Shown here: in pieces, positions 1 to 64,000 of the stretch
Layout of the letters: every line of letters begins with the position of its first letter
How positions within the stretch are numbered: position 1 is the first letter of the stretch
Assembly: GCA_002600635.1 (NCBI GenBank)
Contig: CP021371.1
Coordinates: 1,677,001-1,741,000, forward strand
Source of the DNA: Rhizobium sp. ACO-34A
GTDB taxonomy: Bacteria; Pseudomonadota; Alphaproteobacteria; Rhizobiales; Rhizobiaceae
Length of the DNA: 64,000 nt
Direction of reading: 5' to 3'
The notes under the pieces: model-generated
The model's input: only the letters and a program-made list of their open reading frames with translations
Told to the model about the DNA's origin: nothing
Database searches by the model: none
Program-made: the position numbers and the translations under genes

Positions 1-238
1 CGTACGGCAGCAGGCCGAGGAAGCGGGCGCGCTTGATCGCCTGGGCGAGTTCGCGCTGCTTCTTCTGGGAAACAGCCGTGATGCGGGACGGAACGATCTT
101 GCCGCGCTCGGAAATGTAGCGCTGCAGGAGACGAACGTCCTTGTAGTCGATCTTCGGAGCGTTTGCGCCGGAGAAGGGGCACGTCTTGCGACGGCGGTGG
201 AACGGGCGGCGTGCCGGGGAGGAAGAAGCGTCAGCCAT
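1..238 (-). CDS. rpsR: 30S ribosomal protein S18 (3' end outside window)
   Basis: Small-subunit ribosomal protein that pairs with S6 on the platform of the 30S particle. The reverse strand reads [18 protein letters not shown] near the start, then the S18 core with [18 protein letters not shown] and FLGLLPY. About 79 residues are visible; rhizobial S18 is about 82, so only the last few residues and the stop fall outside the window. The start is 12 bp after the rpsF stop, so the two genes are almost certainly cotranscribed. The gene is too short and truncated to be seen as a closed reading frame, but the assignment is secure. Confidence 0.95.
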
Positions 239-250
239 TGTCATATCTCC

Positions 251-676
251 TTATGCACGGTCTTCGCGCGGACGGCGCGGGCCACGGTCGCCGAAGCCAC
301 CTTCGCGGCGCGGGCCACGATCGTCGCCTTCGCGGCGCGGACGGTCGTCACGGTCGCGCTTCTGCATCATTGCCGACGGGCCTTCTTCGTGGGCTTCGAC
401 AGCGATGGTCATGTAACGAAGAACGTCTTCGTTGATGCGCATCTGACGCTCCATCTCGTGGATAGCCGGTGCCGGAGCATCGATGTCCATGAGGGCGTAG
501 TGAGCCTTGCGGTTCTTCTTGATGCGGTACGTCAGGGACTTGAGGCCCCAGTTTTCGATGCGCCCGACCTTGCCGCCGTTAGCTTCGATGACACCCTTGT
601 ACTGTTCTACGAGGGCATCAACCTGCTGAGCGGACATATCCTGCCGGGCAAGGAATACATGTTCGTAAAGAGCCAT
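251..676 (-). CDS. rpsF: 30S ribosomal protein S6
   Basis: S6 binds S18 and the central domain of 16S rRNA. The 141-residue protein begins [13 protein letters not shown] and carries the S6 fold up to about residue 95 ([32 protein letters not shown]). A highly charged tail rich in Arg, Asp and Gly (about residues 105-141) is typical of alphaproteobacterial S6. It is the first gene of the rpsF-rpsR operon and is read leftwards. A candidate promoter lies about 220 bp upstream, leaving a long leader that could take part in S6:S18 feedback control. That regulatory role is inference. Confidence 0.97.
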
Positions 677-898
677 GGTAATCTTGCCTTTCTTGCGGTT
701 GTCATCACCCGGGATCCGGCGCTAAGCCTCAACGACTGCTCCTGATTGGGTATCCCCAAGGCAAGAAAAGCGTTTGATCGAGACGGTCGAGAGCGGAGAC
801 ACGGGAGGCCGGAACCCCTTGGATTCCTGCGGCGATCTTTCGAACGCCGGCCCTCCGTTCAGCCACCAGCCATGAGACCGGGTGTTGTGAACAGCGCG

Positions 899-927
899 CT
901 TATACGCATTTTTGCCGGGAAGGCAAG
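899..927 (-). promoter_or_regulatory. candidate sigma70-type promoter for rpsF-rpsR
   Basis: On the minus strand CTTGCC (922-927) and TATAAG (899-904) are separated by exactly 17 bp, matching the rhizobial CTTGAC-N17-TATA pattern. Transcription would start near 892, giving a leader of about 215 nt before the rpsF ATG. The rest of 677-967 holds no gene that I can support. Confidence 0.5.
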
Positions 928-967
928 GCCGTCAGTGCATTTTGACGGCGACGATGTCGGTTTTGTT

Positions 968-1885
968 TCAGCCGACTTTCAATACGTAGTTGCCGTTGTC
1001 GAGTGTCCAGCTGAAGTTCGAGGCATCCCCATCGGTCAGCGTCAGGCTGATCTGGTCGTCCGAGCCGGCAACCTTCGCGGTCAGCATATTGCCGCTGACG
1101 GAAACCTCGACATCCTTGTCCGTCAGGCCGGAAAACCGGATCGACAGTGCGCCGTTGCTGGTGATGGTATCGGAACCGTCGCCCTTGGCAAAACCGTATT
1201 CGGCAACCGCATTGCGACCGGTCTGGGTGATCGTCACGGTATCGTCTCCGGTACCGCCCGAGGCGTAGATACGATTGCCCTCGAGCGTCATGGTGTCGTT
1301 GCCGGCCCCGCCGGTCACGCCGCGAATGGTGTCGGCTGCCACCTTTATAATGTCGTCGCCACTGCCGCCATCGACGTCGAGCACGAGCTTGCCGGAGATG
1401 TTGATGGTGTCGTCGCCGTCGTCGCCATGGATTCCATTGGCGACATCCGTGGAAATATTGAAGGTGTCGTTTCCCGCGCCGCCGGAAATGTTCGCAACCC
1501 GGTCGGATCTTGCGGTGATGACGTCGTCGCCGGCGCCCATGTCGATGCCGTAGACGCTGCGGGTGTCCATCGTCAGCGTGTCAGCGCCCGAAGTGCCGGT
1601 TGCGCCGGTGATATGACCGAAGCTTTCGCTCACCGTGGTGCTGGTTTCAGCCGAGCTGGTATCCTTGCCGAGCGTAACGATCTCGATGATCCGCGCCATG
1701 GCGCGTTCGGCCACTTCGTTTCGGACATAGCCGGAATCGCTGTCGTTTTGCCAATTGCGTGCCGACGAGTTCGTACTCGACGTCAGCGGCGTGTTCGCGG
1801 TGAACAGCTGCGTGACATACTGGCTGACATTCGCATTGCGATAGAAGGCGTTGATGGCGCTCACGTCCGGACCCTGTGCTTGCAT
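968..1885 (-). CDS. RTX-type calcium-binding repeat protein, probably secreted
   Basis: The 305-residue acidic protein carries several hemolysin-type nonapeptide repeats of the GGxGxD type (GGAGNDTF, GGSGDDII, GGAGNDTM, GGTGDDTV) over about residues 100-225, a beta-roll fold that folds on binding Ca2+. There is no N-terminal signal peptide. The C-terminal 60 residues are rich in Asp, Ser and Leu, as in type I secretion substrates. The N-terminal 100 residues match nothing I recognise. The ATG at 1885 is chosen because GGAGAAGG precedes it; an in-frame ATG pair at 1930-1933 has no visible ribosome site. No ABC/MFP secretion genes are nearby, so export would depend on a distant system. The specific role is unknown. 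Confidence 0.8.
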   Translation of the reverse strand: MQAQGPDVSAINAFYRNANVSQYVTQLFTANTPLTSSTNSSARNWQNDSDSGYVRNEVAERAMARIIEIVTLGKDTSSAETSTTVSESFGHITGATGTSGADTLTMDTRSVYGIDMGAGDDVITARSDRVANISGGAGNDTFNISTDVANGIHGDDGDDTINISGKLVLDVDGGSGDDIIKVAADTIRGVTGGAGNDTMTLEGNRIYASGGTGDDTVTITQTGRNAVAEYGFAKGDGSDTITSNGALSIRFSGLTDKDVEVSVSGNMLTAKVAGSDDQISLTLTDGDASNFSWTLDNGNYVLKVG

Positions 1886-2040
1886 GGCCTTCTCCGCTGA
1901 CCGCGAAGTACGGCATGTCTTGTCCGCCATCATGTCGAACGATGCTTTAAACTATACTTAATCGCGAAGAGGGAACCGGGCCAGCCGAACCGCGGGAGGC
2001 GGTAAGCGAAAGGTAAATGGACGAATGGCATTGCAACGGA

Positions 2041-2066
2041 AAAGCGGCCCGCTGGGGCCGCTTTCC
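2041..2066 (-). terminator. rho-independent terminator after the aldo/keto reductase
   Basis: A perfect 10-bp stem (2042-2051 with 2056-2065) with a GCTG loop is followed on the minus strand by a short T run. It lies about 40 bp past the aldo/keto reductase stop codon. Confidence 0.7.
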
Positions 2067-2106
2067 TGTAACGATGCTTTGTTCCGTTCAAGCCTCCGTG
2101 GCCGTC

Positions 2107-3150
2107 TCAGATCGGTGCGGGATATTGGCGATGCACCTTGCCGATTTCCTTGAGGATCTCGTCCGAAAGCGTGAGGTCGGCTGCGCCGATATCGGTCTTC
2201 AACTGCTCCATGCTTGTCGCGCCGATGATGACCGAGGCCATGAACGGGCGTGTGAGGCAGAAGGCGAGCGCCATCTGGGCCGGATCGATGCCGTGCTTTT
2301 CGGCAATGTCCACATAAGCGCGAACGGCAGGCTCCTGCAGCGGCTGCAATCGTCCACCGAGGTCGCCATTGATGGCACCGCGGGAGCCGGCCGGCTTATG
2401 ACCGTCGAGATACTTGCCGGTGAGAAGTCCGGCGGCAAGCGGCGAATAGGCGAGCAGGCCGACATCTTCATGGCGGGAGAGTTCCGCCAGATCGAGATCG
2501 AAGTGGCGGTAGAGGAGATTGTATTCGTTCTGAATGGTGGCGACGCGCGGCAGGCCGCGCTCCTCGGCAAGCGTCAGGTATTTCTGCGTGCCCCAGGTGC
2601 TCTCGTTGGAAAGCCCGATGGCGCGGATCTTGCCGGCCTTGACGCAGTCATTCAGCGCCTCGAGCTTTTCGACCATGTCGGCGATCGTGTTCTCGCGATC
2701 CTGCTTGAAGGCGTCGAAGCCCCATCCCTGGCGGAAATGGAAGTGACCGCGATTGGGCCAGTGGATCTGGTAAAGGTCGATATAGTCGGTCTTGAGGCGC
2801 TTGAGGCTGGCATCGACGGCTTCATGAATGGTGGCGCCGTTGATCGGTCGTCCCTCGCGGATCCAAGGGCGGCCCGATCCGGCGATCTTGGTGGCGAGGA
2901 TCAGATCCTTGCGCTTGCCGCTCTTTTGGATCCAGTTGCCGATATAGCTTTCGGTCAATGTATAAGTGGCGGCAGACGGCGGCGTGGTCGGATAAAGCTC
3001 CGCCGTGTCGAAGAAATTGATGCCTTGGTCGAACGCGTAGTCCATCTGCGCGAAGGCTTCGGCCTCGCTGTTCTGCGAACCCCAGGTCATTGTGCCCAGG
3101 CAGATTTCGGAAACGGAAATGCCGGTGCGGCCCAGTTGTTTGTACTTCAT
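2107..3150 (-). CDS. aldo/keto reductase, Tas-like
   Basis: A 347-residue NADPH-dependent aldo/keto reductase closest in my memory to E. coli Tas. It starts MKYKQLGRTGISVSEI and has LGTMTWG, the catalytic Asp/Tyr region FFDTAELYP, a Lys in LATKIAG, the DYIDLYQIHWP strand and the C-terminal cofactor-binding region around FMASVIIGATSMEQL. Length matches the Tas family. The ATG at 3150 is preferred over upstream in-frame codons because the conserved N-terminus begins there. It is monocistronic, divergent from fabD, with a terminator behind it. The substrate is unknown; Tas itself is known for a general carbonyl reductase-like activity. Confidence 0.9.
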   Translation of the reverse strand: MKYKQLGRTGISVSEICLGTMTWGSQNSEAEAFAQMDYAFDQGINFFDTAELYPTTPPSAATYTLTESYIGNWIQKSGKRKDLILATKIAGSGRPWIREGRPINGATIHEAVDASLKRLKTDYIDLYQIHWPNRGHFHFRQGWGFDAFKQDRENTIADMVEKLEALNDCVKAGKIRAIGLSNESTWGTQKYLTLAEERGLPRVATIQNEYNLLYRHFDLDLAELSRHEDVGLLAYSPLAAGLLTGKYLDGHKPAGSRGAINGDLGGRLQPLQEPAVRAYVDIAEKHGIDPAQMALAFCLTRPFMASVIIGATSMEQLKTDIGAADLTLSDEILKEIGKVHRQYPAPI

Positions 3151-3367
3151 GGAAAAGATCTCGGACGATAGGGAATGGGAGGAGGGGTGAGGATTGTCCC
3201 GTGGCAAATCTAGGGCCGTTTTGCTGCAGTGCAAGCCCAAAGCGGGCGTGAATGAAGTCTGTGACGTATGCGGCGTTCGGGCCCCGCGCACTTGACTCAT
3301 GCGGCAAGAACGTCAATTGGAAAAGAAAAACGAAGGGTAAACACCCGATCCGAGGAAGGATAATCCA

Positions 3368-4312
3368 ATGACTTTGGCATTTACGTTTCCGGGCCAGGGC
3401 AGCCAGGCCGTCGGTATGGGCAAGGAACTTGCCGACACTTTTCCGGAGGCGAAGGCCGTATTCGATGAGGTCGATGAGGCGCTCGGCGAGAAGCTGTCCG
3501 CGACCATGTTCGACGGGCCGGAAGACAAGCTGACGCTGACGGCCAACGCCCAGCCGGCGCTTATGGCCGTATCCATGGCGGTCATTCGTGTTCTGGAAGC
3601 GCGCGGCCTCGACCTCAAGGCCAAGGTCTCCTACGTCGCGGGTCACTCGCTCGGCGAATATTCCGCTCTCTGTGCCGCCGGCACCTTCTCGCTGGCCGAC
3701 ACTGCCCGGCTTCTCCGTATTCGCGGCAACGCCATGCAGGCTGCGGTTCCGGTCGGCGAAGGCGCCATGGCCGCGATCATCGGCCTTGAACACGGCGATG
3801 TCGAAGTCGTTTGCAAGGATGCATCCGCTCTCGGCTCCTGCCAGATTGCCAACGACAACGGCGGCGGCCAGCTCGTCATTTCCGGCGCCAGGGCTGCCGT
3901 TGAGAAGGCGGCGGCGCTTGCCAGCGAAAAGGGCGCCAAGCGCGCCATCATGCTGCCGGTTTCCGCACCCTTCCATTCGGCTCTCATGGAACCAGCTGCC
4001 GAGGCCATGCGCGAGGCGCTTGCCGGCGTTGAAAAGAAGAACCCCGTCGTGCCGCTGATCGCCAACGTGCGCGCAGCTCCCGTAACCGATGCCACCGAGA
4101 TCGCCGCTCTGCTCGTAGAGCAGGTCACCGGCCAGGTCCGCTGGCGCGAAACGGTCGAGTGGTTCGGCAAGAATGGCGTCACGACGCTTTATGAACTGGG
4201 TTCGGGCAAGGTCCTGACGGGACTTGCCCGCCGCATCGACAAGAATGTCACGGGCGTAGCCGTCAATACGCCGGCCGATATCGATGCCGCGCTTGCGGCT
4301 CTCCTCGGCTGA
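3368..4312 (+). CDS. fabD: malonyl-CoA:ACP transacylase
   Basis: Transfers malonyl from CoA to acyl carrier protein, supplying the chain-extension unit for fatty acid synthesis in the cytoplasm. The 314-residue protein opens with the FPGQGSQ motif, has the nucleophile Ser in GHSLGEYSA (near residue 92) and the catalytic His in PVSAPFHSALM (near residue 200). Length fits FabD. It is the first gene of the forward cluster fabD-fabG-acpP-fabF and lies 33 bp before fabG. Confidence 0.97.
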   Translation: MTLAFTFPGQGSQAVGMGKELADTFPEAKAVFDEVDEALGEKLSATMFDGPEDKLTLTANAQPALMAVSMAVIRVLEARGLDLKAKVSYVAGHSLGEYSALCAAGTFSLADTARLLRIRGNAMQAAVPVGEGAMAAIIGLEHGDVEVVCKDASALGSCQIANDNGGGQLVISGARAAVEKAAALASEKGAKRAIMLPVSAPFHSALMEPAAEAMREALAGVEKKNPVVPLIANVRAAPVTDATEIAALLVEQVTGQVRWRETVEWFGKNGVTTLYELGSGKVLTGLARRIDKNVTGVAVNTPADIDAALAALLG

Positions 4313-4345
4313 CATCCGGAACCATCAGAACAAGGAACTCGCATC

Positions 4346-5083
4346 ATGTTTGACCTGACCGGCCGCAAGGCACTCGTCACCGGTGCAACCGGCGGCATCG
4401 GCGAAGAAATCGCCCGTATGCTCCATGCACGCGGCGCGACCGTCGGCCTGCACGGCACCCGTGTCGAGAAGCTGGAGGCGCTGGCCGCCGAACTCGGCGA
4501 ACGCGTCAAGATCTTCCCGGCCAACCTGTCCGACCGCGACGAGGTCAAGGCTCTCGGCGAAAAGGCCGAGGCTGAGCTCGAAGGCGTCGATATTCTCGTG
4601 AACAATGCCGGCATCACCAAGGACGGCCTGTTCGTCCGCATGAGCGATGCCGACTGGGACAGCGTGCTTGAGGTCAACCTCACGGCCGTCTTCCGCCTGA
4701 CGCGCGAACTGACCCATCCGATGATGCGCCGCCGCTATGGCCGCATCATCAACATCACCTCGATCGTCGGCGTTACCGGCAATCCGGGGCAGGCCAACTA
4801 CTGTGCCTCCAAGGCTGGCATGATCGGCTTCACCAAGTCGCTGGCCCAGGAAATCGCCACCCGCAACGTGACGGTCAACTGTGTCGCTCCGGGCTTCATC
4901 GAGAGCGCCATGACGGGCAAGCTGAACGACAAGCAGAAGGATGCGATCATGGGGGCGATCCCGATGAAGCGCATGGGAACGGGCGCGGAAGTCGCTTCTG
5001 CCGTTCTCTATCTGGCGTCGTCGGAAGCTGCCTACATGACCGGGCAGACTTTGCACGTCAACGGCGGCATGGCGATGATCTGA
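4346..5083 (+). CDS. fabG: 3-oxoacyl-ACP reductase
   Basis: NADPH-dependent reduction of 3-ketoacyl-ACP, the first reductive step of each elongation cycle. The 245-residue short-chain dehydrogenase has the cofactor motif TGATGGIG (near residue 12), NNAGITKDG, Ser in the INITSIVG strand, the catalytic YCASKAG (Tyr near 152, Lys near 156) and the FabG-typical C-terminus MTGQTLHVNGGM. It follows fabD by 33 bp, in the usual alphaproteobacterial order, and is separated from acpP by about 280 bp that probably holds the acpP promoter. Confidence 0.97.
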   Translation: MFDLTGRKALVTGATGGIGEEIARMLHARGATVGLHGTRVEKLEALAAELGERVKIFPANLSDRDEVKALGEKAEAELEGVDILVNNAGITKDGLFVRMSDADWDSVLEVNLTAVFRLTRELTHPMMRRRYGRIINITSIVGVTGNPGQANYCASKAGMIGFTKSLAQEIATRNVTVNCVAPGFIESAMTGKLNDKQKDAIMGAIPMKRMGTGAEVASAVLYLASSEAAYMTGQTLHVNGGMAMI

Positions 5084-5366
5084 TGTTGCATCGCCTCGCG
5101 AAGCGGCGACATGCAATTGTATGTTGACCAATTGGCGACGGCGATTTTCAGGCTTTGCGCGGAACTTAAACCGTGTTAAGCGGGCCATGACTGTGAACAG
5201 TCGCCCGGTTTTAAAGGGAAACTGCTACGCTTTGATTGCGTGGCGGGTTCGAAGAAAACGGGGCTGAACAAATTTGTCGATGCGCTAGAAAGACGCCGTC
5301 GACGAAATGCAGGGTAGGGACGCCATTACGGCTGCCCTTGAGATAAAGAAGGTCGAGGAAACCGAC

Positions 5367-5603
5367 ATGAGCGATATCGCAGAACGCGTTAAGAAAATTG
5401 TTGTTGATCATCTCGGCGTAGACGCTGAAAAGGTTGTTGAAGGCGCGAGCTTCATCGACGATCTGGGCGCGGACTCGCTCGATACCGTTGAACTGGTCAT
5501 GGCCTTCGAAGAAGAATTCGGCGTCGAGATCCCGGACGATGCCGCTGACTCGATCCTGACCGTCGGTGACGCGGTCAAGTTCATCGAGAAGGCCCAGTCC
5601 TGA
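5367..5603 (+). CDS. acpP: acyl carrier protein
   Basis: The 78-residue carrier of growing acyl chains. The phosphopantetheine attachment Ser is in GADSLDT (near residue 37) and the rest is the usual acidic four-helix ACP. The start at MSDIAERV is standard; an in-frame ATG 60 bp upstream gives an untypical extension. It lies between fabG and fabF, with its own upstream gap and a hairpin behind it, which agrees with the high, separate expression expected of ACP. Confidence 0.97.
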
Positions 5604-5652
5604 TCGATTATCATCATTGCGGGAAGGCTCTTCGGAGCGCTGGTCCCGCTGA

Positions 5653-5671
5653 GGCCCGCGGAAAGCGGGCC
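5653..5671 (+). terminator. hairpin after acpP, likely terminator or attenuator
   Basis: GGCCCGC (5653-5659) pairs perfectly with GCGGGCC (5665-5671) around a GGAAA-type loop and is followed by a broken T-rich stretch. It lies 50 bp past the acpP stop and 50 bp before fabF, so it could trim read-through and keep acpP more abundant than fabF. Confidence 0.55.
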
Positions 5672-5721
5672 TTACTGTATTCTAATGGCATCGGCTGCAA
5701 GAGTGGGGTGGGCTACGGACG

Positions 5722-6981
5722 ATGAGACGTGTCGTTATCACCGGTACCGGCATGGTATCTCCTCTGGGATGTGGAACTGAACTGACCTGGTCGCGTCTTC
5801 TGGATGGCCAGAGCGGTGCGCGCCGCGTTACCGAATTCGAAGTCGAGGATCTGCCGGCGAAGATCGCCTGCCGTATTCCGACCGGCGAAGGCGAAGGCAC
5901 ATTCAATCCTGACGATTGGATGGAAGCCAAGGAACAGCGCAAGGTCGACCACTTCATCATCTACGCGATCGCAGCTGCCGATATGGCGCTGGAGGATGCC
6001 GGCTGGCATCCGAAGACCGATGACGAGCAGTGCGCTACCGGCGTTCTGATCGGGTCCGGCATCGGCGGTCTCGAGGGCATCGTTGAGGCAGGCTTCATCC
6101 TGCGTGACAAGGGCCCGCGCCGTCTTTCGCCTTTCTTCATTCCGGGCCGCCTGATCAACCTCGCCTCTGGCCAGGTTTCGATCCGCCACAAGCTGCGCGG
6201 TCCCAATCATTCCGTCGTCACGGCTTGCTCCACCGGCGCACACGCTATCGGCGACGCCGCACGGCTGATCGCGCTTGGCGATGCCGACGTGATGGTGGCC
6301 GGCGGCACTGAATCCCCGATCAGCCGCATTTCGTTGGCCGGCTTTGCCGCCTGCAAGGCGCTGTCCACCCAGCACAACGACGATCCGACGCGCGCTTCCC
6401 GTCCCTACGACAAGGACCGCGATGGTTTCGTCATGGGCGAGGGTGCGGGCATCGTCGTGCTGGAAGAGCTCGAACACGCGAAGGCTCGCGGCGCGAAGAT
6501 CTACGCCGAAGTCGTCGGTTACGGTCTGTCGGGCGATGCCTTCCACATCACGGCTCCGTCCGAGGATGGCGACGGCGCGTTCCGTTGCATGACGATGGCG
6601 CTGAAGCGCGCCGGCCTGCAGGCATCCGACATCGACTACATCAATGCCCATGGCACTTCGACAATGGCGGATACGATCGAGCTTGGCGCGGTCGAGCGTC
6701 TGGTCGGCGATTCGGCTTCCCGGATCTCGATGTCCTCCACCAAGTCGGCAATCGGTCACCTTCTCGGTGCCGCCGGTGCGGTCGAGGCGATCTTCGCCAC
6801 TCTGGCGATCCGCGACAACGTCGCCCCGCCGACACTCAATCTCGACAACCCTTCTGTCGAGACGGCGATCGACCTCGTGCCCCACAAGGCCCGCAAGAGG
6901 GACATTAACGTCGCCCTGTCCAATTCCTTTGGCTTCGGCGGCACAAACGCATCGCTGGTCCTTCGCCGCTACGAAGGCTGA
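5722..6981 (+). CDS. fabF: 3-oxoacyl-ACP synthase II
   Basis: Condensing enzyme that extends acyl-ACP by two carbons. The 419-residue thiolase-fold protein has the active-site Cys in VVTACSTGAH (near residue 170), the first His in INAHGTSTMA and the Lys/His pair in KSAIGHLLGAAG, followed by the SNSFGFGGTNA C-terminus. Length and start MRRVVITGTGM match FabF. It ends the fatty acid block; mltG follows after about 130 bp. Confidence 0.97.
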   Translation: MRRVVITGTGMVSPLGCGTELTWSRLLDGQSGARRVTEFEVEDLPAKIACRIPTGEGEGTFNPDDWMEAKEQRKVDHFIIYAIAAADMALEDAGWHPKTDDEQCATGVLIGSGIGGLEGIVEAGFILRDKGPRRLSPFFIPGRLINLASGQVSIRHKLRGPNHSVVTACSTGAHAIGDAARLIALGDADVMVAGGTESPISRISLAGFAACKALSTQHNDDPTRASRPYDKDRDGFVMGEGAGIVVLEELEHAKARGAKIYAEVVGYGLSGDAFHITAPSEDGDGAFRCMTMALKRAGLQASDIDYINAHGTSTMADTIELGAVERLVGDSASRISMSSTKSAIGHLLGAAGAVEAIFATLAIRDNVAPPTLNLDNPSVETAIDLVPHKARKRDINVALSNSFGFGGTNASLVLRRYEG

Positions 6982-7110
6982 GCGGTCCAGGGATCGCCGG
7001 AAACGATGTGAAAGAGGTTCTCCGTCCCGTGCAGGGACGGGCGACCTTACCTGTATTTTGCCGCATTGCTTGGCCAGATAGCAGCGATACCGAACTGAAG
7101 AGGATTGCCG

Positions 7111-8328
7111 GTGAGCGACAATAGCCAGAACAGCGGTGTTTCCTTCGGCCGTGGCTCGGAAGGCCAGCCGAAAGGGCCGATCATCCCGAAGTCGCCCAAC
7201 GAGGCTCTTCGACCGGAGCGGGTGCCCGCTCCGCCGCGCCGCTCCCGCAAGGCCCGCAGCCAGCTCGTCATCTTCCTGAATTTCATCATGACCATGGCGG
7301 TTGCCGTCTGCATCGCGGCCGTTGCCGGTTTCTACTATATGATGTCTGCCTATCAGGATCGTGGTCCGCTGACGGTGAACACCAACTTCGTGGTTCGCAG
7401 CGGCGCCGGCTCGTCGGAGATCGGCACCAGCCTCGAGCGCAACGGCATCGTCAGCGATGGTCGTATCTTCCGCTACGTTTCCGATATCTATCTCGAAGAC
7501 GGCGAGACGCTGAAGGCCGGCGAATACGAGATCAAGGCGGGCGCCTCGATGAAGGAGATCATGGAACTCCTGAAGTCGGGCAAGTCCATTCTCTATTCGG
7601 TCTCCATGCCCGAGGGACTGACTGTCCAGCAGATGTTCCGCAAGCTTTCGGAAGATACCGTCCTTGAAGGCGATCTGCCGTCGAACATGCCGACCGAGGG
7701 TACGCTGCGCCCGGATACCTACAAGTATTCCCGCGGCACCAAGCGTACGGAGATCGTCAGCCAGATGCTGGCTGCCCAGGAAAAGCTGGTGGACCAGATC
7801 TGGGAGCGTCGGGACCCGGACCTGCCGATCAAGACGAAGGAAGAGTTCGTCGTTCTGGCCTCCATCGTCGAGAAGGAAACCGGCAAGGACGATGAGCGCG
7901 CCCATGTCGCTTCCGTCTTCATCAATCGCCTGAACAAGGGCATGCGCCTGCAGTCCGATCCGACCATCGTGTATGGCCTGTTCGGCGGCGAAGGAAAGCC
8001 TTCCGATCGGCCGATCTACCAGTCGGACCTGCAGAAGGAAACGCCGTACAACACGTATGTGATCAAGGGCCTTCCCCCGGGACCGATCGCCAACCCCGGC
8101 AAGGCGGCGCTGGAAGCCGTCGCCCATCCGTGGAAGACCTCGGACCTCTATTTCGTGGCGGACGGAACCGGCGGCCATGTCTTCGCCCCGACGCTTGAGG
8201 AGCACAACGCCAATGTACGGCGCTGGCGCAAGCTGGAAGCGGAGAAGGGCTCCGATCCGAACATTGCGGTGGACGGGCAGCCCGAGGGCGAGCCGGAAGC
8301 TGCGGCGCCCAAGAAGAAAAAGAACTGA
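7111..8328 (+). CDS. mltG: endolytic peptidoglycan transglycosylase
   Basis: Inner-membrane lytic transglycosylase that cuts nascent glycan strands and sets their length. The 405-residue protein has a charged cytoplasmic N-terminus, one membrane helix at about residues 52-76, a LysM-like subdomain and the YceG catalytic domain with the key Glu in IVEKETG and FINRLNKGMRLQSDPT. The GTG at 7111 is preferred because GAAGAGG sits 7 bp upstream; an earlier TTG at 7105 is the alternative. The C-terminal tail is rich in Glu, Ala and Lys. Placement between fabF and yicC is the conserved rhizobial order. Confidence 0.94.
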   Translation: MSDNSQNSGVSFGRGSEGQPKGPIIPKSPNEALRPERVPAPPRRSRKARSQLVIFLNFIMTMAVAVCIAAVAGFYYMMSAYQDRGPLTVNTNFVVRSGAGSSEIGTSLERNGIVSDGRIFRYVSDIYLEDGETLKAGEYEIKAGASMKEIMELLKSGKSILYSVSMPEGLTVQQMFRKLSEDTVLEGDLPSNMPTEGTLRPDTYKYSRGTKRTEIVSQMLAAQEKLVDQIWERRDPDLPIKTKEEFVVLASIVEKETGKDDERAHVASVFINRLNKGMRLQSDPTIVYGLFGGEGKPSDRPIYQSDLQKETPYNTYVIKGLPPGPIANPGKAALEAVAHPWKTSDLYFVADGTGGHVFAPTLEEHNANVRRWRKLEAEKGSDPNIAVDGQPEGEPEAAAPKKKKN

Positions 8329-8351
8329 CAGCACAGCCGGGAGTAACTGCT

Positions 8352-9242
8352 ATGGCGCTGCAATCCATGACCGGCTTCGCCCGCGCCGAAGGCACGAGCG
8401 GGCGATACCGCTGGGCCTGGGAGCTGCGCTCGGTCAACGGCAAGGGCCTCGATATCCGCATGCGGCTGCCGCAGGGGATGGAGGGCTTCGAAGCGGAAGT
8501 CCGCCGGTTGCTGGGGCAGTACCTGACCCGCGGCAACATACAGGTTGGGCTGAACGTATCCGTCAGCGAAAATAGGGTCGAGGCCGTGCTGAACCGCGAT
8601 GCACTCGACGCGGTTCTGCGCCTGCGCGATGAACTTGGCACCGATCTCGTCGATCCCGCGCCGCTGCGCCTCGACGCTCTCCTTTCGATCCGTGGGCTTG
8701 TCGATTTTCGCGAAACCCAGGATGACGAGACGGCACTCGCTGCCCGCGACGCGGATATTCTGGCCGGGCTGGAACAGGCTGCGCGCGCCCTTTGCGACAT
8801 GCGCAAGACCGAAGGCGATGCCCTCTGTCGCGTACTTTCCGACCATGTGTCGACCATTCAGGACCTCGTGCAGAAGGTTGAGGCCGACCCTTCCCGTCAG
8901 CCGGAAGAGATCTCCCGCAAGCTGGAAGCCCAACTCGCGTCACTTCTCGAGTCGTCCCCTTCGCTCGAGCGCGACAGGCTCCATGCCGAGGCAGCACTTC
9001 TCGCCACCAAGGCGGATCTCCGCGAAGAGATCGACCGGCTGAAGGCGCATGTCACCGCAGCTCGCGATCTGCTTGCCATGGGTGGGCCGATCGGTCGCAA
9101 GCTCGATTTTCTGGCGCAGGAATTCAATCGCGAATCGAATACCATCTGTTCCAAGTCGAACGCCGTGGCGGTGACCACCGCCGGCATCGAATTGAAGGTT
9201 GTCATCGACCAGTTCCGCGAACAGGTCCAGAATTTGGAGTAG
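8352..9242 (+). CDS. YicC/YloC family endoribonuclease
   Basis: A 296-residue protein of the YicC family, known in E. coli and B. subtilis as a metal-dependent endoribonuclease that affects small-RNA stability. It begins MALQSMTGFARAE and ends with the family signature region GRKLDFLAQEFNRESNTICSK and EIKVVIDQFREQVQN-like residues. The middle part (about 90-210) is helical and charged. It sits 23 bp after mltG and 3 bp before gmk, so it is translated from the same message. The rhizobial protein's own substrates are not known to me. Confidence 0.93.
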   Translation: MALQSMTGFARAEGTSGRYRWAWELRSVNGKGLDIRMRLPQGMEGFEAEVRRLLGQYLTRGNIQVGLNVSVSENRVEAVLNRDALDAVLRLRDELGTDLVDPAPLRLDALLSIRGLVDFRETQDDETALAARDADILAGLEQAARALCDMRKTEGDALCRVLSDHVSTIQDLVQKVEADPSRQPEEISRKLEAQLASLLESSPSLERDRLHAEAALLATKADLREEIDRLKAHVTAARDLLAMGGPIGRKLDFLAQEFNRESNTICSKSNAVAVTTAGIELKVVIDQFREQVQNLE

Positions 9243-9245
9243 GAA

Positions 9246-9911
9246 ATGAGTCCGGTAACCCCGTCCTCGTCTGTGAAGATCGCCCGGCGCGGGTTGATGC
9301 TGGTACTGTCGTCGCCTTCGGGCGCCGGCAAGTCGACCATTGCCCGCAACCTGCTGGAGGACGATCCGACCCTCGGCATTTCCGTAAGCGTTACCACGCG
9401 CGCCAAGCGCCCCAGCGAGATTGCCGGCAAGCACTATCACTTCATCAGCATTCCGCAGTTCGAACGCATGCGCGAATCCGACCAGCTGCTGGAATGGGCC
9501 GAGGTTCACGGCAACTTCTATGGCACTCCGCGTGAGCCGGTGGAACAGGCGATGTCCGAAGGGAAGGACATGCTGTTCGACATCGACTGGCAGGGTGCTC
9601 GTCAGCTTCAGGAGAAGATGAAGGCCGACGTCGTTTCGATCTTCGTGCTGCCGCCCAGCATGACCGAACTGCAGTCCCGCCTGCACCGCAGGGCAGAGGA
9701 CACGGAAGAGGTCATCCGCACCCGCCTTCATAACTCGCGCTCCGAAATCGAGCATTGGCGGGAATATGACTATGTGATCGTCAATGACGATCTGGACAAC
9801 GCATTTCGTGCGGTCAGCAGCATTGTCGGCGCCGAACGCATCCGTCGCGACCGCCGCTACGGCCTCTTCGATTTCGTGGAACAACTGCTGACCGAAGAGC
9901 CGAAGCTATAA
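9246..9911 (+). CDS. gmk: guanylate kinase
   Basis: ATP-dependent phosphorylation of GMP to GDP. The 221-residue protein has the P-loop [10 protein letters not shown] (near residues 24-33), [12 protein letters not shown] for GMP binding, HYHFIS and [12 protein letters not shown], and the lid region ending in [13 protein letters not shown]. The start is 3 bp after yicC. It ends the conserved forward block; in related genomes it usually faces rsmA directly, but here an extra gene lies between. Confidence 0.97.
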
Positions 9912-9923
9912 AGATGGCGTGAG

Positions 9924-10634
9924 ATGCAGGAGCGATATCTGGGAGATAGCCACGACTATGCAAAGTATGCTCTCCTAAGGCATATAAGTGGGGCCTTAGG
10001 AGCTCGTATCGGCCTGAATTGGTACCTTACTCATGGTGCTCTTGTGGACAAGGCTGGTAACAACGACGGTGAAAAACGCCATCACTTTGCTTCAAGGAAA
10101 TGGACCGGCTGGGAAGCTGAACTCCTTGAACAGCTTGCGCCTCTTCAATTATTTGCCGACCGTCAATTGGGCAAATTCTATCAGTTAGGAATTCTGCCTT
10201 CAGAGACGATCTATTTTGATGTTCCGGTCGCGACCTCTGATCGATCGGCTTGGCACCAATCCGCTCGGAGCGCTCTCTCTGCGGCAGACTTGATCTTCGT
10301 AGATCCAGATAATGGTTTCGAAGTTCCGTCTATGACGCGGAGGACAAAGCCTAAATACGCATTTTACCGCGAGGTAATGGACTTCCTGTCAGATAATAAA
10401 ATTGTTGTTGCGATACAATTCGCTAGGCAATGCGATCCGACGCTACGCGCCCTTGCTGTTAGGCAGCGACTATCTCTTCTCGTCGGGTGTGACATCCGAA
10501 TACCTGTTATTCGAGCACGAATGGCCCCAAATTTGCTCTTCGTAACAATTGCACCCGAAGGCTTAGAGGTCAGTGTCGCCGGAGCAATCACGGCGTTTGC
10601 AAGCGGGCGCGACAAAATCGAACTAATAGCCTAA
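9924..10634 (+). CDS. hypothetical protein of atypical composition
   Basis: A 236-residue protein starting [18 protein letters not shown]. Conserved-looking motifs are [32 protein letters not shown] and a KYAFYREV stretch. I recall a sporadically distributed family of unknown function with the same YLGD-DYAKY / NNDGK / DPDNGLE pattern. The DPDNG motif after a hydrophobic strand could be a metal or nucleotide site, but no function is assigned. Composition differs from its neighbours: hand counts give 29/60 GC at 9961-10020 and 24/60 at 10381-10440, against 39/60 in gmk (9661-9720), with CTA, AGG, ATA and TTA codons used. It is 13 bp past gmk and overlaps the rsmA stop tail to tail by 4 bp. Probably acquired by transfer. 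Confidence 0.75.
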
Positions 10635-11458
10635 AGGCAGTTTGCCAGACTGACGAATTCCTCGACGCTCAACGTTTCAGCACGTCGCGCCGGATCTATC
10701 CCGGCCTTGGACAACAAAGCTTCCCCACCGAGGGATTTCACGCTCTGGCGCAGCATCTTGCGGCGCTGGCCGAACGCCGCCAGCGTTACCTTTTCGAGCT
10801 TATCCGGATCGCAGGGCAGGGGTTGCGCACGCGGCACCAGATGCACGACGCTGGAGGTAACCTTCGGCGGCGGCGTGAAAGCCTGCGGCGGTATGTCGAA
10901 CGCCATGTGCGCCTCTGTACGCCAGCCACAGAGTACACCAAGCCGGCCATAATGGTTGTCAACCTCGCGAGCGACGATGCGCTGGCCGACCTCCTTCTGG
11001 AACAGCAAAGTCAGTGATTGCCAGAAGGGCGGCCATGACCTTGGCAGCAGCCAGTTGACCAGCAATTGCGTGCCGACATTGTAGGGCAGATTGGCGATGA
11101 TCTTGATCGGACCTTCGGGCGCAAGCGCTTCGAAATCGGTCTTCAGCGCGTCGCCCTCGATCACTTCCAGGCGACCGGGGTAGTGTCCCGCCACTTCGGC
11201 GAGCGCCGGAAGGCAGCGCGCATCCCGTTCGACGGCGATCACCTTCTTGGCCCCGAGCGCGAGGATGGCTCGCGTCAGGCCGCCCGGACCGGGGCCGACC
11301 TCAAATACCGTCACACCCTCCAGCGAACCGGCAGTGCGGGCGATCTTCTGGGTCAGGTTGAGATCGAGCAGGAAGTTCTGGCCGAGCGCCTTGCGTGCGT
11401 CGAGGCCGTGGCGGGAGATTACATCCCGCAGCGGCGGAAGTCCGTCGAGAGCTGCCAT
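10631..11458 (-). CDS. rsmA: 16S rRNA dimethyladenosine transferase
   Basis: Dimethylates two adjacent adenosines in the 3' terminal hairpin of 16S rRNA, using S-adenosylmethionine, late in 30S assembly. The 275-residue protein has [13 protein letters not shown], the SAM motif [12 protein letters not shown], acidic [13 protein letters not shown], and the catalytic [11 protein letters not shown] motif, then the KsgA C-terminal subdomain. The start overlaps the pdxA stop by one base (TGATG), so translation is likely coupled. It is the last gene of the reverse lptF-to-rsmA operon. Confidence 0.96.
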
Positions 11459-12483
11459 CAGATCTGTGCTTCGGTGAGCAGGCTGATTTCCGACGCAAGC
11501 TGGATGGCGGCAACGAGGCTTTTCTCACGCGCGATGCCCTTGCCGGCAATGCCGAAGGCGGTGCCGTGATCGGGAGAGGTGCGCACGAACGGAAGTCCGA
11601 GCGTCACATTGACGGAATCGTCGAAGCCAAGGGCCTTTGCCGGGATCAGCGCCTGGTCGTGATACATGCAGATCGCCGCGTCGTAACGACGACGGGCATC
11701 GTCATGGAACATCGTGTCGGCGGGCAGGGGGCCGAAGGCATCGATGCCTTCCTTGCGCAACTGCACGATGGCCGGATGGATGATGTCCAGGTCTTCGTGG
11801 CCGATAGCGCCGTCCTCACCGGCATGCGGGTTCAGCCCCGCAACGGCAAGCCGTGGATGATCGAGCCCGAAACGTGACTTGAGATCTCCTGCCACGATCC
11901 GGCATGTCTCGACAATAAGCGCTTCCGAGAGGGCTGTAGGGACATCCTTGATCGGGATGTGAATGGTCACAGGCACCGCCCTGAGCTTCGGGCCTGCGAG
12001 CATCATCACCGGGTGGAAGGTCTTGCCGGTCCGCTTTTTGGCGAGATCGGCAAGAAACTCGGTATGCCCCGGGAAGCCGAAGCCGGCTTCATAGAGAACG
12101 GACTTGGCGATCGGGTTTGTCACCATGCCCCGCACCTTGCCGTCAAAGCAGAGAGAAACGGCGGTTTCGATGGAGGTTATTGTGCTCTTTGCCGTTGCCA
12201 CATGCGGCTCACCGGCGACGACATCAACACCGACAGGGACTGGTAATACCGGAAAGGCACTGGCAAAGACGGAAACTGCACCCGCCGCATCGGTCTCGCG
12301 GATCGGAACCTCGATTTCAAGTTCCCGGGCGCGCACAGCCAAGACGGCAGGATCGCCGATGAAAATGAAAGGTGGCAGCTGATGCTGGTCACGGTTGAGC
12401 CACGCCGTCAGTGCGATATCCGGCCCGATGCCGGCTGGATCGCCTTGACTGAGGGCAAGAGGAAGCATGTCGGCAGCGGTCAT
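11458..12483 (-). CDS. pdxA: 4-hydroxythreonine-4-phosphate dehydrogenase
   Basis: NAD-dependent oxidation step of pyridoxal 5'-phosphate synthesis by the DXP-dependent route. The 341-residue protein begins with [15 protein letters not shown], has [22 protein letters not shown] (metal His), [14 protein letters not shown] and [12 protein letters not shown], all PdxA hallmarks, and ends in the [12 protein letters not shown] region. It lies 14 bp downstream of the SurA-like gene and overlaps rsmA by one base. The link between vitamin B6 synthesis, SurA and RsmA is a widely conserved gene order. Confidence 0.96.
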
Positions 12484-12497
12484 ATCGTGTTCCGGAA

Positions 12498-13439
12498 TCA
12501 GTTTTCGACAATCTGCGCCTTTGAACGAAGGTCGTCGAGATACTTCTTGGAGTTCGGGTTCTCACCGGTCTCCTTTTCCTTGCCGATGTCCTCGGCACGG
12601 AAAACGACTTCTGCCGCCACGTCGTCGGAAACCTGACGCTGGTTGCAGATCGCCAGATATTCTACGCCACGCTCGGTGACGCGGGTTCCGGTGGTGCCTC
12701 CACTAGCCTTCTCGATCAGAGGCTTCCAATCCGGCGGAAGTTCCGGCTCCAGCACACGGCCGAGATTGCGGATGGATACGTCGAGATAGTTCTTGGCGAA
12801 TTCCATGGCACCGTCGCAACCGGGGAATTTCGCGCGGGACGCCTCGGCCTCGGCCTTGCGCTTGCCAACGATCCCCTTCTTCGACGCGGGAACGACGAAA
12901 ATGACCTGCTTCAGGAAGTATTCGGTGGTGACCGGCTTCTGCTTGTTTTCGAGCAGGCGGCTGACCAGTTCCTGATTGGAGAGCTTACCCTTGCTGCCAT
13001 ATCGGGCGTTGACCAGTCTCGGCCAGCTCATCGACACGGCGATATAGGCCTTGAAGTGCTCGGCACCCACACCTGCCTGGCTGAGAATGCTGTTGAGCTG
13101 TGCGTCGGACAATTTGTTGGAGCTGGCGAAGCGGGTGAAGGCGGCATCGACTTCGTCGGTGCTGACCGACATGCCGACACGCGCGATTTCCTGGCGCTTC
13201 AGCGCTTCCTCGATCAGTTCCTGCTTGGCAAGCTTGTTGAGATCGCCCTTGCGGCGCTGGAGCCTGAGGAATGCAACGCGACGGCCAACATCGCCATTGG
13301 TAATCGCCGTCTTGTTGACGACAGCCACCACCTGGCTCGCAGCATTCGCGTTTTCGACAAAAGCAGTAGGGCCAACGCAAAGACCAAGCGCCAATGTGCC
13401 GGCCAGCAGGGTCCGCAACCCCTTCTTCGCAAAGGTCAT
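12498..13439 (-). CDS. SurA-like periplasmic chaperone
   Basis: A 313-residue exported protein with a signal peptide (residues 1-33, [18 protein letters not shown] then an Ala-rich cleavage region) and the SurA N-terminal domain ([18 protein letters not shown], then the helical [12 protein letters not shown] part). A parvulin-like module is only weakly visible around [10 protein letters not shown] and [17 protein letters not shown], so isomerase activity may be reduced. SurA guides outer-membrane proteins such as LptD to the BAM complex, and lptD is directly upstream. The ATG at 13439 gives the signal peptide; an upstream in-frame ATG at 13544 adds residues that look non-coding. Confidence 0.85.
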
Positions 13440-13625
13440 CTGTAGTTCCTTCCCTCGGATGCGGCCAGCGTGATCGCCGGGTATGCATCCGCCAATCAAA
13501 GTACAATCAGCCGCATCGATTGCATAATCCATGCGGCAAAACAATGACGCCGAGCGAATAGACCCGCCTTTCGCCGGAAGTCGACAAGAATTCGACCTCT
13601 CGGCGATGGTTTATGGCGAGAAATA

Positions 13626-15968
13626 TTACTCGGTGCTTCCGAGCTTGATATCTCCGAGCGTGCGGAAGGTAAGCCGGCCGGCGATCGTCCAGTCGCTCGC
13701 GACTTCCGCATCCGGATCGTATTTATCGGAGAACGCTACCGTGAGGATCGTGCACTCGTCGGCATAACTCAGGCCAATGCTTCTGCGTGCGAAGACATTG
13801 TCGTCTATGTCATAGGTCAGAGAGCCGAAGACCGACCAGAATTCGTTGATCTTCAGCGTGTGCGACGTCTGGATCGCCTGATTGTCACGGGCGAAGCCAT
13901 ATTCCGGCTGTGCTTCGAGCTGGGTGAAGACCAGTTGGGACTGCAGCCGCTTGTTGCTGTACGAGATGGCCGCATCCGTACGCTGAAGTTCCAGTGTCTT
14001 TTCGTCCAGTCGCACGCTTGTCGATAAGCCAATGCCATTCGGCATGTCGATGCCCGCCATCGCGACATAGTCGGAAACATCCGTTTCAAGGCCGGAATTG
14101 GCGCCGGCATAGACCAGATCGTCGGTCGCGAACGAATTCTGCCCGGCGAGATGGTATGACTGGCCGAAGATGCCACGCAGGCCAAAGCCGTTATCGAACG
14201 TTCCGGTATACTGCACGCCGATATTGGCGCGCGTACCGCCTTCTACGCGATCGTAACCGGAAAACTTGTCGCGTTCGAACAGGTTGGTCGCATCGAATAC
14301 GAAGCTTTGTGAATCCTCGTTCGGAAGCATGCCTGCCAGCTGCTCGTTGTTCCGGGCATAGATCTGCGCGATCGGCTCGATGATATGCGTGCTGTTGGCA
14401 GTCGTCATCAGGATCGGATAGCGGGCTTCCAGGCCAGCGGTCAGCATGGCGCGTGTCGCCGTCGCGTCGGAGTGGAAATCACCCGCGTAGTTCGACGGAG
14501 CATCCATGTCGAGACCGAATGCATCGCCGCGAGCCGCGAGCAACGGCGTCAGCTGCAGACCGCCAGGCACGATAAAGCTGCGCTTCCACTCGACTTCGCC
14601 GGTCATGCGGCTCATCGTGCCTTTCAGGCCCCGATAACGCATGAGGTCGTCTATGCTGTCGCCGTCGGTGTCGATGCTTTCATCGTCCTCCTTGAAGCGG
14701 GAGAGCGTTGTGAAGTTCATCCTGGCGGACAATTCGCCGCCAGCGACCGGTTCGGGCGCGTAATAGCTGTAGTCGATGGACGGCAGCACAGTCGGCTGCT
14801 TCTTCTCGGCATTGCTGTCTGAATCGGCGTCCTGCACATCGAAATAGAAGGCGCGAGCATCGAAATAGTTACGTTTGCCGAGCCCCGTCAAATAGGCCTG
14901 GTTCGTATGCGTCGATTGGTCGAGGCCTTGAAGGTCATAGGTTCGCGCAAAGTTGTTGTCGCTTTGCAACATGACGTCCCAGCCGAAAGACCAGCGTGGG
15001 TTGATCTGGAAATCGCCCTTGGATGCAACCATGCCACGCTCATCGCGCTTGGCATCGCTAGTGCCTGCGGTGAATTCATCAGAATTCAGCTGGCTGATAC
15101 CGGCGGCGCGCAGCGTGACCGAACCCTTCTCGAAACGCTGGCGGTATTCACCCTCGAGCAGAACGCCCTGGCTGGTAAAGCCGGTCGTGGTGATCGTGGC
15201 GTCCCTGTCGTTGGCGATTGCGATGTAATAGGGAACGGAGAGGCCGAATCCGAGATTTTCGGACGTCCGCATTTCCGGGAAGAGGAAGCCTGATTTCCGC
15301 TTGACCGTGTTATCCGGCACTTCGATGAACGGTAGGACTGCAAGCGTCTGGCCGAACAGCTGGAAGCGAGCCTTCTCAAGCCGAACCGTGTGCTTCTGTC
15401 CGTTCTGGATGACCTTCTCGGCCTTTACCTGCCAGATCGGCGGGCGTTTCGGGTCTTCCGCGCAGGGTAGACATGCGGTGTACACGCCCTTGTGCAGGAT
15501 CATTTCCGTACCGCCGACACGTTCGCCGCTTTCGGCTGCCATGCGGGTATTGTCAGACGTCTCGACGCGCAGGGACTTCACGAAGCCGTCGGCAAAGTTG
15601 TCGGTGACGTCGAGCGATTCTGCATAGATCCGGTTTCCGCCCGGTTCCACCAGTTCGATATTACCGGATGCGAGCACCCGGCCTGTCTTTTGATTGTACT
15701 CGACCTTGCGGGCAACCATCTGGTAGCCGGCATAGTTGATCTGCACCGCGCCGGTCGCGATGACGCGTTCCGAATCACGGTCATAAGTCAGTTCGTTAGC
15801 CGCCAGCAGGAGCTTGGCGTCTTCAGGAACGACAACATCGGCATAACCCGTCGAATTGCTGCTCTGAGCCAAGGCGTCGACCGCTGGGAGAAGCGGGCCG
15901 CACAAAGCTACACCGGTCAGCAGGGCTCGGGTGAACCTCCTGATATTCTCGCGGTCTTTTACCGCCAC
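13626..15968 (-). CDS. lptD: LPS-assembly outer-membrane protein LptD
   Basis: Outer-membrane beta-barrel that inserts lipopolysaccharide into the outer leaflet. The 780-residue protein has a signal peptide (about residues 1-34), an OstA/LptA-like N-terminal domain (LLLAANELTYDRDSERVIATG, VELVEPGGNRIYAE-like strands, about 50-170) and a long barrel with alternating strands ending in LTFRTLGDIKLGSTE. Paired Cys in the TACLPCAED region may form the disulphides known in LptD. It starts with GTG overlapping the lptG stop by one base (TAGTG). Length is typical for alphaproteobacteria. Confidence 0.95.
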   Translation of the reverse strand: MAVKDRENIRRFTRALLTGVALCGPLLPAVDALAQSSNSTGYADVVVPEDAKLLLAANELTYDRDSERVIATGAVQINYAGYQMVARKVEYNQKTGRVLASGNIELVEPGGNRIYAESLDVTDNFADGFVKSLRVETSDNTRMAAESGERVGGTEMILHKGVYTACLPCAEDPKRPPIWQVKAEKVIQNGQKHTVRLEKARFQLFGQTLAVLPFIEVPDNTVKRKSGFLFPEMRTSENLGFGLSVPYYIAIANDRDATITTTGFTSQGVLLEGEYRQRFEKGSVTLRAAGISQLNSDEFTAGTSDAKRDERGMVASKGDFQINPRWSFGWDVMLQSDNNFARTYDLQGLDQSTHTNQAYLTGLGKRNYFDARAFYFDVQDADSDSNAEKKQPTVLPSIDYSYYAPEPVAGGELSARMNFTTLSRFKEDDESIDTDGDSIDDLMRYRGLKGTMSRMTGEVEWKRSFIVPGGLQLTPLLAARGDAFGLDMDAPSNYAGDFHSDATATRAMLTAGLEARYPILMTTANSTHIIEPIAQIYARNNEQLAGMLPNEDSQSFVFDATNLFERDKFSGYDRVEGGTRANIGVQYTGTFDNGFGLRGIFGQSYHLAGQNSFATDDLVYAGANSGLETDVSDYVAMAGIDMPNGIGLSTSVRLDEKTLELQRTDAAISYSNKRLQSQLVFTQLEAQPEYGFARDNQAIQTSHTLKINEFWSVFGSLTYDIDDNVFARRSIGLSYADECTILTVAFSDKYDPDAEVASDWTIAGRLTFRTLGDIKLGSTE

Positions 15969-17050
15969 TAACCATCCTCCTTGTGGAGCAGGATTGTCGC
16001 TCCGAGTGCCATCGCCACGACGACCGGAACCCAGGCCGCAACGAAGGGCGGCACGACACCGCTGCTACCGAATGCTTTGACAAGCACGGTGACAACATAA
16101 AGCACGAAGCCTGACAGGATTCCACCCAGAATCACCGAACGGGACTGGTTGAACCTGCTGAATTTAAGCGAGACGGTTGCAGCAATGAGCGTCATTGCGA
16201 CCAAAAGGAAAGGCAAGGACAATAGGGAATGGAATTGTGTTTCCAGTGCCTTGGTCGAAACGCCAAAAGATTTGGCCACTGCAATTTTCTGAGAAAGCTC
16301 ATAAAAAGCAACGGTATCAGGCTCTGCGAGCCGCTGTGCGACAAACTCCTTCTTCAAATTGGTTGGCACCTTGTCCGTAGGCAGGCGCTTTTGTATCTCG
16401 CCGGGGCGTGTCTCTAGCACGTCGGTAAGATTCCAGTAACCATTTTCCAATTTTGCTGTGCGTGCATCCTGTCGTTTTTCGATACGCCCGTCTTTGTCGA
16501 AATAGATCAGGACAACGTCGTTGAGCAGGGTGCCTTCCTCTTCGATCGTCCGTGCCCCGATGATGACGTCGGATTTCCCGCTGATCTGTCGCATCCACGG
16601 AACGACCGTATTCTTCGGCCGGTCGCTTGCTTCGCGCCAGTTTGCCTCGATCTGCAGAGCCTGTCGTTGTCCCCAGGCGGCAAGCGGATTGACCACCAGC
16701 ATGGCGGCGAGCCCGATGGCGAAGGCACCCAGCACGAAAGGCATCATGAACTGCCAGACCGAAATGCCTGCTGCGCGCGCAACGACGAGTTCGGACTTGC
16801 GGTTAAGGGCGATCAGCGTCGTCATGCCGACGAAGAGTGAAATGAACGGGATCGTCTGCTGCAGGATCAGCGGCAGACGTAAGGCCGTCAGCCACAGAAC
16901 GCCGGCGACCGAATAACCGGTGAAGCCCGCAAACCTGCCGGACGTCTCGCTGAAGTCCACCAGATAGGCGATCGCGATAACGCCGGCGAAGAACCACAGC
17001 GAAGTGACGACATAACGCCGGAAAAAGTAACGGCCAAGGGTGCTGATCAT
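15968..17050 (-). CDS. lptG: LPS export permease LptG
   Basis: One of two membrane subunits of the LptB2FG transporter, which extracts LPS from the inner membrane. The 360-residue YjgP/YjgQ protein starts ISTLGRYFFRRYVVTSLWFF, has about three N-terminal membrane helices, a periplasmic beta-jellyroll (about residues 130-260) and three C-terminal helices ending in LLHKEDG. It overlaps lptF by 4 bp (ATGA) and lptD by 1 bp, a tightly coupled unit. Confidence 0.95.
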   Translation of the reverse strand: MISTLGRYFFRRYVVTSLWFFAGVIAIAYLVDFSETSGRFAGFTGYSVAGVLWLTALRLPLILQQTIPFISLFVGMTTLIALNRKSELVVARAAGISVWQFMMPFVLGAFAIGLAAMLVVNPLAAWGQRQALQIEANWREASDRPKNTVVPWMRQISGKSDVIIGARTIEEEGTLLNDVVLIYFDKDGRIEKRQDARTAKLENGYWNLTDVLETRPGEIQKRLPTDKVPTNLKKEFVAQRLAEPDTVAFYELSQKIAVAKSFGVSTKALETQFHSLLSLPFLLVAMTLIAATVSLKFSRFNQSRSVILGGILSGFVLYVVTVLVKAFGSSGVVPPFVAAWVPVVVAMALGATILLHKEDG

Positions 17051-18225
17051 GTCGTGCCTCCTCCGGCCGCATCACCCTTGGGGGTAAGGCGCCGCAGAAT
17101 CGCCGAGAGGCGGTCGGCAAGGAAGGTCGTCACGACCGAAGTCTTGTGCGGATGGCGCCTGCGAACCAGCATGATGGCCGCGATCAAGCCGCTTCCCAGT
17201 GGAACGAGATAGGCGAGGGGCACGAAAGCCAAGGAGTTGCCGGCAAGCTCGACCGTGTAGTTGGAAAGCCAGAACAGCGCGAGCGAGAGCGTAAGAGCAA
17301 TCGCCATCGGATGCAGTCTCGCTTCACGATGGGACCGTGCATCGCTGCAGATAACGAGCGAAATCAGCGCGAAGACAAAGGGAAAGGTCCATGTGCTCAG
17401 GCGACGATGCAGCTCGCTTCGGTAATCCTTGAAGTTGCGCTGGACGTCCGGGTCGTTCTGGTCGGGATTGAGCAGGAAGCCGAGATCACGATCTCCGGCA
17501 TGCAAACGCGCCTGACCGCGCGACTGGGAGAAGTCGGAAAGATCGAATGAATAGGAATCGAAACGTACGATCGAAACCTCGCCGTTCGGCGCCTTGCGCT
17601 GCACCTCGCCATCCTTCATCACGAGTGCCGCACCGCCTTCATCCACGGCGCCTTCACGCGCGTAATAAATGAGTTCGGATGCGGGATCACGCGAATCGGC
17701 GACGAACAGCCCCTTCAACACGCGGCCCGACAGCCGTTCTGAAATCTGGACATAAAGGCCGTCCTCGATCTTGCGGAAGCTCTTTTCCTCGATAACGGTC
17801 GACAGCAGGTCCGCATAGGCGGCTGCGATCATTTCACGGACGCCGACACGAAGCTTCGGCTCGACGAAATTCGTCAGCAGGAGGGAGACGACTGCCATGC
17901 CCGCGGCGAGCGACAGGACCGGCCGAAGAATAGTGTGGCGGGGGGCACCGGCGGCATCGATGACGGCAAGTTCCGAATCATTGTTCATCGCCGTCAGCGT
18001 CTGGGTAATGCCGATCACGAGGGCGAACGGCAGAACGGCAGGAATGATCGTCGGCAGAATAAACGTGGCAAGCAACATGAACGAACCGACGGATTGCCCG
18101 CTGTCCGTTACCAGATTGATGCGGGCCAACACCTGCGTCGTCCAGATGATTGCCAGCACCGGCACGAGCGCGGTGAGGAACATCTGCACGGTACGCCGCA
18201 GGATGTAGAGTTCGAGTAGTTTCAT
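17047..18225 (-). CDS. lptF: LPS export permease LptF
   Basis: Partner of LptG in the LptB2FG complex. The 392-residue protein starts MKLLELYILRRTVQMFL, with membrane helices near residues 12-35, 50-75 and 95-120, a central periplasmic domain and three C-terminal helices (about 275-365). It is the first gene of the reverse operon lptF-lptG-lptD-surA-pdxA-rsmA. The upstream 109 bp to the PAP2 phosphatase stop contains only a weak hairpin and a likely promoter area. Confidence 0.95.
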   Translation of the reverse strand: MKLLELYILRRTVQMFLTALVPVLAIIWTTQVLARINLVTDSGQSVGSFMLLATFILPTIIPAVLPFALVIGITQTLTAMNNDSELAVIDAAGAPRHTILRPVLSLAAGMAVVSLLLTNFVEPKLRVGVREMIAAAYADLLSTVIEEKSFRKIEDGLYVQISERLSGRVLKGLFVADSRDPASELIYYAREGAVDEGGAALVMKDGEVQRKAPNGEVSIVRFDSYSFDLSDFSQSRGQARLHAGDRDLGFLLNPDQNDPDVQRNFKDYRSELHRRLSTWTFPFVFALISLVICSDARSHREARLHPMAIALTLSLALFWLSNYTVELAGNSLAFVPLAYLVPLGSGLIAAIMLVRRRHPHKTSVVTTFLADRLSAILRRLTPKGDAAGGGTT

Positions 18226-18334
18226 GCCTTGTCCGGAATAGGGAACGACGGAGCCATTCCCGTAGAGGAAATCATGCCTTGTCTACGACGCTCGCGGCTT
18301 TTTGGCGACGTCTGTGTGGAATTTTTCGGTGCTG

Positions 18335-19120
18335 TCATTGCGGATTTTTTCGTGAGCGCGCTATTTCGAACACGGCGAAGAGAAGCACGAAGAGTACCGG
18401 CGACGAAAGCCAGCCGAGGAAAACGTCTGAAAGATAGTGGCCGCCGAAGGCCACCCGGAAGGCCCCGGTCACCAAGGATACCACGACGATCGCCGGGGCG
18501 AGCACCGGGCGCAGTCTCTCGGGCAGGAGAAAGATCAGGCACACCAACCATCCAGCGCCAGCCGCTTCGCCGGAAATGAAGGAGCAATTGTCGTCGCACT
18601 GGCCGGCAAAGGAGCCGGCGGGCACGAAGGGAAGGGGACCGGCGAACAGGTCTGTCTCATAGGGACGAGGCCGTTCTGAAACCTGCTTCAGGATCAGGTT
18701 CACCAGAACGTAGGGGCCGAGCAAAAGGGTAAGCAGCGATACCGCATAGTTCTTGATGCGTTTGGCGCTGTCGGGTGCGCGGGGGTGGCGAAGCACGTCG
18801 ACCAGCGCGATGACCAGTGCCACTGCACCGATTGCCGGCGCGTAGAACAGTGCCCTGCGCAGAAAGGCGTAAAGGGCGTCACGACCATAGGTGAAGCCGC
18901 CGCAGACTCGGGTTGCGTTTGCTTCCGGACAGGGCGACGGTACGAAGAACGCGCGCGATACCGCTATGTCGAACTGGGGCATGAAATGAAAGAGCATCAG
19001 CAGCAGGAACCACAAAAGTACCAGCGCAAGCGCAAGCGCGGACCATTGGCGAGCCTGCCGGTCGTGAACGATTGCGTCGTAGAGGGCGTTCAATCTGGAT
19101 GTCAAAGCCGACTGCACCAT
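18335..19120 (-). CDS. PAP2-family membrane phosphatase, LpxE/LpxF-like
   Basis: A 261-residue integral membrane protein with about six helices. The phosphatidic-acid-phosphatase signature is present as KQVSERPRP (K-x6-RP), then CSFISGEAAGA where the usual PSGH is SGE, and RVAFGGHYLSD (R-x5-H-x3-D). Extra Cys residues (NATRVCGG, GQCDDNC) could form periplasmic disulphides. Proteins of this group in rhizobia include the lipid A phosphatases LpxE and LpxF; the substrate here could be lipid A, undecaprenyl-PP or a phospholipid. It is encoded just upstream of the LPS export operon in the same direction, which fits a lipid A role, but that is inference. Confidence 0.82.
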   Translation of the reverse strand: MVQSALTSRLNALYDAIVHDRQARQWSALALALVLLWFLLLMLFHFMPQFDIAVSRAFFVPSPCPEANATRVCGGFTYGRDALYAFLRRALFYAPAIGAVALVIALVDVLRHPRAPDSAKRIKNYAVSLLTLLLGPYVLVNLILKQVSERPRPYETDLFAGPLPFVPAGSFAGQCDDNCSFISGEAAGAGWLVCLIFLLPERLRPVLAPAIVVVSLVTGAFRVAFGGHYLSDVFLGWLSSPVLFVLLFAVFEIARSRKNPQ

Positions 19121-19315
19121 TCGGAAAGGGGCGCCCGGCCAGCTGGCAGAGCGCCGCGGAAACTAGCGTCACTCGCTTGACCTCACAAGGGGGCATGTGG
19201 CGGGCTGTGGAGCGCCTCATGCGTTATCCCCCAAGTGTCGGGTTTTCCTTGCCTTTGCCAAGGAAAAAGTGAAGATCGCGCCATCGTTTTCGTCAATGGA
19301 CTTCAGGGAGTGCCC

Positions 19316-20815
19316 ATGTCGCTCAAGCTCGATATCGCTTTTGCAAAATCCCACCGCGCCTCATCCGGCGTCGCGATCCTGTTGAAGACGGTTGAAGCCG
19401 ATCTCCCGGCCGGTGTGGAAGAGGCTGATCCGGCTGGTATCTACGGACGCGCGGCCAAGGTGGCGAAGTTCACCGGCAAGTCGCTGTCGACGCTGGATAT
19501 CGTCGCCCCTCATGGCTCCGACGCCGACCGGATCGTGGTGCTCGGCCTCGGCAAGGTCGGGGCGATCGTTGCCCATGACTGGCTGAAGGCTGGCGGCACG
19601 GCCATGGCCGCGATCAAGGGGGCGGAAAAAGTCATCGTCTATCTGGATGCCCCGGGTCTGGACGTTACCGCAAAGGCCGCTGCCGATTTCGCGCTCGGCA
19701 TGCTGCTTCGGGCCTACAAGTTCGACGCCTACAAAACGTCGAAGAAGGCCGATGACGAAGAGGGCAAGGGCGGTGACAAGGAAGTGAAGGTCACCATCGT
19801 TACGGCGGTGGCCAGCGCGGCGAAGAAGGCTTTTGCCGATGCGCAGGCCGTTGCCGACGGCGTCAATCTTGCCCGCGATCTCGTCAACGAGCCCGCCAAC
19901 ATTCTGGGACCGGAAGAGTTTGCGGCCAAGGCGAAGGAACTTGAGAAGCTCGGCGTCGAGATCGAAATCCTCGGCGAAAAGGAAATGAAGAAGCTCGGCA
20001 TGGGGGCTTTGCTCGGCGTCGCCCAGGGTTCTGTGCGCCCGCCGCGCCTTGTCGTGATGCAGTGGAACGGTGGCAAGGCCAAGGATAAGCCGGTGGCCTT
20101 CGTCGGCAAGGGCGTGGTTTTCGATACCGGTGGCATTTCGATCAAGCCGGCTGCCGGCATGGAGGAAATGAAGGGCGACATGGGTGGCGCGGCTGCGGTG
20201 ACCGGGTTGATGCATGTGCTTGCGGCCCGCAAGGCCAAGGTCAATGCCGTCGGCATCATCGGTCTCGTCGAGAACATGCCGGACGGCAACGCCCAGCGTC
20301 CTGGCGATATCGTGAAGTCGATGTCCGGCCAGACTATCGAGGTTATCAACACCGATGCCGAGGGACGGCTCGTACTCGCGGATGCCCTCTGGTACTGCAA
20401 TGACCGCTTCAAGCCCGACTTCATGATCAATCTTGCAACACTGACCGGCGCCATCCTCGTGGCCCTCGGCAATCTGCATGCAGGGTTGTTCTCGAATGAC
20501 GACACGCTGTCAGAACGGCTGCTGACTGCCGGCCTCGTCACCAACGAACGGCTGTGGCGCATGCCGATGGGCAAGGACTATGACCGGATGATCGACTCGA
20601 AATTCGCCGACATGAAGAATTCGAGCGGTCGCCATGCCGGTTCGGTCACGGCGGCGCAGTTCCTGAAGCGGTTCGTCAAGGATACGCCTTGGGCGCATCT
20701 CGATATCGCCGGCACCGCCATGTCTTCGCCGTCGGACGAGATCAACCAGTCCTGGGGCTCGGGCTACGGCGTTCGGCTGCTCGACGAACTCGTTCGCGCA
20801 AGCTACGAAGCCTGA
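19316..20815 (+). CDS. pepA: leucyl aminopeptidase (M17)
   Basis: Two-metal cytosolic aminopeptidase of the M17 family. The 499-residue protein has the N-terminal macro-like domain and the C-terminal catalytic domain with [15 protein letters not shown] (metal-binding Lys and Asp), MKGDMGGAA and the signature [14 protein letters not shown]. The ATG at 19316 matches the family start; the frame is open further upstream but without family similarity. PepA in some bacteria also binds DNA. holC lies 31 bp behind it, a common pairing. Confidence 0.96.
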
Positions 20816-20846
20816 TCGAAACAGGGGCGGAGCAAGGACAGGGGCA

Positions 20847-21296
20847 TTGGCAGACATTCTTTTCTATCACCTGACGGAATCGAAGCTCGAGGACGCCCTG
20901 CCGCCGCTTCTTGAAAAGAGCTTGGAGCGCGGCTGGCGGGTGGCGGTGCAGACCGCCGACACCGCCCGTCGCGACGCGCTCGACACCCATCTGTGGACTT
21001 GGCGTGACGAGAGCTTTCTGCCACATGCCACCGAGGAAGCCGAGGCCCCGGAAAACCAACCGGTGCTGCTGACCTCGCAGGATGGCAATCTCAATGGCGC
21101 CACCGTCCGCTTTCTGGTGGATGGCGCCGAGCCACCCGCGGATCTCGATTATGAGCGGGTCGTGTTCGTTTTCGATGGACACGACCAGACACAGCTTGAA
21201 GCCGCGCGAGGCCAGTGGAAGCGTCTCAAGACGGAAGGCCATGCCTTGACCTACTGGCAACAGACCAGCGAGGGACGATGGGAAAAGAAGGCATAG
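20847..21296 (+). CDS. holC: DNA polymerase III chi subunit
   Basis: The 149-residue chi subunit links the clamp loader to SSB. It begins ADILFYHLTESKLEDALPPLL, has VAVQTADTARRDALD and LWTWRDESFLPH, the usual HolC core, and ends EGRWEKKA. The start is TTG (20847) with AGGACAGGGG just upstream. It follows pepA by 31 bp, the arrangement seen in many proteobacteria. Confidence 0.93.
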   Translation: MADILFYHLTESKLEDALPPLLEKSLERGWRVAVQTADTARRDALDTHLWTWRDESFLPHATEEAEAPENQPVLLTSQDGNLNGATVRFLVDGAEPPADLDYERVVFVFDGHDQTQLEAARGQWKRLKTEGHALTYWQQTSEGRWEKKA

Positions 21297-21444
21297 CACA
21301 GGACGCTATTGTTTCTGGTTAATCATTTATATCCCTGAACAATAAATCTATAACTATCCGGTTTTGACAATCATCACCATTGCCGGAAAAGGATGGGCCA
21401 ATTCTGGTCTTATCCTTCAAAGTCGAACCTTCAATGCTCTGGCT

Positions 21445-21506
21445 TTATTGTTTCTTGATTGTTTCGGGCGCATTTGCGTTCTGAGTTTTTTATCAAGAAA
21501 CAATAA
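21445..21506 (+). promoter_or_regulatory. perfect 15-bp inverted repeat abutting the next start codon
   Basis: TTATTGTTTCTTGAT (21445-21459) is the exact reverse complement of 21492-21506; the second arm ends one base before the ATG at 21508. In RNA it would be a long hairpin that hides the ribosome-binding area; in DNA it could be an operator. The octamer ATTGTTTC occurs at 21308, 21447 and 21458 and inverted at 21497, in a tract with about one third GC (20/60 in 21301-21360). Confidence 0.75.
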
Positions 21507-21507
21507 G

Positions 21508-22839
21508 ATGATCAAACTTTCATTCTTGCTCATCGGCGGCAGAGCCTTTCGGGACGACTGGTGGGAGCCGGCGGCTCTCGGCAGTGCGATGATCGTATTG
21601 GCCTTCGTCATCGTGGCCGATCTCTCGGATGGCCTGACGATGGTTGCTGTTCAGCTTTTCGGATTGCTGTTTCTTTTTCAGGGGCTTTTCGGCCTGCTTT
21701 CGACGGCCACGCGCGAGACCAATGCCGGCCGGCTTGCCGATGGCGTCAAGGCGCTGATCATGCTGGCGGTCGCATTCCTGATTATCGATACGCCCCTGAA
21801 GAGCGACTGGCTGCTGTCGTGGCTGTTTGCCCTCGGCTTTGCCTTTGACGGCCTCTCCCGTCTGGCAACCGTGGTATTGGTTCGTTTCCGCCGCTGGGGT
21901 GTTGCGGCGATTGCGAGCGGCCTGGAACTGATGCTCGCCGTCATGCTGGTCGTGAACTGGCCGTTTCCGCAGCATCTCAACGTTCCGCTTTGCATCAGCC
22001 TTTTCCTCGTGCTCTCCGGAGCGACGATGATCCATTTCGCCCGTGCGCTGCGGCGGCACGACAGCTCGGTTTCGATCTATTCCTTCCCCATGCTATGTGG
22101 TCGAGGCTGGAACGAGGAGACGGCTGTGGTCATGCCCGACGACAGCCCGGATGACGACACTATCCAGCACATGCGTATCCTCGTCTGGACCCCGACGGGC
22201 GCAGCGGCAGTTGAGCCGCGACGACCCCTGGTCGATCGTTACTTCGCTGTGCTCGACAAGGAGGGCAAGGTCTCGACCGGCCATTCTGCTGTCGAGATGG
22301 GGCCTGACCTCTACATCAGCCACTGGCCGGCGGAGGAAATCGAACCGGATCGCGAGGAGATCGTCGAGACCCTCTTCGCCGGGGAGGAAAACGATGTGGC
22401 CGGCCTGTTCCAGCCGTCCTACGAACAGGAAAAGATCTGCTGGACGGCCGCCGACGAAGAAGTGGTGTTTACCCGGTTCCACGCATTGCGGCTGAGAGCC
22501 TTCTGGGAAGGTTATCGCCGGCATTCGACCTATAACGTCACCAACCGCAATTGCTCGATTGCCGCGGCAGGAGCGCTTGAAGCCGCGCTCGAGGGCAGTC
22601 TCGACTGCCCGCGTCCGTGGCTGCGCCTTCTGCGCCTGCTGGTGACGCCTTCCTTGTGGGAGGCCGCTTACATCCGTTCGCGGGCGGCGCACCTGTGCTG
22701 GACGCCAGGCATGGTGCTCGACTATGCGCGCGCGCTGAAGCGCCTGGTCGAGCCGGAAACCGTGCCGTGGCGTAAAAAGCTGCTTGCCCATCTGCACCAT
22801 CTCATTGGTTCGCCGAAGGCGAGGGACTTCGCCCGATGA
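21508..22839 (+). CDS. HdeD-like membrane domain fused to a papain-like domain
   Basis: A 443-residue protein. Residues 1-190 hold about six hydrophobic helices in the pattern of HdeD-family membrane proteins (LGSAMIVLAFVIVADLSDGL, LFGLLFLFQGLFGLL). After a short linker, residues about 220-443 form a soluble domain with VSTGHSAVEMG (His259), LYISHWP and, 90 residues later, VTNRNCSIAAAGAL (Cys349). A His first and an Asn-Cys later is the order found in permuted papain-like folds such as LRAT and PPPDE proteins, so it may be a cysteine hydrolase or acyltransferase; this is inference. The ATG at 21508 is chosen; the frame stays open to 21364, but that part is AT-rich and not protein-like. It overlaps the MFS gene by 4 bp. 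Confidence 0.72.
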   Translation: MIKLSFLLIGGRAFRDDWWEPAALGSAMIVLAFVIVADLSDGLTMVAVQLFGLLFLFQGLFGLLSTATRETNAGRLADGVKALIMLAVAFLIIDTPLKSDWLLSWLFALGFAFDGLSRLATVVLVRFRRWGVAAIASGLELMLAVMLVVNWPFPQHLNVPLCISLFLVLSGATMIHFARALRRHDSSVSIYSFPMLCGRGWNEETAVVMPDDSPDDDTIQHMRILVWTPTGAAAVEPRRPLVDRYFAVLDKEGKVSTGHSAVEMGPDLYISHWPAEEIEPDREEIVETLFAGEENDVAGLFQPSYEQEKICWTAADEEVVFTRFHALRLRAFWEGYRRHSTYNVTNRNCSIAAAGALEAALEGSLDCPRPWLRLLRLLVTPSLWEAAYIRSRAAHLCWTPGMVLDYARALKRLVEPETVPWRKKLLAHLHHLIGSPKARDFAR

Positions 22840-23993
22840 GCGCGACGGATCTGTCCGCCGCCTCGGAAACGGGTACGTTGATTTCCCGCATTGCAGTGAT
22901 CCTGACCGTTGCCATGTTCGGGCTGACCTATTCCCTGAGTGCGCCACTGATTGCACTGGAGATGGTTGCCAGAGGCGCAAGCCAGAGCATTGTCGGCGCC
23001 AATGCCGCCATGCATGCGATCGGTGTCCTCGTGGTGGCGTTGGTGCTTCCGGGCGTTGCGTCGAAGGCCGGGCCGCGACGCCTGATCCTGTTGTCGCTTG
23101 TGGTATCCGCCGCCGTGCTGGTGGCCATCGCTCTGGTCGATAATATCTGGCTGTGGTTTCCCCTGCGCCTGTTGCTCGGCATGGCTGCGGAAGCGTTGTT
23201 CGTGCTTTCCGAAACCTGGATTAATGCGCTCAGCACTGAAAGCACCCGCGCCCGGTTCATGGCCGTCTACACCGCGGCACTCTCGCTGGGGCTTGCGCTT
23301 GGTCCTCTGCTGCTCTCCCTGATCGGATCTCACGGCACGCTGCCGTTTATGGTCGGTGCCGTGATCGCCTTGGCGGCTGCATCCTTCGTGCTGTTGCCGA
23401 TGGTGCGGGCGCCTGCGTTCGAAAAGCCGAGTTCCGGCAACCCTCTGCGTTTCCTCCGGCTGGCGCCGGTTGCGATCGGCGCCATTGTGTTGAACGCGGC
23501 CGTCGAGACGGCGGGCCTGTCGTTTCTGGCGCTCTATGCCGTGGGTCTTGGCTGGAATGCCGATGACGCCGCGCAGCTGATGTTCGTGATGATGGGCGGA
23601 GCGATCCTGCTGCAGTTGCCGATCGGCTGGCTCGGCGACCTGTTCGACCGCCGCAAGCTCGTGCTTGGCTGCGCACTGGTGGCCGCAGTTGGTGCCGCGC
23701 TGTGGCCCTGGGCCTTGGCTTACCCGTTTGCCACCTATGCGCTGTTGTTTGTCTGGGGTGGTGTCTTCGTCGGTATCTACACGCTGACGCTGACGATTGT
23801 CGGTAGCCGGTTCTCGGGCGGAGATCTGGTCGGCATCTATGCCCTCATGGGGCTCGCCTGGGGCGCCGGCGCTCTGGTCGGACCGCTTGCGGCCGGCGTG
23901 TCGCTTCAGATCGGCACGCACGGCCTGCCAGTCTTCACCGCAATCGCCTGCCTCGTCTTCGCGCTTGTCGTGACAATGCGCCGGGAGGGGTGA
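22836..23993 (+). CDS. MFS transporter
   Basis: A 385-residue, 12-helix transporter of the major facilitator superfamily. It has the loop 2-3 region ASKAGPRRLIL and the loop 8-9 equivalent GDLFDRRKLVLG, short loops, and a helix pattern resembling YcaD-type proteins. Its ATG overlaps the stop of the HdeD/papain-like gene (ATGA), so both are probably made from one message and may serve one process. The substrate cannot be read from sequence. Confidence 0.88.
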   Translation: MSATDLSAASETGTLISRIAVILTVAMFGLTYSLSAPLIALEMVARGASQSIVGANAAMHAIGVLVVALVLPGVASKAGPRRLILLSLVVSAAVLVAIALVDNIWLWFPLRLLLGMAAEALFVLSETWINALSTESTRARFMAVYTAALSLGLALGPLLLSLIGSHGTLPFMVGAVIALAAASFVLLPMVRAPAFEKPSSGNPLRFLRLAPVAIGAIVLNAAVETAGLSFLALYAVGLGWNADDAAQLMFVMMGGAILLQLPIGWLGDLFDRRKLVLGCALVAAVGAALWPWALAYPFATYALLFVWGGVFVGIYTLTLTIVGSRFSGGDLVGIYALMGLAWGAGALVGPLAAGVSLQIGTHGLPVFTAIACLVFALVVTMRREG

Positions 23994-24039
23994 CGAGGAG
24001 CGCGTCCACCGGAGAGTGTCCGGCGAGACGGCGCCTGTG

Positions 24040-24885
24040 TCAGTCGGCGGATGCCAGCATCATCGTTTTCTTGCGCTCGTGGCGCAGCGTGACGACCTTG
24101 TAGCCCTCGGCCTTCAGCCGCTCGAGCAGCATCGGCAGCATCACGGCGGTGCGCAGGTGCAGGTCGTGCATCAGGATGATGCCGCGCCCGCGCCGGTGGA
24201 GGGTCTCCATGGTGCGCTCGACGATTTCGGAAGGCGACGACTTGAAATAGTCCTTGCTGTCGATGGCGACATCGAGAACGACGACGTTACGCTGCGCCAT
24301 GCGGGTGCGCAGGCTTTTCGAATCGGACAGGTAGGGGAAACGGAAGAATGCCGGATCGACGCCGGTGCCGGCCTTTACCGCCAGTTCGCCCTTGGTGATG
24401 TCGGCCATGGCCTGATCGAAGCTCAGCTTATGCAGATCGGCATGGCTCCACGTATGGCTTCCGATGGAGTGGCCTGCATCGGCAACCTTGCGGGCGATGG
24501 CAGGATGCGCCTTGGCCATCTCGCCAACCATCAGGAACGTCGCCTTCACGTCATAGCGAGCCAGCGTGTCGAGGATGCGTTCGGTGCGGCCGGGAACCGG
24601 ACCGTCATCGAAGGTCAGGGCGACCTCCTTCGGTCCGAGCTTGATATCCTGGATCGAGTCGACGTCCAGAGTACGGCCCGCCAGCCCGCCCTTTGGGCGG
24701 TTCGGCTTGAACCACGCCGCAGGTTCCATCGGAACGCGCTCCCCGGCGGATAGCGGTTTGCCCGCCGGATTTTCCGGAGACGCAATGAAGGCCGTCTTGG
24801 CTGACGGCTTTTCCGTCTTGGTGGAGGCGCAAGAGGCCAGGGACAAGGCAAGCAGGGCGCTCGCCGCAACGCGTAAAGAAAGCAT
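24040..24885 (-). CDS. polysaccharide deacetylase (NodB-like) lipoprotein
   Basis: A 281-residue protein with a lipoprotein signal (LALSLASC, Cys near residue 19) and a NodB-homology domain from about residue 85. Visible motifs are VALTFDDGP (catalytic and metal Asp), SHTWSHADLH (metal His pair) and FFRFPYLSD, with a C-terminal His in LMHDLHLR. It likely removes acetyl groups from an extracytoplasmic glycan while anchored to a membrane. The ATG at 24885 starts a clean signal peptide; a GTG 9 bp upstream is the alternative. It faces the MFS gene tail to tail. Confidence 0.9.
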   Translation of the reverse strand: MLSLRVAASALLALSLASCASTKTEKPSAKTAFIASPENPAGKPLSAGERVPMEPAAWFKPNRPKGGLAGRTLDVDSIQDIKLGPKEVALTFDDGPVPGRTERILDTLARYDVKATFLMVGEMAKAHPAIARKVADAGHSIGSHTWSHADLHKLSFDQAMADITKGELAVKAGTGVDPAFFRFPYLSDSKSLRTRMAQRNVVVLDVAIDSKDYFKSSPSEIVERTMETLHRRGRGIILMHDLHLRTAVMLPMLLERLKAEGYKVVTLRHERKKTMMLASAD

Positions 24886-24987
24886 GAAAGCCACTCGAAC
24901 GGGAAATGATTCGAGTGAAGTTTTATGCAGTTATGGTTAACGGTCGGTTTCCGGTGCGTTCCCGGATCCTGCCCGATGGATGGCGGA

Positions 24988-26874
24988 TCAGCCCGCCATC
25001 CCATCCTCGTATTCGGCGGAAAGCTCCAGCCACTGCTCTTCGGCAGCCGAGAGCTTTGCGGCAGCTTCGCCACGCTGCTTGGCTTTTTCCGCAGCCTTCG
25101 CCGGGCTCTTTTCGTAAAGCACGGGGTCTGCAAGTTCCGCATCAAGCGCCTGAATCAAAGTCTCCAGTTTTTTCGTCAGGGACTCGATTTCATTGATCTT
25201 TTTCTTGAGCGGAGCGAGCGAGGCGCGCTTGTCGGCGGCGGCCTTGCGCTGGTCGGCCTTGTTGACCTGAACGGCGGCGTCAGCCTTCTCCCGGTCGTCC
25301 GTCTTGCGGGCGGAGGAGACGACTAGGCTGCGATAATCCTCCATGTCGCCATCGAAGACGCTGACGGTGCCGTTGTTGACGAGCCAGAGGCGGTCGACGG
25401 TCGCTTCGATCAGGTGGCGGTCGTGGGCGATCAGGATGACGGCGCCGTTGTAGTCGTTGAGCGCCTCGATCAGCGCGCGGCGGCTGTCGATGTCGAGATG
25501 GTTGGTCGGTTCGTCGAGAATCAGCAGGTTCGGCGCATGGAAGGCGGAAAGCCCCATCAGCAGACGCGCCTTTTCGCCGCCCGAAAGATCCTTGGCGGCG
25601 GTCGCCATCTTCTCGGTCGCAAGACCCATCTGCGCGACGCGGGCGCGAACCTGCGCTTCGCCCGCTAGCGGCATCAGCCGGCGTACGTGGTCCACCGGCG
25701 TTTCGTTGGGCACGAGATCGTCCAGTTGGTGCTGCGCGAAGAAACCGACCGAAAGATTGGGCGCGAGCTTCATCTCGCCGGCCTGAAGGTTGAGCCGTCC
25801 CGCGATCAGCTTGGCGAAGGTGGACTTGCCGTTACCGTTCGAGCCGAGCAGGGCGATCCGGTCGTCGGCGTCGATGCGCAGGTTGATGCCCTTGAGGATC
25901 GATTTGCCTGGCTCGTAGCCGACGGCACCGCCGCTGATGGCGATGATCGGGGAGGCCGGCTGCTTTTCGGGTTCCGGAAAGGTGATCGGCTGGACATGGT
26001 CCTCGATCACGGCCGCAACAGTTCCCATGCGTTCCAGCGCCTTGATGCGGCTCTGGGCCTGCCGTGCCTTCGAAGCCTTGTAGCGGAAACGATCGATATA
26101 ACTCTGCAGATGCTTGCGGGCCGCGTCGCTCTTGACCTTGGCCTTCATCTGCAATTCGTCGGCTTCCGCCTTCTGCCGCTCGAACTGGTCATAGCCGCCG
26201 CGATAGAAGGTCAGCTTCTTCTGGTCGAGATGGATGATCGCGTTGACGGCGGTGTTCAAGAGGTCGCGGTCATGGCTGATGATGATGACGGTGTGCGGAT
26301 AACGCCGGACATACTCCTCAAGCCACAGCGTGCCCTCGAGGTCGAGATAGTTGGTCGGTTCGTCGAGCAGCAGCAGGTCCGGTTCGGAAAACAGCACGGC
26401 CGCCAGCGCCACGCGCATGCGCCAGCCGCCGGAAAACGAGGAGGCCGAGCGAAGCTGCGCGTCATGGTCGAAGCCGAGGCCTGCGAGAATGGTGGCAGCG
26501 CGCGCTTCCGCCGAATGCGCGCCGATGTCGGCGAGACGGGTCTGGATCTCCGCGATGCGGTGCGGATCGGTAGCGGTTTCCGCCTCTTTAAGAAGAGCGG
26601 CGCGTTCCTTGTCGGCGGCCAGCACGATCTCGATCAGCGGCTGTTCGGTGCCGGGGGCTTCCTGAGCCACCTGACCGATCCGCGCATTCCTGGGAATGGT
26701 GATCGATCCCGTCTCCGAGGCGAGGTCGCCGGTGATGATCTTGAACAGTGTCGACTTGCCCGCGCCGTTGCGTCCCACAAGGCCGGCCTTCGTGCCTTCC
26801 GGCAGCGAGATGCTGGCATGGTCGATGAGCAGGCGGCCGGCGATGCGGGCGGAGATATCGGTAATCGTAATCAT
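24988..26874 (-). CDS. ABC-F family ATPase, YheS-like
   Basis: A soluble 628-residue protein with two ABC ATPase domains and no membrane part. Domain 1 has GRNGAGKST, FSGGWRMR and LLLDEPTNYLDLE; domain 2 has GSNGNGKST, LSGGEKARL and LILDEPTNHLDID. The linker contains LQSYIDRFRYKASKARQAQS, very close to E. coli YheS, and the C-terminus is a charged coiled coil. ABC-F proteins act on ribosomes at stalled or difficult sequences. Start at MITITDIS, not the upstream in-frame ATG at 26943. Confidence 0.92.
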   Translation of the reverse strand: MITITDISARIAGRLLIDHASISLPEGTKAGLVGRNGAGKSTLFKIITGDLASETGSITIPRNARIGQVAQEAPGTEQPLIEIVLAADKERAALLKEAETATDPHRIAEIQTRLADIGAHSAEARAATILAGLGFDHDAQLRSASSFSGGWRMRVALAAVLFSEPDLLLLDEPTNYLDLEGTLWLEEYVRRYPHTVIIISHDRDLLNTAVNAIIHLDQKKLTFYRGGYDQFERQKAEADELQMKAKVKSDAARKHLQSYIDRFRYKASKARQAQSRIKALERMGTVAAVIEDHVQPITFPEPEKQPASPIIAISGGAVGYEPGKSILKGINLRIDADDRIALLGSNGNGKSTFAKLIAGRLNLQAGEMKLAPNLSVGFFAQHQLDDLVPNETPVDHVRRLMPLAGEAQVRARVAQMGLATEKMATAAKDLSGGEKARLLMGLSAFHAPNLLILDEPTNHLDIDSRRALIEALNDYNGAVILIAHDRHLIEATVDRLWLVNNGTVSVFDGDMEDYRSLVVSSARKTDDREKADAAVQVNKADQRKAAADKRASLAPLKKKINEIESLTKKLETLIQALDAELADPVLYEKSPAKAAEKAKQRGEAAAKLSAAEEQWLELSAEYEDGMAG

Positions 26875-26995
26875 GTCTTGGCTTTTGGCCGAACTGTCGG
26901 CCAAAGGCAAGCGACCGCCGGGTTGCGGAGGGTTTCGCGGCAATCAGGCGGCGAGGGGTGGCGCCGGCGCAACATCGACGCGCCGGTAAACGTGG

Positions 26996-28093
26996 TCAGG
27001 CGACGTTACGCCCCAGGCTGCGCGGGCGTTCCGAGCCGTAACCGGCGATCGGATGACGAGGCGTGGTGCGGGCAGTCGCGAGCGCGGATTGGGCATGCGC
27101 GATCAGTTCGCTCGGGGTTGCCGTATCGGCGGTCATCGCGTAGCCGATCGACAGGCCGAGGCTGCCCTGGCTGCGGCCTTGCTCGGTGGCAAAAATCAGA
27201 TTGTTTTCGACAGCCGTCCGAAGCCGCTCGGCAATCGCCTGAGCCTCGGTTGCGCCGACGTCGCTGAAGAGGAAGGCGAAGTCATCGCCCTCGATGCGCG
27301 CGACGAAATCATGCTTCTTGATCGTCTTGCGGAAAACGGCGGCCAGACGCTTGAGCAGCTTGTTGCCGGCTTCATCGCCGAACTGCCGGTTGATTTCCTT
27401 GAAGTTGTCGATGTCAACCAGCAGCATGGCCGTTCCGAACGGCGCGCTGTCGCGGTCGTAGAGGTCTTCCAGCCGGTTCATGAAGGCTATGCGGTTCGGC
27501 AGCTCGGTCAGCCTGTCGGTCAGCACCATGGCGCGGGCGGCTTCCGCCGTGCGCTCGGCCGCCTCGATCTGCGCCAGTCCCGTCTTGAGCTTCAACTCGA
27601 TTTCCGTTTCGTCGCGGATGAGATCGCGCGCGGCTGAATCGAGAAACTCGAGCTCCTCCATGATTTCGGAGAGCCCGCGGGTCTCGTCCTCGCGGATCGA
27701 CTTGACGATGGTTTCCAGCGCGCGCGTGAAGGTCTGCTTGCGTATGAGCCCGAGGGAGACCTGTTCGGCGAGGCGCTTCAATGCGGCCGTCGCTTCGGAC
27801 TGCACATGTTCGTCGGCAAGGCCGCAATGGCTGACCAGTCGGTGCTTCAGCCCCAGATGGTCCAGTCCGATCTGGCTGGGTTGGGATCCGAGGGCGAGCA
27901 GGTCGCGGGCGAGTTCCGCATTGCGGCTCACCATGGCCTCGTAGACGAGTTCGAAATTGCGCGGCAGGCCGGCGATCTGGTGTTTGGCCATGAAGGCCGT
28001 GATCTTCTGCAGGCTGTTCTGAGCAACAGGCGGCTTCTGCTGCGCGTTCACATACTGGATGTGCTGATGGCTGGCATTGGCATCGGACTGCAT
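26996..28093 (-). CDS. GGDEF-domain protein (probable diguanylate cyclase, variant motif)
   Basis: A 365-residue cytoplasmic protein. Residues 1-165 are helical and lack a recognised sensor domain; the C-terminal GGDEF domain (about 190-350) has LTDRLTELPNRIAF and MLLVDIDNFKEINRQFGDEAG. The signature loop reads RIEGDDFAFLF, so GGDEF is replaced by EGDDF. Active enzymes usually keep Gly-Gly-[DE]-[EF]; the first Gly to Glu is seen in some active ones, the Glu to Asp change is less usual. Activity is therefore uncertain, and it could be a weak cyclase or a c-di-GMP/GTP sensor. Confidence 0.85.
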   Translation of the reverse strand: MQSDANASHQHIQYVNAQQKPPVAQNSLQKITAFMAKHQIAGLPRNFELVYEAMVSRNAELARDLLALGSQPSQIGLDHLGLKHRLVSHCGLADEHVQSEATAALKRLAEQVSLGLIRKQTFTRALETIVKSIREDETRGLSEIMEELEFLDSAARDLIRDETEIELKLKTGLAQIEAAERTAEAARAMVLTDRLTELPNRIAFMNRLEDLYDRDSAPFGTAMLLVDIDNFKEINRQFGDEAGNKLLKRLAAVFRKTIKKHDFVARIEGDDFAFLFSDVGATEAQAIAERLRTAVENNLIFATEQGRSQGSLGLSIGYAMTADTATPSELIAHAQSALATARTTPRHPIAGYGSERPRSLGRNVA

Positions 28094-28286
28094 GGCTCTT
28101 CCCCCGCCGGATGTGCTCCGGTCTTTCTGCGCGATGAATGTCGTTCGTCTGTTGAGGGCAACATCCGCGAAAGAGGTCTTGATTTCGTTAAAAAAATGCA
28201 GGGCTGAAGCGCCCCGCCGGACTTCCGCCGAGCAGGGTTAATGCCAGATTGCCGAAATAGCCGCTGCGTGTCCCGAATAGCCGGGC

Positions 28287-28796
28287 CTATATCCAGCGCT
28301 GACCTTCCTGCCGCTGAAAGGCGATGAGATCGAGCGAAAGGCTGGGTTTGCCGAGGACCGTGAAGCACATGTGGGCCTGCCCGCGATGATGTGTCTGATG
28401 GTTGAAGAAATGCGATATCGCCGGCCCGAACCGGTGGGTGATCGGCTTGGGGATTGTTATGGGGGTATAGCTGATTGATCCGCGAATGGCCTCTTCCGTC
28501 AGGCCGTCGATCCACTCCAGGATGCGGAGGTCTTCGGCGATCCTTGCCGCTTCGAGTTCAGCGAAGTCCGCGTAGGGCTTTTCGTCCAATGTCGAGTGAA
28601 CAGGTCCTTCGCCGGTAAAGCGCCGCAGCCATACGCGATCCGCAACGAGGATATGGCTGAGTGTTCCGAACAGCGAACCGAAGAAGGCCCCGCAGTCGCG
28701 CTTCAATTCCTCCGGTGTCAGCTCCCGCGCCAGAGCGTAGACGGCATTGTTGGCCCACTGGTTATAGGCCGCGAACATCTTGAACGTATCCAGCAT
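28287..28796 (-). CDS. DinB family protein
   Basis: A 169-residue four-helix protein of the DinB/YfiT metalloenzyme superfamily. It begins MLDTFKMFAAYNQWANNAVY, has LSHILVADRVWL (first metal His) and SHFFNHQTHHRGQAHM (second and third His), which together make the usual Ni/Zn triad. Such proteins act in thiol-transfer or detoxification chemistry with bacillithiol, mycothiol or glutathione; the substrate here is unknown. It is divergent from the glutathione S-transferase, which makes a glutathione-linked role plausible. Confidence 0.87.
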   Translation of the reverse strand: MLDTFKMFAAYNQWANNAVYALARELTPEELKRDCGAFFGSLFGTLSHILVADRVWLRRFTGEGPVHSTLDEKPYADFAELEAARIAEDLRILEWIDGLTEEAIRGSISYTPITIPKPITHRFGPAISHFFNHQTHHRGQAHMCFTVLGKPSLSLDLIAFQRQEGQRWI

Positions 28797-28939
28797 GCGG
28801 AAACCTCATCCTTTCCTCGAAGCGCGAAGATAACGCGGGATTTCGCCAACAGGGCTTATGAAATCCATGAAATATAATGATTTGATCGACCGCGAACCGG
28901 CATGCATCGTATGGTCGGAACGATAACAAAGGAGAAGAT

Positions 28940-29623
28940 ATGTCCATCACGCTTTATTCCCTTTGCGGAGCAGACGTCGCCCGCCCGTTCTCTCCTCATT
29001 GCTGGAAGGCGGTCATGGCGCTTCGCCACAAGGGACTTTCCTTTTCGGAAAGGCCGCTTGCCTTCACCGCGATTCCGGCGACCGAGAGCGGCTTTTCGAA
29101 GACGGTGCCGATTCTGAGGGATGGCGACCGTCTTGTCTCAGACAGCTTCCAGATCGCGCTCTATCTCGATGATGCCTATCGGGATGCGCCGACGCTTTTC
29201 GGTGGGGAGGGCGGTCAGGCCATGGCCCGCTTCGTCGAAGCCTATTCCCAGACGACCATTCATCCTGTCGTCACCCGCATCGCGCTCAAGAACATCCACG
29301 ACATGCTGGCTCCCGTCGATCAGACCTATTTCCGCGAGACCCGCGAGAAATTCCTCGGCAAGACGCTGGAGGAGGTGGAGACCGCCCGGGAAACGGCCAT
29401 CGCCGCGCTCCCGGACGCCCTCAAGCCCTTGCGGCACATGCTGAAGGCGCAACCCTTCATCGGCGGCGATGGCCCGTTGTTTTCCGACTACATCGTCTTC
29501 GGAGCGCTGCAATGGCTGAGGATCACCACCGGATCGGTGCATCTGGCAGATGACGATCCGGTGAAGGACTGGTTCGAGCGTTGCCTCGACCTGCATGGCA
29601 GCGAAGCGAGGGCGGTCGCCTGA
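28940..29623 (+). CDS. glutathione S-transferase family protein
   Basis: A 227-residue protein with an N-terminal thioredoxin-like domain (SITLYSLCGADVARPFSPH, then VPILRDGDRLVSDSFQIALYLDD, the usual glutathione-binding Asp-Ser) and an all-helical C-terminal domain (about 90-225). AAAGGAG lies just upstream of the ATG. It is divergent from the DinB gene across 143 bp, which likely holds both promoters. The substrate is unknown. Confidence 0.87.
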   Translation: MSITLYSLCGADVARPFSPHCWKAVMALRHKGLSFSERPLAFTAIPATESGFSKTVPILRDGDRLVSDSFQIALYLDDAYRDAPTLFGGEGGQAMARFVEAYSQTTIHPVVTRIALKNIHDMLAPVDQTYFRETREKFLGKTLEEVETARETAIAALPDALKPLRHMLKAQPFIGGDGPLFSDYIVFGALQWLRITTGSVHLADDDPVKDWFERCLDLHGSEARAVA

Positions 29624-29626
29624 GCC

Positions 29627-30175
29627 TCAGCGTCCGTAATGGACGGTGATCGAGGCCTTTGCCAGCGCATTGGCGTTCGCCATGAAGCCGATCAGCGCGC
29701 CGCTGGCATTGCCGTCGAGATCGAGCTTCTCAACCGAAAGCGCCATCACGGTGAACACATATCGATGCGTCTGCCCCTGCGGCGGGCAGGCGCCGAGATA
29801 GCTCGAAAAGCCGGCATCGGCGCGGCTCTGGATTGCGCCGGCCGGCGCGCCGTGATCCGGCGTGATGCCTCCCTTGAGTTCCGTCACGCCGGCCGGAATG
29901 TTGAACATCACCCAGTGCCAGAAACCGGAGCCGGTCGGCGCATCCGGATCATAGGCGGTGACCACGAAACTTTTCGTGCCTTCCGGCGCGTTCGACCAGG
30001 AAAGCGCAGGCGAGACATTACTACCGGCGCAGCCGAAGGTATTGGCCACCTGCGCTTCGCCGAGCACCCCGCCTTCCGCGATGTCAGGGCTGGAAAGAGC
30101 GAGCTCCGCCGCGTGAGCCGGCAGGCAGGAAAACGTGGTCAGCCCGGCGGCGAGAATGAGGTGTCTGAAGGTCAT
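29627..30175 (-). CDS. YbhB/YbcL family (PEBP-like) exported protein
   Basis: A 182-residue protein with a signal peptide (about residues 1-22, LAAGLTTFSCLPAHA) and the phosphatidylethanolamine-binding-protein fold: NVSPALSWSNAPEGTKSF, VTAYDPDAPTGSGFWHWVMFNIP and the YLGACPPQGQTHRYVFTV stretch. The DPDAP and GxHRY elements mark the anion-binding pocket. Such proteins are periplasmic and of unclear function. It is convergent with the GST gene and separated by 3 bp. Confidence 0.9.
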   Translation of the reverse strand: MTFRHLILAAGLTTFSCLPAHAAELALSSPDIAEGGVLGEAQVANTFGCAGSNVSPALSWSNAPEGTKSFVVTAYDPDAPTGSGFWHWVMFNIPAGVTELKGGITPDHGAPAGAIQSRADAGFSSYLGACPPQGQTHRYVFTVMALSVEKLDLDGNASGALIGFMANANALAKASITVHYGR

Positions 30176-30219
30176 GGGGTGGCTCCTTTTAAAATGGGAG
30201 CCCGAACCTAACGCTGCGT

Positions 30220-31086
30220 TTACCCGGCTGCGGCTCTGGAGCGCTCGAATTCCGTCCCGGAACGCTCATCCTGTTCTGCCGCCACACGGATGTCTCGTGG
30301 TGACAGCCCGAACCGCGCGCGAAAGCGGGCTGCGAACTTCGAAGCCGATTCATAACCGACATCGAACGCCACGCGGTTGATTGGAAGTTCGGTCGCCTGC
30401 AGCAGCCCGAGCGCCGTCGTCATGCGCACATCGGCGATGATGTCCGTGAGGCTGGTGCCGAGGAGCGCCAGCTTGCGCCGCAACGTCTGCTCGCTCATCC
30501 CAAGCGTCCCGGCGATCGAGCCGGCTGGCCATTCCCGGCCCGGCTCTTCGCGAACGAGACCACGGATCCGCAGGCAGAGGTTCTCCCGTGCGTCGGGCGT
30601 GAGGTTTATCCCGAGCGCTTGCAGCCGGACGACCAGTTCGCCGAGGATGTGCCGGTGTATGCCCATGGAGGTGGTGCTCTCGTCGGCTACCGCGAGGCGA
30701 GCCCGCTCCAGCGCATCGAGAAATCCGGTGTCCGGTTCGATGCGGATGGCCTCGCTCGTGGAATGCGCGGCAGCATCGGCATAGAGCGCGATGAGCGCGG
30801 GGGAGAAGATATAGGCGTCGGAGTGATAGGCGCCGCTCTCCTCGGCCCCGTTGATGACGGTGCATTCAAGTCCCTGCGGCAGAAAGATCGCCTCGCCAGG
30901 ACCGGCGGTGACATCGGCCTCCTTGCTCAGGATACGTTTCCAGCCGCTCTTCACATGAATGACCGAGGGCTGGTCTATGAGGAAATGCCGGAAGTGACCG
31001 GTGGAAGCCTGCAGGATAGAGCAATGGATGGCGACGTCCGGCAGCACCCGCGTGTAGCGTCGCGCATTTTCGGAGAATTTCTGCAT
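30220..31086 (-). CDS. AraC-family transcriptional regulator
   Basis: A 288-residue regulator with an N-terminal cupin-like sensing domain and a C-terminal pair of helix-turn-helix motifs (about 190-275), the second with INRVAFDVGYESASKFAARFRARFG followed by LSPRDIR. The start at MQKFSENARRY (31086) is chosen as the first ATG with protein-like sequence; the longer open frame upstream runs antisense to ndk. The effector and targets are unknown. It lies 44 bp from the YbhB gene on the same strand and may regulate it. Confidence 0.88.
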   Translation of the reverse strand: MQKFSENARRYTRVLPDVAIHCSILQASTGHFRHFLIDQPSVIHVKSGWKRILSKEADVTAGPGEAIFLPQGLECTVINGAEESGAYHSDAYIFSPALIALYADAAAHSTSEAIRIEPDTGFLDALERARLAVADESTTSMGIHRHILGELVVRLQALGINLTPDARENLCLRIRGLVREEPGREWPAGSIAGTLGMSEQTLRRKLALLGTSLTDIIADVRMTTALGLLQATELPINRVAFDVGYESASKFAARFRARFGLSPRDIRVAAEQDERSGTEFERSRAAAG

Positions 31087-31257
31087 GGGTCTTTCCAGTA
31101 CGGTGCCGGGCCGAAATGCCCTTTGGAGGGGAGCGTCCGGGCCGTTTCTGGTCCGATAGTATGACGGTGGCGTGAAATTCGTCCATCCCCCTTGTCTTCG
31201 CGATTCGGGGCAGGTAGAAACCGCCCACTTTCCCCATGAGACAAAAGGATGAGACTG

Positions 31258-31680
31258 ATGGCGATTGAACGCACCTTCTCGATGATCAAGCCGGACGCAA
31301 CCAAGCGCAACCTGACGGGCGCCATCACCAAGGTATTCGAAGACAACGGCCTGCGCGTTATCGCTTCGAAGCGCGTATGGATGAGCAAGCGCGAAGCCGA
31401 AGGCTTCTACGCTGTTCACAAGGAACGCCCCTTCTTCGGCGAACTCGTTGAAGGCATGACCTCCGGCCCGACCATCGTTCAGGTCCTGGAAGGCGAAAAC
31501 GCTATCCTCAAGAACCGCGAACTGATGGGCGCCACCAATCCGGCCAACGCCGACGAAGGCACCATCCGCAAGCTGTTCGCGCTGTCGATCGGCGAAAACT
31601 CCGTTCACGGCTCGGATGCTCCGGAAACCGCTGTTCAGGAAATCGCCTACTGGTTCGCTGAAACCGAAATCGTCGGCTGA
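31258..31680 (+). CDS. ndk: nucleoside diphosphate kinase
   Basis: Balances nucleoside triphosphates by phosphate transfer through a phospho-His. The 140-residue protein starts [18 protein letters not shown], has [14 protein letters not shown], the [11 protein letters not shown] region and the active-site His in [11 protein letters not shown]. The ATG at 31258 has AAAGGATGAG at the right distance; an in-frame ATG 9 bp earlier would place the ribosome site inside the gene. It is monocistronic, with two terminators behind it. Confidence 0.97.
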
Positions 31681-31723
31681 TTCAATATTTGAGGCTTCGG
31701 CCTCAACCGATTGATCGGAATCG

Positions 31724-31753
31724 AAAAACCGGAGTGGCGACACTCCGGTTTTT
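31724..31753 (+). terminator. ndk terminator
   Basis: A perfect 13-bp stem (31724-31736 with 31741-31753) with a GCGA loop, A-rich on the left and T-rich on the right, lies 44 bp past the ndk stop. Confidence 0.93.
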
Positions 31754-31774
31754 TGTTGGGCGTTGTCCGCTCAC

Positions 31775-31808
31775 AAAAAAAGCCGCGGAATCTGCCGCGG
31801 CTTTTTTT
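31775..31808. terminator. bidirectional terminator between ndk and peroxiredoxin
   Basis: Seven A plus GCCGCGG (31775-31788) pairs with CCGCGGC plus seven T (31795-31808) across a 6-base loop. The A and T runs allow termination from both directions, as expected between convergent genes. Confidence 0.93.
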
Positions 31809-31826
31809 GTCTTGTCGGCGCTCTAT

Positions 31827-32312
31827 TCAGAGCTGTTCGATCATCGTGGCGGCAGCCGAAACGGTCGCCTGCCCCGGATTTTCCTCGACGTTCAGCGACT
31901 TCACCACGCCGTCCTCGACCAGCATCGAATAACGCTTGGAGCGGACACCGAGGCCGCCGCCGGAGAGATCGGCGTCGAGGCCGAGCGCCTTGGTGAAGGA
32001 AGCGTCCCAGTCGGCCAGGAAGTGGATCTTGCCAAGGCCGCCGGACTGCTGGGCCCATGCGCCCATGACATGCCAGTCGTTGACGGCAATCACCGCGATA
32101 TCGTCAACGCCGCGCGACAGGATGGTGTCGCGGTTTTCCAGATATCCGGGCAGGTGGTTCAGCGAGCAGGTCGGCGTAAATGCGCCGGGTACCGCGAAGA
32201 GCACGACGCGCTTGCCACCGAAGAGCTGTTCCGTGGTGATCTCGACCGGGCCGTCGGCGGTCTTTTCCTTGAAGGTCGCCTGCGGCAGCTTTTCGCCGAT
32301 GGAAATCGTCAT
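31827..32312 (-). CDS. peroxiredoxin, Prx5 type
   Basis: A 161-residue thiol peroxidase of the AhpE/Prx5 group. The peroxidatic Cys lies in PGAFTPTCSLNHLPGY (near residue 48), with Thr two before it and a conserved Arg in GVRSKRYSMLVEDG. Rhizobial members reduce organic peroxides and usually use glutaredoxin or thioredoxin as reductant. The ATG at 32312 is chosen; a TTG directly before it is possible. A strong shared terminator lies 19 bp past the stop. Confidence 0.94.
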   Translation of the reverse strand: MTISIGEKLPQATFKEKTADGPVEITTEQLFGGKRVVLFAVPGAFTPTCSLNHLPGYLENRDTILSRGVDDIAVIAVNDWHVMGAWAQQSGGLGKIHFLADWDASFTKALGLDADLSGGGLGVRSKRYSMLVEDGVVKSLNVEENPGQATVSAAATMIEQL

Positions 32313-32381
32313 CAAATTGTCCTCGCTGGATTTATTCCGGTCCTTGCCGGATCATGGGTCGGCAGCGACTATAGATTGACG

Positions 32382-33215
32382 TTAGTCAAAGGCAAGTGTG
32401 CTTTCCATTGCCCTGTTACCCGAGAGGACGAGGATGCCCCAGGTCTTCCCGGCGATCTTGTAATTGCGCGGCAGCTCCTCGATCGGCATCGAAATGTCGA
32501 GCTTGCCATCGGCCGAGGAGACGATTTCATAATCCATGAAGACATGGCCGCTCGGCCCCGTGACGAAGACCTGCGGGTGAGCATCCGGGGAGGGGAGCTT
32601 GAGCGACAGGTCGAGCCGGTCGAGAGCCGCGCTCATCCGGTGGCTATCGACCCCGAAGCTGCCGGATGCCGGTTCAGGCAGGGTTTTCCGCGCCGTGGCG
32701 AGGATGGCGTCTTCTTCCGGATCGGTGGCGGCGTCGAGTGTGACGGCGAGGTCCGCCTGGAAAGGAATGCAGATGTTCTTGCAGATGCCGATAAAGACAT
32801 TTGCCTTCACCGCATCCGTCGCGGCTGTCGCGCTGCTGATGACGAAGGGGAGTGTGACGGCGGTATCGTAGCCGATATCCCTGATGTCCCCGTTGTCGAT
32901 GCGTTTCGGTACGGGGTAGGAAATCTCGCCAAGCGTCAGCTGGCTTGCGGGATCGAGGCTGATCGCCGGCGGAATGCCGGCATCGCCCGGCTCGCGCCAA
33001 TAGGTGATCCAGCCGGGCGTCGGTTCGATCTGCAGCGCCGCCTGCAATGTTCCGTCTGCTGCAGCAGGCAGAACCACGAGCCGCATGCGCCCGCCTTCAT
33101 TGGTTGCCCATTCGCTGCTCGCAGCCTGTGCACCACCTGCGTAAAGCAGGGTCGCTGTCGCAAAGGCTGTCACGAAATGGCGAAAACGAGGCGTATGGAA
33201 GGGTATGGTACTCAT
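32382..33215 (-). CDS. DsbD N-terminal-domain periplasmic protein
   Basis: A 277-residue protein with a signal peptide (cleavage near residue 31, YAGGAQAAS). It resembles the periplasmic alpha domain of DsbD, with GWITYWREPGDAGIPP, GYDTAVTLPFV and the redox pair in GICKNICIPFQADL. The transmembrane and C-terminal thioredoxin parts of DsbD are absent, so it would need a partner such as a CcdA- or ScsB-type protein to receive electrons. It may help keep periplasmic thiols reduced, or protect against copper. It lies 69 bp upstream of the peroxiredoxin on the same strand. Confidence 0.83.
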   Translation of the reverse strand: MSTIPFHTPRFRHFVTAFATATLLYAGGAQAASSEWATNEGGRMRLVVLPAAADGTLQAALQIEPTPGWITYWREPGDAGIPPAISLDPASQLTLGEISYPVPKRIDNGDIRDIGYDTAVTLPFVISSATAATDAVKANVFIGICKNICIPFQADLAVTLDAATDPEEDAILATARKTLPEPASGSFGVDSHRMSAALDRLDLSLKLPSPDAHPQVFVTGPSGHVFMDYEIVSSADGKLDISMPIEELPRNYKIAGKTWGILVLSGNRAMESTLAFD

Positions 33216-33390
33216 GATCCCGCGTTTAAAGCATTGTCCGGAGCCTAGCCAGTAACGGTTTTTGGCCTCGATGTCATTTTCAGTTGATTGATGGGGCAGT
33301 CTGCACCATCCTGCTAAAATGAGCGACGATGCGTTGCTTCACAAAGCATGCATCGTATGTCCCGATGGCAGATGACGCTGGAGGTCCAGC

Positions 33391-33996
33391 ATGGCTTTAT
33401 CGACGTTGAAGAAAGATCGCGAGCGCGGCTTCCTGGATGGCCAGTTTCTGATAGCCATGCCCGGGATGACGGACGGGAATTTCGCCCGTGCGGTCGTCTA
33501 CATCTGCGCCCATTCGCAGGCCGGCGCCATGGGCTTCATCATCAATCGTTCCCAGTCGGTGACGTTTGCCGATGTGCTCTTGCATCTCGAACTGATCGAC
33601 AAGAATGATGCGATCATGTTGCCGGATCACGCACGGCATTTTCCCATCCAGAGTGGGGGGCCGGTGGAAACGGGCCGCGGTTTCGTGCTCCATTCCGACG
33701 ACTACCTGAGCGACGGCAGCATTCCGGTCAGTGACGACATTTCGCTGACGGCGACGCTCGACATCGTGCGGGCCATTTCCGATGGCCGGGGTCCGCGCCG
33801 GGCCACCATGCTGCTCGGCTATGCCGGCTGGGGACCGGGCCAGCTCGAATTCGAGATTGGCAACAATGGCTGGCTGAATTGCGCGGCGACGGAAGACCTG
33901 ATCTTCGACCGTGCGCTCGACAACAAGTACGAACGCGCTCTGGCCCTGATGGGCGTCAGCCCCGCAATGCTGTCGATGGAAGCCGGCCACGCCTGA
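33391..33996 (+). CDS. YqgE/AlgH family protein
   Basis: A 201-residue protein of the UPF0301 family, starting near [20 protein letters not shown]. It has [48 protein letters not shown] and [15 protein letters not shown], the family core. In Pseudomonas AlgH influences alginate genes, but biochemical function is unknown. It is monocistronic, opposite in direction to the genes on both sides. Confidence 0.93.
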
Positions 33997-34045
33997 GTGC
34001 GGTCGGTTTTACTGATCAGACGCGCCCAAATCAGGCCCGCCCAAA

Positions 34046-36958
34046 TCAGGCTCGTTTCGTCAGCGGAAACCGTTCTCGCAGCAGGCGCAGAGCAGATTCT
34101 GCGCCGATGGGTGCGCCGTAGAGATAGCTCTGGCCGTAATCGCAGCCCATCTTGGCCAGATCCTGACCGTCCTCTTCCGTTTCGATGCCCTCCGCCACGA
34201 CCTTCATTTCAAGCCCGCGGGCCATGGAGATGATCGATTTCAGCAGGATGCCCCGCTTGTCGGAATGGTCGCAGACCAGAGCCTTGTCCAGCTTGATCGT
34301 GTCGAACGGGAAACGGGTGAGATAGGCCAGCGAGGAATAGCCGGTGCCGAAGTCGTCGAGCGCAAGGCTGATGCCCGTATCCCGGAGCTTTCCGAGCACC
34401 AGACGCGCCTGTTCGGGATTTTCCATAACGACCGATTCCGTCAGTTCCAGCTTCAGACGGCGCGGGTCGCACTGGGTCTTGGTCAGCATGGCGCGGATAT
34501 CGTTGTAGATCTCGCTGGAAAGAAGCTGGGCGCTCGACAGGTTGACCGACACGAAGATCGGCACGTCACCCGTCTGCTTTTCCCAGTCCGTCAGGTCCGT
34601 CGTAGCCCGTTCCAGCGCGAACATGCCGAGCGGCTCGATGAGGTCGGAAGCTTCCGCAATCGGAATGAATTCCGAAGGCGGGATGCTGCCGCGCTTGGGA
34701 TGATCCCAGCGCATCAGCGCCTCGAAGCCGGCGACCTCACCATCCGCGAGCCGCATGATCGGCTGGTAGACCATCGATAGTTCCTTGCGGTCGATGGCGC
34801 GGCGAAGATCCGTTTCGAGCTGCAGGCGATCCGTGCCGCCGGCGCGGAAGGCGGGGCGGAACGGCTCTACGCGATTGCCTCCGGCGCGCTTGGCGCGGTA
34901 CATCGCCAGTTCCGCGTCGGACAGGAGGCCGGTTGCGCTTTCCTGCTGGTCGACCCATGAAACGAGGCCGATCGAAGCGGTCAAAATGATTTCCCGGTTG
35001 GCGAAGTTGATCGGCACCATGATCGCCTTGGAGACGGCATCGGCGAAATCCGCGACCTTGGCCGGATCGCGTTCCGAAACCAGGATCAGGCCGAATTCGT
35101 CGCCGGAAAGGCGGGCAAGCGTGTCCTGCGGCTTCAGGAGACGCCGCAGGCGACGGGTGAGCGCGATCAGGATATTGTCGCCGGCGGAGATGCCGAGGCT
35201 GTCGTTCACCTGCTTGTAGCGGTCGATGTCGATCGACATCACCGTCGGCCGCAATGCTTCGGAGCCGTTGGCAAGCGTCAGCACCGACTGCAGGCGGTCG
35301 AGGAAGACCTCCCGGTTCGGCAGGCCCGTCAGGTTGTCGTGCATGGCGTCGGCAAGCAGGCGGTCGACGGAATTCTTCTGCTCGGTCACGTCGATGATCG
35401 TGCCGACGCAGCGGATGACTTCGCCGTTCGAACCGAGCACCGGCCGCGCCCGGATCTTCAGCCAGTGGAAATGGCCATCCTCGGCGCGAATACGGAATTC
35501 GTGGTTCAGTCGGCCCTTGCGGTGTTCCAGCAGCACGTCGAGCGTGGCGCGGAAACGGTCGCGGTCATCTGGATGAAGCCGCGGCAGCCAGTTGCGGGCC
35601 GGTCCGTGCATGGTGCCGGGAGCAAGGCCGAGACGGATGGAAATGTCGGGGCTTGTCACCACGCGGTCGCGCGCGACATCCCAGTCCCAGACTGTGTCAC
35701 CGGAGCCGGTAAGCGCCAGCGATTGCCGTTCTAGATCGGAGAACAGGCCCTGCTGGTATGCGCCGCCGGCAAAGGCGTGCTGCATGACGGTGAAGCCGAT
35801 CAGAAGCACGATCAGCACCAGTCCGCCGCCGAGCGCGGGCTGGATGATGTCGTTGTCCAGCCGCCCGGTAACCGTCAGCCAGCCGCCGAACAGCCAGACG
35901 AGGAGCAGTGCCCATGTCGGCACGAGAAGGATCGCACGGTCGTAGCGATTGAAGCCGAGATAGATGATGAGCACGATGCCGGCGGTGGCGGTCAGCGCAA
36001 GAGAGAGACGTGCGATGCCCGAGGCGACCGAGGGGTCGTAGATGGCGACCCCGAACAGCAGGCCGAGACCGAGAATCCACGCGAAGGTCGCGTATCCCAG
36101 GTGTACGTGCCAGCGGTTGAGGTTCAGATAGGTGAAGAGGAATATGACAAGGCTCGATGCCAGCGCCACCTCCGCGCCCGCGCGCCATATTCGCTGGTCG
36201 CTGGAGGTTACGCTGATGAGTTTTTCCAGAAAGCCGAAGTCGACGCAGATATAGGCAAGCACCGCCCATGCGAGTGCCGCCGCCGCCGGCAGCATCGAGG
36301 TTCCCTTGACCACGAAGAGGATCGTCAGGAACACCGCGAGCAGGCCGGCAATGCCGAGCACGATGCCGCGATAGAGGGTAAACGCGTTGACCGTGTCCTT
36401 GTAGGCGTCCGGTTCCCACAAATAGATCTGCGGAAGCTGCGGCGTCGAGAGCTCGGCAACGAAGGTGATGACCGCGCCGGGGTTGAGCGTGATGCGGAAG
36501 ACGTCCGCTTCCGTGCTCGGCTGGCGGTCGAGCGCGAAGCCTTCCGACGGTGTGATTGCGATAATGCGCTGTGAGCCGAGATCCGGCCAGAACAGCTTGG
36601 AATTCACCAGGCGGAAATGCGGGGCGACGATCACGCGCTCCAACTGCTCTTCCGAAACGTTGGCAAGCGCAAAGACCGCCCAGTCGCCCTGATGTTGCGG
36701 CGAACTGGACCGAACCTCGATGCGGCGGCGGATGCCGTCGGCGCCGGCCGCGGTGGAAACCTGAAAGGCGTCGCCCTGATTGGTGTAGATTTCAGTCGTC
36801 GCGGTGAGGTCGAGCGCCGTGTCGTCACGGGCGATCTTCACCGGCTCGGCGGCATTCGCGGTCGTCGCGAAGAGGCCTGAAAGCACGAGCATGACCATGG
36901 CGAAGGCTGCCGCCAGCGTCTGACCGGCGGTCGGCTGCCTGTTATCGGTAAGTTTCAT
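34046..36958 (-). CDS. membrane receptor with PAS, GGDEF and EAL domains
   Basis: A 970-residue c-di-GMP protein. Signal peptide about residues 1-37; extracytoplasmic beta domain about 40-185 of the 7TMR-DISM type; seven membrane helices about 190-400; PAS about 410-530 (WDWDVARDRVV, HEFRIRAEDGHFHWLKIRA); GGDEF about 535-695 with RLSGDEFGLIL; EAL about 705-955 with FEALMRWDHP, ELTESVV, DDFGTGYSSLAYL, IKLDKAL and VVAEGIETEE. All main EAL catalytic residues appear present, while GGDEF is SGDEF, a variant found in active enzymes and in GTP-binding regulators. The net direction may be c-di-GMP breakdown. It overlaps the GNAT gene by 4 bp and is translated after it. Confidence 0.92.
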   Translation of the reverse strand: MKLTDNRQPTAGQTLAAAFAMVMLVLSGLFATTANAAEPVKIARDDTALDLTATTEIYTNQGDAFQVSTAAGADGIRRRIEVRSSSPQHQGDWAVFALANVSEEQLERVIVAPHFRLVNSKLFWPDLGSQRIIAITPSEGFALDRQPSTEADVFRITLNPGAVITFVAELSTPQLPQIYLWEPDAYKDTVNAFTLYRGIVLGIAGLLAVFLTILFVVKGTSMLPAAAALAWAVLAYICVDFGFLEKLISVTSSDQRIWRAGAEVALASSLVIFLFTYLNLNRWHVHLGYATFAWILGLGLLFGVAIYDPSVASGIARLSLALTATAGIVLIIYLGFNRYDRAILLVPTWALLLVWLFGGWLTVTGRLDNDIIQPALGGGLVLIVLLIGFTVMQHAFAGGAYQQGLFSDLERQSLALTGSGDTVWDWDVARDRVVTSPDISIRLGLAPGTMHGPARNWLPRLHPDDRDRFRATLDVLLEHRKGRLNHEFRIRAEDGHFHWLKIRARPVLGSNGEVIRCVGTIIDVTEQKNSVDRLLADAMHDNLTGLPNREVFLDRLQSVLTLANGSEALRPTVMSIDIDRYKQVNDSLGISAGDNILIALTRRLRRLLKPQDTLARLSGDEFGLILVSERDPAKVADFADAVSKAIMVPINFANREIILTASIGLVSWVDQQESATGLLSDAELAMYRAKRAGGNRVEPFRPAFRAGGTDRLQLETDLRRAIDRKELSMVYQPIMRLADGEVAGFEALMRWDHPKRGSIPPSEFIPIAEASDLIEPLGMFALERATTDLTDWEKQTGDVPIFVSVNLSSAQLLSSEIYNDIRAMLTKTQCDPRRLKLELTESVVMENPEQARLVLGKLRDTGISLALDDFGTGYSSLAYLTRFPFDTIKLDKALVCDHSDKRGILLKSIISMARGLEMKVVAEGIETEEDGQDLAKMGCDYGQSYLYGAPIGAESALRLLRERFPLTKRA

Positions 36959-37569
36959 GAGGGCTCTTTGCCGCCGTTGTCCGTGGCCCGATCCGCAAGA
37001 AGCGAATAGATGGCATGGTCGCGCCAGCGCCCGTTGATCTTGAGATATTCCCGCAAGAGACCTTCCCGCTCAAATCCGGCTTTTTCGAGCAACCTGATGC
37101 TGTTGCCGTTGTCTGGAATACAGGCTGCTTCAATCCGGTGCAACTCAAGCACCCTGAAGATATAGGGAATAGCCAGTCGAAGTGCGGCAAACATATGGCC
37201 TTGCCCGGCATATCGCTCGCCCATCCAGTATCCGATCATGCAGCTTTGCGAGGCTCCACGGCGGATGAGGCCGATTGTCAGGCCGCCGAGAAGAATGTCG
37301 TCTGGCCTGTGGAAGAGAAAGAAGGGGACAGCCAGACCGGTGTTGAATTCCTGCTCGTTGCGGAGCACGCGGGTCCGGTACGAGCTTTCTGTCAGTTCGT
37401 CCGCTCGCCATGTCGGTTCCCATGGCTGAAGGAAGGAACGGCTTTCGCTACGCAGCTTGTGCCACTGGTCGAAGTCACGGTAGCGCGGAAGGCGCAGAAA
37501 ATGGTTTGGCCCATAAAGTTCAGGGGTTTCCGGCTGCCGCGACAGAAACCGAAAGACCGACCGTGTCAT
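36955..37569 (-). CDS. GNAT acetyltransferase, RimJ-like
   Basis: A 204-residue N-acetyltransferase of the RimJ/RimL type. It begins TRSVFRFLSRQPETPEL and has the GNAT core GYWMGERYAGQGHMFAAL (acetyl-CoA pyrophosphate loop), HRIEAACIPDNGNSIRLLEKAGF and EGLLREYLKINGRW. Targets may be ribosomal protein N-termini. Its stop overlaps the start of the GGDEF-EAL gene (ATGA). It lies downstream of the M16 peptidase in the conserved thrC-peptidase-acetyltransferase order. Confidence 0.92.
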   Translation of the reverse strand: MTRSVFRFLSRQPETPELYGPNHFLRLPRYRDFDQWHKLRSESRSFLQPWEPTWRADELTESSYRTRVLRNEQEFNTGLAVPFFLFHRPDDILLGGLTIGLIRRGASQSCMIGYWMGERYAGQGHMFAALRLAIPYIFRVLELHRIEAACIPDNGNSIRLLEKAGFEREGLLREYLKINGRWRDHAIYSLLADRATDNGGKEPS

Positions 37570-37648
37570 GCCATGCCCCCAAAAAGGCGAGGGCGGTCAT
37601 GAGCCGCTTGCTCGCCGGCAACCCCTTGCCCCTGTTTACACGCAGTTA

Positions 37649-38950
37649 TCAGCCGGCCGCCTTGAGACCCCCGCTGGCATTGCCGCTGGAAAGAGACTGA
37701 GTGATTTCGTTCATCGGTGCAAGCTGTTCGAGTGGACCGATAGCTGAGAGTGTCGGTACGGATTCGAAGAACAGCCGTCCGGCGAGATCCGTCAGTCGTT
37801 CGGTGGTGATCCCTTCCAGCCGTTCCATCATCTCCTGATTGGAAATAGGGCGGCCGTAAAGCATCATCTGCCGGGCCATCTGGCCGGCGCGTGCAGCAGG
37901 GCTTTCCTGCCCCATCAGCAGCTGCGCGCGGATCTGCGCCCGCGAGCGGTCGATTTCCTGCTGGTTGATCATCTCCGACGACTTCCTGAGTTCATCGATG
38001 ATGACGGGAACGAGTTCCGGCAGGTTCTCTCCGCCGGTCGCAGCGTGAATGCCGAAGATGCCGGTATCGGAAAAGCCCCAGTGGAAGGCGTAGACGGAGT
38101 AGCAGAGCCCGCGGAACTCACGCACTTCCTGGAACAGGCGCGAGGACATGCCGCCGCCGAGAATGTTGGCAAGGATCTGCGAACAGTAGAAGTCGCGCAT
38201 GTGATAGGCGCGGCCTTCGAAACCGAGCAGCACCTGCGCATCCATAAGGTCGCGTTCTTCGCGGGCCTCGCCACCAAGATAACGTGCGGTCTCGAATACC
38301 GGCGGTGCCGCAGGTTCCGTCCGAAGCCCGGAGAAGCGTTCTTCCACCTGACGGACGAACGCGTCGTGATCAACCGCGCCGGCGGCGACGACGAACATCC
38401 GGTCGGTCGTGTAGTTGCGCGAAAGATAGCCCCTGATCTCGTCGCTGGTGAACGACATCACCGTGTCCGGCGTGCCGAGGATCGGTCTTCCCAGCGTCTG
38501 CCCGGCAAAGGCGATTTCGGAAAAGCGGTCGAAGACCACGTCGTCGGGCGTGTCGTTGGCTGCGCCGATTTCCTGCAGGATGACCTGCTTTTCCCGGCTC
38601 AGTTCTTCCTCGTCGAAAACCGATTCGGTCAGGATGTCGGCGAGGATGTCGACTGCCAGCGGCACGTCGTCCTTGAGCACGCGGGCGTAGTAGGACGTGG
38701 TCTCGGTGGACGTGGCGGCGTTGAGTTCGCCGCCGACATTCTCTATTTCCTCGGCGATCTGGCGAGCGTTGCGTCGCTGTGTGCCCTTGAATGCCATGTG
38801 CTCGAGAAGATGGGCGATGCCGTGCTCCCCGTCGGTTTCGTTGCGCGAACCTGATTTGATCCAGGTTCCGAGCGCGACACTTTCGAGATGCGGCATCTTC
38901 TCGGTTACAACCGTCAGCCCAGAGGGCAGCCGGGTACACTCAACATTCAT
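37649..38950 (-). CDS. M16 family zinc peptidase
   Basis: A 433-residue processing-peptidase-like protein. The inverted zinc motif appears as HLLEHMAFKGT (HxxEH near residue 47), with a downstream Glu in ENVGGELNAAT, and the C-terminal half has GGGMSSRLFQEVREFRGLCYSV, typical of the mitochondrial processing peptidase beta-type family. No signal peptide is seen, so it may act in the cytosol. It lies 21 bp after thrC, an association common in rhizobia. Confidence 0.94.
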   Translation of the reverse strand: MNVECTRLPSGLTVVTEKMPHLESVALGTWIKSGSRNETDGEHGIAHLLEHMAFKGTQRRNARQIAEEIENVGGELNAATSTETTSYYARVLKDDVPLAVDILADILTESVFDEEELSREKQVILQEIGAANDTPDDVVFDRFSEIAFAGQTLGRPILGTPDTVMSFTSDEIRGYLSRNYTTDRMFVVAAGAVDHDAFVRQVEERFSGLRTEPAAPPVFETARYLGGEAREERDLMDAQVLLGFEGRAYHMRDFYCSQILANILGGGMSSRLFQEVREFRGLCYSVYAFHWGFSDTGIFGIHAATGGENLPELVPVIIDELRKSSEMINQQEIDRSRAQIRAQLLMGQESPAARAGQMARQMMLYGRPISNQEMMERLEGITTERLTDLAGRLFFESVPTLSAIGPLEQLAPMNEITQSLSSGNASGGLKAAG

Positions 38951-38971
38951 CGATCCGTCTTTCTGCGCTTC

Positions 38972-40378
38972 TCAATTGTCTGTGCGGGCATGTTCACCGA
39001 CAAAGGTTTCGACGGCTTTAAGGTCCGCGTCCAGGATATCGAAACGCTCCTCCCTGGTCATCAGATCAGCAAGCCACGCCGGAAGCGCCGGGTCAATACC
39101 GCTTGCGGATTTTACTGCAGCAGGGAACTTCGCCGGGTGAGCGGTGGAGAGCGTGACCATGGGACTCGAAGGCTTGGCAAACTTCGATGCGACATACACG
39201 CCGACGGCGGTGTGCGGATCGATCAGGTAACCGGTCTGCGCCAGGGTATCGCGGATCGTGTCCGCCACCTGCTTTTCACTGGCGCGGCCGGCGCGGAAGT
39301 CCTTGCGGATAGCCTTCAGCGCATCCGGTTCGATCTCGAAGGAGCCGGACTGTTTCAGGCTTTCCATCGAGGAGCGGATGGCCGCATCGTCACGGTCATA
39401 GGCTTCGAACAACAGGCGTTCGAAGTTGGAGGAAATCTGGATATCCATCGACGGCGAGGTGGTGGCGGAAACGCCCTTCATCTCGTAGCGTCCGGTCTTG
39501 AGTGTGCGCGCAAGAATGTCGTTCTCGTTGGTGGCCACCACCAGCTTGTCGATCGGAAGGCCCATCTTCTTGGCGACGTACCCGGCGAAGATATCGCCGA
39601 AATTGCCGGTCGGCACGGTGAAGGAGATCTTGCGGTCCGGCGCGCCGAGCGAGATCGCCGCGGTGAAGTAGTAGACCACCTGTGCCATGATGCGGGCCCA
39701 GTTGATCGAGTTGACGCCGGAGATCTTGTAGGTGTCGCGGAAGGCGTTGTCGTTGAACATCGCCTTCACCAGATTCTGGCAGTCGTCGAAATTGCCCCTG
39801 ACGGCGATGGCGTGGACGTTCTCGGCCTTGGAGGTCGTCATCTGCCGCTGCTGGACAGGCGAAACCTTCTCATGCGGGAACAGGATGAAGACGTCTGTGC
39901 GGGCGCGGCCGGCAAAGGCGTCGATGGCGGCACCACCGGTGTCGCCGGAGGTCGCGCCGACAATGGTCGCCCGTTCGCCGCGCTGGGCAAGGGCGTGGTC
40001 CATCAGGCGGGCGAGAAGCTGCATCGCAACGTCCTTGAACGCGAGCGTGGTGCCGTGGAAAAGCTCGAGCACGAAGGCGTTCGGGCCGGTCTGAACCAGC
40101 GGGGCCACGGCCGGATGACGGAAGGTGGCGTAGGCCTCGTCGATCATCGAGCGGAAGGTGCCGGCCTCGATTTCGCCGTCGATGAACGGGTGAAGCACCT
40201 CGAAGGCAATTTCCTGGTATGTCTTGCCGCGAAGCGCGCGAATGTCCTTCTTCTTGAGGTGGGGCCATTTGCGCGGCACATAGAGGCCGCCGTCACGGGC
40301 GAGACCCGCAAGCAGGGCGTCACTGAAACCGAGGCTTTTGGCCTCTCCGCGGGTCGAGATATATTCCACGATGGTCAT
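38972..40378 (-). CDS. thrC: threonine synthase
   Basis: PLP-dependent conversion of O-phospho-homoserine to threonine. The 468-residue protein starts MTIVEYISTRGE, has the PLP Lys in FHGTTLAFKDVAMQLL (near residue 113), the phosphate loop GATSGDTGGAAI and TGNFGDIFAGY. Length matches the long class of proteobacterial ThrC. It leads the reverse group thrC-M16 peptidase-GNAT-GGDEF/EAL. Confidence 0.96.
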   Translation of the reverse strand: MTIVEYISTRGEAKSLGFSDALLAGLARDGGLYVPRKWPHLKKKDIRALRGKTYQEIAFEVLHPFIDGEIEAGTFRSMIDEAYATFRHPAVAPLVQTGPNAFVLELFHGTTLAFKDVAMQLLARLMDHALAQRGERATIVGATSGDTGGAAIDAFAGRARTDVFILFPHEKVSPVQQRQMTTSKAENVHAIAVRGNFDDCQNLVKAMFNDNAFRDTYKISGVNSINWARIMAQVVYYFTAAISLGAPDRKISFTVPTGNFGDIFAGYVAKKMGLPIDKLVVATNENDILARTLKTGRYEMKGVSATTSPSMDIQISSNFERLLFEAYDRDDAAIRSSMESLKQSGSFEIEPDALKAIRKDFRAGRASEKQVADTIRDTLAQTGYLIDPHTAVGVYVASKFAKPSSPMVTLSTAHPAKFPAAVKSASGIDPALPAWLADLMTREERFDILDADLKAVETFVGEHARTDN

Positions 40379-40682
40379 CCTTGGTCAGAAGAGGTGGGGC
40401 GCATTTGGGTGTCCGAGACTATGACGTTTCGGGAACGAAAGTTTGCCTTTTTGCGCCAGACAGGCCGGCCGGATTTCGCAGGCACGGCAGTCGCGAACAG
40501 GTAGGTCCAGAGTGAGGCCGTGCCCCTGAATGCCGACGGTATTGAAATTCGAAGCAAAACGCTGGCTACCCAATCGATTTTTCGCTGCGCCGCTGGTATA
40601 GACCATCCTCCCGGGGCATGAAAAGGCCCAAATGGAATGGCTTTTGGCTTCTCGGAGCTCAAGAATGCGGAAGGTGCATATC
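40379..40682. other. intergenic region between thrC and a lipoprotein gene
   Basis: About 300 bp between divergent genes. Open frames on both strands exist but have no protein-like pattern or ribosome site. It should hold the thrC and lipoprotein promoters; I see no clear operator, hairpin or RNA gene. Confidence 0.6.
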
Positions 40683-41240
40683 GTGTCTGTGAAGATGTCG
40701 CGCGGGCTGTTGGCCGCATTTTCGATGATTGTTCTCGCGGGCTGCAACGCCGGCAATCCCGGCGGCGCCCTTGGTTCGGCAGCTGAAAAGCCGGACGCCA
40801 GTGCCGCCGCCCAGCCCGTCTCGCCGGTGGTGCAGGGTTTTTGCCCGACGATAGCGCTGCGTGACGGAACTTCCTATTATCGCACCTATGCAAAGGGCGC
40901 GAAGGACGATGCGACCAAGGTCGTCTATCAGGCGTCGCTCGCCGAGACGACCCGCTCCTGCGCTCGTAACGAGGCGAACCTGACGATCACCGCCATGGTT
41001 CAGGGCCGCCTTGTGGCTGGCCCGGAGGGCAAGGCCGGCTCCGTCAACCTGCCGATCCGCGTCGCGGTGACGGATGGTGACAATGTGCTTTACTCGGAGC
41101 TGACCCAGCACCCGGTGGCGCTGGCCGATGCCTCGCAGCCGACGCAGTTCATCTTTTCCAAGCAGGTCAGCATTCCGGCGACGGCAAGCGGCCTGACCAG
41201 GGTCTTCATCGGTTTCGACGAAGGTCCGAAGAAGAAGTAA
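40683..41240 (+). CDS. hypothetical lipoprotein
   Basis: A 185-residue protein with a lipobox MIVLAGC (Cys near residue 20) and a Gly/Ala/Pro-rich linker, then a beta-rich domain with FCPTIALRDGTSYYRTY, a second Cys in TRSCARNEANLTITAMV and GSVNLPIRVAVTDGDNVLYSE. I do not recognise a named family, but this type is common in rhizobia and probably outer-membrane attached and periplasmic. The GTG at 40683 is chosen because GGAAGG precedes it by 8 bp; an ATG at 40665 or 40695 is possible. Confidence 0.78.
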   Translation: MSVKMSRGLLAAFSMIVLAGCNAGNPGGALGSAAEKPDASAAAQPVSPVVQGFCPTIALRDGTSYYRTYAKGAKDDATKVVYQASLAETTRSCARNEANLTITAMVQGRLVAGPEGKAGSVNLPIRVAVTDGDNVLYSELTQHPVALADASQPTQFIFSKQVSIPATASGLTRVFIGFDEGPKKK

Positions 41241-41337
41241 CTTCGCCGGCCAAAAGAGCCGCCACGCTCGAAAAAGAAAACAGGCAAAGGTTGCCATCCG
41301 TAATGGATGGCAAAACACCACCTGCCGGGGGGCATAG

Positions 41338-42258
41338 GTGAAAACTGGAATAATCAGGAACCCCGTGTCCGGCGGGAGAGCGTCCGTGCGCATGTGGCCG
41401 GCGCTTCTTCAGGCATTGCGTGGGTGTTTCCCGGATATGGATGTTCGCGAGACCACGGCTGCCGGGCAGGCGGTGGAACTGGCGCGTGAACTCGTTGCTT
41501 CCGGCTGTGATCTCGTCATCGCGGTTGGCGGCGATGGCACCGTAAGCGATGTCGTAGACGGCATCCTCTCCTCCAGTCGGCCGGAAACACCACTTTCCCT
41601 GATCCCCAACGGCACGGGCTGCGATTTTGCCCGCAATTTCAGGCTGGCGAATACACCAGAGGCCATCGCGCACCAGATCGCCGAGGCTCCCGTTCGCTTC
41701 ATCGATGCCGTGCGCATCACCGGACTTGCGGTGAGCGGCGGCACTATCGTTCGCCATTTCGCCAATATCGCGAGCGTTGGCGTTTCGGGCGAAATCGTCC
41801 GCAGCATGAACGAAGCGCCCCGCAGCCGGCTGATGGGCGGCTCGACGCGTTTCATGCTTTATTCCGCGCTCGGGGTCATTCGCTACCGGCCCCAGTCGGT
41901 GCGGGTCGTCATCGATGGCGAGGAGGTCTATGCCGGAGGAGTGACGGTGGCGTGCGTTGCCAATGGCGCATGGTTCGGCGGTGGCATGCATGTCGTTCCC
42001 CAGGCCGACCTGACGGACGGTCAGCTCGATGTCGCCGTGATGAGGGCGACCTCCAGGATCGGTCAACTTGGCCTGCTGGCCCGGCTTCCCAGGGCGGCGC
42101 ATGTCAGTCATCCCCTGTTGAGTTTCCACAAGGGGCGCTCGGTGGAGATCACGCCTCTCGGCGAGGGACGCTTTTCCTGTGAGGCGGATGGAGAAAACCC
42201 CGGTCTGTCGGCGCTGCGGGCCGAGATCCTGCCGGCAGGCCTTGCCCTGCGAATCTGA
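41338..42258 (+). CDS. diacylglycerol/sphingosine-type lipid kinase
   Basis: A 306-residue protein of the DAGK/YegS kinase superfamily: IIRNPVSGGRA, VIAVGGDGTVSDVVDGI (nucleotide motif GGDGT), LSLIPNGTGCDFARNF and a C-terminal beta domain with VACVANGAWFGGGMHVVPQADLTDGQLDV. It phosphorylates a lipid alcohol at the inner face of the membrane; which one is open. The start is GTG at 41338 after a G-rich ribosome site. A short stem (41293-41299 with 41305-41311) lies upstream. Confidence 0.88.
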   Translation: MKTGIIRNPVSGGRASVRMWPALLQALRGCFPDMDVRETTAAGQAVELARELVASGCDLVIAVGGDGTVSDVVDGILSSSRPETPLSLIPNGTGCDFARNFRLANTPEAIAHQIAEAPVRFIDAVRITGLAVSGGTIVRHFANIASVGVSGEIVRSMNEAPRSRLMGGSTRFMLYSALGVIRYRPQSVRVVIDGEEVYAGGVTVACVANGAWFGGGMHVVPQADLTDGQLDVAVMRATSRIGQLGLLARLPRAAHVSHPLLSFHKGRSVEITPLGEGRFSCEADGENPGLSALRAEILPAGLALRI

Positions 42259-42297
42259 CCGCAGCCGCGTCGGGAGACGGGCCGGGGAACCGGCGGA

Positions 42298-42987
42298 TCA
42301 GATCGCGCCGGCCCAGTTTTCCATGGCAGCGATCACGGCCGGAAGATCGGTCATGCGCGAAATCACGGTTTCCGCACCCGCATCGGTCAGCCGGTCGGCA
42401 TGGGAAGGATAGGTGTGCGACGCGCCGGTGAAGCCGATCACCCGCATGCCGGCGGCGCGTGCGGCGTGCACGCCGTGCACGGAGTCTTCCACAACGACGG
42501 CTTTATCGGGAGAGACACCGAACTGTGCCGCGCCATGAAGGAAAATGTCCGGCTTCGGCTTGACCCGATCAGGGCCGAGATCCTTGGCCGAATAGATATG
42601 CGGCGCGAAGAATTGCTTGAGGCCGACCTTGGTCAACATCATGTCGAGTCGCGCCGACGAGGAGTTTGAGCAGATGCAGCGCGGACCCTTGAGCCGCGAA
42701 AGAGCGAAGACCACGCCGTCGATGATCTTTACTTCCCGTGCCAGCCGCTGGTCGAGCAGGGCTTCCGACTTGTCGAGCAGGCTTGCCGAAAGCGGAATGT
42801 CGATTTCCTTCTCGATGGTGAGAAGGATGTCCTTCCACGTCATCCCGGCGAAACGTTCGCCCATTTCCTCGACGCTGATCGGATAGCCTGCTTCGTTCAG
42901 AAGCTTGGATTCGACCCGGGCCGCGATGATCTCGGAATCGACGAGCACGCCGTCGCAATCGAAAATGGTAAGGTCGAAACCGCTCAT
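42298..42987 (-). CDS. HAD-IA family phosphatase, beta-phosphoglucomutase-like
   Basis: A 229-residue haloacid-dehalogenase hydrolase. It has the nucleophile motif FDCDGVLVDSE (Asp near residue 9), Ser/Thr motif CICSNSSSARL, Lys in RVKPKPDIFLH and the acidic VVVEDSVHGVHAARAAGM. This is the sugar-phosphatase type (YieH-like). The start at 42987 has AGGACCTCCC just upstream. The substrate is unknown. Confidence 0.9.
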   Translation of the reverse strand: MSGFDLTIFDCDGVLVDSEIIAARVESKLLNEAGYPISVEEMGERFAGMTWKDILLTIEKEIDIPLSASLLDKSEALLDQRLAREVKIIDGVVFALSRLKGPRCICSNSSSARLDMMLTKVGLKQFFAPHIYSAKDLGPDRVKPKPDIFLHGAAQFGVSPDKAVVVEDSVHGVHAARAAGMRVIGFTGASHTYPSHADRLTDAGAETVISRMTDLPAVIAAMENWAGAI

Positions 42988-43071
42988 GATGGGAGGTCCT
43001 GTCGGATGTCGTTTGGAGGAGGCCTGACCTACACGAAGAGGCCGCAAAGGACAATCCGCAAGTGACGACCG

Positions 43072-43650
43072 TCAAGCGCCCGGAGATGTCGCTGAGGCGA
43101 GTGTGAGCAACTGTCGTTCGATATGGGAGAGATCGCGGACCGTTTCCCGATCCTCCTGCAACAGGTCTGCGAGCCAGACGCCATCGGCTGCAAGGCGCGC
43201 GATTTCCAGCATCGGCGCGTCATCCGTCGTCCGGTGTTCGGCAAGCTTTCGTTCCATCCACCGTGACCAGAGTTGCCGAAGGGCGGGCTCTGAAATCATG
43301 GAAACCGAAAGCGCGGCCCATGGGCTGCTGTTTCCAAGCTTGCGGTCGGCGAAAATCGCCCTGACATAGGCGCGGGTGAAGCGTCCGCGCATCTTGCCAT
43401 CTTCCGCCATGTAGAGGTCGATTTCCTGATCGAGCTTTTCGAGCAGGTCGGCGAAGACGGCCTCGACGAGCGCCTGCTTGCTGGCGAAATGATGCAGGAG
43501 ACCGCCCTTGGTAACGCCCGCCCGATCCGCCACCGCCTGAATGGTGATCGCCGCCGGTCCGCCCCCGACGGCCAGTGCAGCCGTCTGGTCGAGCAGCGCA
43601 CGGCGAACCAGTTCCGGCTGTTTGCGTCTGGTATAGGCGTTTTCCGTCAT
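43072..43650 (-). CDS. TetR-family repressor of the SMR efflux gene
   Basis: A 192-residue regulator with an N-terminal TetR helix-turn-helix (AALDQT-like helix, ITIQAVADRAGVTKGGLLHHFASKQALVEAVF) and a helical ligand domain (about 65-190). It overlaps the SMR gene by 4 bp (ATGA) and is the second gene of the operon. The palindrome in front of the SMR gene is the natural operator, so it likely represses both the pump and itself until a ligand binds. Confidence 0.92.
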   Translation of the reverse strand: MTENAYTRRKQPELVRRALLDQTAALAVGGGPAAITIQAVADRAGVTKGGLLHHFASKQALVEAVFADLLEKLDQEIDLYMAEDGKMRGRFTRAYVRAIFADRKLGNSSPWAALSVSMISEPALRQLWSRWMERKLAEHRTTDDAPMLEIARLAADGVWLADLLQEDRETVRDLSHIERQLLTLASATSPGA

Positions 43651-43994
43651 CCGTGCGTGACCGAGTTGGAGAATGCATTCATCACGATCACGCCCGCCAC
43701 GATCAGGCCGATGCCGGTCATCGCCGCCGGATCGAGCGACTGCTTGAACACGAAGACGCTGATGAGGGCAGTCAGGATGATGCCGAGTCCGCCCCACATT
43801 GCATAGGCGATGCCGAGCGGCATGCCCTTGAGGGCCTGTGACAGCAGATAGAACGACACGGCATAGAGCGCGACCATGGCAACGGTCGGCCCAAGCTTGG
43901 TGAACTGGGCGGATTTTTGCAGGAAGGTCGTGCCGATCACTTCACAGATGATGGCGCCGGCAAGGGAACTGTAGGCAAGGACAAGGGGATTCAT
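43647..43994 (-). CDS. small multidrug resistance (SMR) efflux protein
   Basis: A 115-residue, four-helix inner-membrane protein of the EmrE/SugE family. The essential membrane Glu lies in ICEVIGTTFLQKS (near residue 18), followed by GPTVAMVALYAVSFYLLSQ, AYAMWGGLGIILTALISV and a fourth helix. It works as an antiparallel homodimer exchanging protons for cationic drugs or guanidinium-like compounds. It leads an operon with a TetR regulator. Confidence 0.92.
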   Translation of the reverse strand: MNPLVLAYSSLAGAIICEVIGTTFLQKSAQFTKLGPTVAMVALYAVSFYLLSQALKGMPLGIAYAMWGGLGIILTALISVFVFKQSLDPAAMTGIGLIVAGVIVMNAFSNSVTHG

Positions 43995-44018
43995 GGTGGG
44001 TCTCGCAATTGGTTGCCT

Positions 44019-44046
44019 AAAAGATACCGTCTGGTCGGTATCTTTT
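44019..44046 (-). promoter_or_regulatory. TetR operator within the SMR promoter
   Basis: AAAAGATACCG (44019-44029) and its exact reverse complement (44036-44046) are separated by TCTGGT. On the minus strand a -35-like CTTGAA (44045-44050) and a -10-like TATCTT (44021-44026) bracket the palindrome with 18 bp spacing, so a bound repressor would block polymerase. It is 25 bp upstream of the SMR start codon. Confidence 0.82.
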
Positions 44047-44086
44047 CAAGGGGTGCCAATACGCGAGCATCTGCCGGTAGGGGCGA

Positions 44087-44773
44087 TCAATCTGCGGTCG
44101 GAAACATGGCGGCGAATCGCCGTTCGCCTTCGGGGTTGAAATGGATGACCCGGCTTCCTGTTTCCCGCCGCGCGAGGCCGGCATCGAGGAAGTGGGTAAG
44201 CAGCGCCCGCCCGAGGGAGCCGGAGAGATGCGTGCGCCGCTCGCTCCAGTCCAGGCAGGCTCTGCAAATCGGCCGCCTGAGCGCTTTCAGCATGTCGACG
44301 TCGATGCCATGACCGGCGACCATCTTCTCACCGGCCGCGGTCAGTTGCGGATGCTCCTCGTCGCCGGCGATGGCGCCGGTTGCGCGCAGGCTGTCGAGCA
44401 TGCGAACGCCGTAGTCTCCGGCAAGGTGATCGTAGCAGATCCGCGCCTTGCGTAACGCTGGTTCCTTCGGTCCTGTCCGATGGCGGAGGTGACCGCGGCT
44501 TGCGGCAAATCCCATCAGGCTTTCGATCAGGGCTCCGACGCCGGCATCGGCAAAGGTGAAATAGCGGTGGCGACCCTGCTTGCGCTGGCGGATCAGGCCG
44601 CCTTCCTCAAGCTTGGCGAGGTGTGAGCTTGCGGTCTGCAGGGTGATTCCGGCCGCACCGGCAAGCTCCGTCGCCGTCAGCGCACCGCCTCCCATGAGAG
44701 ACAGCAGCATGTTGGCGCGGGCGGGATCGCCGATCAGGGCGGCGATACGGGCAATGTCCGGTCCTTCTTTCAT
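44087..44773 (-). CDS. ArsR-family transcriptional regulator
   Basis: A 228-residue regulator with an N-terminal winged helix of the ArsR type (about residues 8-85): GDPARANMLLSLMGGGALTATELA, ITLQTASSHLAKLEEGGLI and RQKQGRHRYFTFA-like wing. The C-terminal part (90-228) has several Cys and His residues (RICYDHLAGDYG, RRPICRACLDWSE) that could bind a metal or sense thiols. It is divergent from the NIPSNAP/monooxygenase pair. The ATG at 44773 has no ribosome site and lies inside an imperfect palindrome, so the message may be leaderless and self-repressed. Confidence 0.85.
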   Translation of the reverse strand: MKEGPDIARIAALIGDPARANMLLSLMGGGALTATELAGAAGITLQTASSHLAKLEEGGLIRQRKQGRHRYFTFADAGVGALIESLMGFAASRGHLRHRTGPKEPALRKARICYDHLAGDYGVRMLDSLRATGAIAGDEEHPQLTAAGEKMVAGHGIDVDMLKALRRPICRACLDWSERRTHLSGSLGRALLTHFLDAGLARRETGSRVIHFNPEGERRFAAMFPTAD

Positions 44774-44796
44774 ACTTCGATCGTAACCGAAGCATG
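44771..44796. promoter_or_regulatory. imperfect palindrome, likely ArsR-type operator
   Basis: CATACTTCG (44771-44779) and CGAAGCATG (44788-44796) are inverted with one mismatch around an 8-bp spacer. The left end is the start codon of the ArsR-like gene and the right end is 50 bp before the NIPSNAP ATG, so one bound dimer could control both directions. Confidence 0.65.
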
Positions 44797-44845
44797 CCGT
44801 GCCGGCAATGTGGCAGAAGGAGGTAGACAGCAAAGGAGAATGCCA

Positions 44846-45175
44846 ATGATTACCTGTGTCATCCGCTACGAGATCGATCCCTTCGCCAAGGAGGAATTCG
44901 CCACCTATGCCCGCAACTGGGGCGAGGCCATTCCGCGCTGCGGAGCCGATCTCGTCGGATACTTCGCCCCGCATGAGGGCTCCTCGACCACCGCCTATGG
45001 CATCTACCACCTGGAGAGCCTTGCGGAATACGAAGCCTATCGAGCCCGGCTGGCCGAGGATCCCCTTGGGCGGGAAAACTACCAGTTCGCCGCGCGCGAA
45101 AAATTCATCATCCGCGAGGATCGCCTGTTCCTGAAATGCGTGTCCACGCCTCATGCCGCGAGGGCGGTGCGGTGA
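44846..45175 (+). CDS. NIPSNAP family protein
   Basis: A 109-residue dimeric alpha-beta barrel protein starting ITCVIRYEIDPFAKEEFATYARNW and including GEAIPRCGADLVGYFAPHEGSST, IYHLESLAEYEAYRARL and FIIREDRLFLKC. AAGGAG 7 bp upstream sets the ATG at 44846. The biochemical role of bacterial NIPSNAP proteins is unclear. It overlaps the next gene, a related fold, by 4 bp. Confidence 0.9.
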   Translation: MITCVIRYEIDPFAKEEFATYARNWGEAIPRCGADLVGYFAPHEGSSTTAYGIYHLESLAEYEAYRARLAEDPLGRENYQFAAREKFIIREDRLFLKCVSTPHAARAVR

Positions 45176-45522
45176 TCGCCGTGATTTTCGAGGTCGTGCC
45201 TCGCTCCGGCGCGCGTGACGCCTATCTCGATATCGCAGCGGAATTGAAGCCAAGGCTGGAGGATGTCGATGGCTTCCTTTCCATCGAGCGTTTCGAGAGC
45301 CTGTCCATGCCGGGAAAGATCCTGTCTCTATCCTTCTGGCGGGACGAAGAGGCGGTGGCGCGCTGGCGCAATCTTCCCGAACATCGCGCCGCCCAGCGGG
45401 CTGGAAGGGAAGGCGTCTTTGCCGACTATCGGCTTCGGGTCGCGCATGTCCTGCGTGACTACGGTCTCGACCGGCGCGACGAGGCGCCGGCGGACAGCAG
45501 GGCAATCCATTCCGCATCGTGA
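45172..45522 (+). CDS. antibiotic biosynthesis monooxygenase-like protein
   Basis: A 116-residue protein of the ABM dimeric alpha-beta barrel fold: VIFEVVPRSGARDAYLDIA, LEDVDGFLSIERFESL and ILSLSFWRDEEAVARWRNLPEH. Such proteins include quinone-forming monooxygenases and heme-degrading relatives. A GTG at 45172 overlaps the NIPSNAP stop (GTGA); an ATG at 45136 would give a longer overlap. The two genes form a small operon opposite an ArsR-like regulator, suggesting that they handle the compound it senses. Confidence 0.85.
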   Translation: MIAVIFEVVPRSGARDAYLDIAAELKPRLEDVDGFLSIERFESLSMPGKILSLSFWRDEEAVARWRNLPEHRAAQRAGREGVFADYRLRVAHVLRDYGLDRRDEAPADSRAIHSAS

Positions 45523-45523
45523 T

Positions 45524-45792
45524 CTAGGGTCAAAACTCAATCAGGATAGGCGTTCTGCGCGTCGCATCTTGGGTCTGAGTAGGAGGAAAGGTGCAGGAAA
45601 TGCGGATCATTTTCAAACTTTTACGACGCACGCAGGCCCAAGATGCGACGCGCCCGAAGGGTTGGTCCGGATGGGCCGCCTGATCGCAAACAATGCTCGG
45701 CAAGGCCACCCGGCCTTACCTTGCGCTTGTTCGCTTCCATGCAATCCCATCCGGACCAACAGAACACCTATCCTGATTGAGTTTTGACCCTA
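45524..45792. mobile_element. MITE-like element with long inverted ends and two inner hairpins
   Basis: Ends are perfect 24-bp inverted repeats (45527-45550 and 45767-45790), extending to 31 bp with one mismatch (45527-45557 and 45760-45790). Both ends are flanked by TA within a YTAR-like site: CTA on the left and TAA on the right, resembling the 2-3 bp target duplication of IS427-type IS5 elements. Two further stems fill the inside: 45557-45577 with 45633-45653 (21 bp, one G-T pair) and 45661-45675 with 45746-45760 (15 bp, perfect). The folded strand would be a three-way junction. No reading frame of a transposase is present. The insertion starts one base after the monooxygenase stop. Confidence 0.8.
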
Positions 45793-45897
45793 AAGCATGC
45801 CGCGCAAAAGTGTGCAGCGGTTTTGCGATAACGGCATGCGAAAAATCAAAGACTTAAAGCGTGGGGGCGAATCTGAAAGATCGCGACGCGCTTTAGG
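45791..45897. repeat. rhizobial intergenic palindromic repeat (RIME-like)
   Basis: Two neighbouring palindromes: GCATGCCG (45795-45802) with CGGCATGC (45832-45839), carrying an inner CGCAAAA/TTTTGCG pair (45803-45809, 45821-45827), and TAAAGCG (45855-45861) with CGCTTTA (45889-45895). The sequence type is one I have met often between genes in rhizobial genomes. It abuts the MITE-like element. Confidence 0.65.
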
Positions 45898-45927
45898 CAC
45901 CCGGCTTGCCTCGACAAGCCGGGTGCC
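45896..45927. repeat. perfect 13-bp hairpin before bioR
   Basis: GGCACCCGGCTTG (45896-45908) pairs with 45915-45927 around CCTCGA and ends 7 bp before the bioR start codon. There is no T run, so it is not a standard terminator; it may belong to the repeat block or affect bioR translation. Confidence 0.65.
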
Positions 45928-45934
45928 GCCGACT

Positions 45935-46615
45935 ATGCATGTCCGCATGCAGAAAGATCAGGACGATACGATTGCGAGCCGCATCAGTCGGGCCCTTGCC
46001 GAGCGCATCATTCATGGTGAACTCGTGCCGGGCTCCCGTCTCGCCCAGGACCACATTGCCGAGGAATTCGGTGCGAGCCATGTGCCTGTGCGCGAAGCCT
46101 TCCGTCGTCTCGAAGCGCAGGGCCTCGTCATCAGCCTGCCGCGCCGTGGCGTGCGTGTCGCCTCCTTCGACCTGAAGCAGGTCCGCGAGGTGGCGGAAAT
46201 GCGGGCGGCTCTCGAGGTTCTCGCTCTCAGGCATGCCGTGCCCAACATGACGCCGGATGTGCTTGATGCCGCCGAGCAGGCGGCGAGCGACGCCGATGCC
46301 GCGAGGGATGTGCAGACCTGGGAAGAGGCGAACCGCCGCTTCCATAGGCTGATCGTTTCCACCTGCGACATGCCGCGTCTGCTCGCGGTCATAGACGACC
46401 TGCATGCAGTCAGCGCCCGTTTTCTCTTCATCGCCTGGCGGGCGGGCTGGGAAGCCCGCACCGACCATGACCATCGAGCCATCCTTTCCGCGCTCCGTCA
46501 GGGCAGAGCATCGGATGCTTGCGCCATTCTCGAACGGCATGTGCAGTGGATCGGCCGCGCGCCCATGCCGAAGGCCGGTGCCCGCGAGGACGAAGGCTTC
46601 GCCATCGTTGGCTAA
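45935..46615 (+). CDS. bioR: biotin repressor BioR (GntR family)
   Basis: A 226-residue FadR-type GntR regulator. The N-terminal winged helix has ISRALAERIIHGELVPGSRL and FGASHVPVREAFRRLEAQGLV; the C-terminal FCD domain (about 90-215) has EMRAALEVLALRHA, EANRRFHRLIVSTCDMP and DHDHRAILSALRQG with metal-type His residues. BioR in alphaproteobacteria binds TTATMKATAA and represses biotin synthesis and uptake genes; two such sites lie between this gene and bioY, which supports the name. Start is ATG at 45935 (or 45947). No ribosome site is visible. Confidence 0.9.
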   Translation: MHVRMQKDQDDTIASRISRALAERIIHGELVPGSRLAQDHIAEEFGASHVPVREAFRRLEAQGLVISLPRRGVRVASFDLKQVREVAEMRAALEVLALRHAVPNMTPDVLDAAEQAASDADAARDVQTWEEANRRFHRLIVSTCDMPRLLAVIDDLHAVSARFLFIAWRAGWEARTDHDHRAILSALRQGRASDACAILERHVQWIGRAPMPKAGAREDEGFAIVG

Positions 46616-46618
46616 AAA

Positions 46619-46628
46619 TTATAGATAA
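46619..46628. promoter_or_regulatory. BioR binding site 1
   Basis: TTATAGATAA lies 3 bp after the bioR stop codon and matches TTATMKATAA exactly. A weaker copy (AAATAGATAA) is at 46783-46792. Confidence 0.8.
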
Positions 46629-46812
46629 AATTTGAAGCCAGTCGAAATCCGTCTGAGGCGCGGGATTTTGCGGATTTTTCCCATTTTCTTGATGGTTCAT
46701 CTCGGGATCGAGATTGATTTTCCGCGCAAAGGCGCTGCACCTCGGGTGTGGCGTCTGTCGTTCCGGCTTGTCTGGAATCAAAAAATAGATAAAAATTATC
46801 ACGTGAAGAAAA

Positions 46813-46822
46813 TTATCTATAA
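46813..46822. promoter_or_regulatory. BioR binding site 2, in front of bioY
   Basis: TTATCTATAA matches TTATMKATAA exactly and lies 14 bp before the bioY start, so it would block promoter clearance or early transcription of bioY. Confidence 0.85.
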
Positions 46823-46835
46823 AATGGAGATCCTG

Positions 46836-47414
46836 ATGGCTTCCTCTTCTTCCATGACCGGTCGCTTCGACCCGTTCGGTATCGCTGCGCGTCCGGCGGG
46901 CGTTCGCGCTGTACTTGTTCTCGCCGGTACCGCCGTGCTTGCGCTTGCCTCGCAGATTTCGGTGCCGATGGCGCCGGTTCCGATCACCATGCAGACTTTC
47001 GCCATCACGATGATCGGCGTGCTTTATGGCTGGCGTCTTGGTGCCGTGACCGTCCTGGCGTGGCTCGGCGAGGCAGCCATCGGCCTGCCGGTTCTGGCGA
47101 ACGGAGCCGGTGGGGTTGCACCGTTCATGGGGCCGACCGCCGGTTATCTCGCATCTTTCCCGATCATCGCAGCGCTTGTCGGCTTTCTGGCTGAGAAGGG
47201 CTGGACGGGCCAGCGCGTGGCGCTCAGCTTTTCCGCTCACGCTCTCGCCAACCTGCTTTGCCTTGCCATCGGCGGCGCGTGGCTGATGGCTCTTCTCGGT
47301 GTGGAGAAGGGGCTTGCCCTTGGCGTGACGCCTTTCATCCTCGGTGCCGTCCTGAAATCGGCTTTGGCTGCCGCCGTTCTCATGGCGATCGGACGTCGTT
47401 TCGTCAGGAACTGA
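46836..47414 (+). CDS. bioY: biotin transporter BioY
   Basis: The 192-residue S component of the biotin ECF transporter, with six membrane helices. Family motifs are ALASQISVPMAPVPITMQTFA, GWRLGAVTVLAWLGEAAIGLPVLA and the GPTAGYLASF stretch. No bioM or bioN ATPase genes are adjacent; BioY alone is known to take up biotin in some bacteria. GGAG sits 7 bp before the ATG at 46836. The frame is open upstream to 46632, but that segment holds the BioR sites and is not coding. Confidence 0.94.
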   Translation: MASSSSMTGRFDPFGIAARPAGVRAVLVLAGTAVLALASQISVPMAPVPITMQTFAITMIGVLYGWRLGAVTVLAWLGEAAIGLPVLANGAGGVAPFMGPTAGYLASFPIIAALVGFLAEKGWTGQRVALSFSAHALANLLCLAIGGAWLMALLGVEKGLALGVTPFILGAVLKSALAAAVLMAIGRRFVRN

Positions 47415-47416
47415 AG

Positions 47417-49137
<1,721 letters not shown>

Positions 49138-49312
49138 TCCCCCGCCGAATGCCGAATACCGGTGGCGGGTCGAGGTTTTGAACCGGACGATCCACCAGCT
49201 TTTGATGGCCGCGACCCGATTTCCGGAATTTCTCCGGCCGGTTAAGTACCTCTAGTCCCGGCAGGAGACCTTGACGCCCGGTGTGCCACGCACCGGGCGT
49301 CATTTCGTTTTC

Positions 49313-49675
49313 TCAAACCTTGTAGTCGGTCACATCGACCGAGATGATCCTGCCATCCGCGTTGAATGTGATCGTTTCTTCGCCGAAGCGGATGAGGGGT
49401 TCGCCTGTCTGCGCATTGGTCGCCTTCAGGCGCCAGACTGAGCGCGCAGCCGAGGGCGAGACGATCTCGATCAGTTCGTCGGTTGCCACCTGATCCGGAT
49501 AGGTTTCGAAATAGCGGCGAAAGGCTGCCATGATCTCAGGCTTGCCCTTCAGTCCGCCCACCTTGACCGAACCATAGACCGCATCCTCGGCAAAGAAGTC
49601 GTCGATGGTATTGAAGTCGAGTGCGTTGATGGCGTCGTGAAAAACACGCACTGCATGGGCCGGGTCGAAACTCAC
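49313..49675 (-). CDS. NTF2-like (SnoaL-type) nuclear transport factor 2 family protein
   Basis: A 120-residue alpha-beta cone protein: FDPAHAVRVFHDAINALDFNTIDDFFAEDAVYG, KPEIMAAFRRYFETYPDQ and RFGEETITFNADGRIISV. Such folds include isomerases and small-ligand binders; no catalytic role can be assigned. The GTG at 49675 has AAAGGA 7 bp upstream, preferred over the ATG at 49696. Confidence 0.85.
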   Translation of the reverse strand: MSFDPAHAVRVFHDAINALDFNTIDDFFAEDAVYGSVKVGGLKGKPEIMAAFRRYFETYPDQVATDELIEIVSPSAARSVWRLKATNAQTGEPLIRFGEETITFNADGRIISVDVTDYKV

Positions 49676-49991
49676 GCACGATTCCTTTCTGTGCAAACCG
49701 GGATCAATGGCCCGGTTCTAGCCCTGAAAGGCTATTGACGGAAAGACAGCTACAGGCAAGTTTTGCTTTATATGAATATTCGGAAATAAGAACGGACGGG
49801 GAGGAGGGTTCCCAACCGCAACGACACATCCAGAAAGTTCGCCGCCGCGAGCTTTTGTTGATGTGTGTCTATATTCCAATTCGGCCGCGCTAGCGGTTGG
49901 ACTGGCGCAGGATGGGAACCGCCAGACCCGCCTGCGCCAGAACTTTCTTGTGCGATGTTTTCTTCAGATTATCGGATAGGGCGGCAAGCCC
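49676..49991. other. intergenic region with one strong hairpin
   Basis: About 315 bp without a supported gene. CTGGCGCAGG (49902-49911) pairs with 49931-49940 as a 10-bp stem with a 19-base loop, 52 bp beyond the alcohol dehydrogenase stop, and may end that transcript. The part 49740-49800 is AT-richer and probably promoter DNA for the NTF2-like gene. Confidence 0.55.
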
Positions 49992-51047
49992 TCAGGCCAT
50001 TTCTGCCTTCAGCGTCGCCATGTCGATGACGAAGCGGTATTTGATGTCGCGATGTTCCATGCGGGCAAACGCCATGTTGATGTCCTGCATCGCTATCGTT
50101 TCCGTATCGGGCAAGATCTGGCGTTCGGCGCAGAACTGCAGCAGTTCCATCGTTTCGGCTATGCCGCCGACGATCGATGCCGACACCTGTTTTCGACCCC
50201 GCAGCAGCGATTCCGGCCTGATCGAGCCATGGCTGCCCAGGCTGCCGACGACGACGAGCGAGCCTTCAAGACTCAACAGGTCGAGGTAGACGGAAAGGTC
50301 GTGGGGGACGGGGATCGTGTCGAGAATGTAATCGAGATGGCCCGACGCCTCCACCATGGCCTGCTCGTCGGAACTGAGGACGACATTCGTTGCCCCGAGC
50401 TTCAGAGCATCCTCGATCTTGGTTGCCGATGAGGTGATGACGGTAACCTGAGCGCCGAGCGCGACTGCAAGCTTGACCGCGATATGCCCGACGCCGCCGA
50501 GGCCGACGATGCCCACGCGGCTGCCTGCGCCGATTTCCCAGCGACGAAGGGGAGACCAGCCCGCGATGCCGGCGCACAGAAGCGGCGCGGCGCGGTTGAT
50601 CGCAAGGCCCTGAGGAAGAGGCATGACGAATTCTTCGGATACGACGATGCCGGTCGAATAGCCGCCATAGGTGACATCGCCGCTCACCCGGTCGCGACCA
50701 TTATAGGTCAGCGTGGGGCGGTTGAGGCAATATTGCTCTTCGCCGGCGGCGCAATGGGCGCATTCCAGGCAGGCATCGACGATGGGGCCGACGGCAACGA
50801 TGTCTCCGGGCCGGAATTTGCGCACCGAACTACCGACGGCAAGAACCCGGCCGATGATTTCCTGTCCGGGAACAACGGGATAGACGGTGTTTTGCCAGTC
50901 GTTTCTGGTCTGATGAAGATCGGAGTGGCAGACCCCGCAATAGAGGATGTCGATCTCGACATCTTCCGGTCTTGGCTTGCGCCGGTCGAATGTCCACGAG
51001 ATCATCTGGCCGCCCACTTCGGACGCGGCATAACCCTTCGCAATCAT
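49992..51047 (-). CDS. zinc-type alcohol dehydrogenase (CAD/YahK-like) with a substituted zinc ligand
   Basis: A 351-residue medium-chain dehydrogenase. It has CGVCHSDLH (catalytic Cys and Ser/His), the structural zinc pattern CLECAHCAAGEEQYC, the third ligand in APLLCAGIAGWSPLR and the cofactor motif GLGGVGHIAVK. The motif normally PGHE reads PGQE (near residue 65), so the catalytic zinc His is Gln. It probably reduces aldehydes with NADPH, like YahK. TTGGAGGC lies upstream of the ATG at 51047. marR lies upstream on the same strand. Confidence 0.9.
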   Translation of the reverse strand: MIAKGYAASEVGGQMISWTFDRRKPRPEDVEIDILYCGVCHSDLHQTRNDWQNTVYPVVPGQEIIGRVLAVGSSVRKFRPGDIVAVGPIVDACLECAHCAAGEEQYCLNRPTLTYNGRDRVSGDVTYGGYSTGIVVSEEFVMPLPQGLAINRAAPLLCAGIAGWSPLRRWEIGAGSRVGIVGLGGVGHIAVKLAVALGAQVTVITSSATKIEDALKLGATNVVLSSDEQAMVEASGHLDYILDTIPVPHDLSVYLDLLSLEGSLVVVGSLGSHGSIRPESLLRGRKQVSASIVGGIAETMELLQFCAERQILPDTETIAMQDINMAFARMEHRDIKYRFVIDMATLKAEMA

Positions 51048-51204
51048 CGATAGCCTCCAACCCGTAGTGGAACAGAACCACACTCCTCCCTCCACGAACG
51101 GCATTCCGGTGGCGGATGATACCGGAATGCCGGGCTCGGTGGGGGACGAACCGGTCACCTGAAAAGCGACCTGTCTATAACTATACGGATTACGAAGTTT
51201 TCGT

Positions 51205-51666
51205 CTATCGAATTTTTGCGTCGCGGCGGAGTGGCTGTGCGTTCTCCGCTATCTGCTCCATGAGCTGGATATAGGTGTCGCGATCGTCGGATTTCAGGGC
51301 TTCAAGAACCGTTTCGCAGCTCGCCCGTTTGGCCGAGGTGATGCTGTCCTGCAATTGTTGCCCCATCGGAGTGAGCTGAAGCCGGACGGTGCGCCGGTTT
51401 TCCTCGTTGCGCCGACGCTCGATCAGGCCTTTGCGGACGAGGCGATCGACGACGGTGGTGGCGGTCGAGAGAGGCGAGGAGAGTTCGTTCGCGACATCGC
51501 CCATGATGCAGCCCGGATAGGCGCCGACAAATGCGACGACCGAGAGGTCGGACAGGTTGAGGCTGGAGTAAGGGGTGCCGGCCATTGTCCGGCATTCGAC
51601 CTTGAAGAGCGGCGCCATCCGGCGCATGCATTCCCAAAGTCGTTCCGCGTCTTCCGGCCTTACCAT
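51205..51666 (-). CDS. MarR-family transcriptional regulator
   Basis: A 153-residue winged-helix regulator: DLSVVAFVGAYPGCIMGDVANEL, SPLSTATTVVDRLVRKGLIERRRNEENRRTVRLQL and a C-terminal dimerisation helix. It precedes the alcohol dehydrogenase by 157 bp in the same direction, so it may control that gene. A small palindrome ACGAA-GTT-TTCGT (51192-51204) directly follows its stop. Confidence 0.88.
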   Translation of the reverse strand: MVRPEDAERLWECMRRMAPLFKVECRTMAGTPYSSLNLSDLSVVAFVGAYPGCIMGDVANELSSPLSTATTVVDRLVRKGLIERRRNEENRRTVRLQLTPMGQQLQDSITSAKRASCETVLEALKSDDRDTYIQLMEQIAENAQPLRRDAKIR

Positions 51667-51769
51667 TTTTTTCTTTTACCTCATTATCTTGCCACCCCGA
51701 TTTGGGGTGGGTTGTCTATCGTGGCGCGGTTGCCAGATGGAGGCAACCGGCGAAATCTGGCCTTTTGTG

Positions 51770-52384
51770 TCAATGTGTGACGCCGAAGCTCGCGAGATCA
51801 CTTTTCAACTGCTCGGCGCCGGTGAACTGCACGGCCTGCCAGCCGGCGGCCTTTGCGCCTTCGACATTTTCCATCACATCGTCAATGAAGAGCGTTGCCG
51901 ATGGTCCCAGCCCGAAATCCTCCGCATGACGCTGGTAGATCTCGACATCCGGCTTGATAAGGCCGATCTCGCCGGAAACGGTAACGCCACGCGGCCGGTT
52001 CAGGAAGGGAAAGATTTCGCGTGCTTCCGTGAAGGTGTCGGCGGCGAAGTTGGTCAGCATGGTGACGTCGTGCCCTGCCTTGATAAGGGACGTCAGCACC
52101 TCTACGCTATCCTCGTATGCATAGGGAACCATGGCGCGCCAGCTCTTGCGGAAGGCCCGGATGTTGGCTTCCTGATCCGGGAAGCGGGCAACGAGTTCTG
52201 CCTCCGCATCGGCCCAGCTTCTTCCGCGGTCCTGTTCCAGGTTCCATGCGCTGGTGCAGACATTGGCGAAAAACCAGCGGCGCTCGACCTCGTCCGGAAT
52301 GATCTTCGAATATGGCAGATTGGGGTCGTAATGGATCAGGACCTTGCCGATGTCGAAGACGATGTGGCGGATGGCGACGGACAT
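51770..52384 (-). CDS. HAD-IA hydrolase, YihX-like
   Basis: A 204-residue HAD hydrolase. The nucleophile region reads IVFDIGKVLIHYD, where the second motif-I Asp is Gly, as in the YihX group (alpha-glucose-1-phosphatase). It continues with VTMLTNFAADTF, GLIKPDVEIYQ (Lys) and TLFIDDVMENVEGAKAAGW. It is 3 bp downstream of mutY and probably cotranscribed. The substrate is unknown. Confidence 0.88.
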   Translation of the reverse strand: MSVAIRHIVFDIGKVLIHYDPNLPYSKIIPDEVERRWFFANVCTSAWNLEQDRGRSWADAEAELVARFPDQEANIRAFRKSWRAMVPYAYEDSVEVLTSLIKAGHDVTMLTNFAADTFTEAREIFPFLNRPRGVTVSGEIGLIKPDVEIYQRHAEDFGLGPSATLFIDDVMENVEGAKAAGWQAVQFTGAEQLKSDLASFGVTH

Positions 52385-52387
52385 GAA

Positions 52388-53491
52388 TTATCCTCTGTTA
52401 ACCGGGAAGGCTTCCGGAATGGCCTGCGAAATCGCCTTTTTCATTACGGTTGGCAAGGCTTGCGCATCAAGATTTGCGACATCCTCCCACCAACCGTGAA
52501 CATCGGCGCCCTCGGGCGCCGGCCCGTGAAAGCGATAGATGCTCAGGCGAAGTTCGAAATGGGTAAAGACATGGGTGACCGTGCCGCAGGCCTGCCACTC
52601 GGCGGCAAAGGGGGCAGCGGAGGTTCCGGTTTCGCCGTCCTTGCGAGAGTTCCAGTCAGTCGTCGGCACTTCCGTCATGCCGCCCAGCAGTCCGGTTTCA
52701 ACCCGGCGGCGCAGGAGCACCTTGCCATCCATGTCGACGGCGACGAAGGCCGCACCTTGCCGGATCGGCTTGTCTTTCTTGGCCGCCTTGACCGGAAATC
52801 GTTCCGGATCGTCTTCATCGAGCGCGCGACAGTCGCCGCGAAACGGACAGAGCGCGCAGGCCGGTCGCTTCGGGGTGCAGATGGTTGCCCCGAGATCCAT
52901 CATCGCCTGGGCGAAATCTCCCGGCCGGTCGATGGGTGTCAGCTCCGCCACGCGCGCCTTCATCAGGGGTTTCGATCCGGGCAAAGGTGCATCGATGGCA
53001 AAGAGACGTGAAATCACACGCTCGACATTGCCGTCCATCACCGCCGCGGGGCGGTTGAAGGCGATGGCGGCGACGGCTGCGGAGGTGTAGTCGCCGATGC
53101 CGGGAAGGCTGCGAAGCCCGTCTTCCGTATCGGGAAAGCGCCCGCCATGAAGGCTTGCAACCGCTTCGGCGCATTTCTTCAGGTTTCGGGCGCGGGCGTA
53201 ATAGCCGAGGCCGGCCCAGGCCGCCATAACGTCCTCGGAGGGCGCGGCCGCCAGTGCATCGACGGTTGGCCAGCGCGCCACGAACTTGGCGAAATAGGCC
53301 TTCACCGCCTGAACGGTGGTTTGCTGCAGCATCACTTCGGAAAGCCAGATATGATAGGGTTCCGGCCGGATGCCTCGCGCCGCCATGGACGGAGAGATGC
53401 GCCAGGGAAGGTCGCGGTGGTGGCGGTCGTACCAGTCGAGCAGCTCTTGTGCGAGCGTGCGCCCTGTTGTCGGAGCGGGGGAGGTGTTCAT
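52388..53491 (-). CDS. mutY: A/G-specific adenine glycosylase
   Basis: Removes adenine mispaired with 8-oxoguanine. The 367-residue protein has the helix-hairpin-helix with catalytic residues (EVMLQQTTVQAV, LPGIGDYTSAAVAAIAF), the iron-sulfur loop CTPKRPACALCPFRGDC and a C-terminal NUDIX-like 8-oxoG recognition domain (about 235-360). The ATG at 53491 gives MNTSPAPTTGR; an upstream in-frame ATG at 53542 is less likely. Confidence 0.95.
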   Translation of the reverse strand: MNTSPAPTTGRTLAQELLDWYDRHHRDLPWRISPSMAARGIRPEPYHIWLSEVMLQQTTVQAVKAYFAKFVARWPTVDALAAAPSEDVMAAWAGLGYYARARNLKKCAEAVASLHGGRFPDTEDGLRSLPGIGDYTSAAVAAIAFNRPAAVMDGNVERVISRLFAIDAPLPGSKPLMKARVAELTPIDRPGDFAQAMMDLGATICTPKRPACALCPFRGDCRALDEDDPERFPVKAAKKDKPIRQGAAFVAVDMDGKVLLRRRVETGLLGGMTEVPTTDWNSRKDGETGTSAAPFAAEWQACGTVTHVFTHFELRLSIYRFHGPAPEGADVHGWWEDVANLDAQALPTVMKKAISQAIPEAFPVNRG

Positions 53492-53605
53492 CGGCTGGAA
53501 GATAAGGGCCGCACCTGCATTCGCCAATTGCCGCTTGCGCAAAAGTTGGGGAAGGCGCCTGTTATTGCGGGAGTGAAATCGTAATGCACCGGAAAGGAGT
53601 GTCCG

Positions 53606-54070
53606 ATGACCGGAATTGGAGAGATTGTTGCCGCCGTTTCGAGTATGCCCGCCGCGCCGACGCTGCTTGTCACGATGTTATTGCTCTTATGCGTATGCCG
53701 CGTTGCGCAGCAGCTTGTCCTGCGGCAAATGTCGCCTGGTATGAGCCGGTTCAACCGGAACATCGTCCGGATGTGGGATCGCGTCGAGCAGGGTCTGCGC
53801 GGGCTATTCGACTGGCCTGAACTGCCGGTCGGGCGATGGCGCCCGGAAAGTCTGGGGAAGGCTGCGATGGCGGTTCCGCTGGTCTTGCTGGCGATGATCG
53901 TCTTTCTGTTCTTCGTCTGGGCCACATTCGTACTCTTCTTCTCCTGCCTTCCGAAGGTGGTGGATGCTCCCGGAGCCACGGCTTTCGTTCTGTTCTACAT
54001 GTTCTTCTGCGTTTCTTTTGCCCGGGCACTGATGATTGGCGCGGCCAAGACGTGGTATGGGATTCGCTGA
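53606..54070 (+). CDS. hypothetical membrane protein
   Basis: A 154-residue protein with hydrophobic segments at about residues 18-37, 90-112 and 122-142, and a basic, Arg/Trp-rich loop between (WDRVEQGLRGLFDWPELP). I do not recognise a family. It has a good ribosome site (AAAGGAG), lies between mutY and the dciA-like gene, and runs in the dciA-like direction. Confidence 0.75.
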   Translation: MTGIGEIVAAVSSMPAAPTLLVTMLLLLCVCRVAQQLVLRQMSPGMSRFNRNIVRMWDRVEQGLRGLFDWPELPVGRWRPESLGKAAMAVPLVLLAMIVFLFFVWATFVLFFSCLPKVVDAPGATAFVLFYMFFCVSFARALMIGAAKTWYGIR

Positions 54071-54114
54071 TTGCTACATGGAGGAGAGCGCTTTTCTCCT
54101 CTCGAACAGGATGA

Positions 54115-54642
54115 ATGCGGGTCATGGCCCCAGGTGAAAAGTCTCAGCGGTTCAGGCGTCGGGGAGAAATTCAGATCTCCGAAATCGCCAATGGAATCAT
54201 CGATCCGGTGCTGTCGCGTCGGGCGGGGATTTCGACTGCGCTGCTCGGCTCGTGGGATGAAGTCGCCGGCGAGAATTTTGCCGAGTGCTCGCGTCCTGAA
54301 AAGATCGCCTGGCCGCGCCGCGGCGATCCGGGTGACGAGGGAGGCCATCGGCCCGGTGTCCTGACGATTGCCTGCGAAGGTGCTCGCGCGCTTTTCCTCT
54401 CCCATGCCCAGGGGGAACTGATCGCTCGTATCAACGGCTTCTTCGGTTATCCCGCCATTGGCCAGATCCGCATCGTGCAGAAACCTGTCTCTACGGCCTC
54501 GTTGCGCCCCTCCCGTCCGCGCAAGCTGGAAGGCGAAAAGGCAAAAAGGCTTGCCGCGATGATGGATGGGATCGAGGACGAGAAGCTGAGGTTGGCGATC
54601 GAGCGGCTCGGCACCGGCGTGCTGTCGCGACGCAAGCGTTGA
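54115..54642 (+). CDS. DciA-like DUF721 protein
   Basis: A 175-residue protein of the DUF721/DciA family, helicase-loading factors that replace DnaC in most bacteria. It has IANGIIDPVLSRRAGISTALLGSWDEVAG, LTIACEGARALFLSHAQGELIARIN and IGQIRIVQKPV. A 13-residue Lys/Arg-rich tail follows. ATG at 54115 or 54124. Placement next to mutY, a DsbA-like gene and smc is the usual rhizobial order. Confidence 0.85.
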   Translation: MRVMAPGEKSQRFRRRGEIQISEIANGIIDPVLSRRAGISTALLGSWDEVAGENFAECSRPEKIAWPRRGDPGDEGGHRPGVLTIACEGARALFLSHAQGELIARINGFFGYPAIGQIRIVQKPVSTASLRPSRPRKLEGEKAKRLAAMMDGIEDEKLRLAIERLGTGVLSRRKR

Positions 54643-54798
54643 CGCACTGTCGTCATATCGCAAACATGGAGAAGAATTAATCTGTTAGCGGTGAAAAGGT
54701 CACGATTCTTTGATGAAACGGCATTTCCTCCGCCTTGTTTGCGGCAGCGTCGCATTATAACGGTGGTTCAAACTCAAAACAGCTCCAACGGGTGTCCC

Positions 54799-55476
54799 AT
54801 GTCGAACCTTGAATTGAAACTCACCAAGCGCAGCCTGCTGAGCGGCATTGCCGTTGCCGGTGTCGGCGTGGCATTCGCGTCTCCCGCCGCAGCCGTTGAC
54901 ATTCCGAAGCCGGACCGCGACGTGGACATGGAAGAGGTTCTGAAGCCTGGTCCGCTGAAGGACATGGCGCTCGGTGACGCCAACGCCCCGGTCAAGATCG
55001 TCGAATACATGTCGATGACCTGCCCGCATTGCGCAAACTTCCACGCCAAGACCTTCGACACGATCAAGGAAAAGTACATCGACACCGGCAAGGTGTATTT
55101 TGTCATCCGCGAATTCCCGTTCCCGCGGGATACGGCATCGCTCGCAGCCTTCATGCTGGCGCGCTGCACGCCCGAAGACCGCTACTTCCCCTTCATCTCC
55201 ATGTTCCTGAAGCAGCAGATGACTTGGGCGGCCCCGGCTGATGGCGAAGTGCGTGGCGCCATGCTGCAACTGTCGAAACTTGGTGGTTTTACACAGGAGA
55301 GCTTCGACGCCTGCTTGACGAACGCGCAGCTTGCCGCTGATGTGACGGCGGGCAGGGACCGTGCGGCAAAGGATTTCGGCATCCAGTCGACGCCGACCTT
55401 CCTGATCAATGGCAAGAGCTACTCTGGAGACATGTCGGTTGAAACCATGGCGGCGCTCATCGACAGCTTGCTCTGA
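54799..55476 (+). CDS. DsbA-family thiol oxidoreductase
   Basis: A 225-residue exported protein with a signal peptide (KRSLLSGIAVAGVGVAFASPAAA, cleavage near residue 31) and a DsbA-type fold with the redox motif MTCPHCANFH (near residue 75), the helical insertion and the cis-Pro loop QSTPTFLINGKSYSG. It likely introduces or reshuffles disulphides in the periplasm. ATG at 54799. Confidence 0.92.
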   Translation: MSNLELKLTKRSLLSGIAVAGVGVAFASPAAAVDIPKPDRDVDMEEVLKPGPLKDMALGDANAPVKIVEYMSMTCPHCANFHAKTFDTIKEKYIDTGKVYFVIREFPFPRDTASLAAFMLARCTPEDRYFPFISMFLKQQMTWAAPADGEVRGAMLQLSKLGGFTQESFDACLTNAQLAADVTAGRDRAAKDFGIQSTPTFLINGKSYSGDMSVETMAALIDSLL

Positions 55477-55554
55477 TCCGCGCTTCGGACTGATGTCGGG
55501 CGGCGGCAGGACATGTGCGCCCGATTTCCTGATCTTCGTCGGCGGAGAGGTTGA

Positions 55555-58500
55555 ATGAAGTTCAACCGTCTCCGCCTTCTCGGCTTCAAATCCTTCGTGG
55601 AGCCGACGGAATTCATCATCGAGCGAGGCCTGACCGGCGTTGTCGGCCCTAATGGGTGCGGCAAGTCCAATCTTGTCGAAGCCCTGCGCTGGGTGATGGG
55701 CGAAAACTCCTACAAGAACATGCGCGCGTCCGGCATGGACGACGTGATCTTCTCCGGTTCAGGCAACCGGCCGGCCCGCAACACTGCCGAAGTCGGTCTT
55801 TATCTCGATAACACGGATCGTACCGCGCCCGCCTCCTTCAACGATGCCGACGAAATCCAGGTGACGCGCCGTATCGAGCGCGGCGATGGTTCCGTCTATC
55901 GCATCAACGGTAAGGAAGCCCGGGCGAAGGATGTCCAGCTTCTCTTTGCCGATGCCTCCACCGGTGCCCGCTCGCCCTCCATGGTCGGGCAGGGCCGTAT
56001 CGGGGAGCTCATTCAGGCAAAGCCTCAGGCCCGTCGCCAGTTGCTGGAAGAAGCAGCCGGCATTTCCGGCCTGCATTCGCGCCGTCATGAGGCGGAACTC
56101 AGGCTGCGGGCAGCCGAAACCAATCTCGAGCGTCTTGAAGACATCACCGCCCAGCTCGAAAGCCAGATCGAGAGCCTGAAACGTCAGGCCCGTCAGGCCA
56201 ACCGCTTCAAGATGCTCTCCGCCGATATCCGGGCGCACGAAGCCATCCTGCTGCATATCCGCTGGAGCCAGGCCAAGCAGGCTGAAGGCGAGGCGGAAAG
56301 CGCGCTGAACCAGGCAACCGCCATCGTCGCCGAAAAGGCGCAGGCGCAGATGGAGGCGGCAAAGGCTCAGGGCATTGCCAGCCTGAAGATGCCGGAACTG
56401 CGCGAGGAGGAAGCGCGCGCAGCCGCCGCCCTCCAGCGCCTGCAGATTGCCCGTACCCAGCTTGACGAGGAGGCGAGCCGACTTCTCAAGCGTCGCGACG
56501 AACTCACCCGCCGGATGGCGCAGCTCGGGGAAGACATCCGGCGCGAAGAGAGCATGGTCGCGGACAACGCCGAAGTGTTGGAACGGCTTTCGTCGGAAGA
56601 GGTTGAGCTCGAGGAAATTCTCGCCGATGCCGGCCGCTACGGCGAAGAGGCGCGCGAGACCTTCGAAGCCGCCGCTGCAACGCTCTCCGAGAGCGAAAAA
56701 CGATTTACCGCGTTAACCGCTGAACGCGCCGAAGCCGCTGCCGGTCGCAACCAGCTGGAACGCCTGATCCGCGATCTTGCCGATCGCCGCCAGCGCATCG
56801 AGCGGCAGGTCGAGGATGCCGTCCGCGAACTGGACCAGATCACCGCCCGCATCGCCGCACTTCCTGACCCGGAAGAAAAACGGGAAATGGTGGAAGCGGC
56901 CGAACAGACGCTTTCAGATAACGAGGTTGCCGTCGCGGATGTGGAAGCGGCTCTTGCCGACGCCCGCCGCAGCGAAAGCATGTTGCGCGCGCCGCTTGAG
57001 GCTGCCCGTTCGAAGCTCAACGGGCTGGAAACCGAGGCGCGTACGATCAGCCGCATGCTGGCCTCTGCCGCTGCCGGTGATTTTTCGCCGGTTGCCGACG
57101 AACTGACGGTTGACCGTGGTTTTGAAACGGCGCTGGGTGCAGCACTCGGTGACGATCTCGACAGTTCTCTTGATCCTTCCGCTCCGGCCCATTGGACGGA
57201 TAACGGCGATGGCGCCGGCGATCCGCCGCTGCCGGAAGGGGTGGTTCCGCTTGCCGCGCACATGACCGCGCCGGCCGCGCTTGCCCGCCGCCTGCGCCAG
57301 ATCGGTATCGCAGACGAGGCCACGGCGCTGAGGCTGATGTCGCAACTTCGTTCCGGCCAGCGACTGGTCACGAAGGATGGCGCGGTCTATCGCTGGGACG
57401 GTCATGTGACCGGCTCCGAAGCGCCGAGCGCTGCGGCGCTGCGTCTGGCGCAGAAGAACCGCCTTGCCGAAATTGAGGGCGAGGCGGAAGAGGCGCGTTA
57501 CGCGCTTTCCGAGGCCGAGGAACGTCTGGCGGAAGCGATGGAAGCGATCCGCATGGAAGAGGGCCGGCTTGCGGAAGCGCGCGAGATGCAGCGCCTTTCG
57601 GTTCGCCACCTTGCCGATGCGCGTGAAGCGCTGACACAGGCTGAGCGCGCGTCCGGCGATCTCGTGCGCCGTCGCGTCGTCATCGAGGAAGCCGTCAACG
57701 GCCTGAAGGGCCAGATCGAGGAAATTCTCGAACAGGAAGAAAACGCCCGCATCGAGATCGAGGAAACGCCGGACCTTTCCGCGCTCGACAGTCGTCTGCG
57801 CGAGGCCGAGGCCGAAGTCGCCACCGATCGCGGCAGGCTTGCCGAGGCGCGCGCCCGTTTCGAAGGCCTTGCCCGCGAGGACGAGAGCCGCCGTCGTCGC
57901 ATTCTGGCGATCCGGCAGGAGCGCTCCACGTGGCAGGCCCGCGCGAGAAGCGCCGAGGACCATATCGCCACACTGCGGGAGCGCGAGGCGGAAGCCCAGG
58001 ACGAAATGGTGGCGCTGGAACTCGCGCCCGACGAATTCGACGAGAAACGCCGCGCCTTGCTGTCGGAACTGGACAAGGCCGACAAGGCGAGGCGCGAAGC
58101 CGCCGACCGCCTGATCGAGGCCGAGGGTCGTCAGCGCGAAGCCGACAAGAAGGCGGCCGCCGCCCTTTCGGAACTTGCCGAAAGCCGGGAAAAGCGCGGC
58201 CGCGCGGAAGAACGTCTGGTTTCGGCGCGCGAGTGGCGCAAGGAGGCCGAGCAGCGTATTCAGGAGGGGCTGAATGTGCCTCCCCACGAGGCGTTCCGGC
58301 TGACTGGCCTGAAGGACCCTGCGGAGATGCCGGATCTTCGCGAAGTGGAACGCGACCTCGACCGCCTGCGGATCGAGCGCGAGCGTCTTGGCGCGGTCAA
58401 CCTTCGCGCAGACGAGGAGCAGAAGGAGCTTTCCGACAAGCTGGAAGCGCTGGTCAAGGAACGCGACGATGTGATCGACGCGATCCGCAAGCTGCGCGGC

Positions 58501-59019
58501 GCGATCCAGAGCCTCAACCGCGAGGGCCGCGAACGGCTGATTGCCGCTTTCGACGTGGTGAACGCCCAGTTCCAGCGGCTCTTCACCCATCTGTTCAATG
58601 GCGGTACGGCGGAGCTTCAGCTTATCGAGAGCGAAGACCCGCTGGAAGCCGGCCTCGAAATCCTCGCCCGGCCGCCCGGCAAGAAGCCGCAGACCATGAC
58701 GCTGCTCTCCGGCGGCGAGCAGGCGCTGACGGCCATGGCTCTGATCTTTGCGGTGTTCCTCACCAATCCCGCGCCGATCTGCGTGCTGGACGAAGTGGAT
58801 GCACCGCTCGACGACCACAATGTCGAGCGCTACTGCAACCTCATGGACGAGATGGCGGCTTCGACCGAAACCCGTTTCGTCGTCATCACCCACAATCCGA
58901 TCACCATGGCTCGCATGAACCGGCTGTTCGGCGTGACTATGGCTGAACAGGGCGTCTCCCAGCTCGTCTCCGTCGACCTCCAGACCGCCGAGCAGTTGCG
59001 CGAGCGGGAAGCCGTGTGA
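55555..59019 (+). CDS. smc: chromosome segregation protein SMC
   Basis: A 1154-residue condensin ATPase that compacts and helps separate chromosomes. It has the N-terminal Walker A GPNGCGKSNL (near residue 34), two long coiled coils (about 165-495 and 660-985), a hinge at about 500-640, and the C-terminal ABC signature LLSGGEQALTAMAL with Walker B ICVLDEVDAPLDDHN. It is the expected length for alphaproteobacteria. scpA/scpB are not in the window. Confidence 0.97.
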   Translation: MKFNRLRLLGFKSFVEPTEFIIERGLTGVVGPNGCGKSNLVEALRWVMGENSYKNMRASGMDDVIFSGSGNRPARNTAEVGLYLDNTDRTAPASFNDADEIQVTRRIERGDGSVYRINGKEARAKDVQLLFADASTGARSPSMVGQGRIGELIQAKPQARRQLLEEAAGISGLHSRRHEAELRLRAAETNLERLEDITAQLESQIESLKRQARQANRFKMLSADIRAHEAILLHIRWSQAKQAEGEAESALNQATAIVAEKAQAQMEAAKAQGIASLKMPELREEEARAAAALQRLQIARTQLDEEASRLLKRRDELTRRMAQLGEDIRREESMVADNAEVLERLSSEEVELEEILADAGRYGEEARETFEAAAATLSESEKRFTALTAERAEAAAGRNQLERLIRDLADRRQRIERQVEDAVRELDQITARIAALPDPEEKREMVEAAEQTLSDNEVAVADVEAALADARRSESMLRAPLEAARSKLNGLETEARTISRMLASAAAGDFSPVADELTVDRGFETALGAALGDDLDSSLDPSAPAHWTDNGDGAGDPPLPEGVVPLAAHMTAPAALARRLRQIGIADEATALRLMSQLRSGQRLVTKDGAVYRWDGHVTGSEAPSAAALRLAQKNRLAEIEGEAEEARYALSEAEERLAEAMEAIRMEEGRLAEAREMQRLSVRHLADAREALTQAERASGDLVRRRVVIEEAVNGLKGQIEEILEQEENARIEIEETPDLSALDSRLREAEAEVATDRGRLAEARARFEGLAREDESRRRRILAIRQERSTWQARARSAEDHIATLREREAEAQDEMVALELAPDEFDEKRRALLSELDKADKARREAADRLIEAEGRQREADKKAAAALSELAESREKRGRAEERLVSAREWRKEAEQRIQEGLNVPPHEAFRLTGLKDPAEMPDLREVERDLDRLRIERERLGAVNLRADEEQKELSDKLEALVKERDDVIDAIRKLRGAIQSLNREGRERLIAAFDVVNAQFQRLFTHLFNGGTAELQLIESEDPLEAGLEILARPPGKKPQTMTLLSGGEQALTAMALIFAVFLTNPAPICVLDEVDAPLDDHNVERYCNLMDEMAASTETRFVVITHNPITMARMNRLFGVTMAEQGVSQLVSVDLQTAEQLREREAV

Positions 59020-59050
59020 TCGGCGGGCGGCAGATGTCGGGCACGATGCG

Positions 59051-59473
59051 ATGAAAGCCACCATTACGGTCAGCCTTGCGGCATTGGTTCTTCTGGTTTT
59101 CTCCCCGTTTGCACGGGCGGACGATCAGCCGGTGCTTTCCGGCAATTTCCTGCCTTCCGTGCTTGCCTCATCCGAACCGCATCGTGTCTCGCTGACCAAG
59201 GTCATCAAGGGCAGGCAGCGCATGCCGGTCTGGGTGAAGTCGATGATGACCGATTCCCGCTATATTTCCCTTGCCTCGGAAAAGGTGGAGGTTGAGGGGC
59301 AGCCGATGCAGTTCTTCAAGACCTGCGAGCCGAGAACCTGTGTTGACAGCGAGATGCGGGTGCTTTTTTCCGCCGATGGCAAGCATGCCGTCGTGCTGGT
59401 TCGTGACAAGAAGCGTGGGGAGCAGTTTCTCGGCGACCCGAGCGCCGGCGAAAAGGAAGCGCTGGAGCGTTGA
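59051..59473 (+). CDS. Ivy-family lysozyme inhibitor
   Basis: A 140-residue exported protein with a signal peptide (VLLVFSPFARA, cleavage near residue 23). The fold resembles Ivy: LTKVIKGRQRMPVWVKSMM and, near residue 93, KTCEPRTCVDSEMRVLFSADG, in which CEPRTC corresponds to the CKPHDC inhibitory loop, with the two Cys conserved but His changed to Arg-Thr type residues. It would protect the cell wall against lysozyme in the periplasm. It follows smc by 31 bp and may share its message. Confidence 0.8.
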   Translation: MKATITVSLAALVLLVFSPFARADDQPVLSGNFLPSVLASSEPHRVSLTKVIKGRQRMPVWVKSMMTDSRYISLASEKVEVEGQPMQFFKTCEPRTCVDSEMRVLFSADGKHAVVLVRDKKRGEQFLGDPSAGEKEALER

Positions 59474-59584
59474 AGCGTTTCCAGCAAAAGCGTGTCACGG
59501 TTTTCGCGTCCAGAAATGCGTAAAAATAAAGAGATAGAGAATTTTCGCGATTCGGAGAAAAGCGGAAATTCTCTACATCTCTTT
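59466..59584. repeat. rhizobial intergenic repeat with a long palindrome, probable terminator
   Basis: The left half (CGTTTCCAGC then AAAAGCG) has the look of a common rhizobial intergenic repeat. The right half forms a stem: 59528-59543 with 59567-59584, 16 paired bases and a 2-base bulge. On the minus strand the stem is followed by a T-rich run, so it can end the VOC gene transcript; on the plus strand the T run is short. Confidence 0.65.
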
Positions 59585-59624
59585 CGCTGGCATTAACCCA
59601 GGTGTCTGCCTGGTCGCCGGGATT

Positions 59625-60623
59625 TCAGACCTTCGCCAGCCGAACGCGGGTGCCCCACGGATCCGAGGCTTCTATGCCGTTATCCGTTTCGGCAAAGGTG
59701 AAGCCCTGCGCCTTCAGCTGTTCCTTCTGCCGGTCGATGATACCAGCGTCGGCCGTCGTCAGCGAGAACCAGTCGAGGCCGGTCGTGGCCTCGTTGCGCT
59801 GGCCTGCATTTTCGCTTTCCCAGATATTGGCGCCGATGTGGTGGTGATAGCCGCCGGAGGAGAGGAAGGATGCACCGCGTTCGTCCGAGCCGGAGGTGAC
59901 GTCCAGCCCGAGGCCCGCCTGATAGAAGGAGCGGGCCTTTTCAAGTGTGCCCACCTTCAGGTGAATGTGGCCGATTCTCAGTGCCGAAGGCGCACCCGTA
60001 TAGACGTCCCGGTCCGTGCCCGTCCCGGTCTTGTCCAGTATGTCGTCGACATCGAGCGGCTTGGTCCCCATGGTTACCCGACCTTCATTCCATACCCAGC
60101 CTTCCTTCGACCGGTCGGAATAGACCTCGATGCCGTTGCCTTCCGGGTCTGCGAGGTAGACCGCTTCGCTGACGCTGTGATCGGCAAAGCCGACGAGCGG
60201 GATCTGGTTGATCGCCACATGCACCAGCCATTGCGCCAGATCCGCCCTCGATGGCATCAGGAAGGCAGTGTGGTAGAGCCCGGCTTCACCGCCGGCCTCG
60301 TATTCCGCGTTCGGCCGGTTCAGCAGGTTCAGGAGAGGCGTTCCGCCGGCCCCGAGTGTGACCATATCGGCATCTTCGCGGATCACCTCGAAGCCCAGCA
60401 TCTGCTGGTAATAGCGCTTGAGCAGCGCCATGTCCTTGACCCTGAGGCTGACTTCGCCGACATGAACGGGCGTGGTGAGCGCGAAAGGCAGGCCAGCGGC
60501 TTGCGTCTGAGGCGCCACGGGCGAGGTCAGTCCTTCTGCCCGAAGGGCGCCGGCCATGGCGCCGGCAAGGCTTACGCCGCCGCAAAGCTGGAGAAGGGTT
60601 CTTCGGGTAAGGGCGGCGCTCAT
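59625..60623 (-). CDS. VOC-family extradiol dioxygenase-like protein, CatE-type
   Basis: A 332-residue protein with two vicinal-oxygen-chelate modules (about 55-180 and 205-325). Metal ligands appear as His in VHVGEVSLRV, HIHLKVGTLEKA and GGYHHHIGANIW and Glu in GNGIEVYSD. It resembles the CatE group of catechol 2,3-dioxygenases. An N-terminal RRTLLQLCGG with an Ala-rich stretch suggests export, possibly through Tat, which is unusual for this family. ATG at 60623. Confidence 0.82.
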   Translation of the reverse strand: MSAALTRRTLLQLCGGVSLAGAMAGALRAEGLTSPVAPQTQAAGLPFALTTPVHVGEVSLRVKDMALLKRYYQQMLGFEVIREDADMVTLGAGGTPLLNLLNRPNAEYEAGGEAGLYHTAFLMPSRADLAQWLVHVAINQIPLVGFADHSVSEAVYLADPEGNGIEVYSDRSKEGWVWNEGRVTMGTKPLDVDDILDKTGTGTDRDVYTGAPSALRIGHIHLKVGTLEKARSFYQAGLGLDVTSGSDERGASFLSSGGYHHHIGANIWESENAGQRNEATTGLDWFSLTTADAGIIDRQKEQLKAQGFTFAETDNGIEASDPWGTRVRLAKV

Positions 60624-60724
60624 CAGACTTCCTGTCGCTTGTGTTCCGTTCGGGATACACGGCGGCAGGTCGCTCTGCATCTCACAACTGCGTGTGTTTT
60701 TCCGCCTCTACACGGCCCCGTGTT

Positions 60725-60976
60725 TCAGGCCCGCCAGAACGGCGCGTTGGCGATCTCTTTTGCTTGTTTGCGGGTCAGGCGGTAGTCCTTCAGCATTTCA
60801 TCCGTCATGGCGGAAAGGTCGTTCCGCAATTGCCGCCGTTCCATGTAACGCCCGTACCAGACCTCCAGAATTGCCATCATGCGTCCGAACTGGACACCGA
60901 TCACCTGTTGCTGGCTTTTGCGGCTCACGGCTACGCTCCGGGTTATGCGGGGAACTCCCGATACTGTCATCTTCAT
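60725..60976 (-). CDS. DUF1127 small protein
   Basis: An 83-residue protein; the C-terminal 40 residues carry the DUF1127 domain (LRNDLSAMTDEMLKDYRLTRKQAKEIA, ending FWRA). DUF1127 proteins are Arg-rich and in Agrobacterium and Rhodobacter relatives influence RNA, phosphate or stress responses. Start at ATG 60976 (or 60970). It is divergent from a LysR gene across 111 bp. Confidence 0.88.
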   Translation of the reverse strand: MKMTVSGVPRITRSVAVSRKSQQQVIGVQFGRMMAILEVWYGRYMERRQLRNDLSAMTDEMLKDYRLTRKQAKEIANAPFWRA

Positions 60977-61087
60977 CGATCCTGCCTTCCGGTCACTTTT
61001 GTGGGCGGAAGGATACGCTTGTTTCTCGGGCGGAAAATTGAATAATAAGAACCAATGCTGTGAGAAAAAGTTACAGAAGGTGCCGCG

Positions 61088-62038
61088 TTGGAACATCTGC
61101 CTCCCTTGTCTTCGCTGCTGGCTTTCGACGCTGTATTTCGCACCGGATCCGTGACGGCCGCTGCGGATCTGCTCGGCCGTACCCATTCGGCCGTCAGCAA
61201 GCAGTTGCACCAGCTGCAGGACCATGCAGGCGTCGAACTGTTCCGCAAACAGGGAACGGGCCTTGTCCTCACGCCCGGCGGAAAGGCCTTCGCCAAGGTC
61301 GTAACGGCGGCCTTCGAGGAGATGCGGGGCGGTTATGCGACGTTGAGGGGCAGGAGCGACCAGTCGACTGTGACGATTGCCGTCAGCGCCACGTTTGCCC
61401 GCGTCTGGGCCATTCCGACGGTATCGAGGTTCAATATCGATCACCCCGATATCGATATCCTCATCAGGCTTGTCGGACCGATCGGCAGCCGCGAGCTCGA
61501 GGTGGCGCCCGACCTCGTCATGTCCTGGGACCGGCTGCTGACGCCGATGGGGGAGGAGGCCTTCACCGTTTCGCTCGGCGATGTGCACATGGGACCTGTC
61601 GTGTCTCCATCCCATCCCCACACGTTTGCCGATGGCATCCTGTCGTTTGCGACCCGGATCGACAGGCGCGGCGCAGAGATCGTCTGGGCGAACTGGTCGA
61701 GGATCTCCGGCATCGCCGTGGACTGGAAGAAGGCCATGACCTATGACCATTCCTATCTGGCTTTCGAGGCGGCGCGCATGGGCATGGGGGCGGTGATTGC
61801 GCCGCGTTTCCTGATCGAAGACGAGCTTGCTAGCGGTGCGCTTGTGGCGCCTGCCGGCTTTCTGGTGTTCAAGGAGGGCTTTTACGTCCGTCCCTACGAT
61901 ACCCGTCGCGGCAAGCTGACGAAGAACGCCCGCATCTTTCTGGACTGGCTGGAAGCGAATGCGCGCCTGACGCCGGAGGGACGACCGGCCTTCCTGTCGG
62001 CTGATACCGGGCTCTCCGTGCCTCTGCCGCAATTATGA
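61088..62038 (+). CDS. LysR-family transcriptional regulator
   Basis: A 316-residue regulator with an N-terminal helix-turn-helix (LLAFDAVFRTGSVTAAADLLGRTHSAVSKQLHQLQ) and a periplasmic-binding-like effector domain (about 95-300), of the GcvA/ampR-like group. It starts with TTG at 61088 after AGAAGG. The adjacent divergent DUF1127 gene is a possible target; a typical LysR T-N11-A box is not obvious by eye. Confidence 0.88.
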   Translation: MEHLPPLSSLLAFDAVFRTGSVTAAADLLGRTHSAVSKQLHQLQDHAGVELFRKQGTGLVLTPGGKAFAKVVTAAFEEMRGGYATLRGRSDQSTVTIAVSATFARVWAIPTVSRFNIDHPDIDILIRLVGPIGSRELEVAPDLVMSWDRLLTPMGEEAFTVSLGDVHMGPVVSPSHPHTFADGILSFATRIDRRGAEIVWANWSRISGIAVDWKKAMTYDHSYLAFEAARMGMGAVIAPRFLIEDELASGALVAPAGFLVFKEGFYVRPYDTRRGKLTKNARIFLDWLEANARLTPEGRPAFLSADTGLSVPLPQL

Positions 62039-62132
62039 TGCATTGCAGCATGAAGATCGGGAAGTGGCGTTCCCAAGCATTCGTATTTGCTGTAAAGCGT
62101 CGGAAAACAGCCTGTCTGGGTGGAGCAAAGGC

Positions 62133-64000
62133 ATGAGGAAGTGGGTATACACCTTCGGCAACGGAAAGGCCGAGGGTGGGGCGGAGAATCGTGAATATCT
62201 GGGAGGAAAGGGCGCCAATCTCGCCGAAATGGCGAGCCTGGGTCTTCCGGTGCCGCCGGGCCTCACGATCGTCACCGATGCCTGTTCCTGGTACTATCAG
62301 AATGGCCGTGGGCTGCCCGACGACCTGAAGGCTCAGGTGCTGGAAGGCATAAAGGGCATGGAGCTTGCGACCGGTCGCGGCTTCGGCGATGCCAACCAGC
62401 CGCTTCTTCTGTCCGTTCGCTCCGGCGCCCGCACCTCCATGCCCGGCATGATGGATACCGTTCTGAACCTCGGCCTCAACGACCACACGGTCGAGGCGCT
62501 TGGGCACAATGCTGGTGACGCCCGCTTCGCCTGGGACAGCTACCGCCGCTTCATCCAGATGTATGGCGATGTCGTCATGGGCCTCGACCATGAGGTCTTC
62601 GCGGAAATTCTGGAAGACGAGAAGGCGCGGTTCGGCCACGAACTGGACACCGATCTCTCCGCCGTCGAATGGCAGCATGTCACTGCCCTGTTCAAGCAGG
62701 TGATCGAGGAGGAACTGGGCGAATCCTTCCCGCAGGATCCGCATGTCCAGCTCTGGGGCGCGATTGGCGCAGTCTTCCGCAGCTGGATGAACCCGCGCGC
62801 GGTGACCTACCGCATGCTTCACAACATTCCTGCGGAGTGGGGAACGGCCGTCACCGTTCAGGCCATGGTGTTCGGCAATCTCGGCTCCACGTCCGCCACC
62901 GGCGTCGCCTTCACTCGCAATCCCTCGACCGGCGAGAAGTTGCTCTACGGAGAATTCCTCGTCAACGCTCAGGGTGAGGACGTGGTGGCTGGCATCCGCA
63001 CGCCCCAATCCATCACCGAGGCTGCCCGTATCGATTCCGGCTCCGATAAGCCGTCGCTGGAAAAGGTCATGCCGGATGCCTTTGCCGAGTTCAGCCGCAT
63101 CTGTGACCGGCTGGAATCGCACTATCGCGACATGCAGGACCTCGAATTCACCATCGAGCGCGGCAAGCTGTGGATGCTGCAGGCCAGAAGCGGCAAACGC
63201 ACAACCAAGGCTGCGATGAAGATTGCCGTCGACATGGTGTCGGAGGGGGTGATCAGCGAGGAAGAGGCGGTGTTGCGCATCGAGCCCTCGTCACTCGACC
63301 AGTTGCTGCACCCGACCATCGACCCCAAGGTCGATCGTCATGTCATCGGTTCGGGCCTGCCCGCTTCGCCGGGTGCGGCGACCGGTGAAATCGTCTTTAC
63401 CGCGGAAGAGGCGGTCGAGGCGGAAGAGGAGGGGCGCAAGGTCATTCTCGTGCGCGTCGAGACCAGCCCGGAAGACATTCACGGCATGCATGCGGCCGAA
63501 GGCATCCTGACCACGCGCGGCGGCATGACCAGCCACGCTGCCGTCGTTGCCCGCGGCATGGGCATTCCCTGCGTCGCCGGTGCCGGCACCATGCGCGTCG
63601 ACCTTAGGAATGAACTGCTGATCGGCATGGGCGTGACGCTTCGCAAGGGAGACATCATCACCATCGACGGCTCTTCCGGCCAGGTTCTCAAGGGCGAAGT
63701 ACCGATGCTGCAGCCGGAACTTTCCGGCGATTTCGCTAAGCTGATGCAATGGGCCGACAAGACGCGCCGCATGACGGTGCGCACCAATGCCGACACGCCC
63801 GTCGATGCGCGCGCGGCACGCTCCTTCGGCGCCGAGGGCATCGGCCTCTGCCGCACGGAACACATGTTCTTCGAAGGTGATCGCATCCAGGTGATGCGCG
63901 AGATGATCCTTGCCGAAGACGAGACCGGACGGCGGGCAGCCCTCGACAAGCTCCTGCCGATGCAGCGCTCCGACTTCACTGAACTTTTCGTCATCATGCA
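62133..64000 (+). CDS. ppdK: pyruvate phosphate dikinase (3' end outside window)
   Basis: Interconverts pyruvate, ATP and phosphate with PEP, AMP and pyrophosphate. About 622 residues of the usual 880-890 are visible. The N-terminal ATP-grasp part has GGKGANLAEMASLGLPVPPG, LLLSVRSGARTSMPGMMDT and the FTIERGKLWMLQARSGKR segment; the swivelling domain has the phospho-His in TRGGMTSHAAVVARGMGIP (near residue 465). The TIM-barrel domain begins and is cut by the window end after SDFTELFVIM. Start at ATG 62133 (MRKWVYTFG). Intact up to the edge. Confidence 0.95.
   Translation, partial: MRKWVYTFGNGKAEGGAENREYLGGKGANLAEMASLGLPVPPGLTIVTDACSWYYQNGRGLPDDLKAQVLEGIKGMELATGRGFGDANQPLLLSVRSGARTSMPGMMDTVLNLGLNDHTVEALGHNAGDARFAWDSYRRFIQMYGDVVMGLDHEVFAEILEDEKARFGHELDTDLSAVEWQHVTALFKQVIEEELGESFPQDPHVQLWGAIGAVFRSWMNPRAVTYRMLHNIPAEWGTAVTVQAMVFGNLGSTSATGVAFTRNPSTGEKLLYGEFLVNAQGEDVVAGIRTPQSITEAARIDSGSDKPSLEKVMPDAFAEFSRICDRLESHYRDMQDLEFTIERGKLWMLQARSGKRTTKAAMKIAVDMVSEGVISEEEAVLRIEPSSLDQLLHPTIDPKVDRHVIGSGLPASPGAATGEIVFTAEEAVEAEEEGRKVILVRVETSPEDIHGMHAAEGILTTRGGMTSHAAVVARGMGIPCVAGAGTMRVDLRNELLIGMGVTLRKGDIITIDGSSGQVLKGEVPMLQPELSGDFAKLMQWADKTRRMTVRTNADTPVDARAARSFGAEGIGLCRTEHMFFEGDRIQVMREMILAEDETGRRAALDKLLPMQRSDFTELFVIM

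Follow-up and report, generated by a model that had tools for sequence, protein, structure and literature searches.

A mobile element upstream of a BioR-like regulator gene in Rhizobium sp. ACO-34A holds an inverted pair of hairpins with compensated stems

The closest described counterparts of the element reported here are the MITEs of IS5-family (IS427-like) insertion sequences (ISs). Like the element, these are short and gene-less, share their ends with ISs, duplicate TA at YTAR targets, occur in several copies and are matched by empty sites; the element differs in its interior, which is apparently no remnant of an IS but an inverted pair of structured hairpins, kept from order to order and enclosed by several different terminal repeats. 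The accessible text of a 2024 review of prokaryotic MITEs mentions stable transcript structures, names no conserved core and does not contain the string "covar" (PMC10969869). REPINs and REP elements with RAYT transposases resemble the element in being non-autonomous, intergenic, inverted pairs of hairpins, whereas the hairpins of the element are much longer, contain an internal loop and are enclosed by IS-type terminal repeats. A RAYT/REPIN identity was rejected because the Y1 (RAYT) transposase profile PF01797 has 0 matches in this genome, while 5 of 14 control genomes do match. CGTC-tagged REP dimers come from the same class, Alphaproteobacteria, and share with the element a GCGTC hairpin foot (the reverse complement of GACGC) and heads that face each other; some are reported to lie within longer palindromes (PMC3733652). 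In the accessible part of that description, their stems measure 8–9 bp and almost always start with A/T pairs, loops are 4–5 nt, and the tail is mostly CCA. In the element, the stem mostly starts with G/C pairs, an internal loop leads on to a second stem, and the tail is CTCCT, so that its hairpins lack the stem, loop and tail features described and membership was rejected. Finally, RIME1 and other rhizobial intergenic repeats are likewise palindromic and occur in the same genomes, and one of them adjoins the copy studied here, but RIME1 is a shorter repeat of another kind, which at this site was inserted earlier. The part of the source available lists RIMEs, Sm-repeats and AB/C motifs as rhizobial repeats of unknown function (PMC2573895). 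Within the texts accessible to our literature search, no description of the element was found.

The window, that is, the whole 64,000-nucleotide stretch of contig CP021371.1 that was analysed, contains an intergenic gap between the stop codon of an antibiotic biosynthesis monooxygenase (ABM) domain gene (45522) and the start of a GntR/FCD regulator gene (45937), which is followed by a BioY gene. The sequence TTATAGATAA at about 46619 is a putative BioR box. The gap measures 414 nt in the window and about 43 nt in genome G020, as read from the aligned loci. It had been described in the first-pass annotation as a palindrome mosaic at 45524–45927, and an inverted-repeat search found the same outer 31-bp stem (45527–45557/45760–45790), which forms part of a longer repeat with 85% complementarity (45510–45557/45760–45807), the inner stems (45557–45580/45630–45653 and 45661–45675/45746–45760) and a 13-bp hairpin (45896–45908/45915–45927). 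Folding of 45510–45940 gave z = -18.1 on the plus strand and -14.1 on the minus strand, with 0 of 100 shuffles as good on either strand, and no terminator-like or promoter-like sites were found across 45400–46000. The palindromes are real, but they belong to three unrelated things: a mobile element, a RIME1-like repeat and a native hairpin. The features of the locus are as follows.

45136–45522, plus strand: upstream gene, ABM domain protein (open reading frame; Pfam PF03992, 5.6e-17).
45525–45526, no strand: left copy of the target duplication, TA, in the target C-TA-A (empty site in G019).
45527–45790, no strand: non-autonomous mobile element, 264 bp (six full copies in the genome, copies in relatives, empty site).
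45527–45557, plus strand: left terminal inverted repeat, the 5' arm of the outer stem (ends common to the ISs L315 and L320).
45557–45653, plus strand: hairpin A, outer arms 45557–45580 and 45630–45653 (inverted repeats, covariation, folding).
45581–45629, plus strand: core of hairpin A, AGGA-stem-GTGCAG-stem-loop-CAAA-stem-GACGC (sequence, motif).
45653–45661, no strand: centre mini-hairpin, CCC-GAA-GGG (sequence and alignment pairs).
45661–45760, minus strand: hairpin B, outer arms 45661–45675 and 45746–45760, reverse-complement counterpart of A (inverted repeats, folding).
45682–45738, minus strand: core of hairpin B, read on this strand (sequence, motif).
45760–45790, minus strand: right terminal inverted repeat, the 3' arm of the outer stem (sequence and inverted-repeat search).
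45791–45792, no strand: right copy of the target duplication, TA (empty site in G019).
45790–45896, no strand: RIME1-like repeat, an older insertion outside the element; it overlaps the right TA (recurs in genomes of the genus).
45896–45927, no strand: native hairpin of 13 bp that precedes the regulator gene, outside the element (similar hairpin in G019, G020 and G001).
45937–46615, plus strand: downstream gene, GntR/FCD regulator, BioR-like (open reading frame and Pfam; adjoins the BioY gene).

The left TA lies 2 bases beyond the stop codon of the ABM gene. In G019, a genome of the same genus, the locus aligns at 95% identity and window positions 44846–45526 are joined directly to 45790–46612, so that GTGATC-TA-AAGCATG in G019 corresponds to GTGATC-TA-[264 bp]-TA-AAGCATG in the window. 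The insertion of positions 45527–45790 was thus clean and duplicated the 2 bp TA, and the TA noted earlier at both ends in a C-TA-A context is the duplicated target. No open reading frame of at least 80 amino acids lies wholly within the 264 bp, and the element therefore has no transposase gene of its own. The genome holds six full copies and several fragments, and further copies were found in relatives, in line with the non-autonomous element that had been proposed. The other five full copies are also matched by empty sites, in that G019 or G020 matches their joined flanks without interruption; we read four of the five junctions, one with TA and three gapless but with AA, CG or TC in the place of TA. 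Among 34 listed copies with the end sequence of the window copy (32 distinct sites, two of which appear twice), the base 5' of TA was C or T in all 34 rows and the base 3' was A or G in 33, which gives the target YTAR. Five of the 32 distinct sites adjoin a RIME1-like repeat, one of them at a distance of 6 bases; ISs that target REP repeats are known, including in Sinorhizobium, from the accessible part of the source (PMC1525189).

A match to the element was found in 12 of 63 genomes of the genus, with the window's genome counted, and among the matches listed for these 63 genomes the element sits at the junction of the ABM gene and bioR only in the window's genome. The 18-base end sequence, at up to 2 mismatches, has 64 matches in G069, where the control gave 0 (control over the 63 genomes, 2). 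Gene orientation around copies was tandem at 39, divergent at 25 and convergent at 19 of the 83 sites scored out of 99, counts that were discarded because the ORF picker misread the window locus; for the same reason, no preference of copies for gene ends was established. Overall, the reading of 45527–45790 as a mobile element is firm.

Several variant arrangements were seen. Two equally oriented copies in G185 (L104, 502–768 and 3746–4012), about 3.2 kb apart, flank ordinary genes in the manner of a composite mobile unit. Shortened elements, in which one hairpin core is gone or the two ends stand alone, occur at L127, L134, L138, L224, L073 (37 bp between the ends) and L037 (71 bp). L314 (G026, C41) is a 492-bp structure between two ends that resembles two partly overlapping copies; it contains an N and may be an assembly effect.

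The sequence to the right of the element has a separate history. What had been annotated as a two-palindrome repeat at 45795–45895 is indeed a repeat, with corrected limits of 45790–45896; it matches sequences in many genomes of the genus and is a putative RIME1, here called RIME1-like. It is present at the G019 empty site and missing in G020 and G001, and its presence at the empty site makes it older than the 264-bp insertion, which agrees with the earlier suggestion that the element landed beside an older rhizobial repeat. The GGCTTGCCTCGACAAGCC hairpin that follows is kept in G020 and G001, both of which lack either insertion, and it is therefore native. The RIME1-like region (45783–45940) gave sub-threshold matches to the Brucella sRNAs BASRCI27 (25.3 bits) and BASRCI408 (22.0 bits), which hints that these entries may contain a repeat of the RIME1-like kind.

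Autonomous ISs with ends of this type, as the first-pass annotation had anticipated, were found in the same genus: L315 (G019, 842 bp) and L320 (G069, 846 bp) begin with TAGGGTCGAAACTCAATCA and TAGGGTCAAAACCCAATCA, and their ends match those of the element. Both frames of each match the profile IS5_3 (125.5, 129.5, 130.2 and 154.1 bits; cut-off 110) as well as DUF4096 and DDE_Tnp_1, and their interiors, as judged by reading, consist of transposase frames throughout with no element-like hairpins. The earlier proposal of an IS427-type insertion into YTAR thus stands as to the target and the IS5-family ISs with like ends, while the profile gives IS5_3; we use the label IS427-like on the strength of the two-frame layout, the size and the YTAR target. 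In other families of the order, the element ends are TAGGGTCAGGACYCATTAAT, a pattern present in 29 of 249 genomes (0 in a backward-read control), and the ISs L081 (849 bp) and L097 (843 bp) have ends that match the element there and give the same profiles, their first frames scoring 99 and 101 bits, slightly below the IS5_3 cut-off. A third likeness, judged by eye, joins the ends of element L130 to those of L305, an IS in the window's own genome. Because no IS with the ends of the window copy was found in this genome, we infer the mover from relatives, and a transposase of ISs with similar ends probably moves the element in trans. Among the IS5_3 copies of this genome, L305 and L306 have ends that differ from those of the element, and L307, L308 and L312 showed no clear ends. 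L305 (C1) and L306 (C2) are IS5_3 elements with two frames, about 870 bp long, whose ends are of the TAGGCTG type, and no gene-less elements with such ends were found in this genome.

The ends vary widely by lineage (TAGGGTCA..., TAGGGTACGGACYCATAAATGAAG in Roseibium, ATACCA..., TAGAGC... and CTAAGAACGTGTTTACG). The Roseibium loci, among L154–L233, comprise many copies with an end sequence of their own and nearly symmetric cores, and they offer a good system in which to search for the cognate IS and to date copies.

Inside these changing ends, one widely conserved motif occurs twice as an inverted pair, a feature that the first-pass annotation had missed. Element length was measured for 81 matches, 68 of which passed a length filter and were used for motif comparison; the 13 dropped included full elements whose ends were overrun in the measurement (L001 of the window, L104, L135), shortened elements, and L156, with guessed coordinates. 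The 68 elements span 261–274 bp, with 22 of them at 268 bp, and share one motif of about 50 nt, AGGA-stem-GCGCAG-stem-loop-CAAG-stem-GACGC, which is read from hairpin A on one strand and from hairpin B on the opposite one. Of the two, B is the less regular, especially in the genus of the window, where its foot is AGC/GAT. The unpaired letters AGGA, GCGCAG, CAAG and GACGC are mostly kept while the stems change in compensated pairs, and in an alignment of 84 trimmed hairpins only one column reaches at least 90% identity. The centre triloop is GAA in 35 of the 81 elements and TTC in 9.

To describe the fold, we aligned 18 diverse interiors, which gave 65 pairs, 40 of them changed on both sides. 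Paired cells made up 94.0%, compared with 80.0% after shuffling, and double-change cells numbered 172, compared with 54.5; 0 of 500 shuffles reached either value, although the 18 rows are kin and the structure was derived from the same rows, so that the shuffle count is no probability. When partners were slid along the core alignment, pairing was at most 49.3%. One G-U pair is kept in 16 of the 18 copies. A conserved small open reading frame in hairpin A (AGGAGG...ATG, in the window's own genus) was considered and rejected, since its ATG lies in a compensating stem and is lost in other lineages. Rfam had 0 matches in the window at the gathering score and only sub-threshold ones at 45400–46050; a search of six other loci (E up to 0.5) returned a single sub-threshold match, which lies outside the element. 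According to the first-pass annotation, compensatory change would speak for a native structured RNA and against a mobile element, a choice that proves false: the element moves and shows strong compensatory change, and is both mobile and structured.

A covariance model of the core (R1), whose E-values are rough, finds the core in 21 of 385 genomes of the class (E up to 0.01) and in 20 of 398 genomes of the phylum (E up to 0.001), with the window's genome counted in each; most genomes searched with R1 gave no match. Across Alphaproteobacteria the core lies inside several different terminal repeats. Five of the 20 genomes from the phylum search fall outside Alphaproteobacteria, three at E no greater than 4.9e-10 and two weak (E 4.0e-6, and 8.4e-5 over part of R1), and the two out-of-class loci that were read, L331 (275 bp) and L335 (277 bp), are bounded by terminal repeats. 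A plasmid collection gave one distant match to the element. The R1 matches L143 and L150 were rejected as elements, as they look like coding DNA or chance and are without terminal repeats, and two Lachnospiraceae records and one Terrisporobacter record, without an R1 match, were taken as chance. From these sequence comparisons, it appears well supported that a paired, structured core is widely conserved inside changing ends. Elements of this size seldom keep a fold across distantly related bacteria, which suggests that the hairpins have some role.

R1 matches both strands over at least 200 bp in 36 elements (hand count, 129 matches in 72 loci), as in L193, with 75 and 60 bits. Since the complement of a hairpin is itself a hairpin, part of this is expected, and the shared unpaired letters weigh more. 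When each arm of the 18 aligned copies was folded on both strands, A was stabler on the plus strand in 16 of 18 and B on the minus strand in 17 of 18. Correspondingly, G-T/A-C cells, each counted on the consensus found for that strand, were 53/12 on plus and 22/29 on minus for A, and 67/2 on minus and 44/25 on plus for B. In the modelled folds, each hairpin is thus shaped as a single strand running inwards from the end on which it lies, and such strand-specific folding fits an RNA function indifferent to the direction of insertion.

The best explanation, which we regard as reasonably probable, is an element of the MITE kind whose mirrored hairpins work as RNA on incoming transcripts. Mobility of the MITE kind is shown by the IS5_3-like ends, the YTAR target with TA duplication, and absence from the same site in relatives. 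A transposase from ISs with similar ends would supply movement in trans. Given the mirror layout, a transcript from either side would meet a sense-strand hairpin first, whatever the direction of insertion, and this first hairpin may then protect or process the transcript, perhaps by leaving the gene before it with a stable 3' end. Insertions near genes would thereby be tolerated, and the element would persist. That the hairpins work as RNA is the step about which we are least certain. An influence of the insertion on bioR expression, as the first-pass annotation had proposed, is conceivable.

The main rival supposes the same mobile element with hairpins that act as DNA, extruded or single-stranded and bound by a transposase or host protein, so as to aid transposition or replication in the way of REP/IS200-type hairpins. 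Single-stranded DNA would give much the same strand bias, the two ends are mirror-symmetric, and GNA triloops, of which the frequent GAA at the centre is an example, are very stable in DNA. Nevertheless, we consider it unlikely, because wobbles are retained in the helices, as in the G-U pair noted above, and a G-T pair in a DNA helix is costlier than G-U in RNA. Moreover, IS5-type transposases act on double-stranded ends, the same-ended ISs consist, on reading, of transposase frames without such hairpins, and a Y1 transposase is lacking in this genome.

An ordinary MITE with a non-working core, in which template-switch correction of quasi-palindromes keeps the arms complementary and recent spread accounts for the likeness between lineages, is disfavoured, and we hold it to be quite improbable. 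Long palindromes are known to undergo such correction. In the element L006 (1502–1768; C1:2790544–2790810 of the window's genome), hairpin B has turned into a perfect palindrome, apparently a natural quasi-palindrome repair by template switching, so that symmetric repair does act on the element's arms. However, correction would wipe out the conserved internal loops and wobble pairs, which other lineages keep; stems diverge far while loops stay; and terminal repeats that differ wholly between lineages are left unexplained by recent spread of one element. Repair-driven symmetry explains neither the kept loops nor the strand bias. A structured leader RNA native to bioR, for which the position directly upstream of the regulator gene and the covariation could speak, is refuted by the empty sites, as G019, G020 and G001 lack the block at this locus and its copies lie at unrelated loci with target duplication; the same block at every bioR locus, which the first-pass annotation would have taken as a sign of native RNA, was not seen among the matches listed for the 63 genomes of the genus, where only the window's genome has it.

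Returning to the element with hairpins that work as RNA, a broader proposal can be put forward tentatively, as possible rather than probable: an undescribed sort of mobile element that passes on a structured nucleic-acid module instead of a gene, namely the inverted hairpin pair, which is old enough to span classes of Pseudomonadota, adopts the IS5-type ends of its hosts, and survives by acting on transcripts from either side. Small gene-less elements are usually seen as short-lived IS debris. Selection on the core itself is indicated by its near-constant size, by compensated change in its fold and by unpaired letters that stay mostly fixed from order to order, inside varied ends. If this is true, the element would be a testable case of persistence through a nucleic-acid fold, R1 would serve as a search model for repeats of a family that genome projects must have come across and left unnamed, and how MITEs manage to outlast their parent ISs could be studied by experiment.
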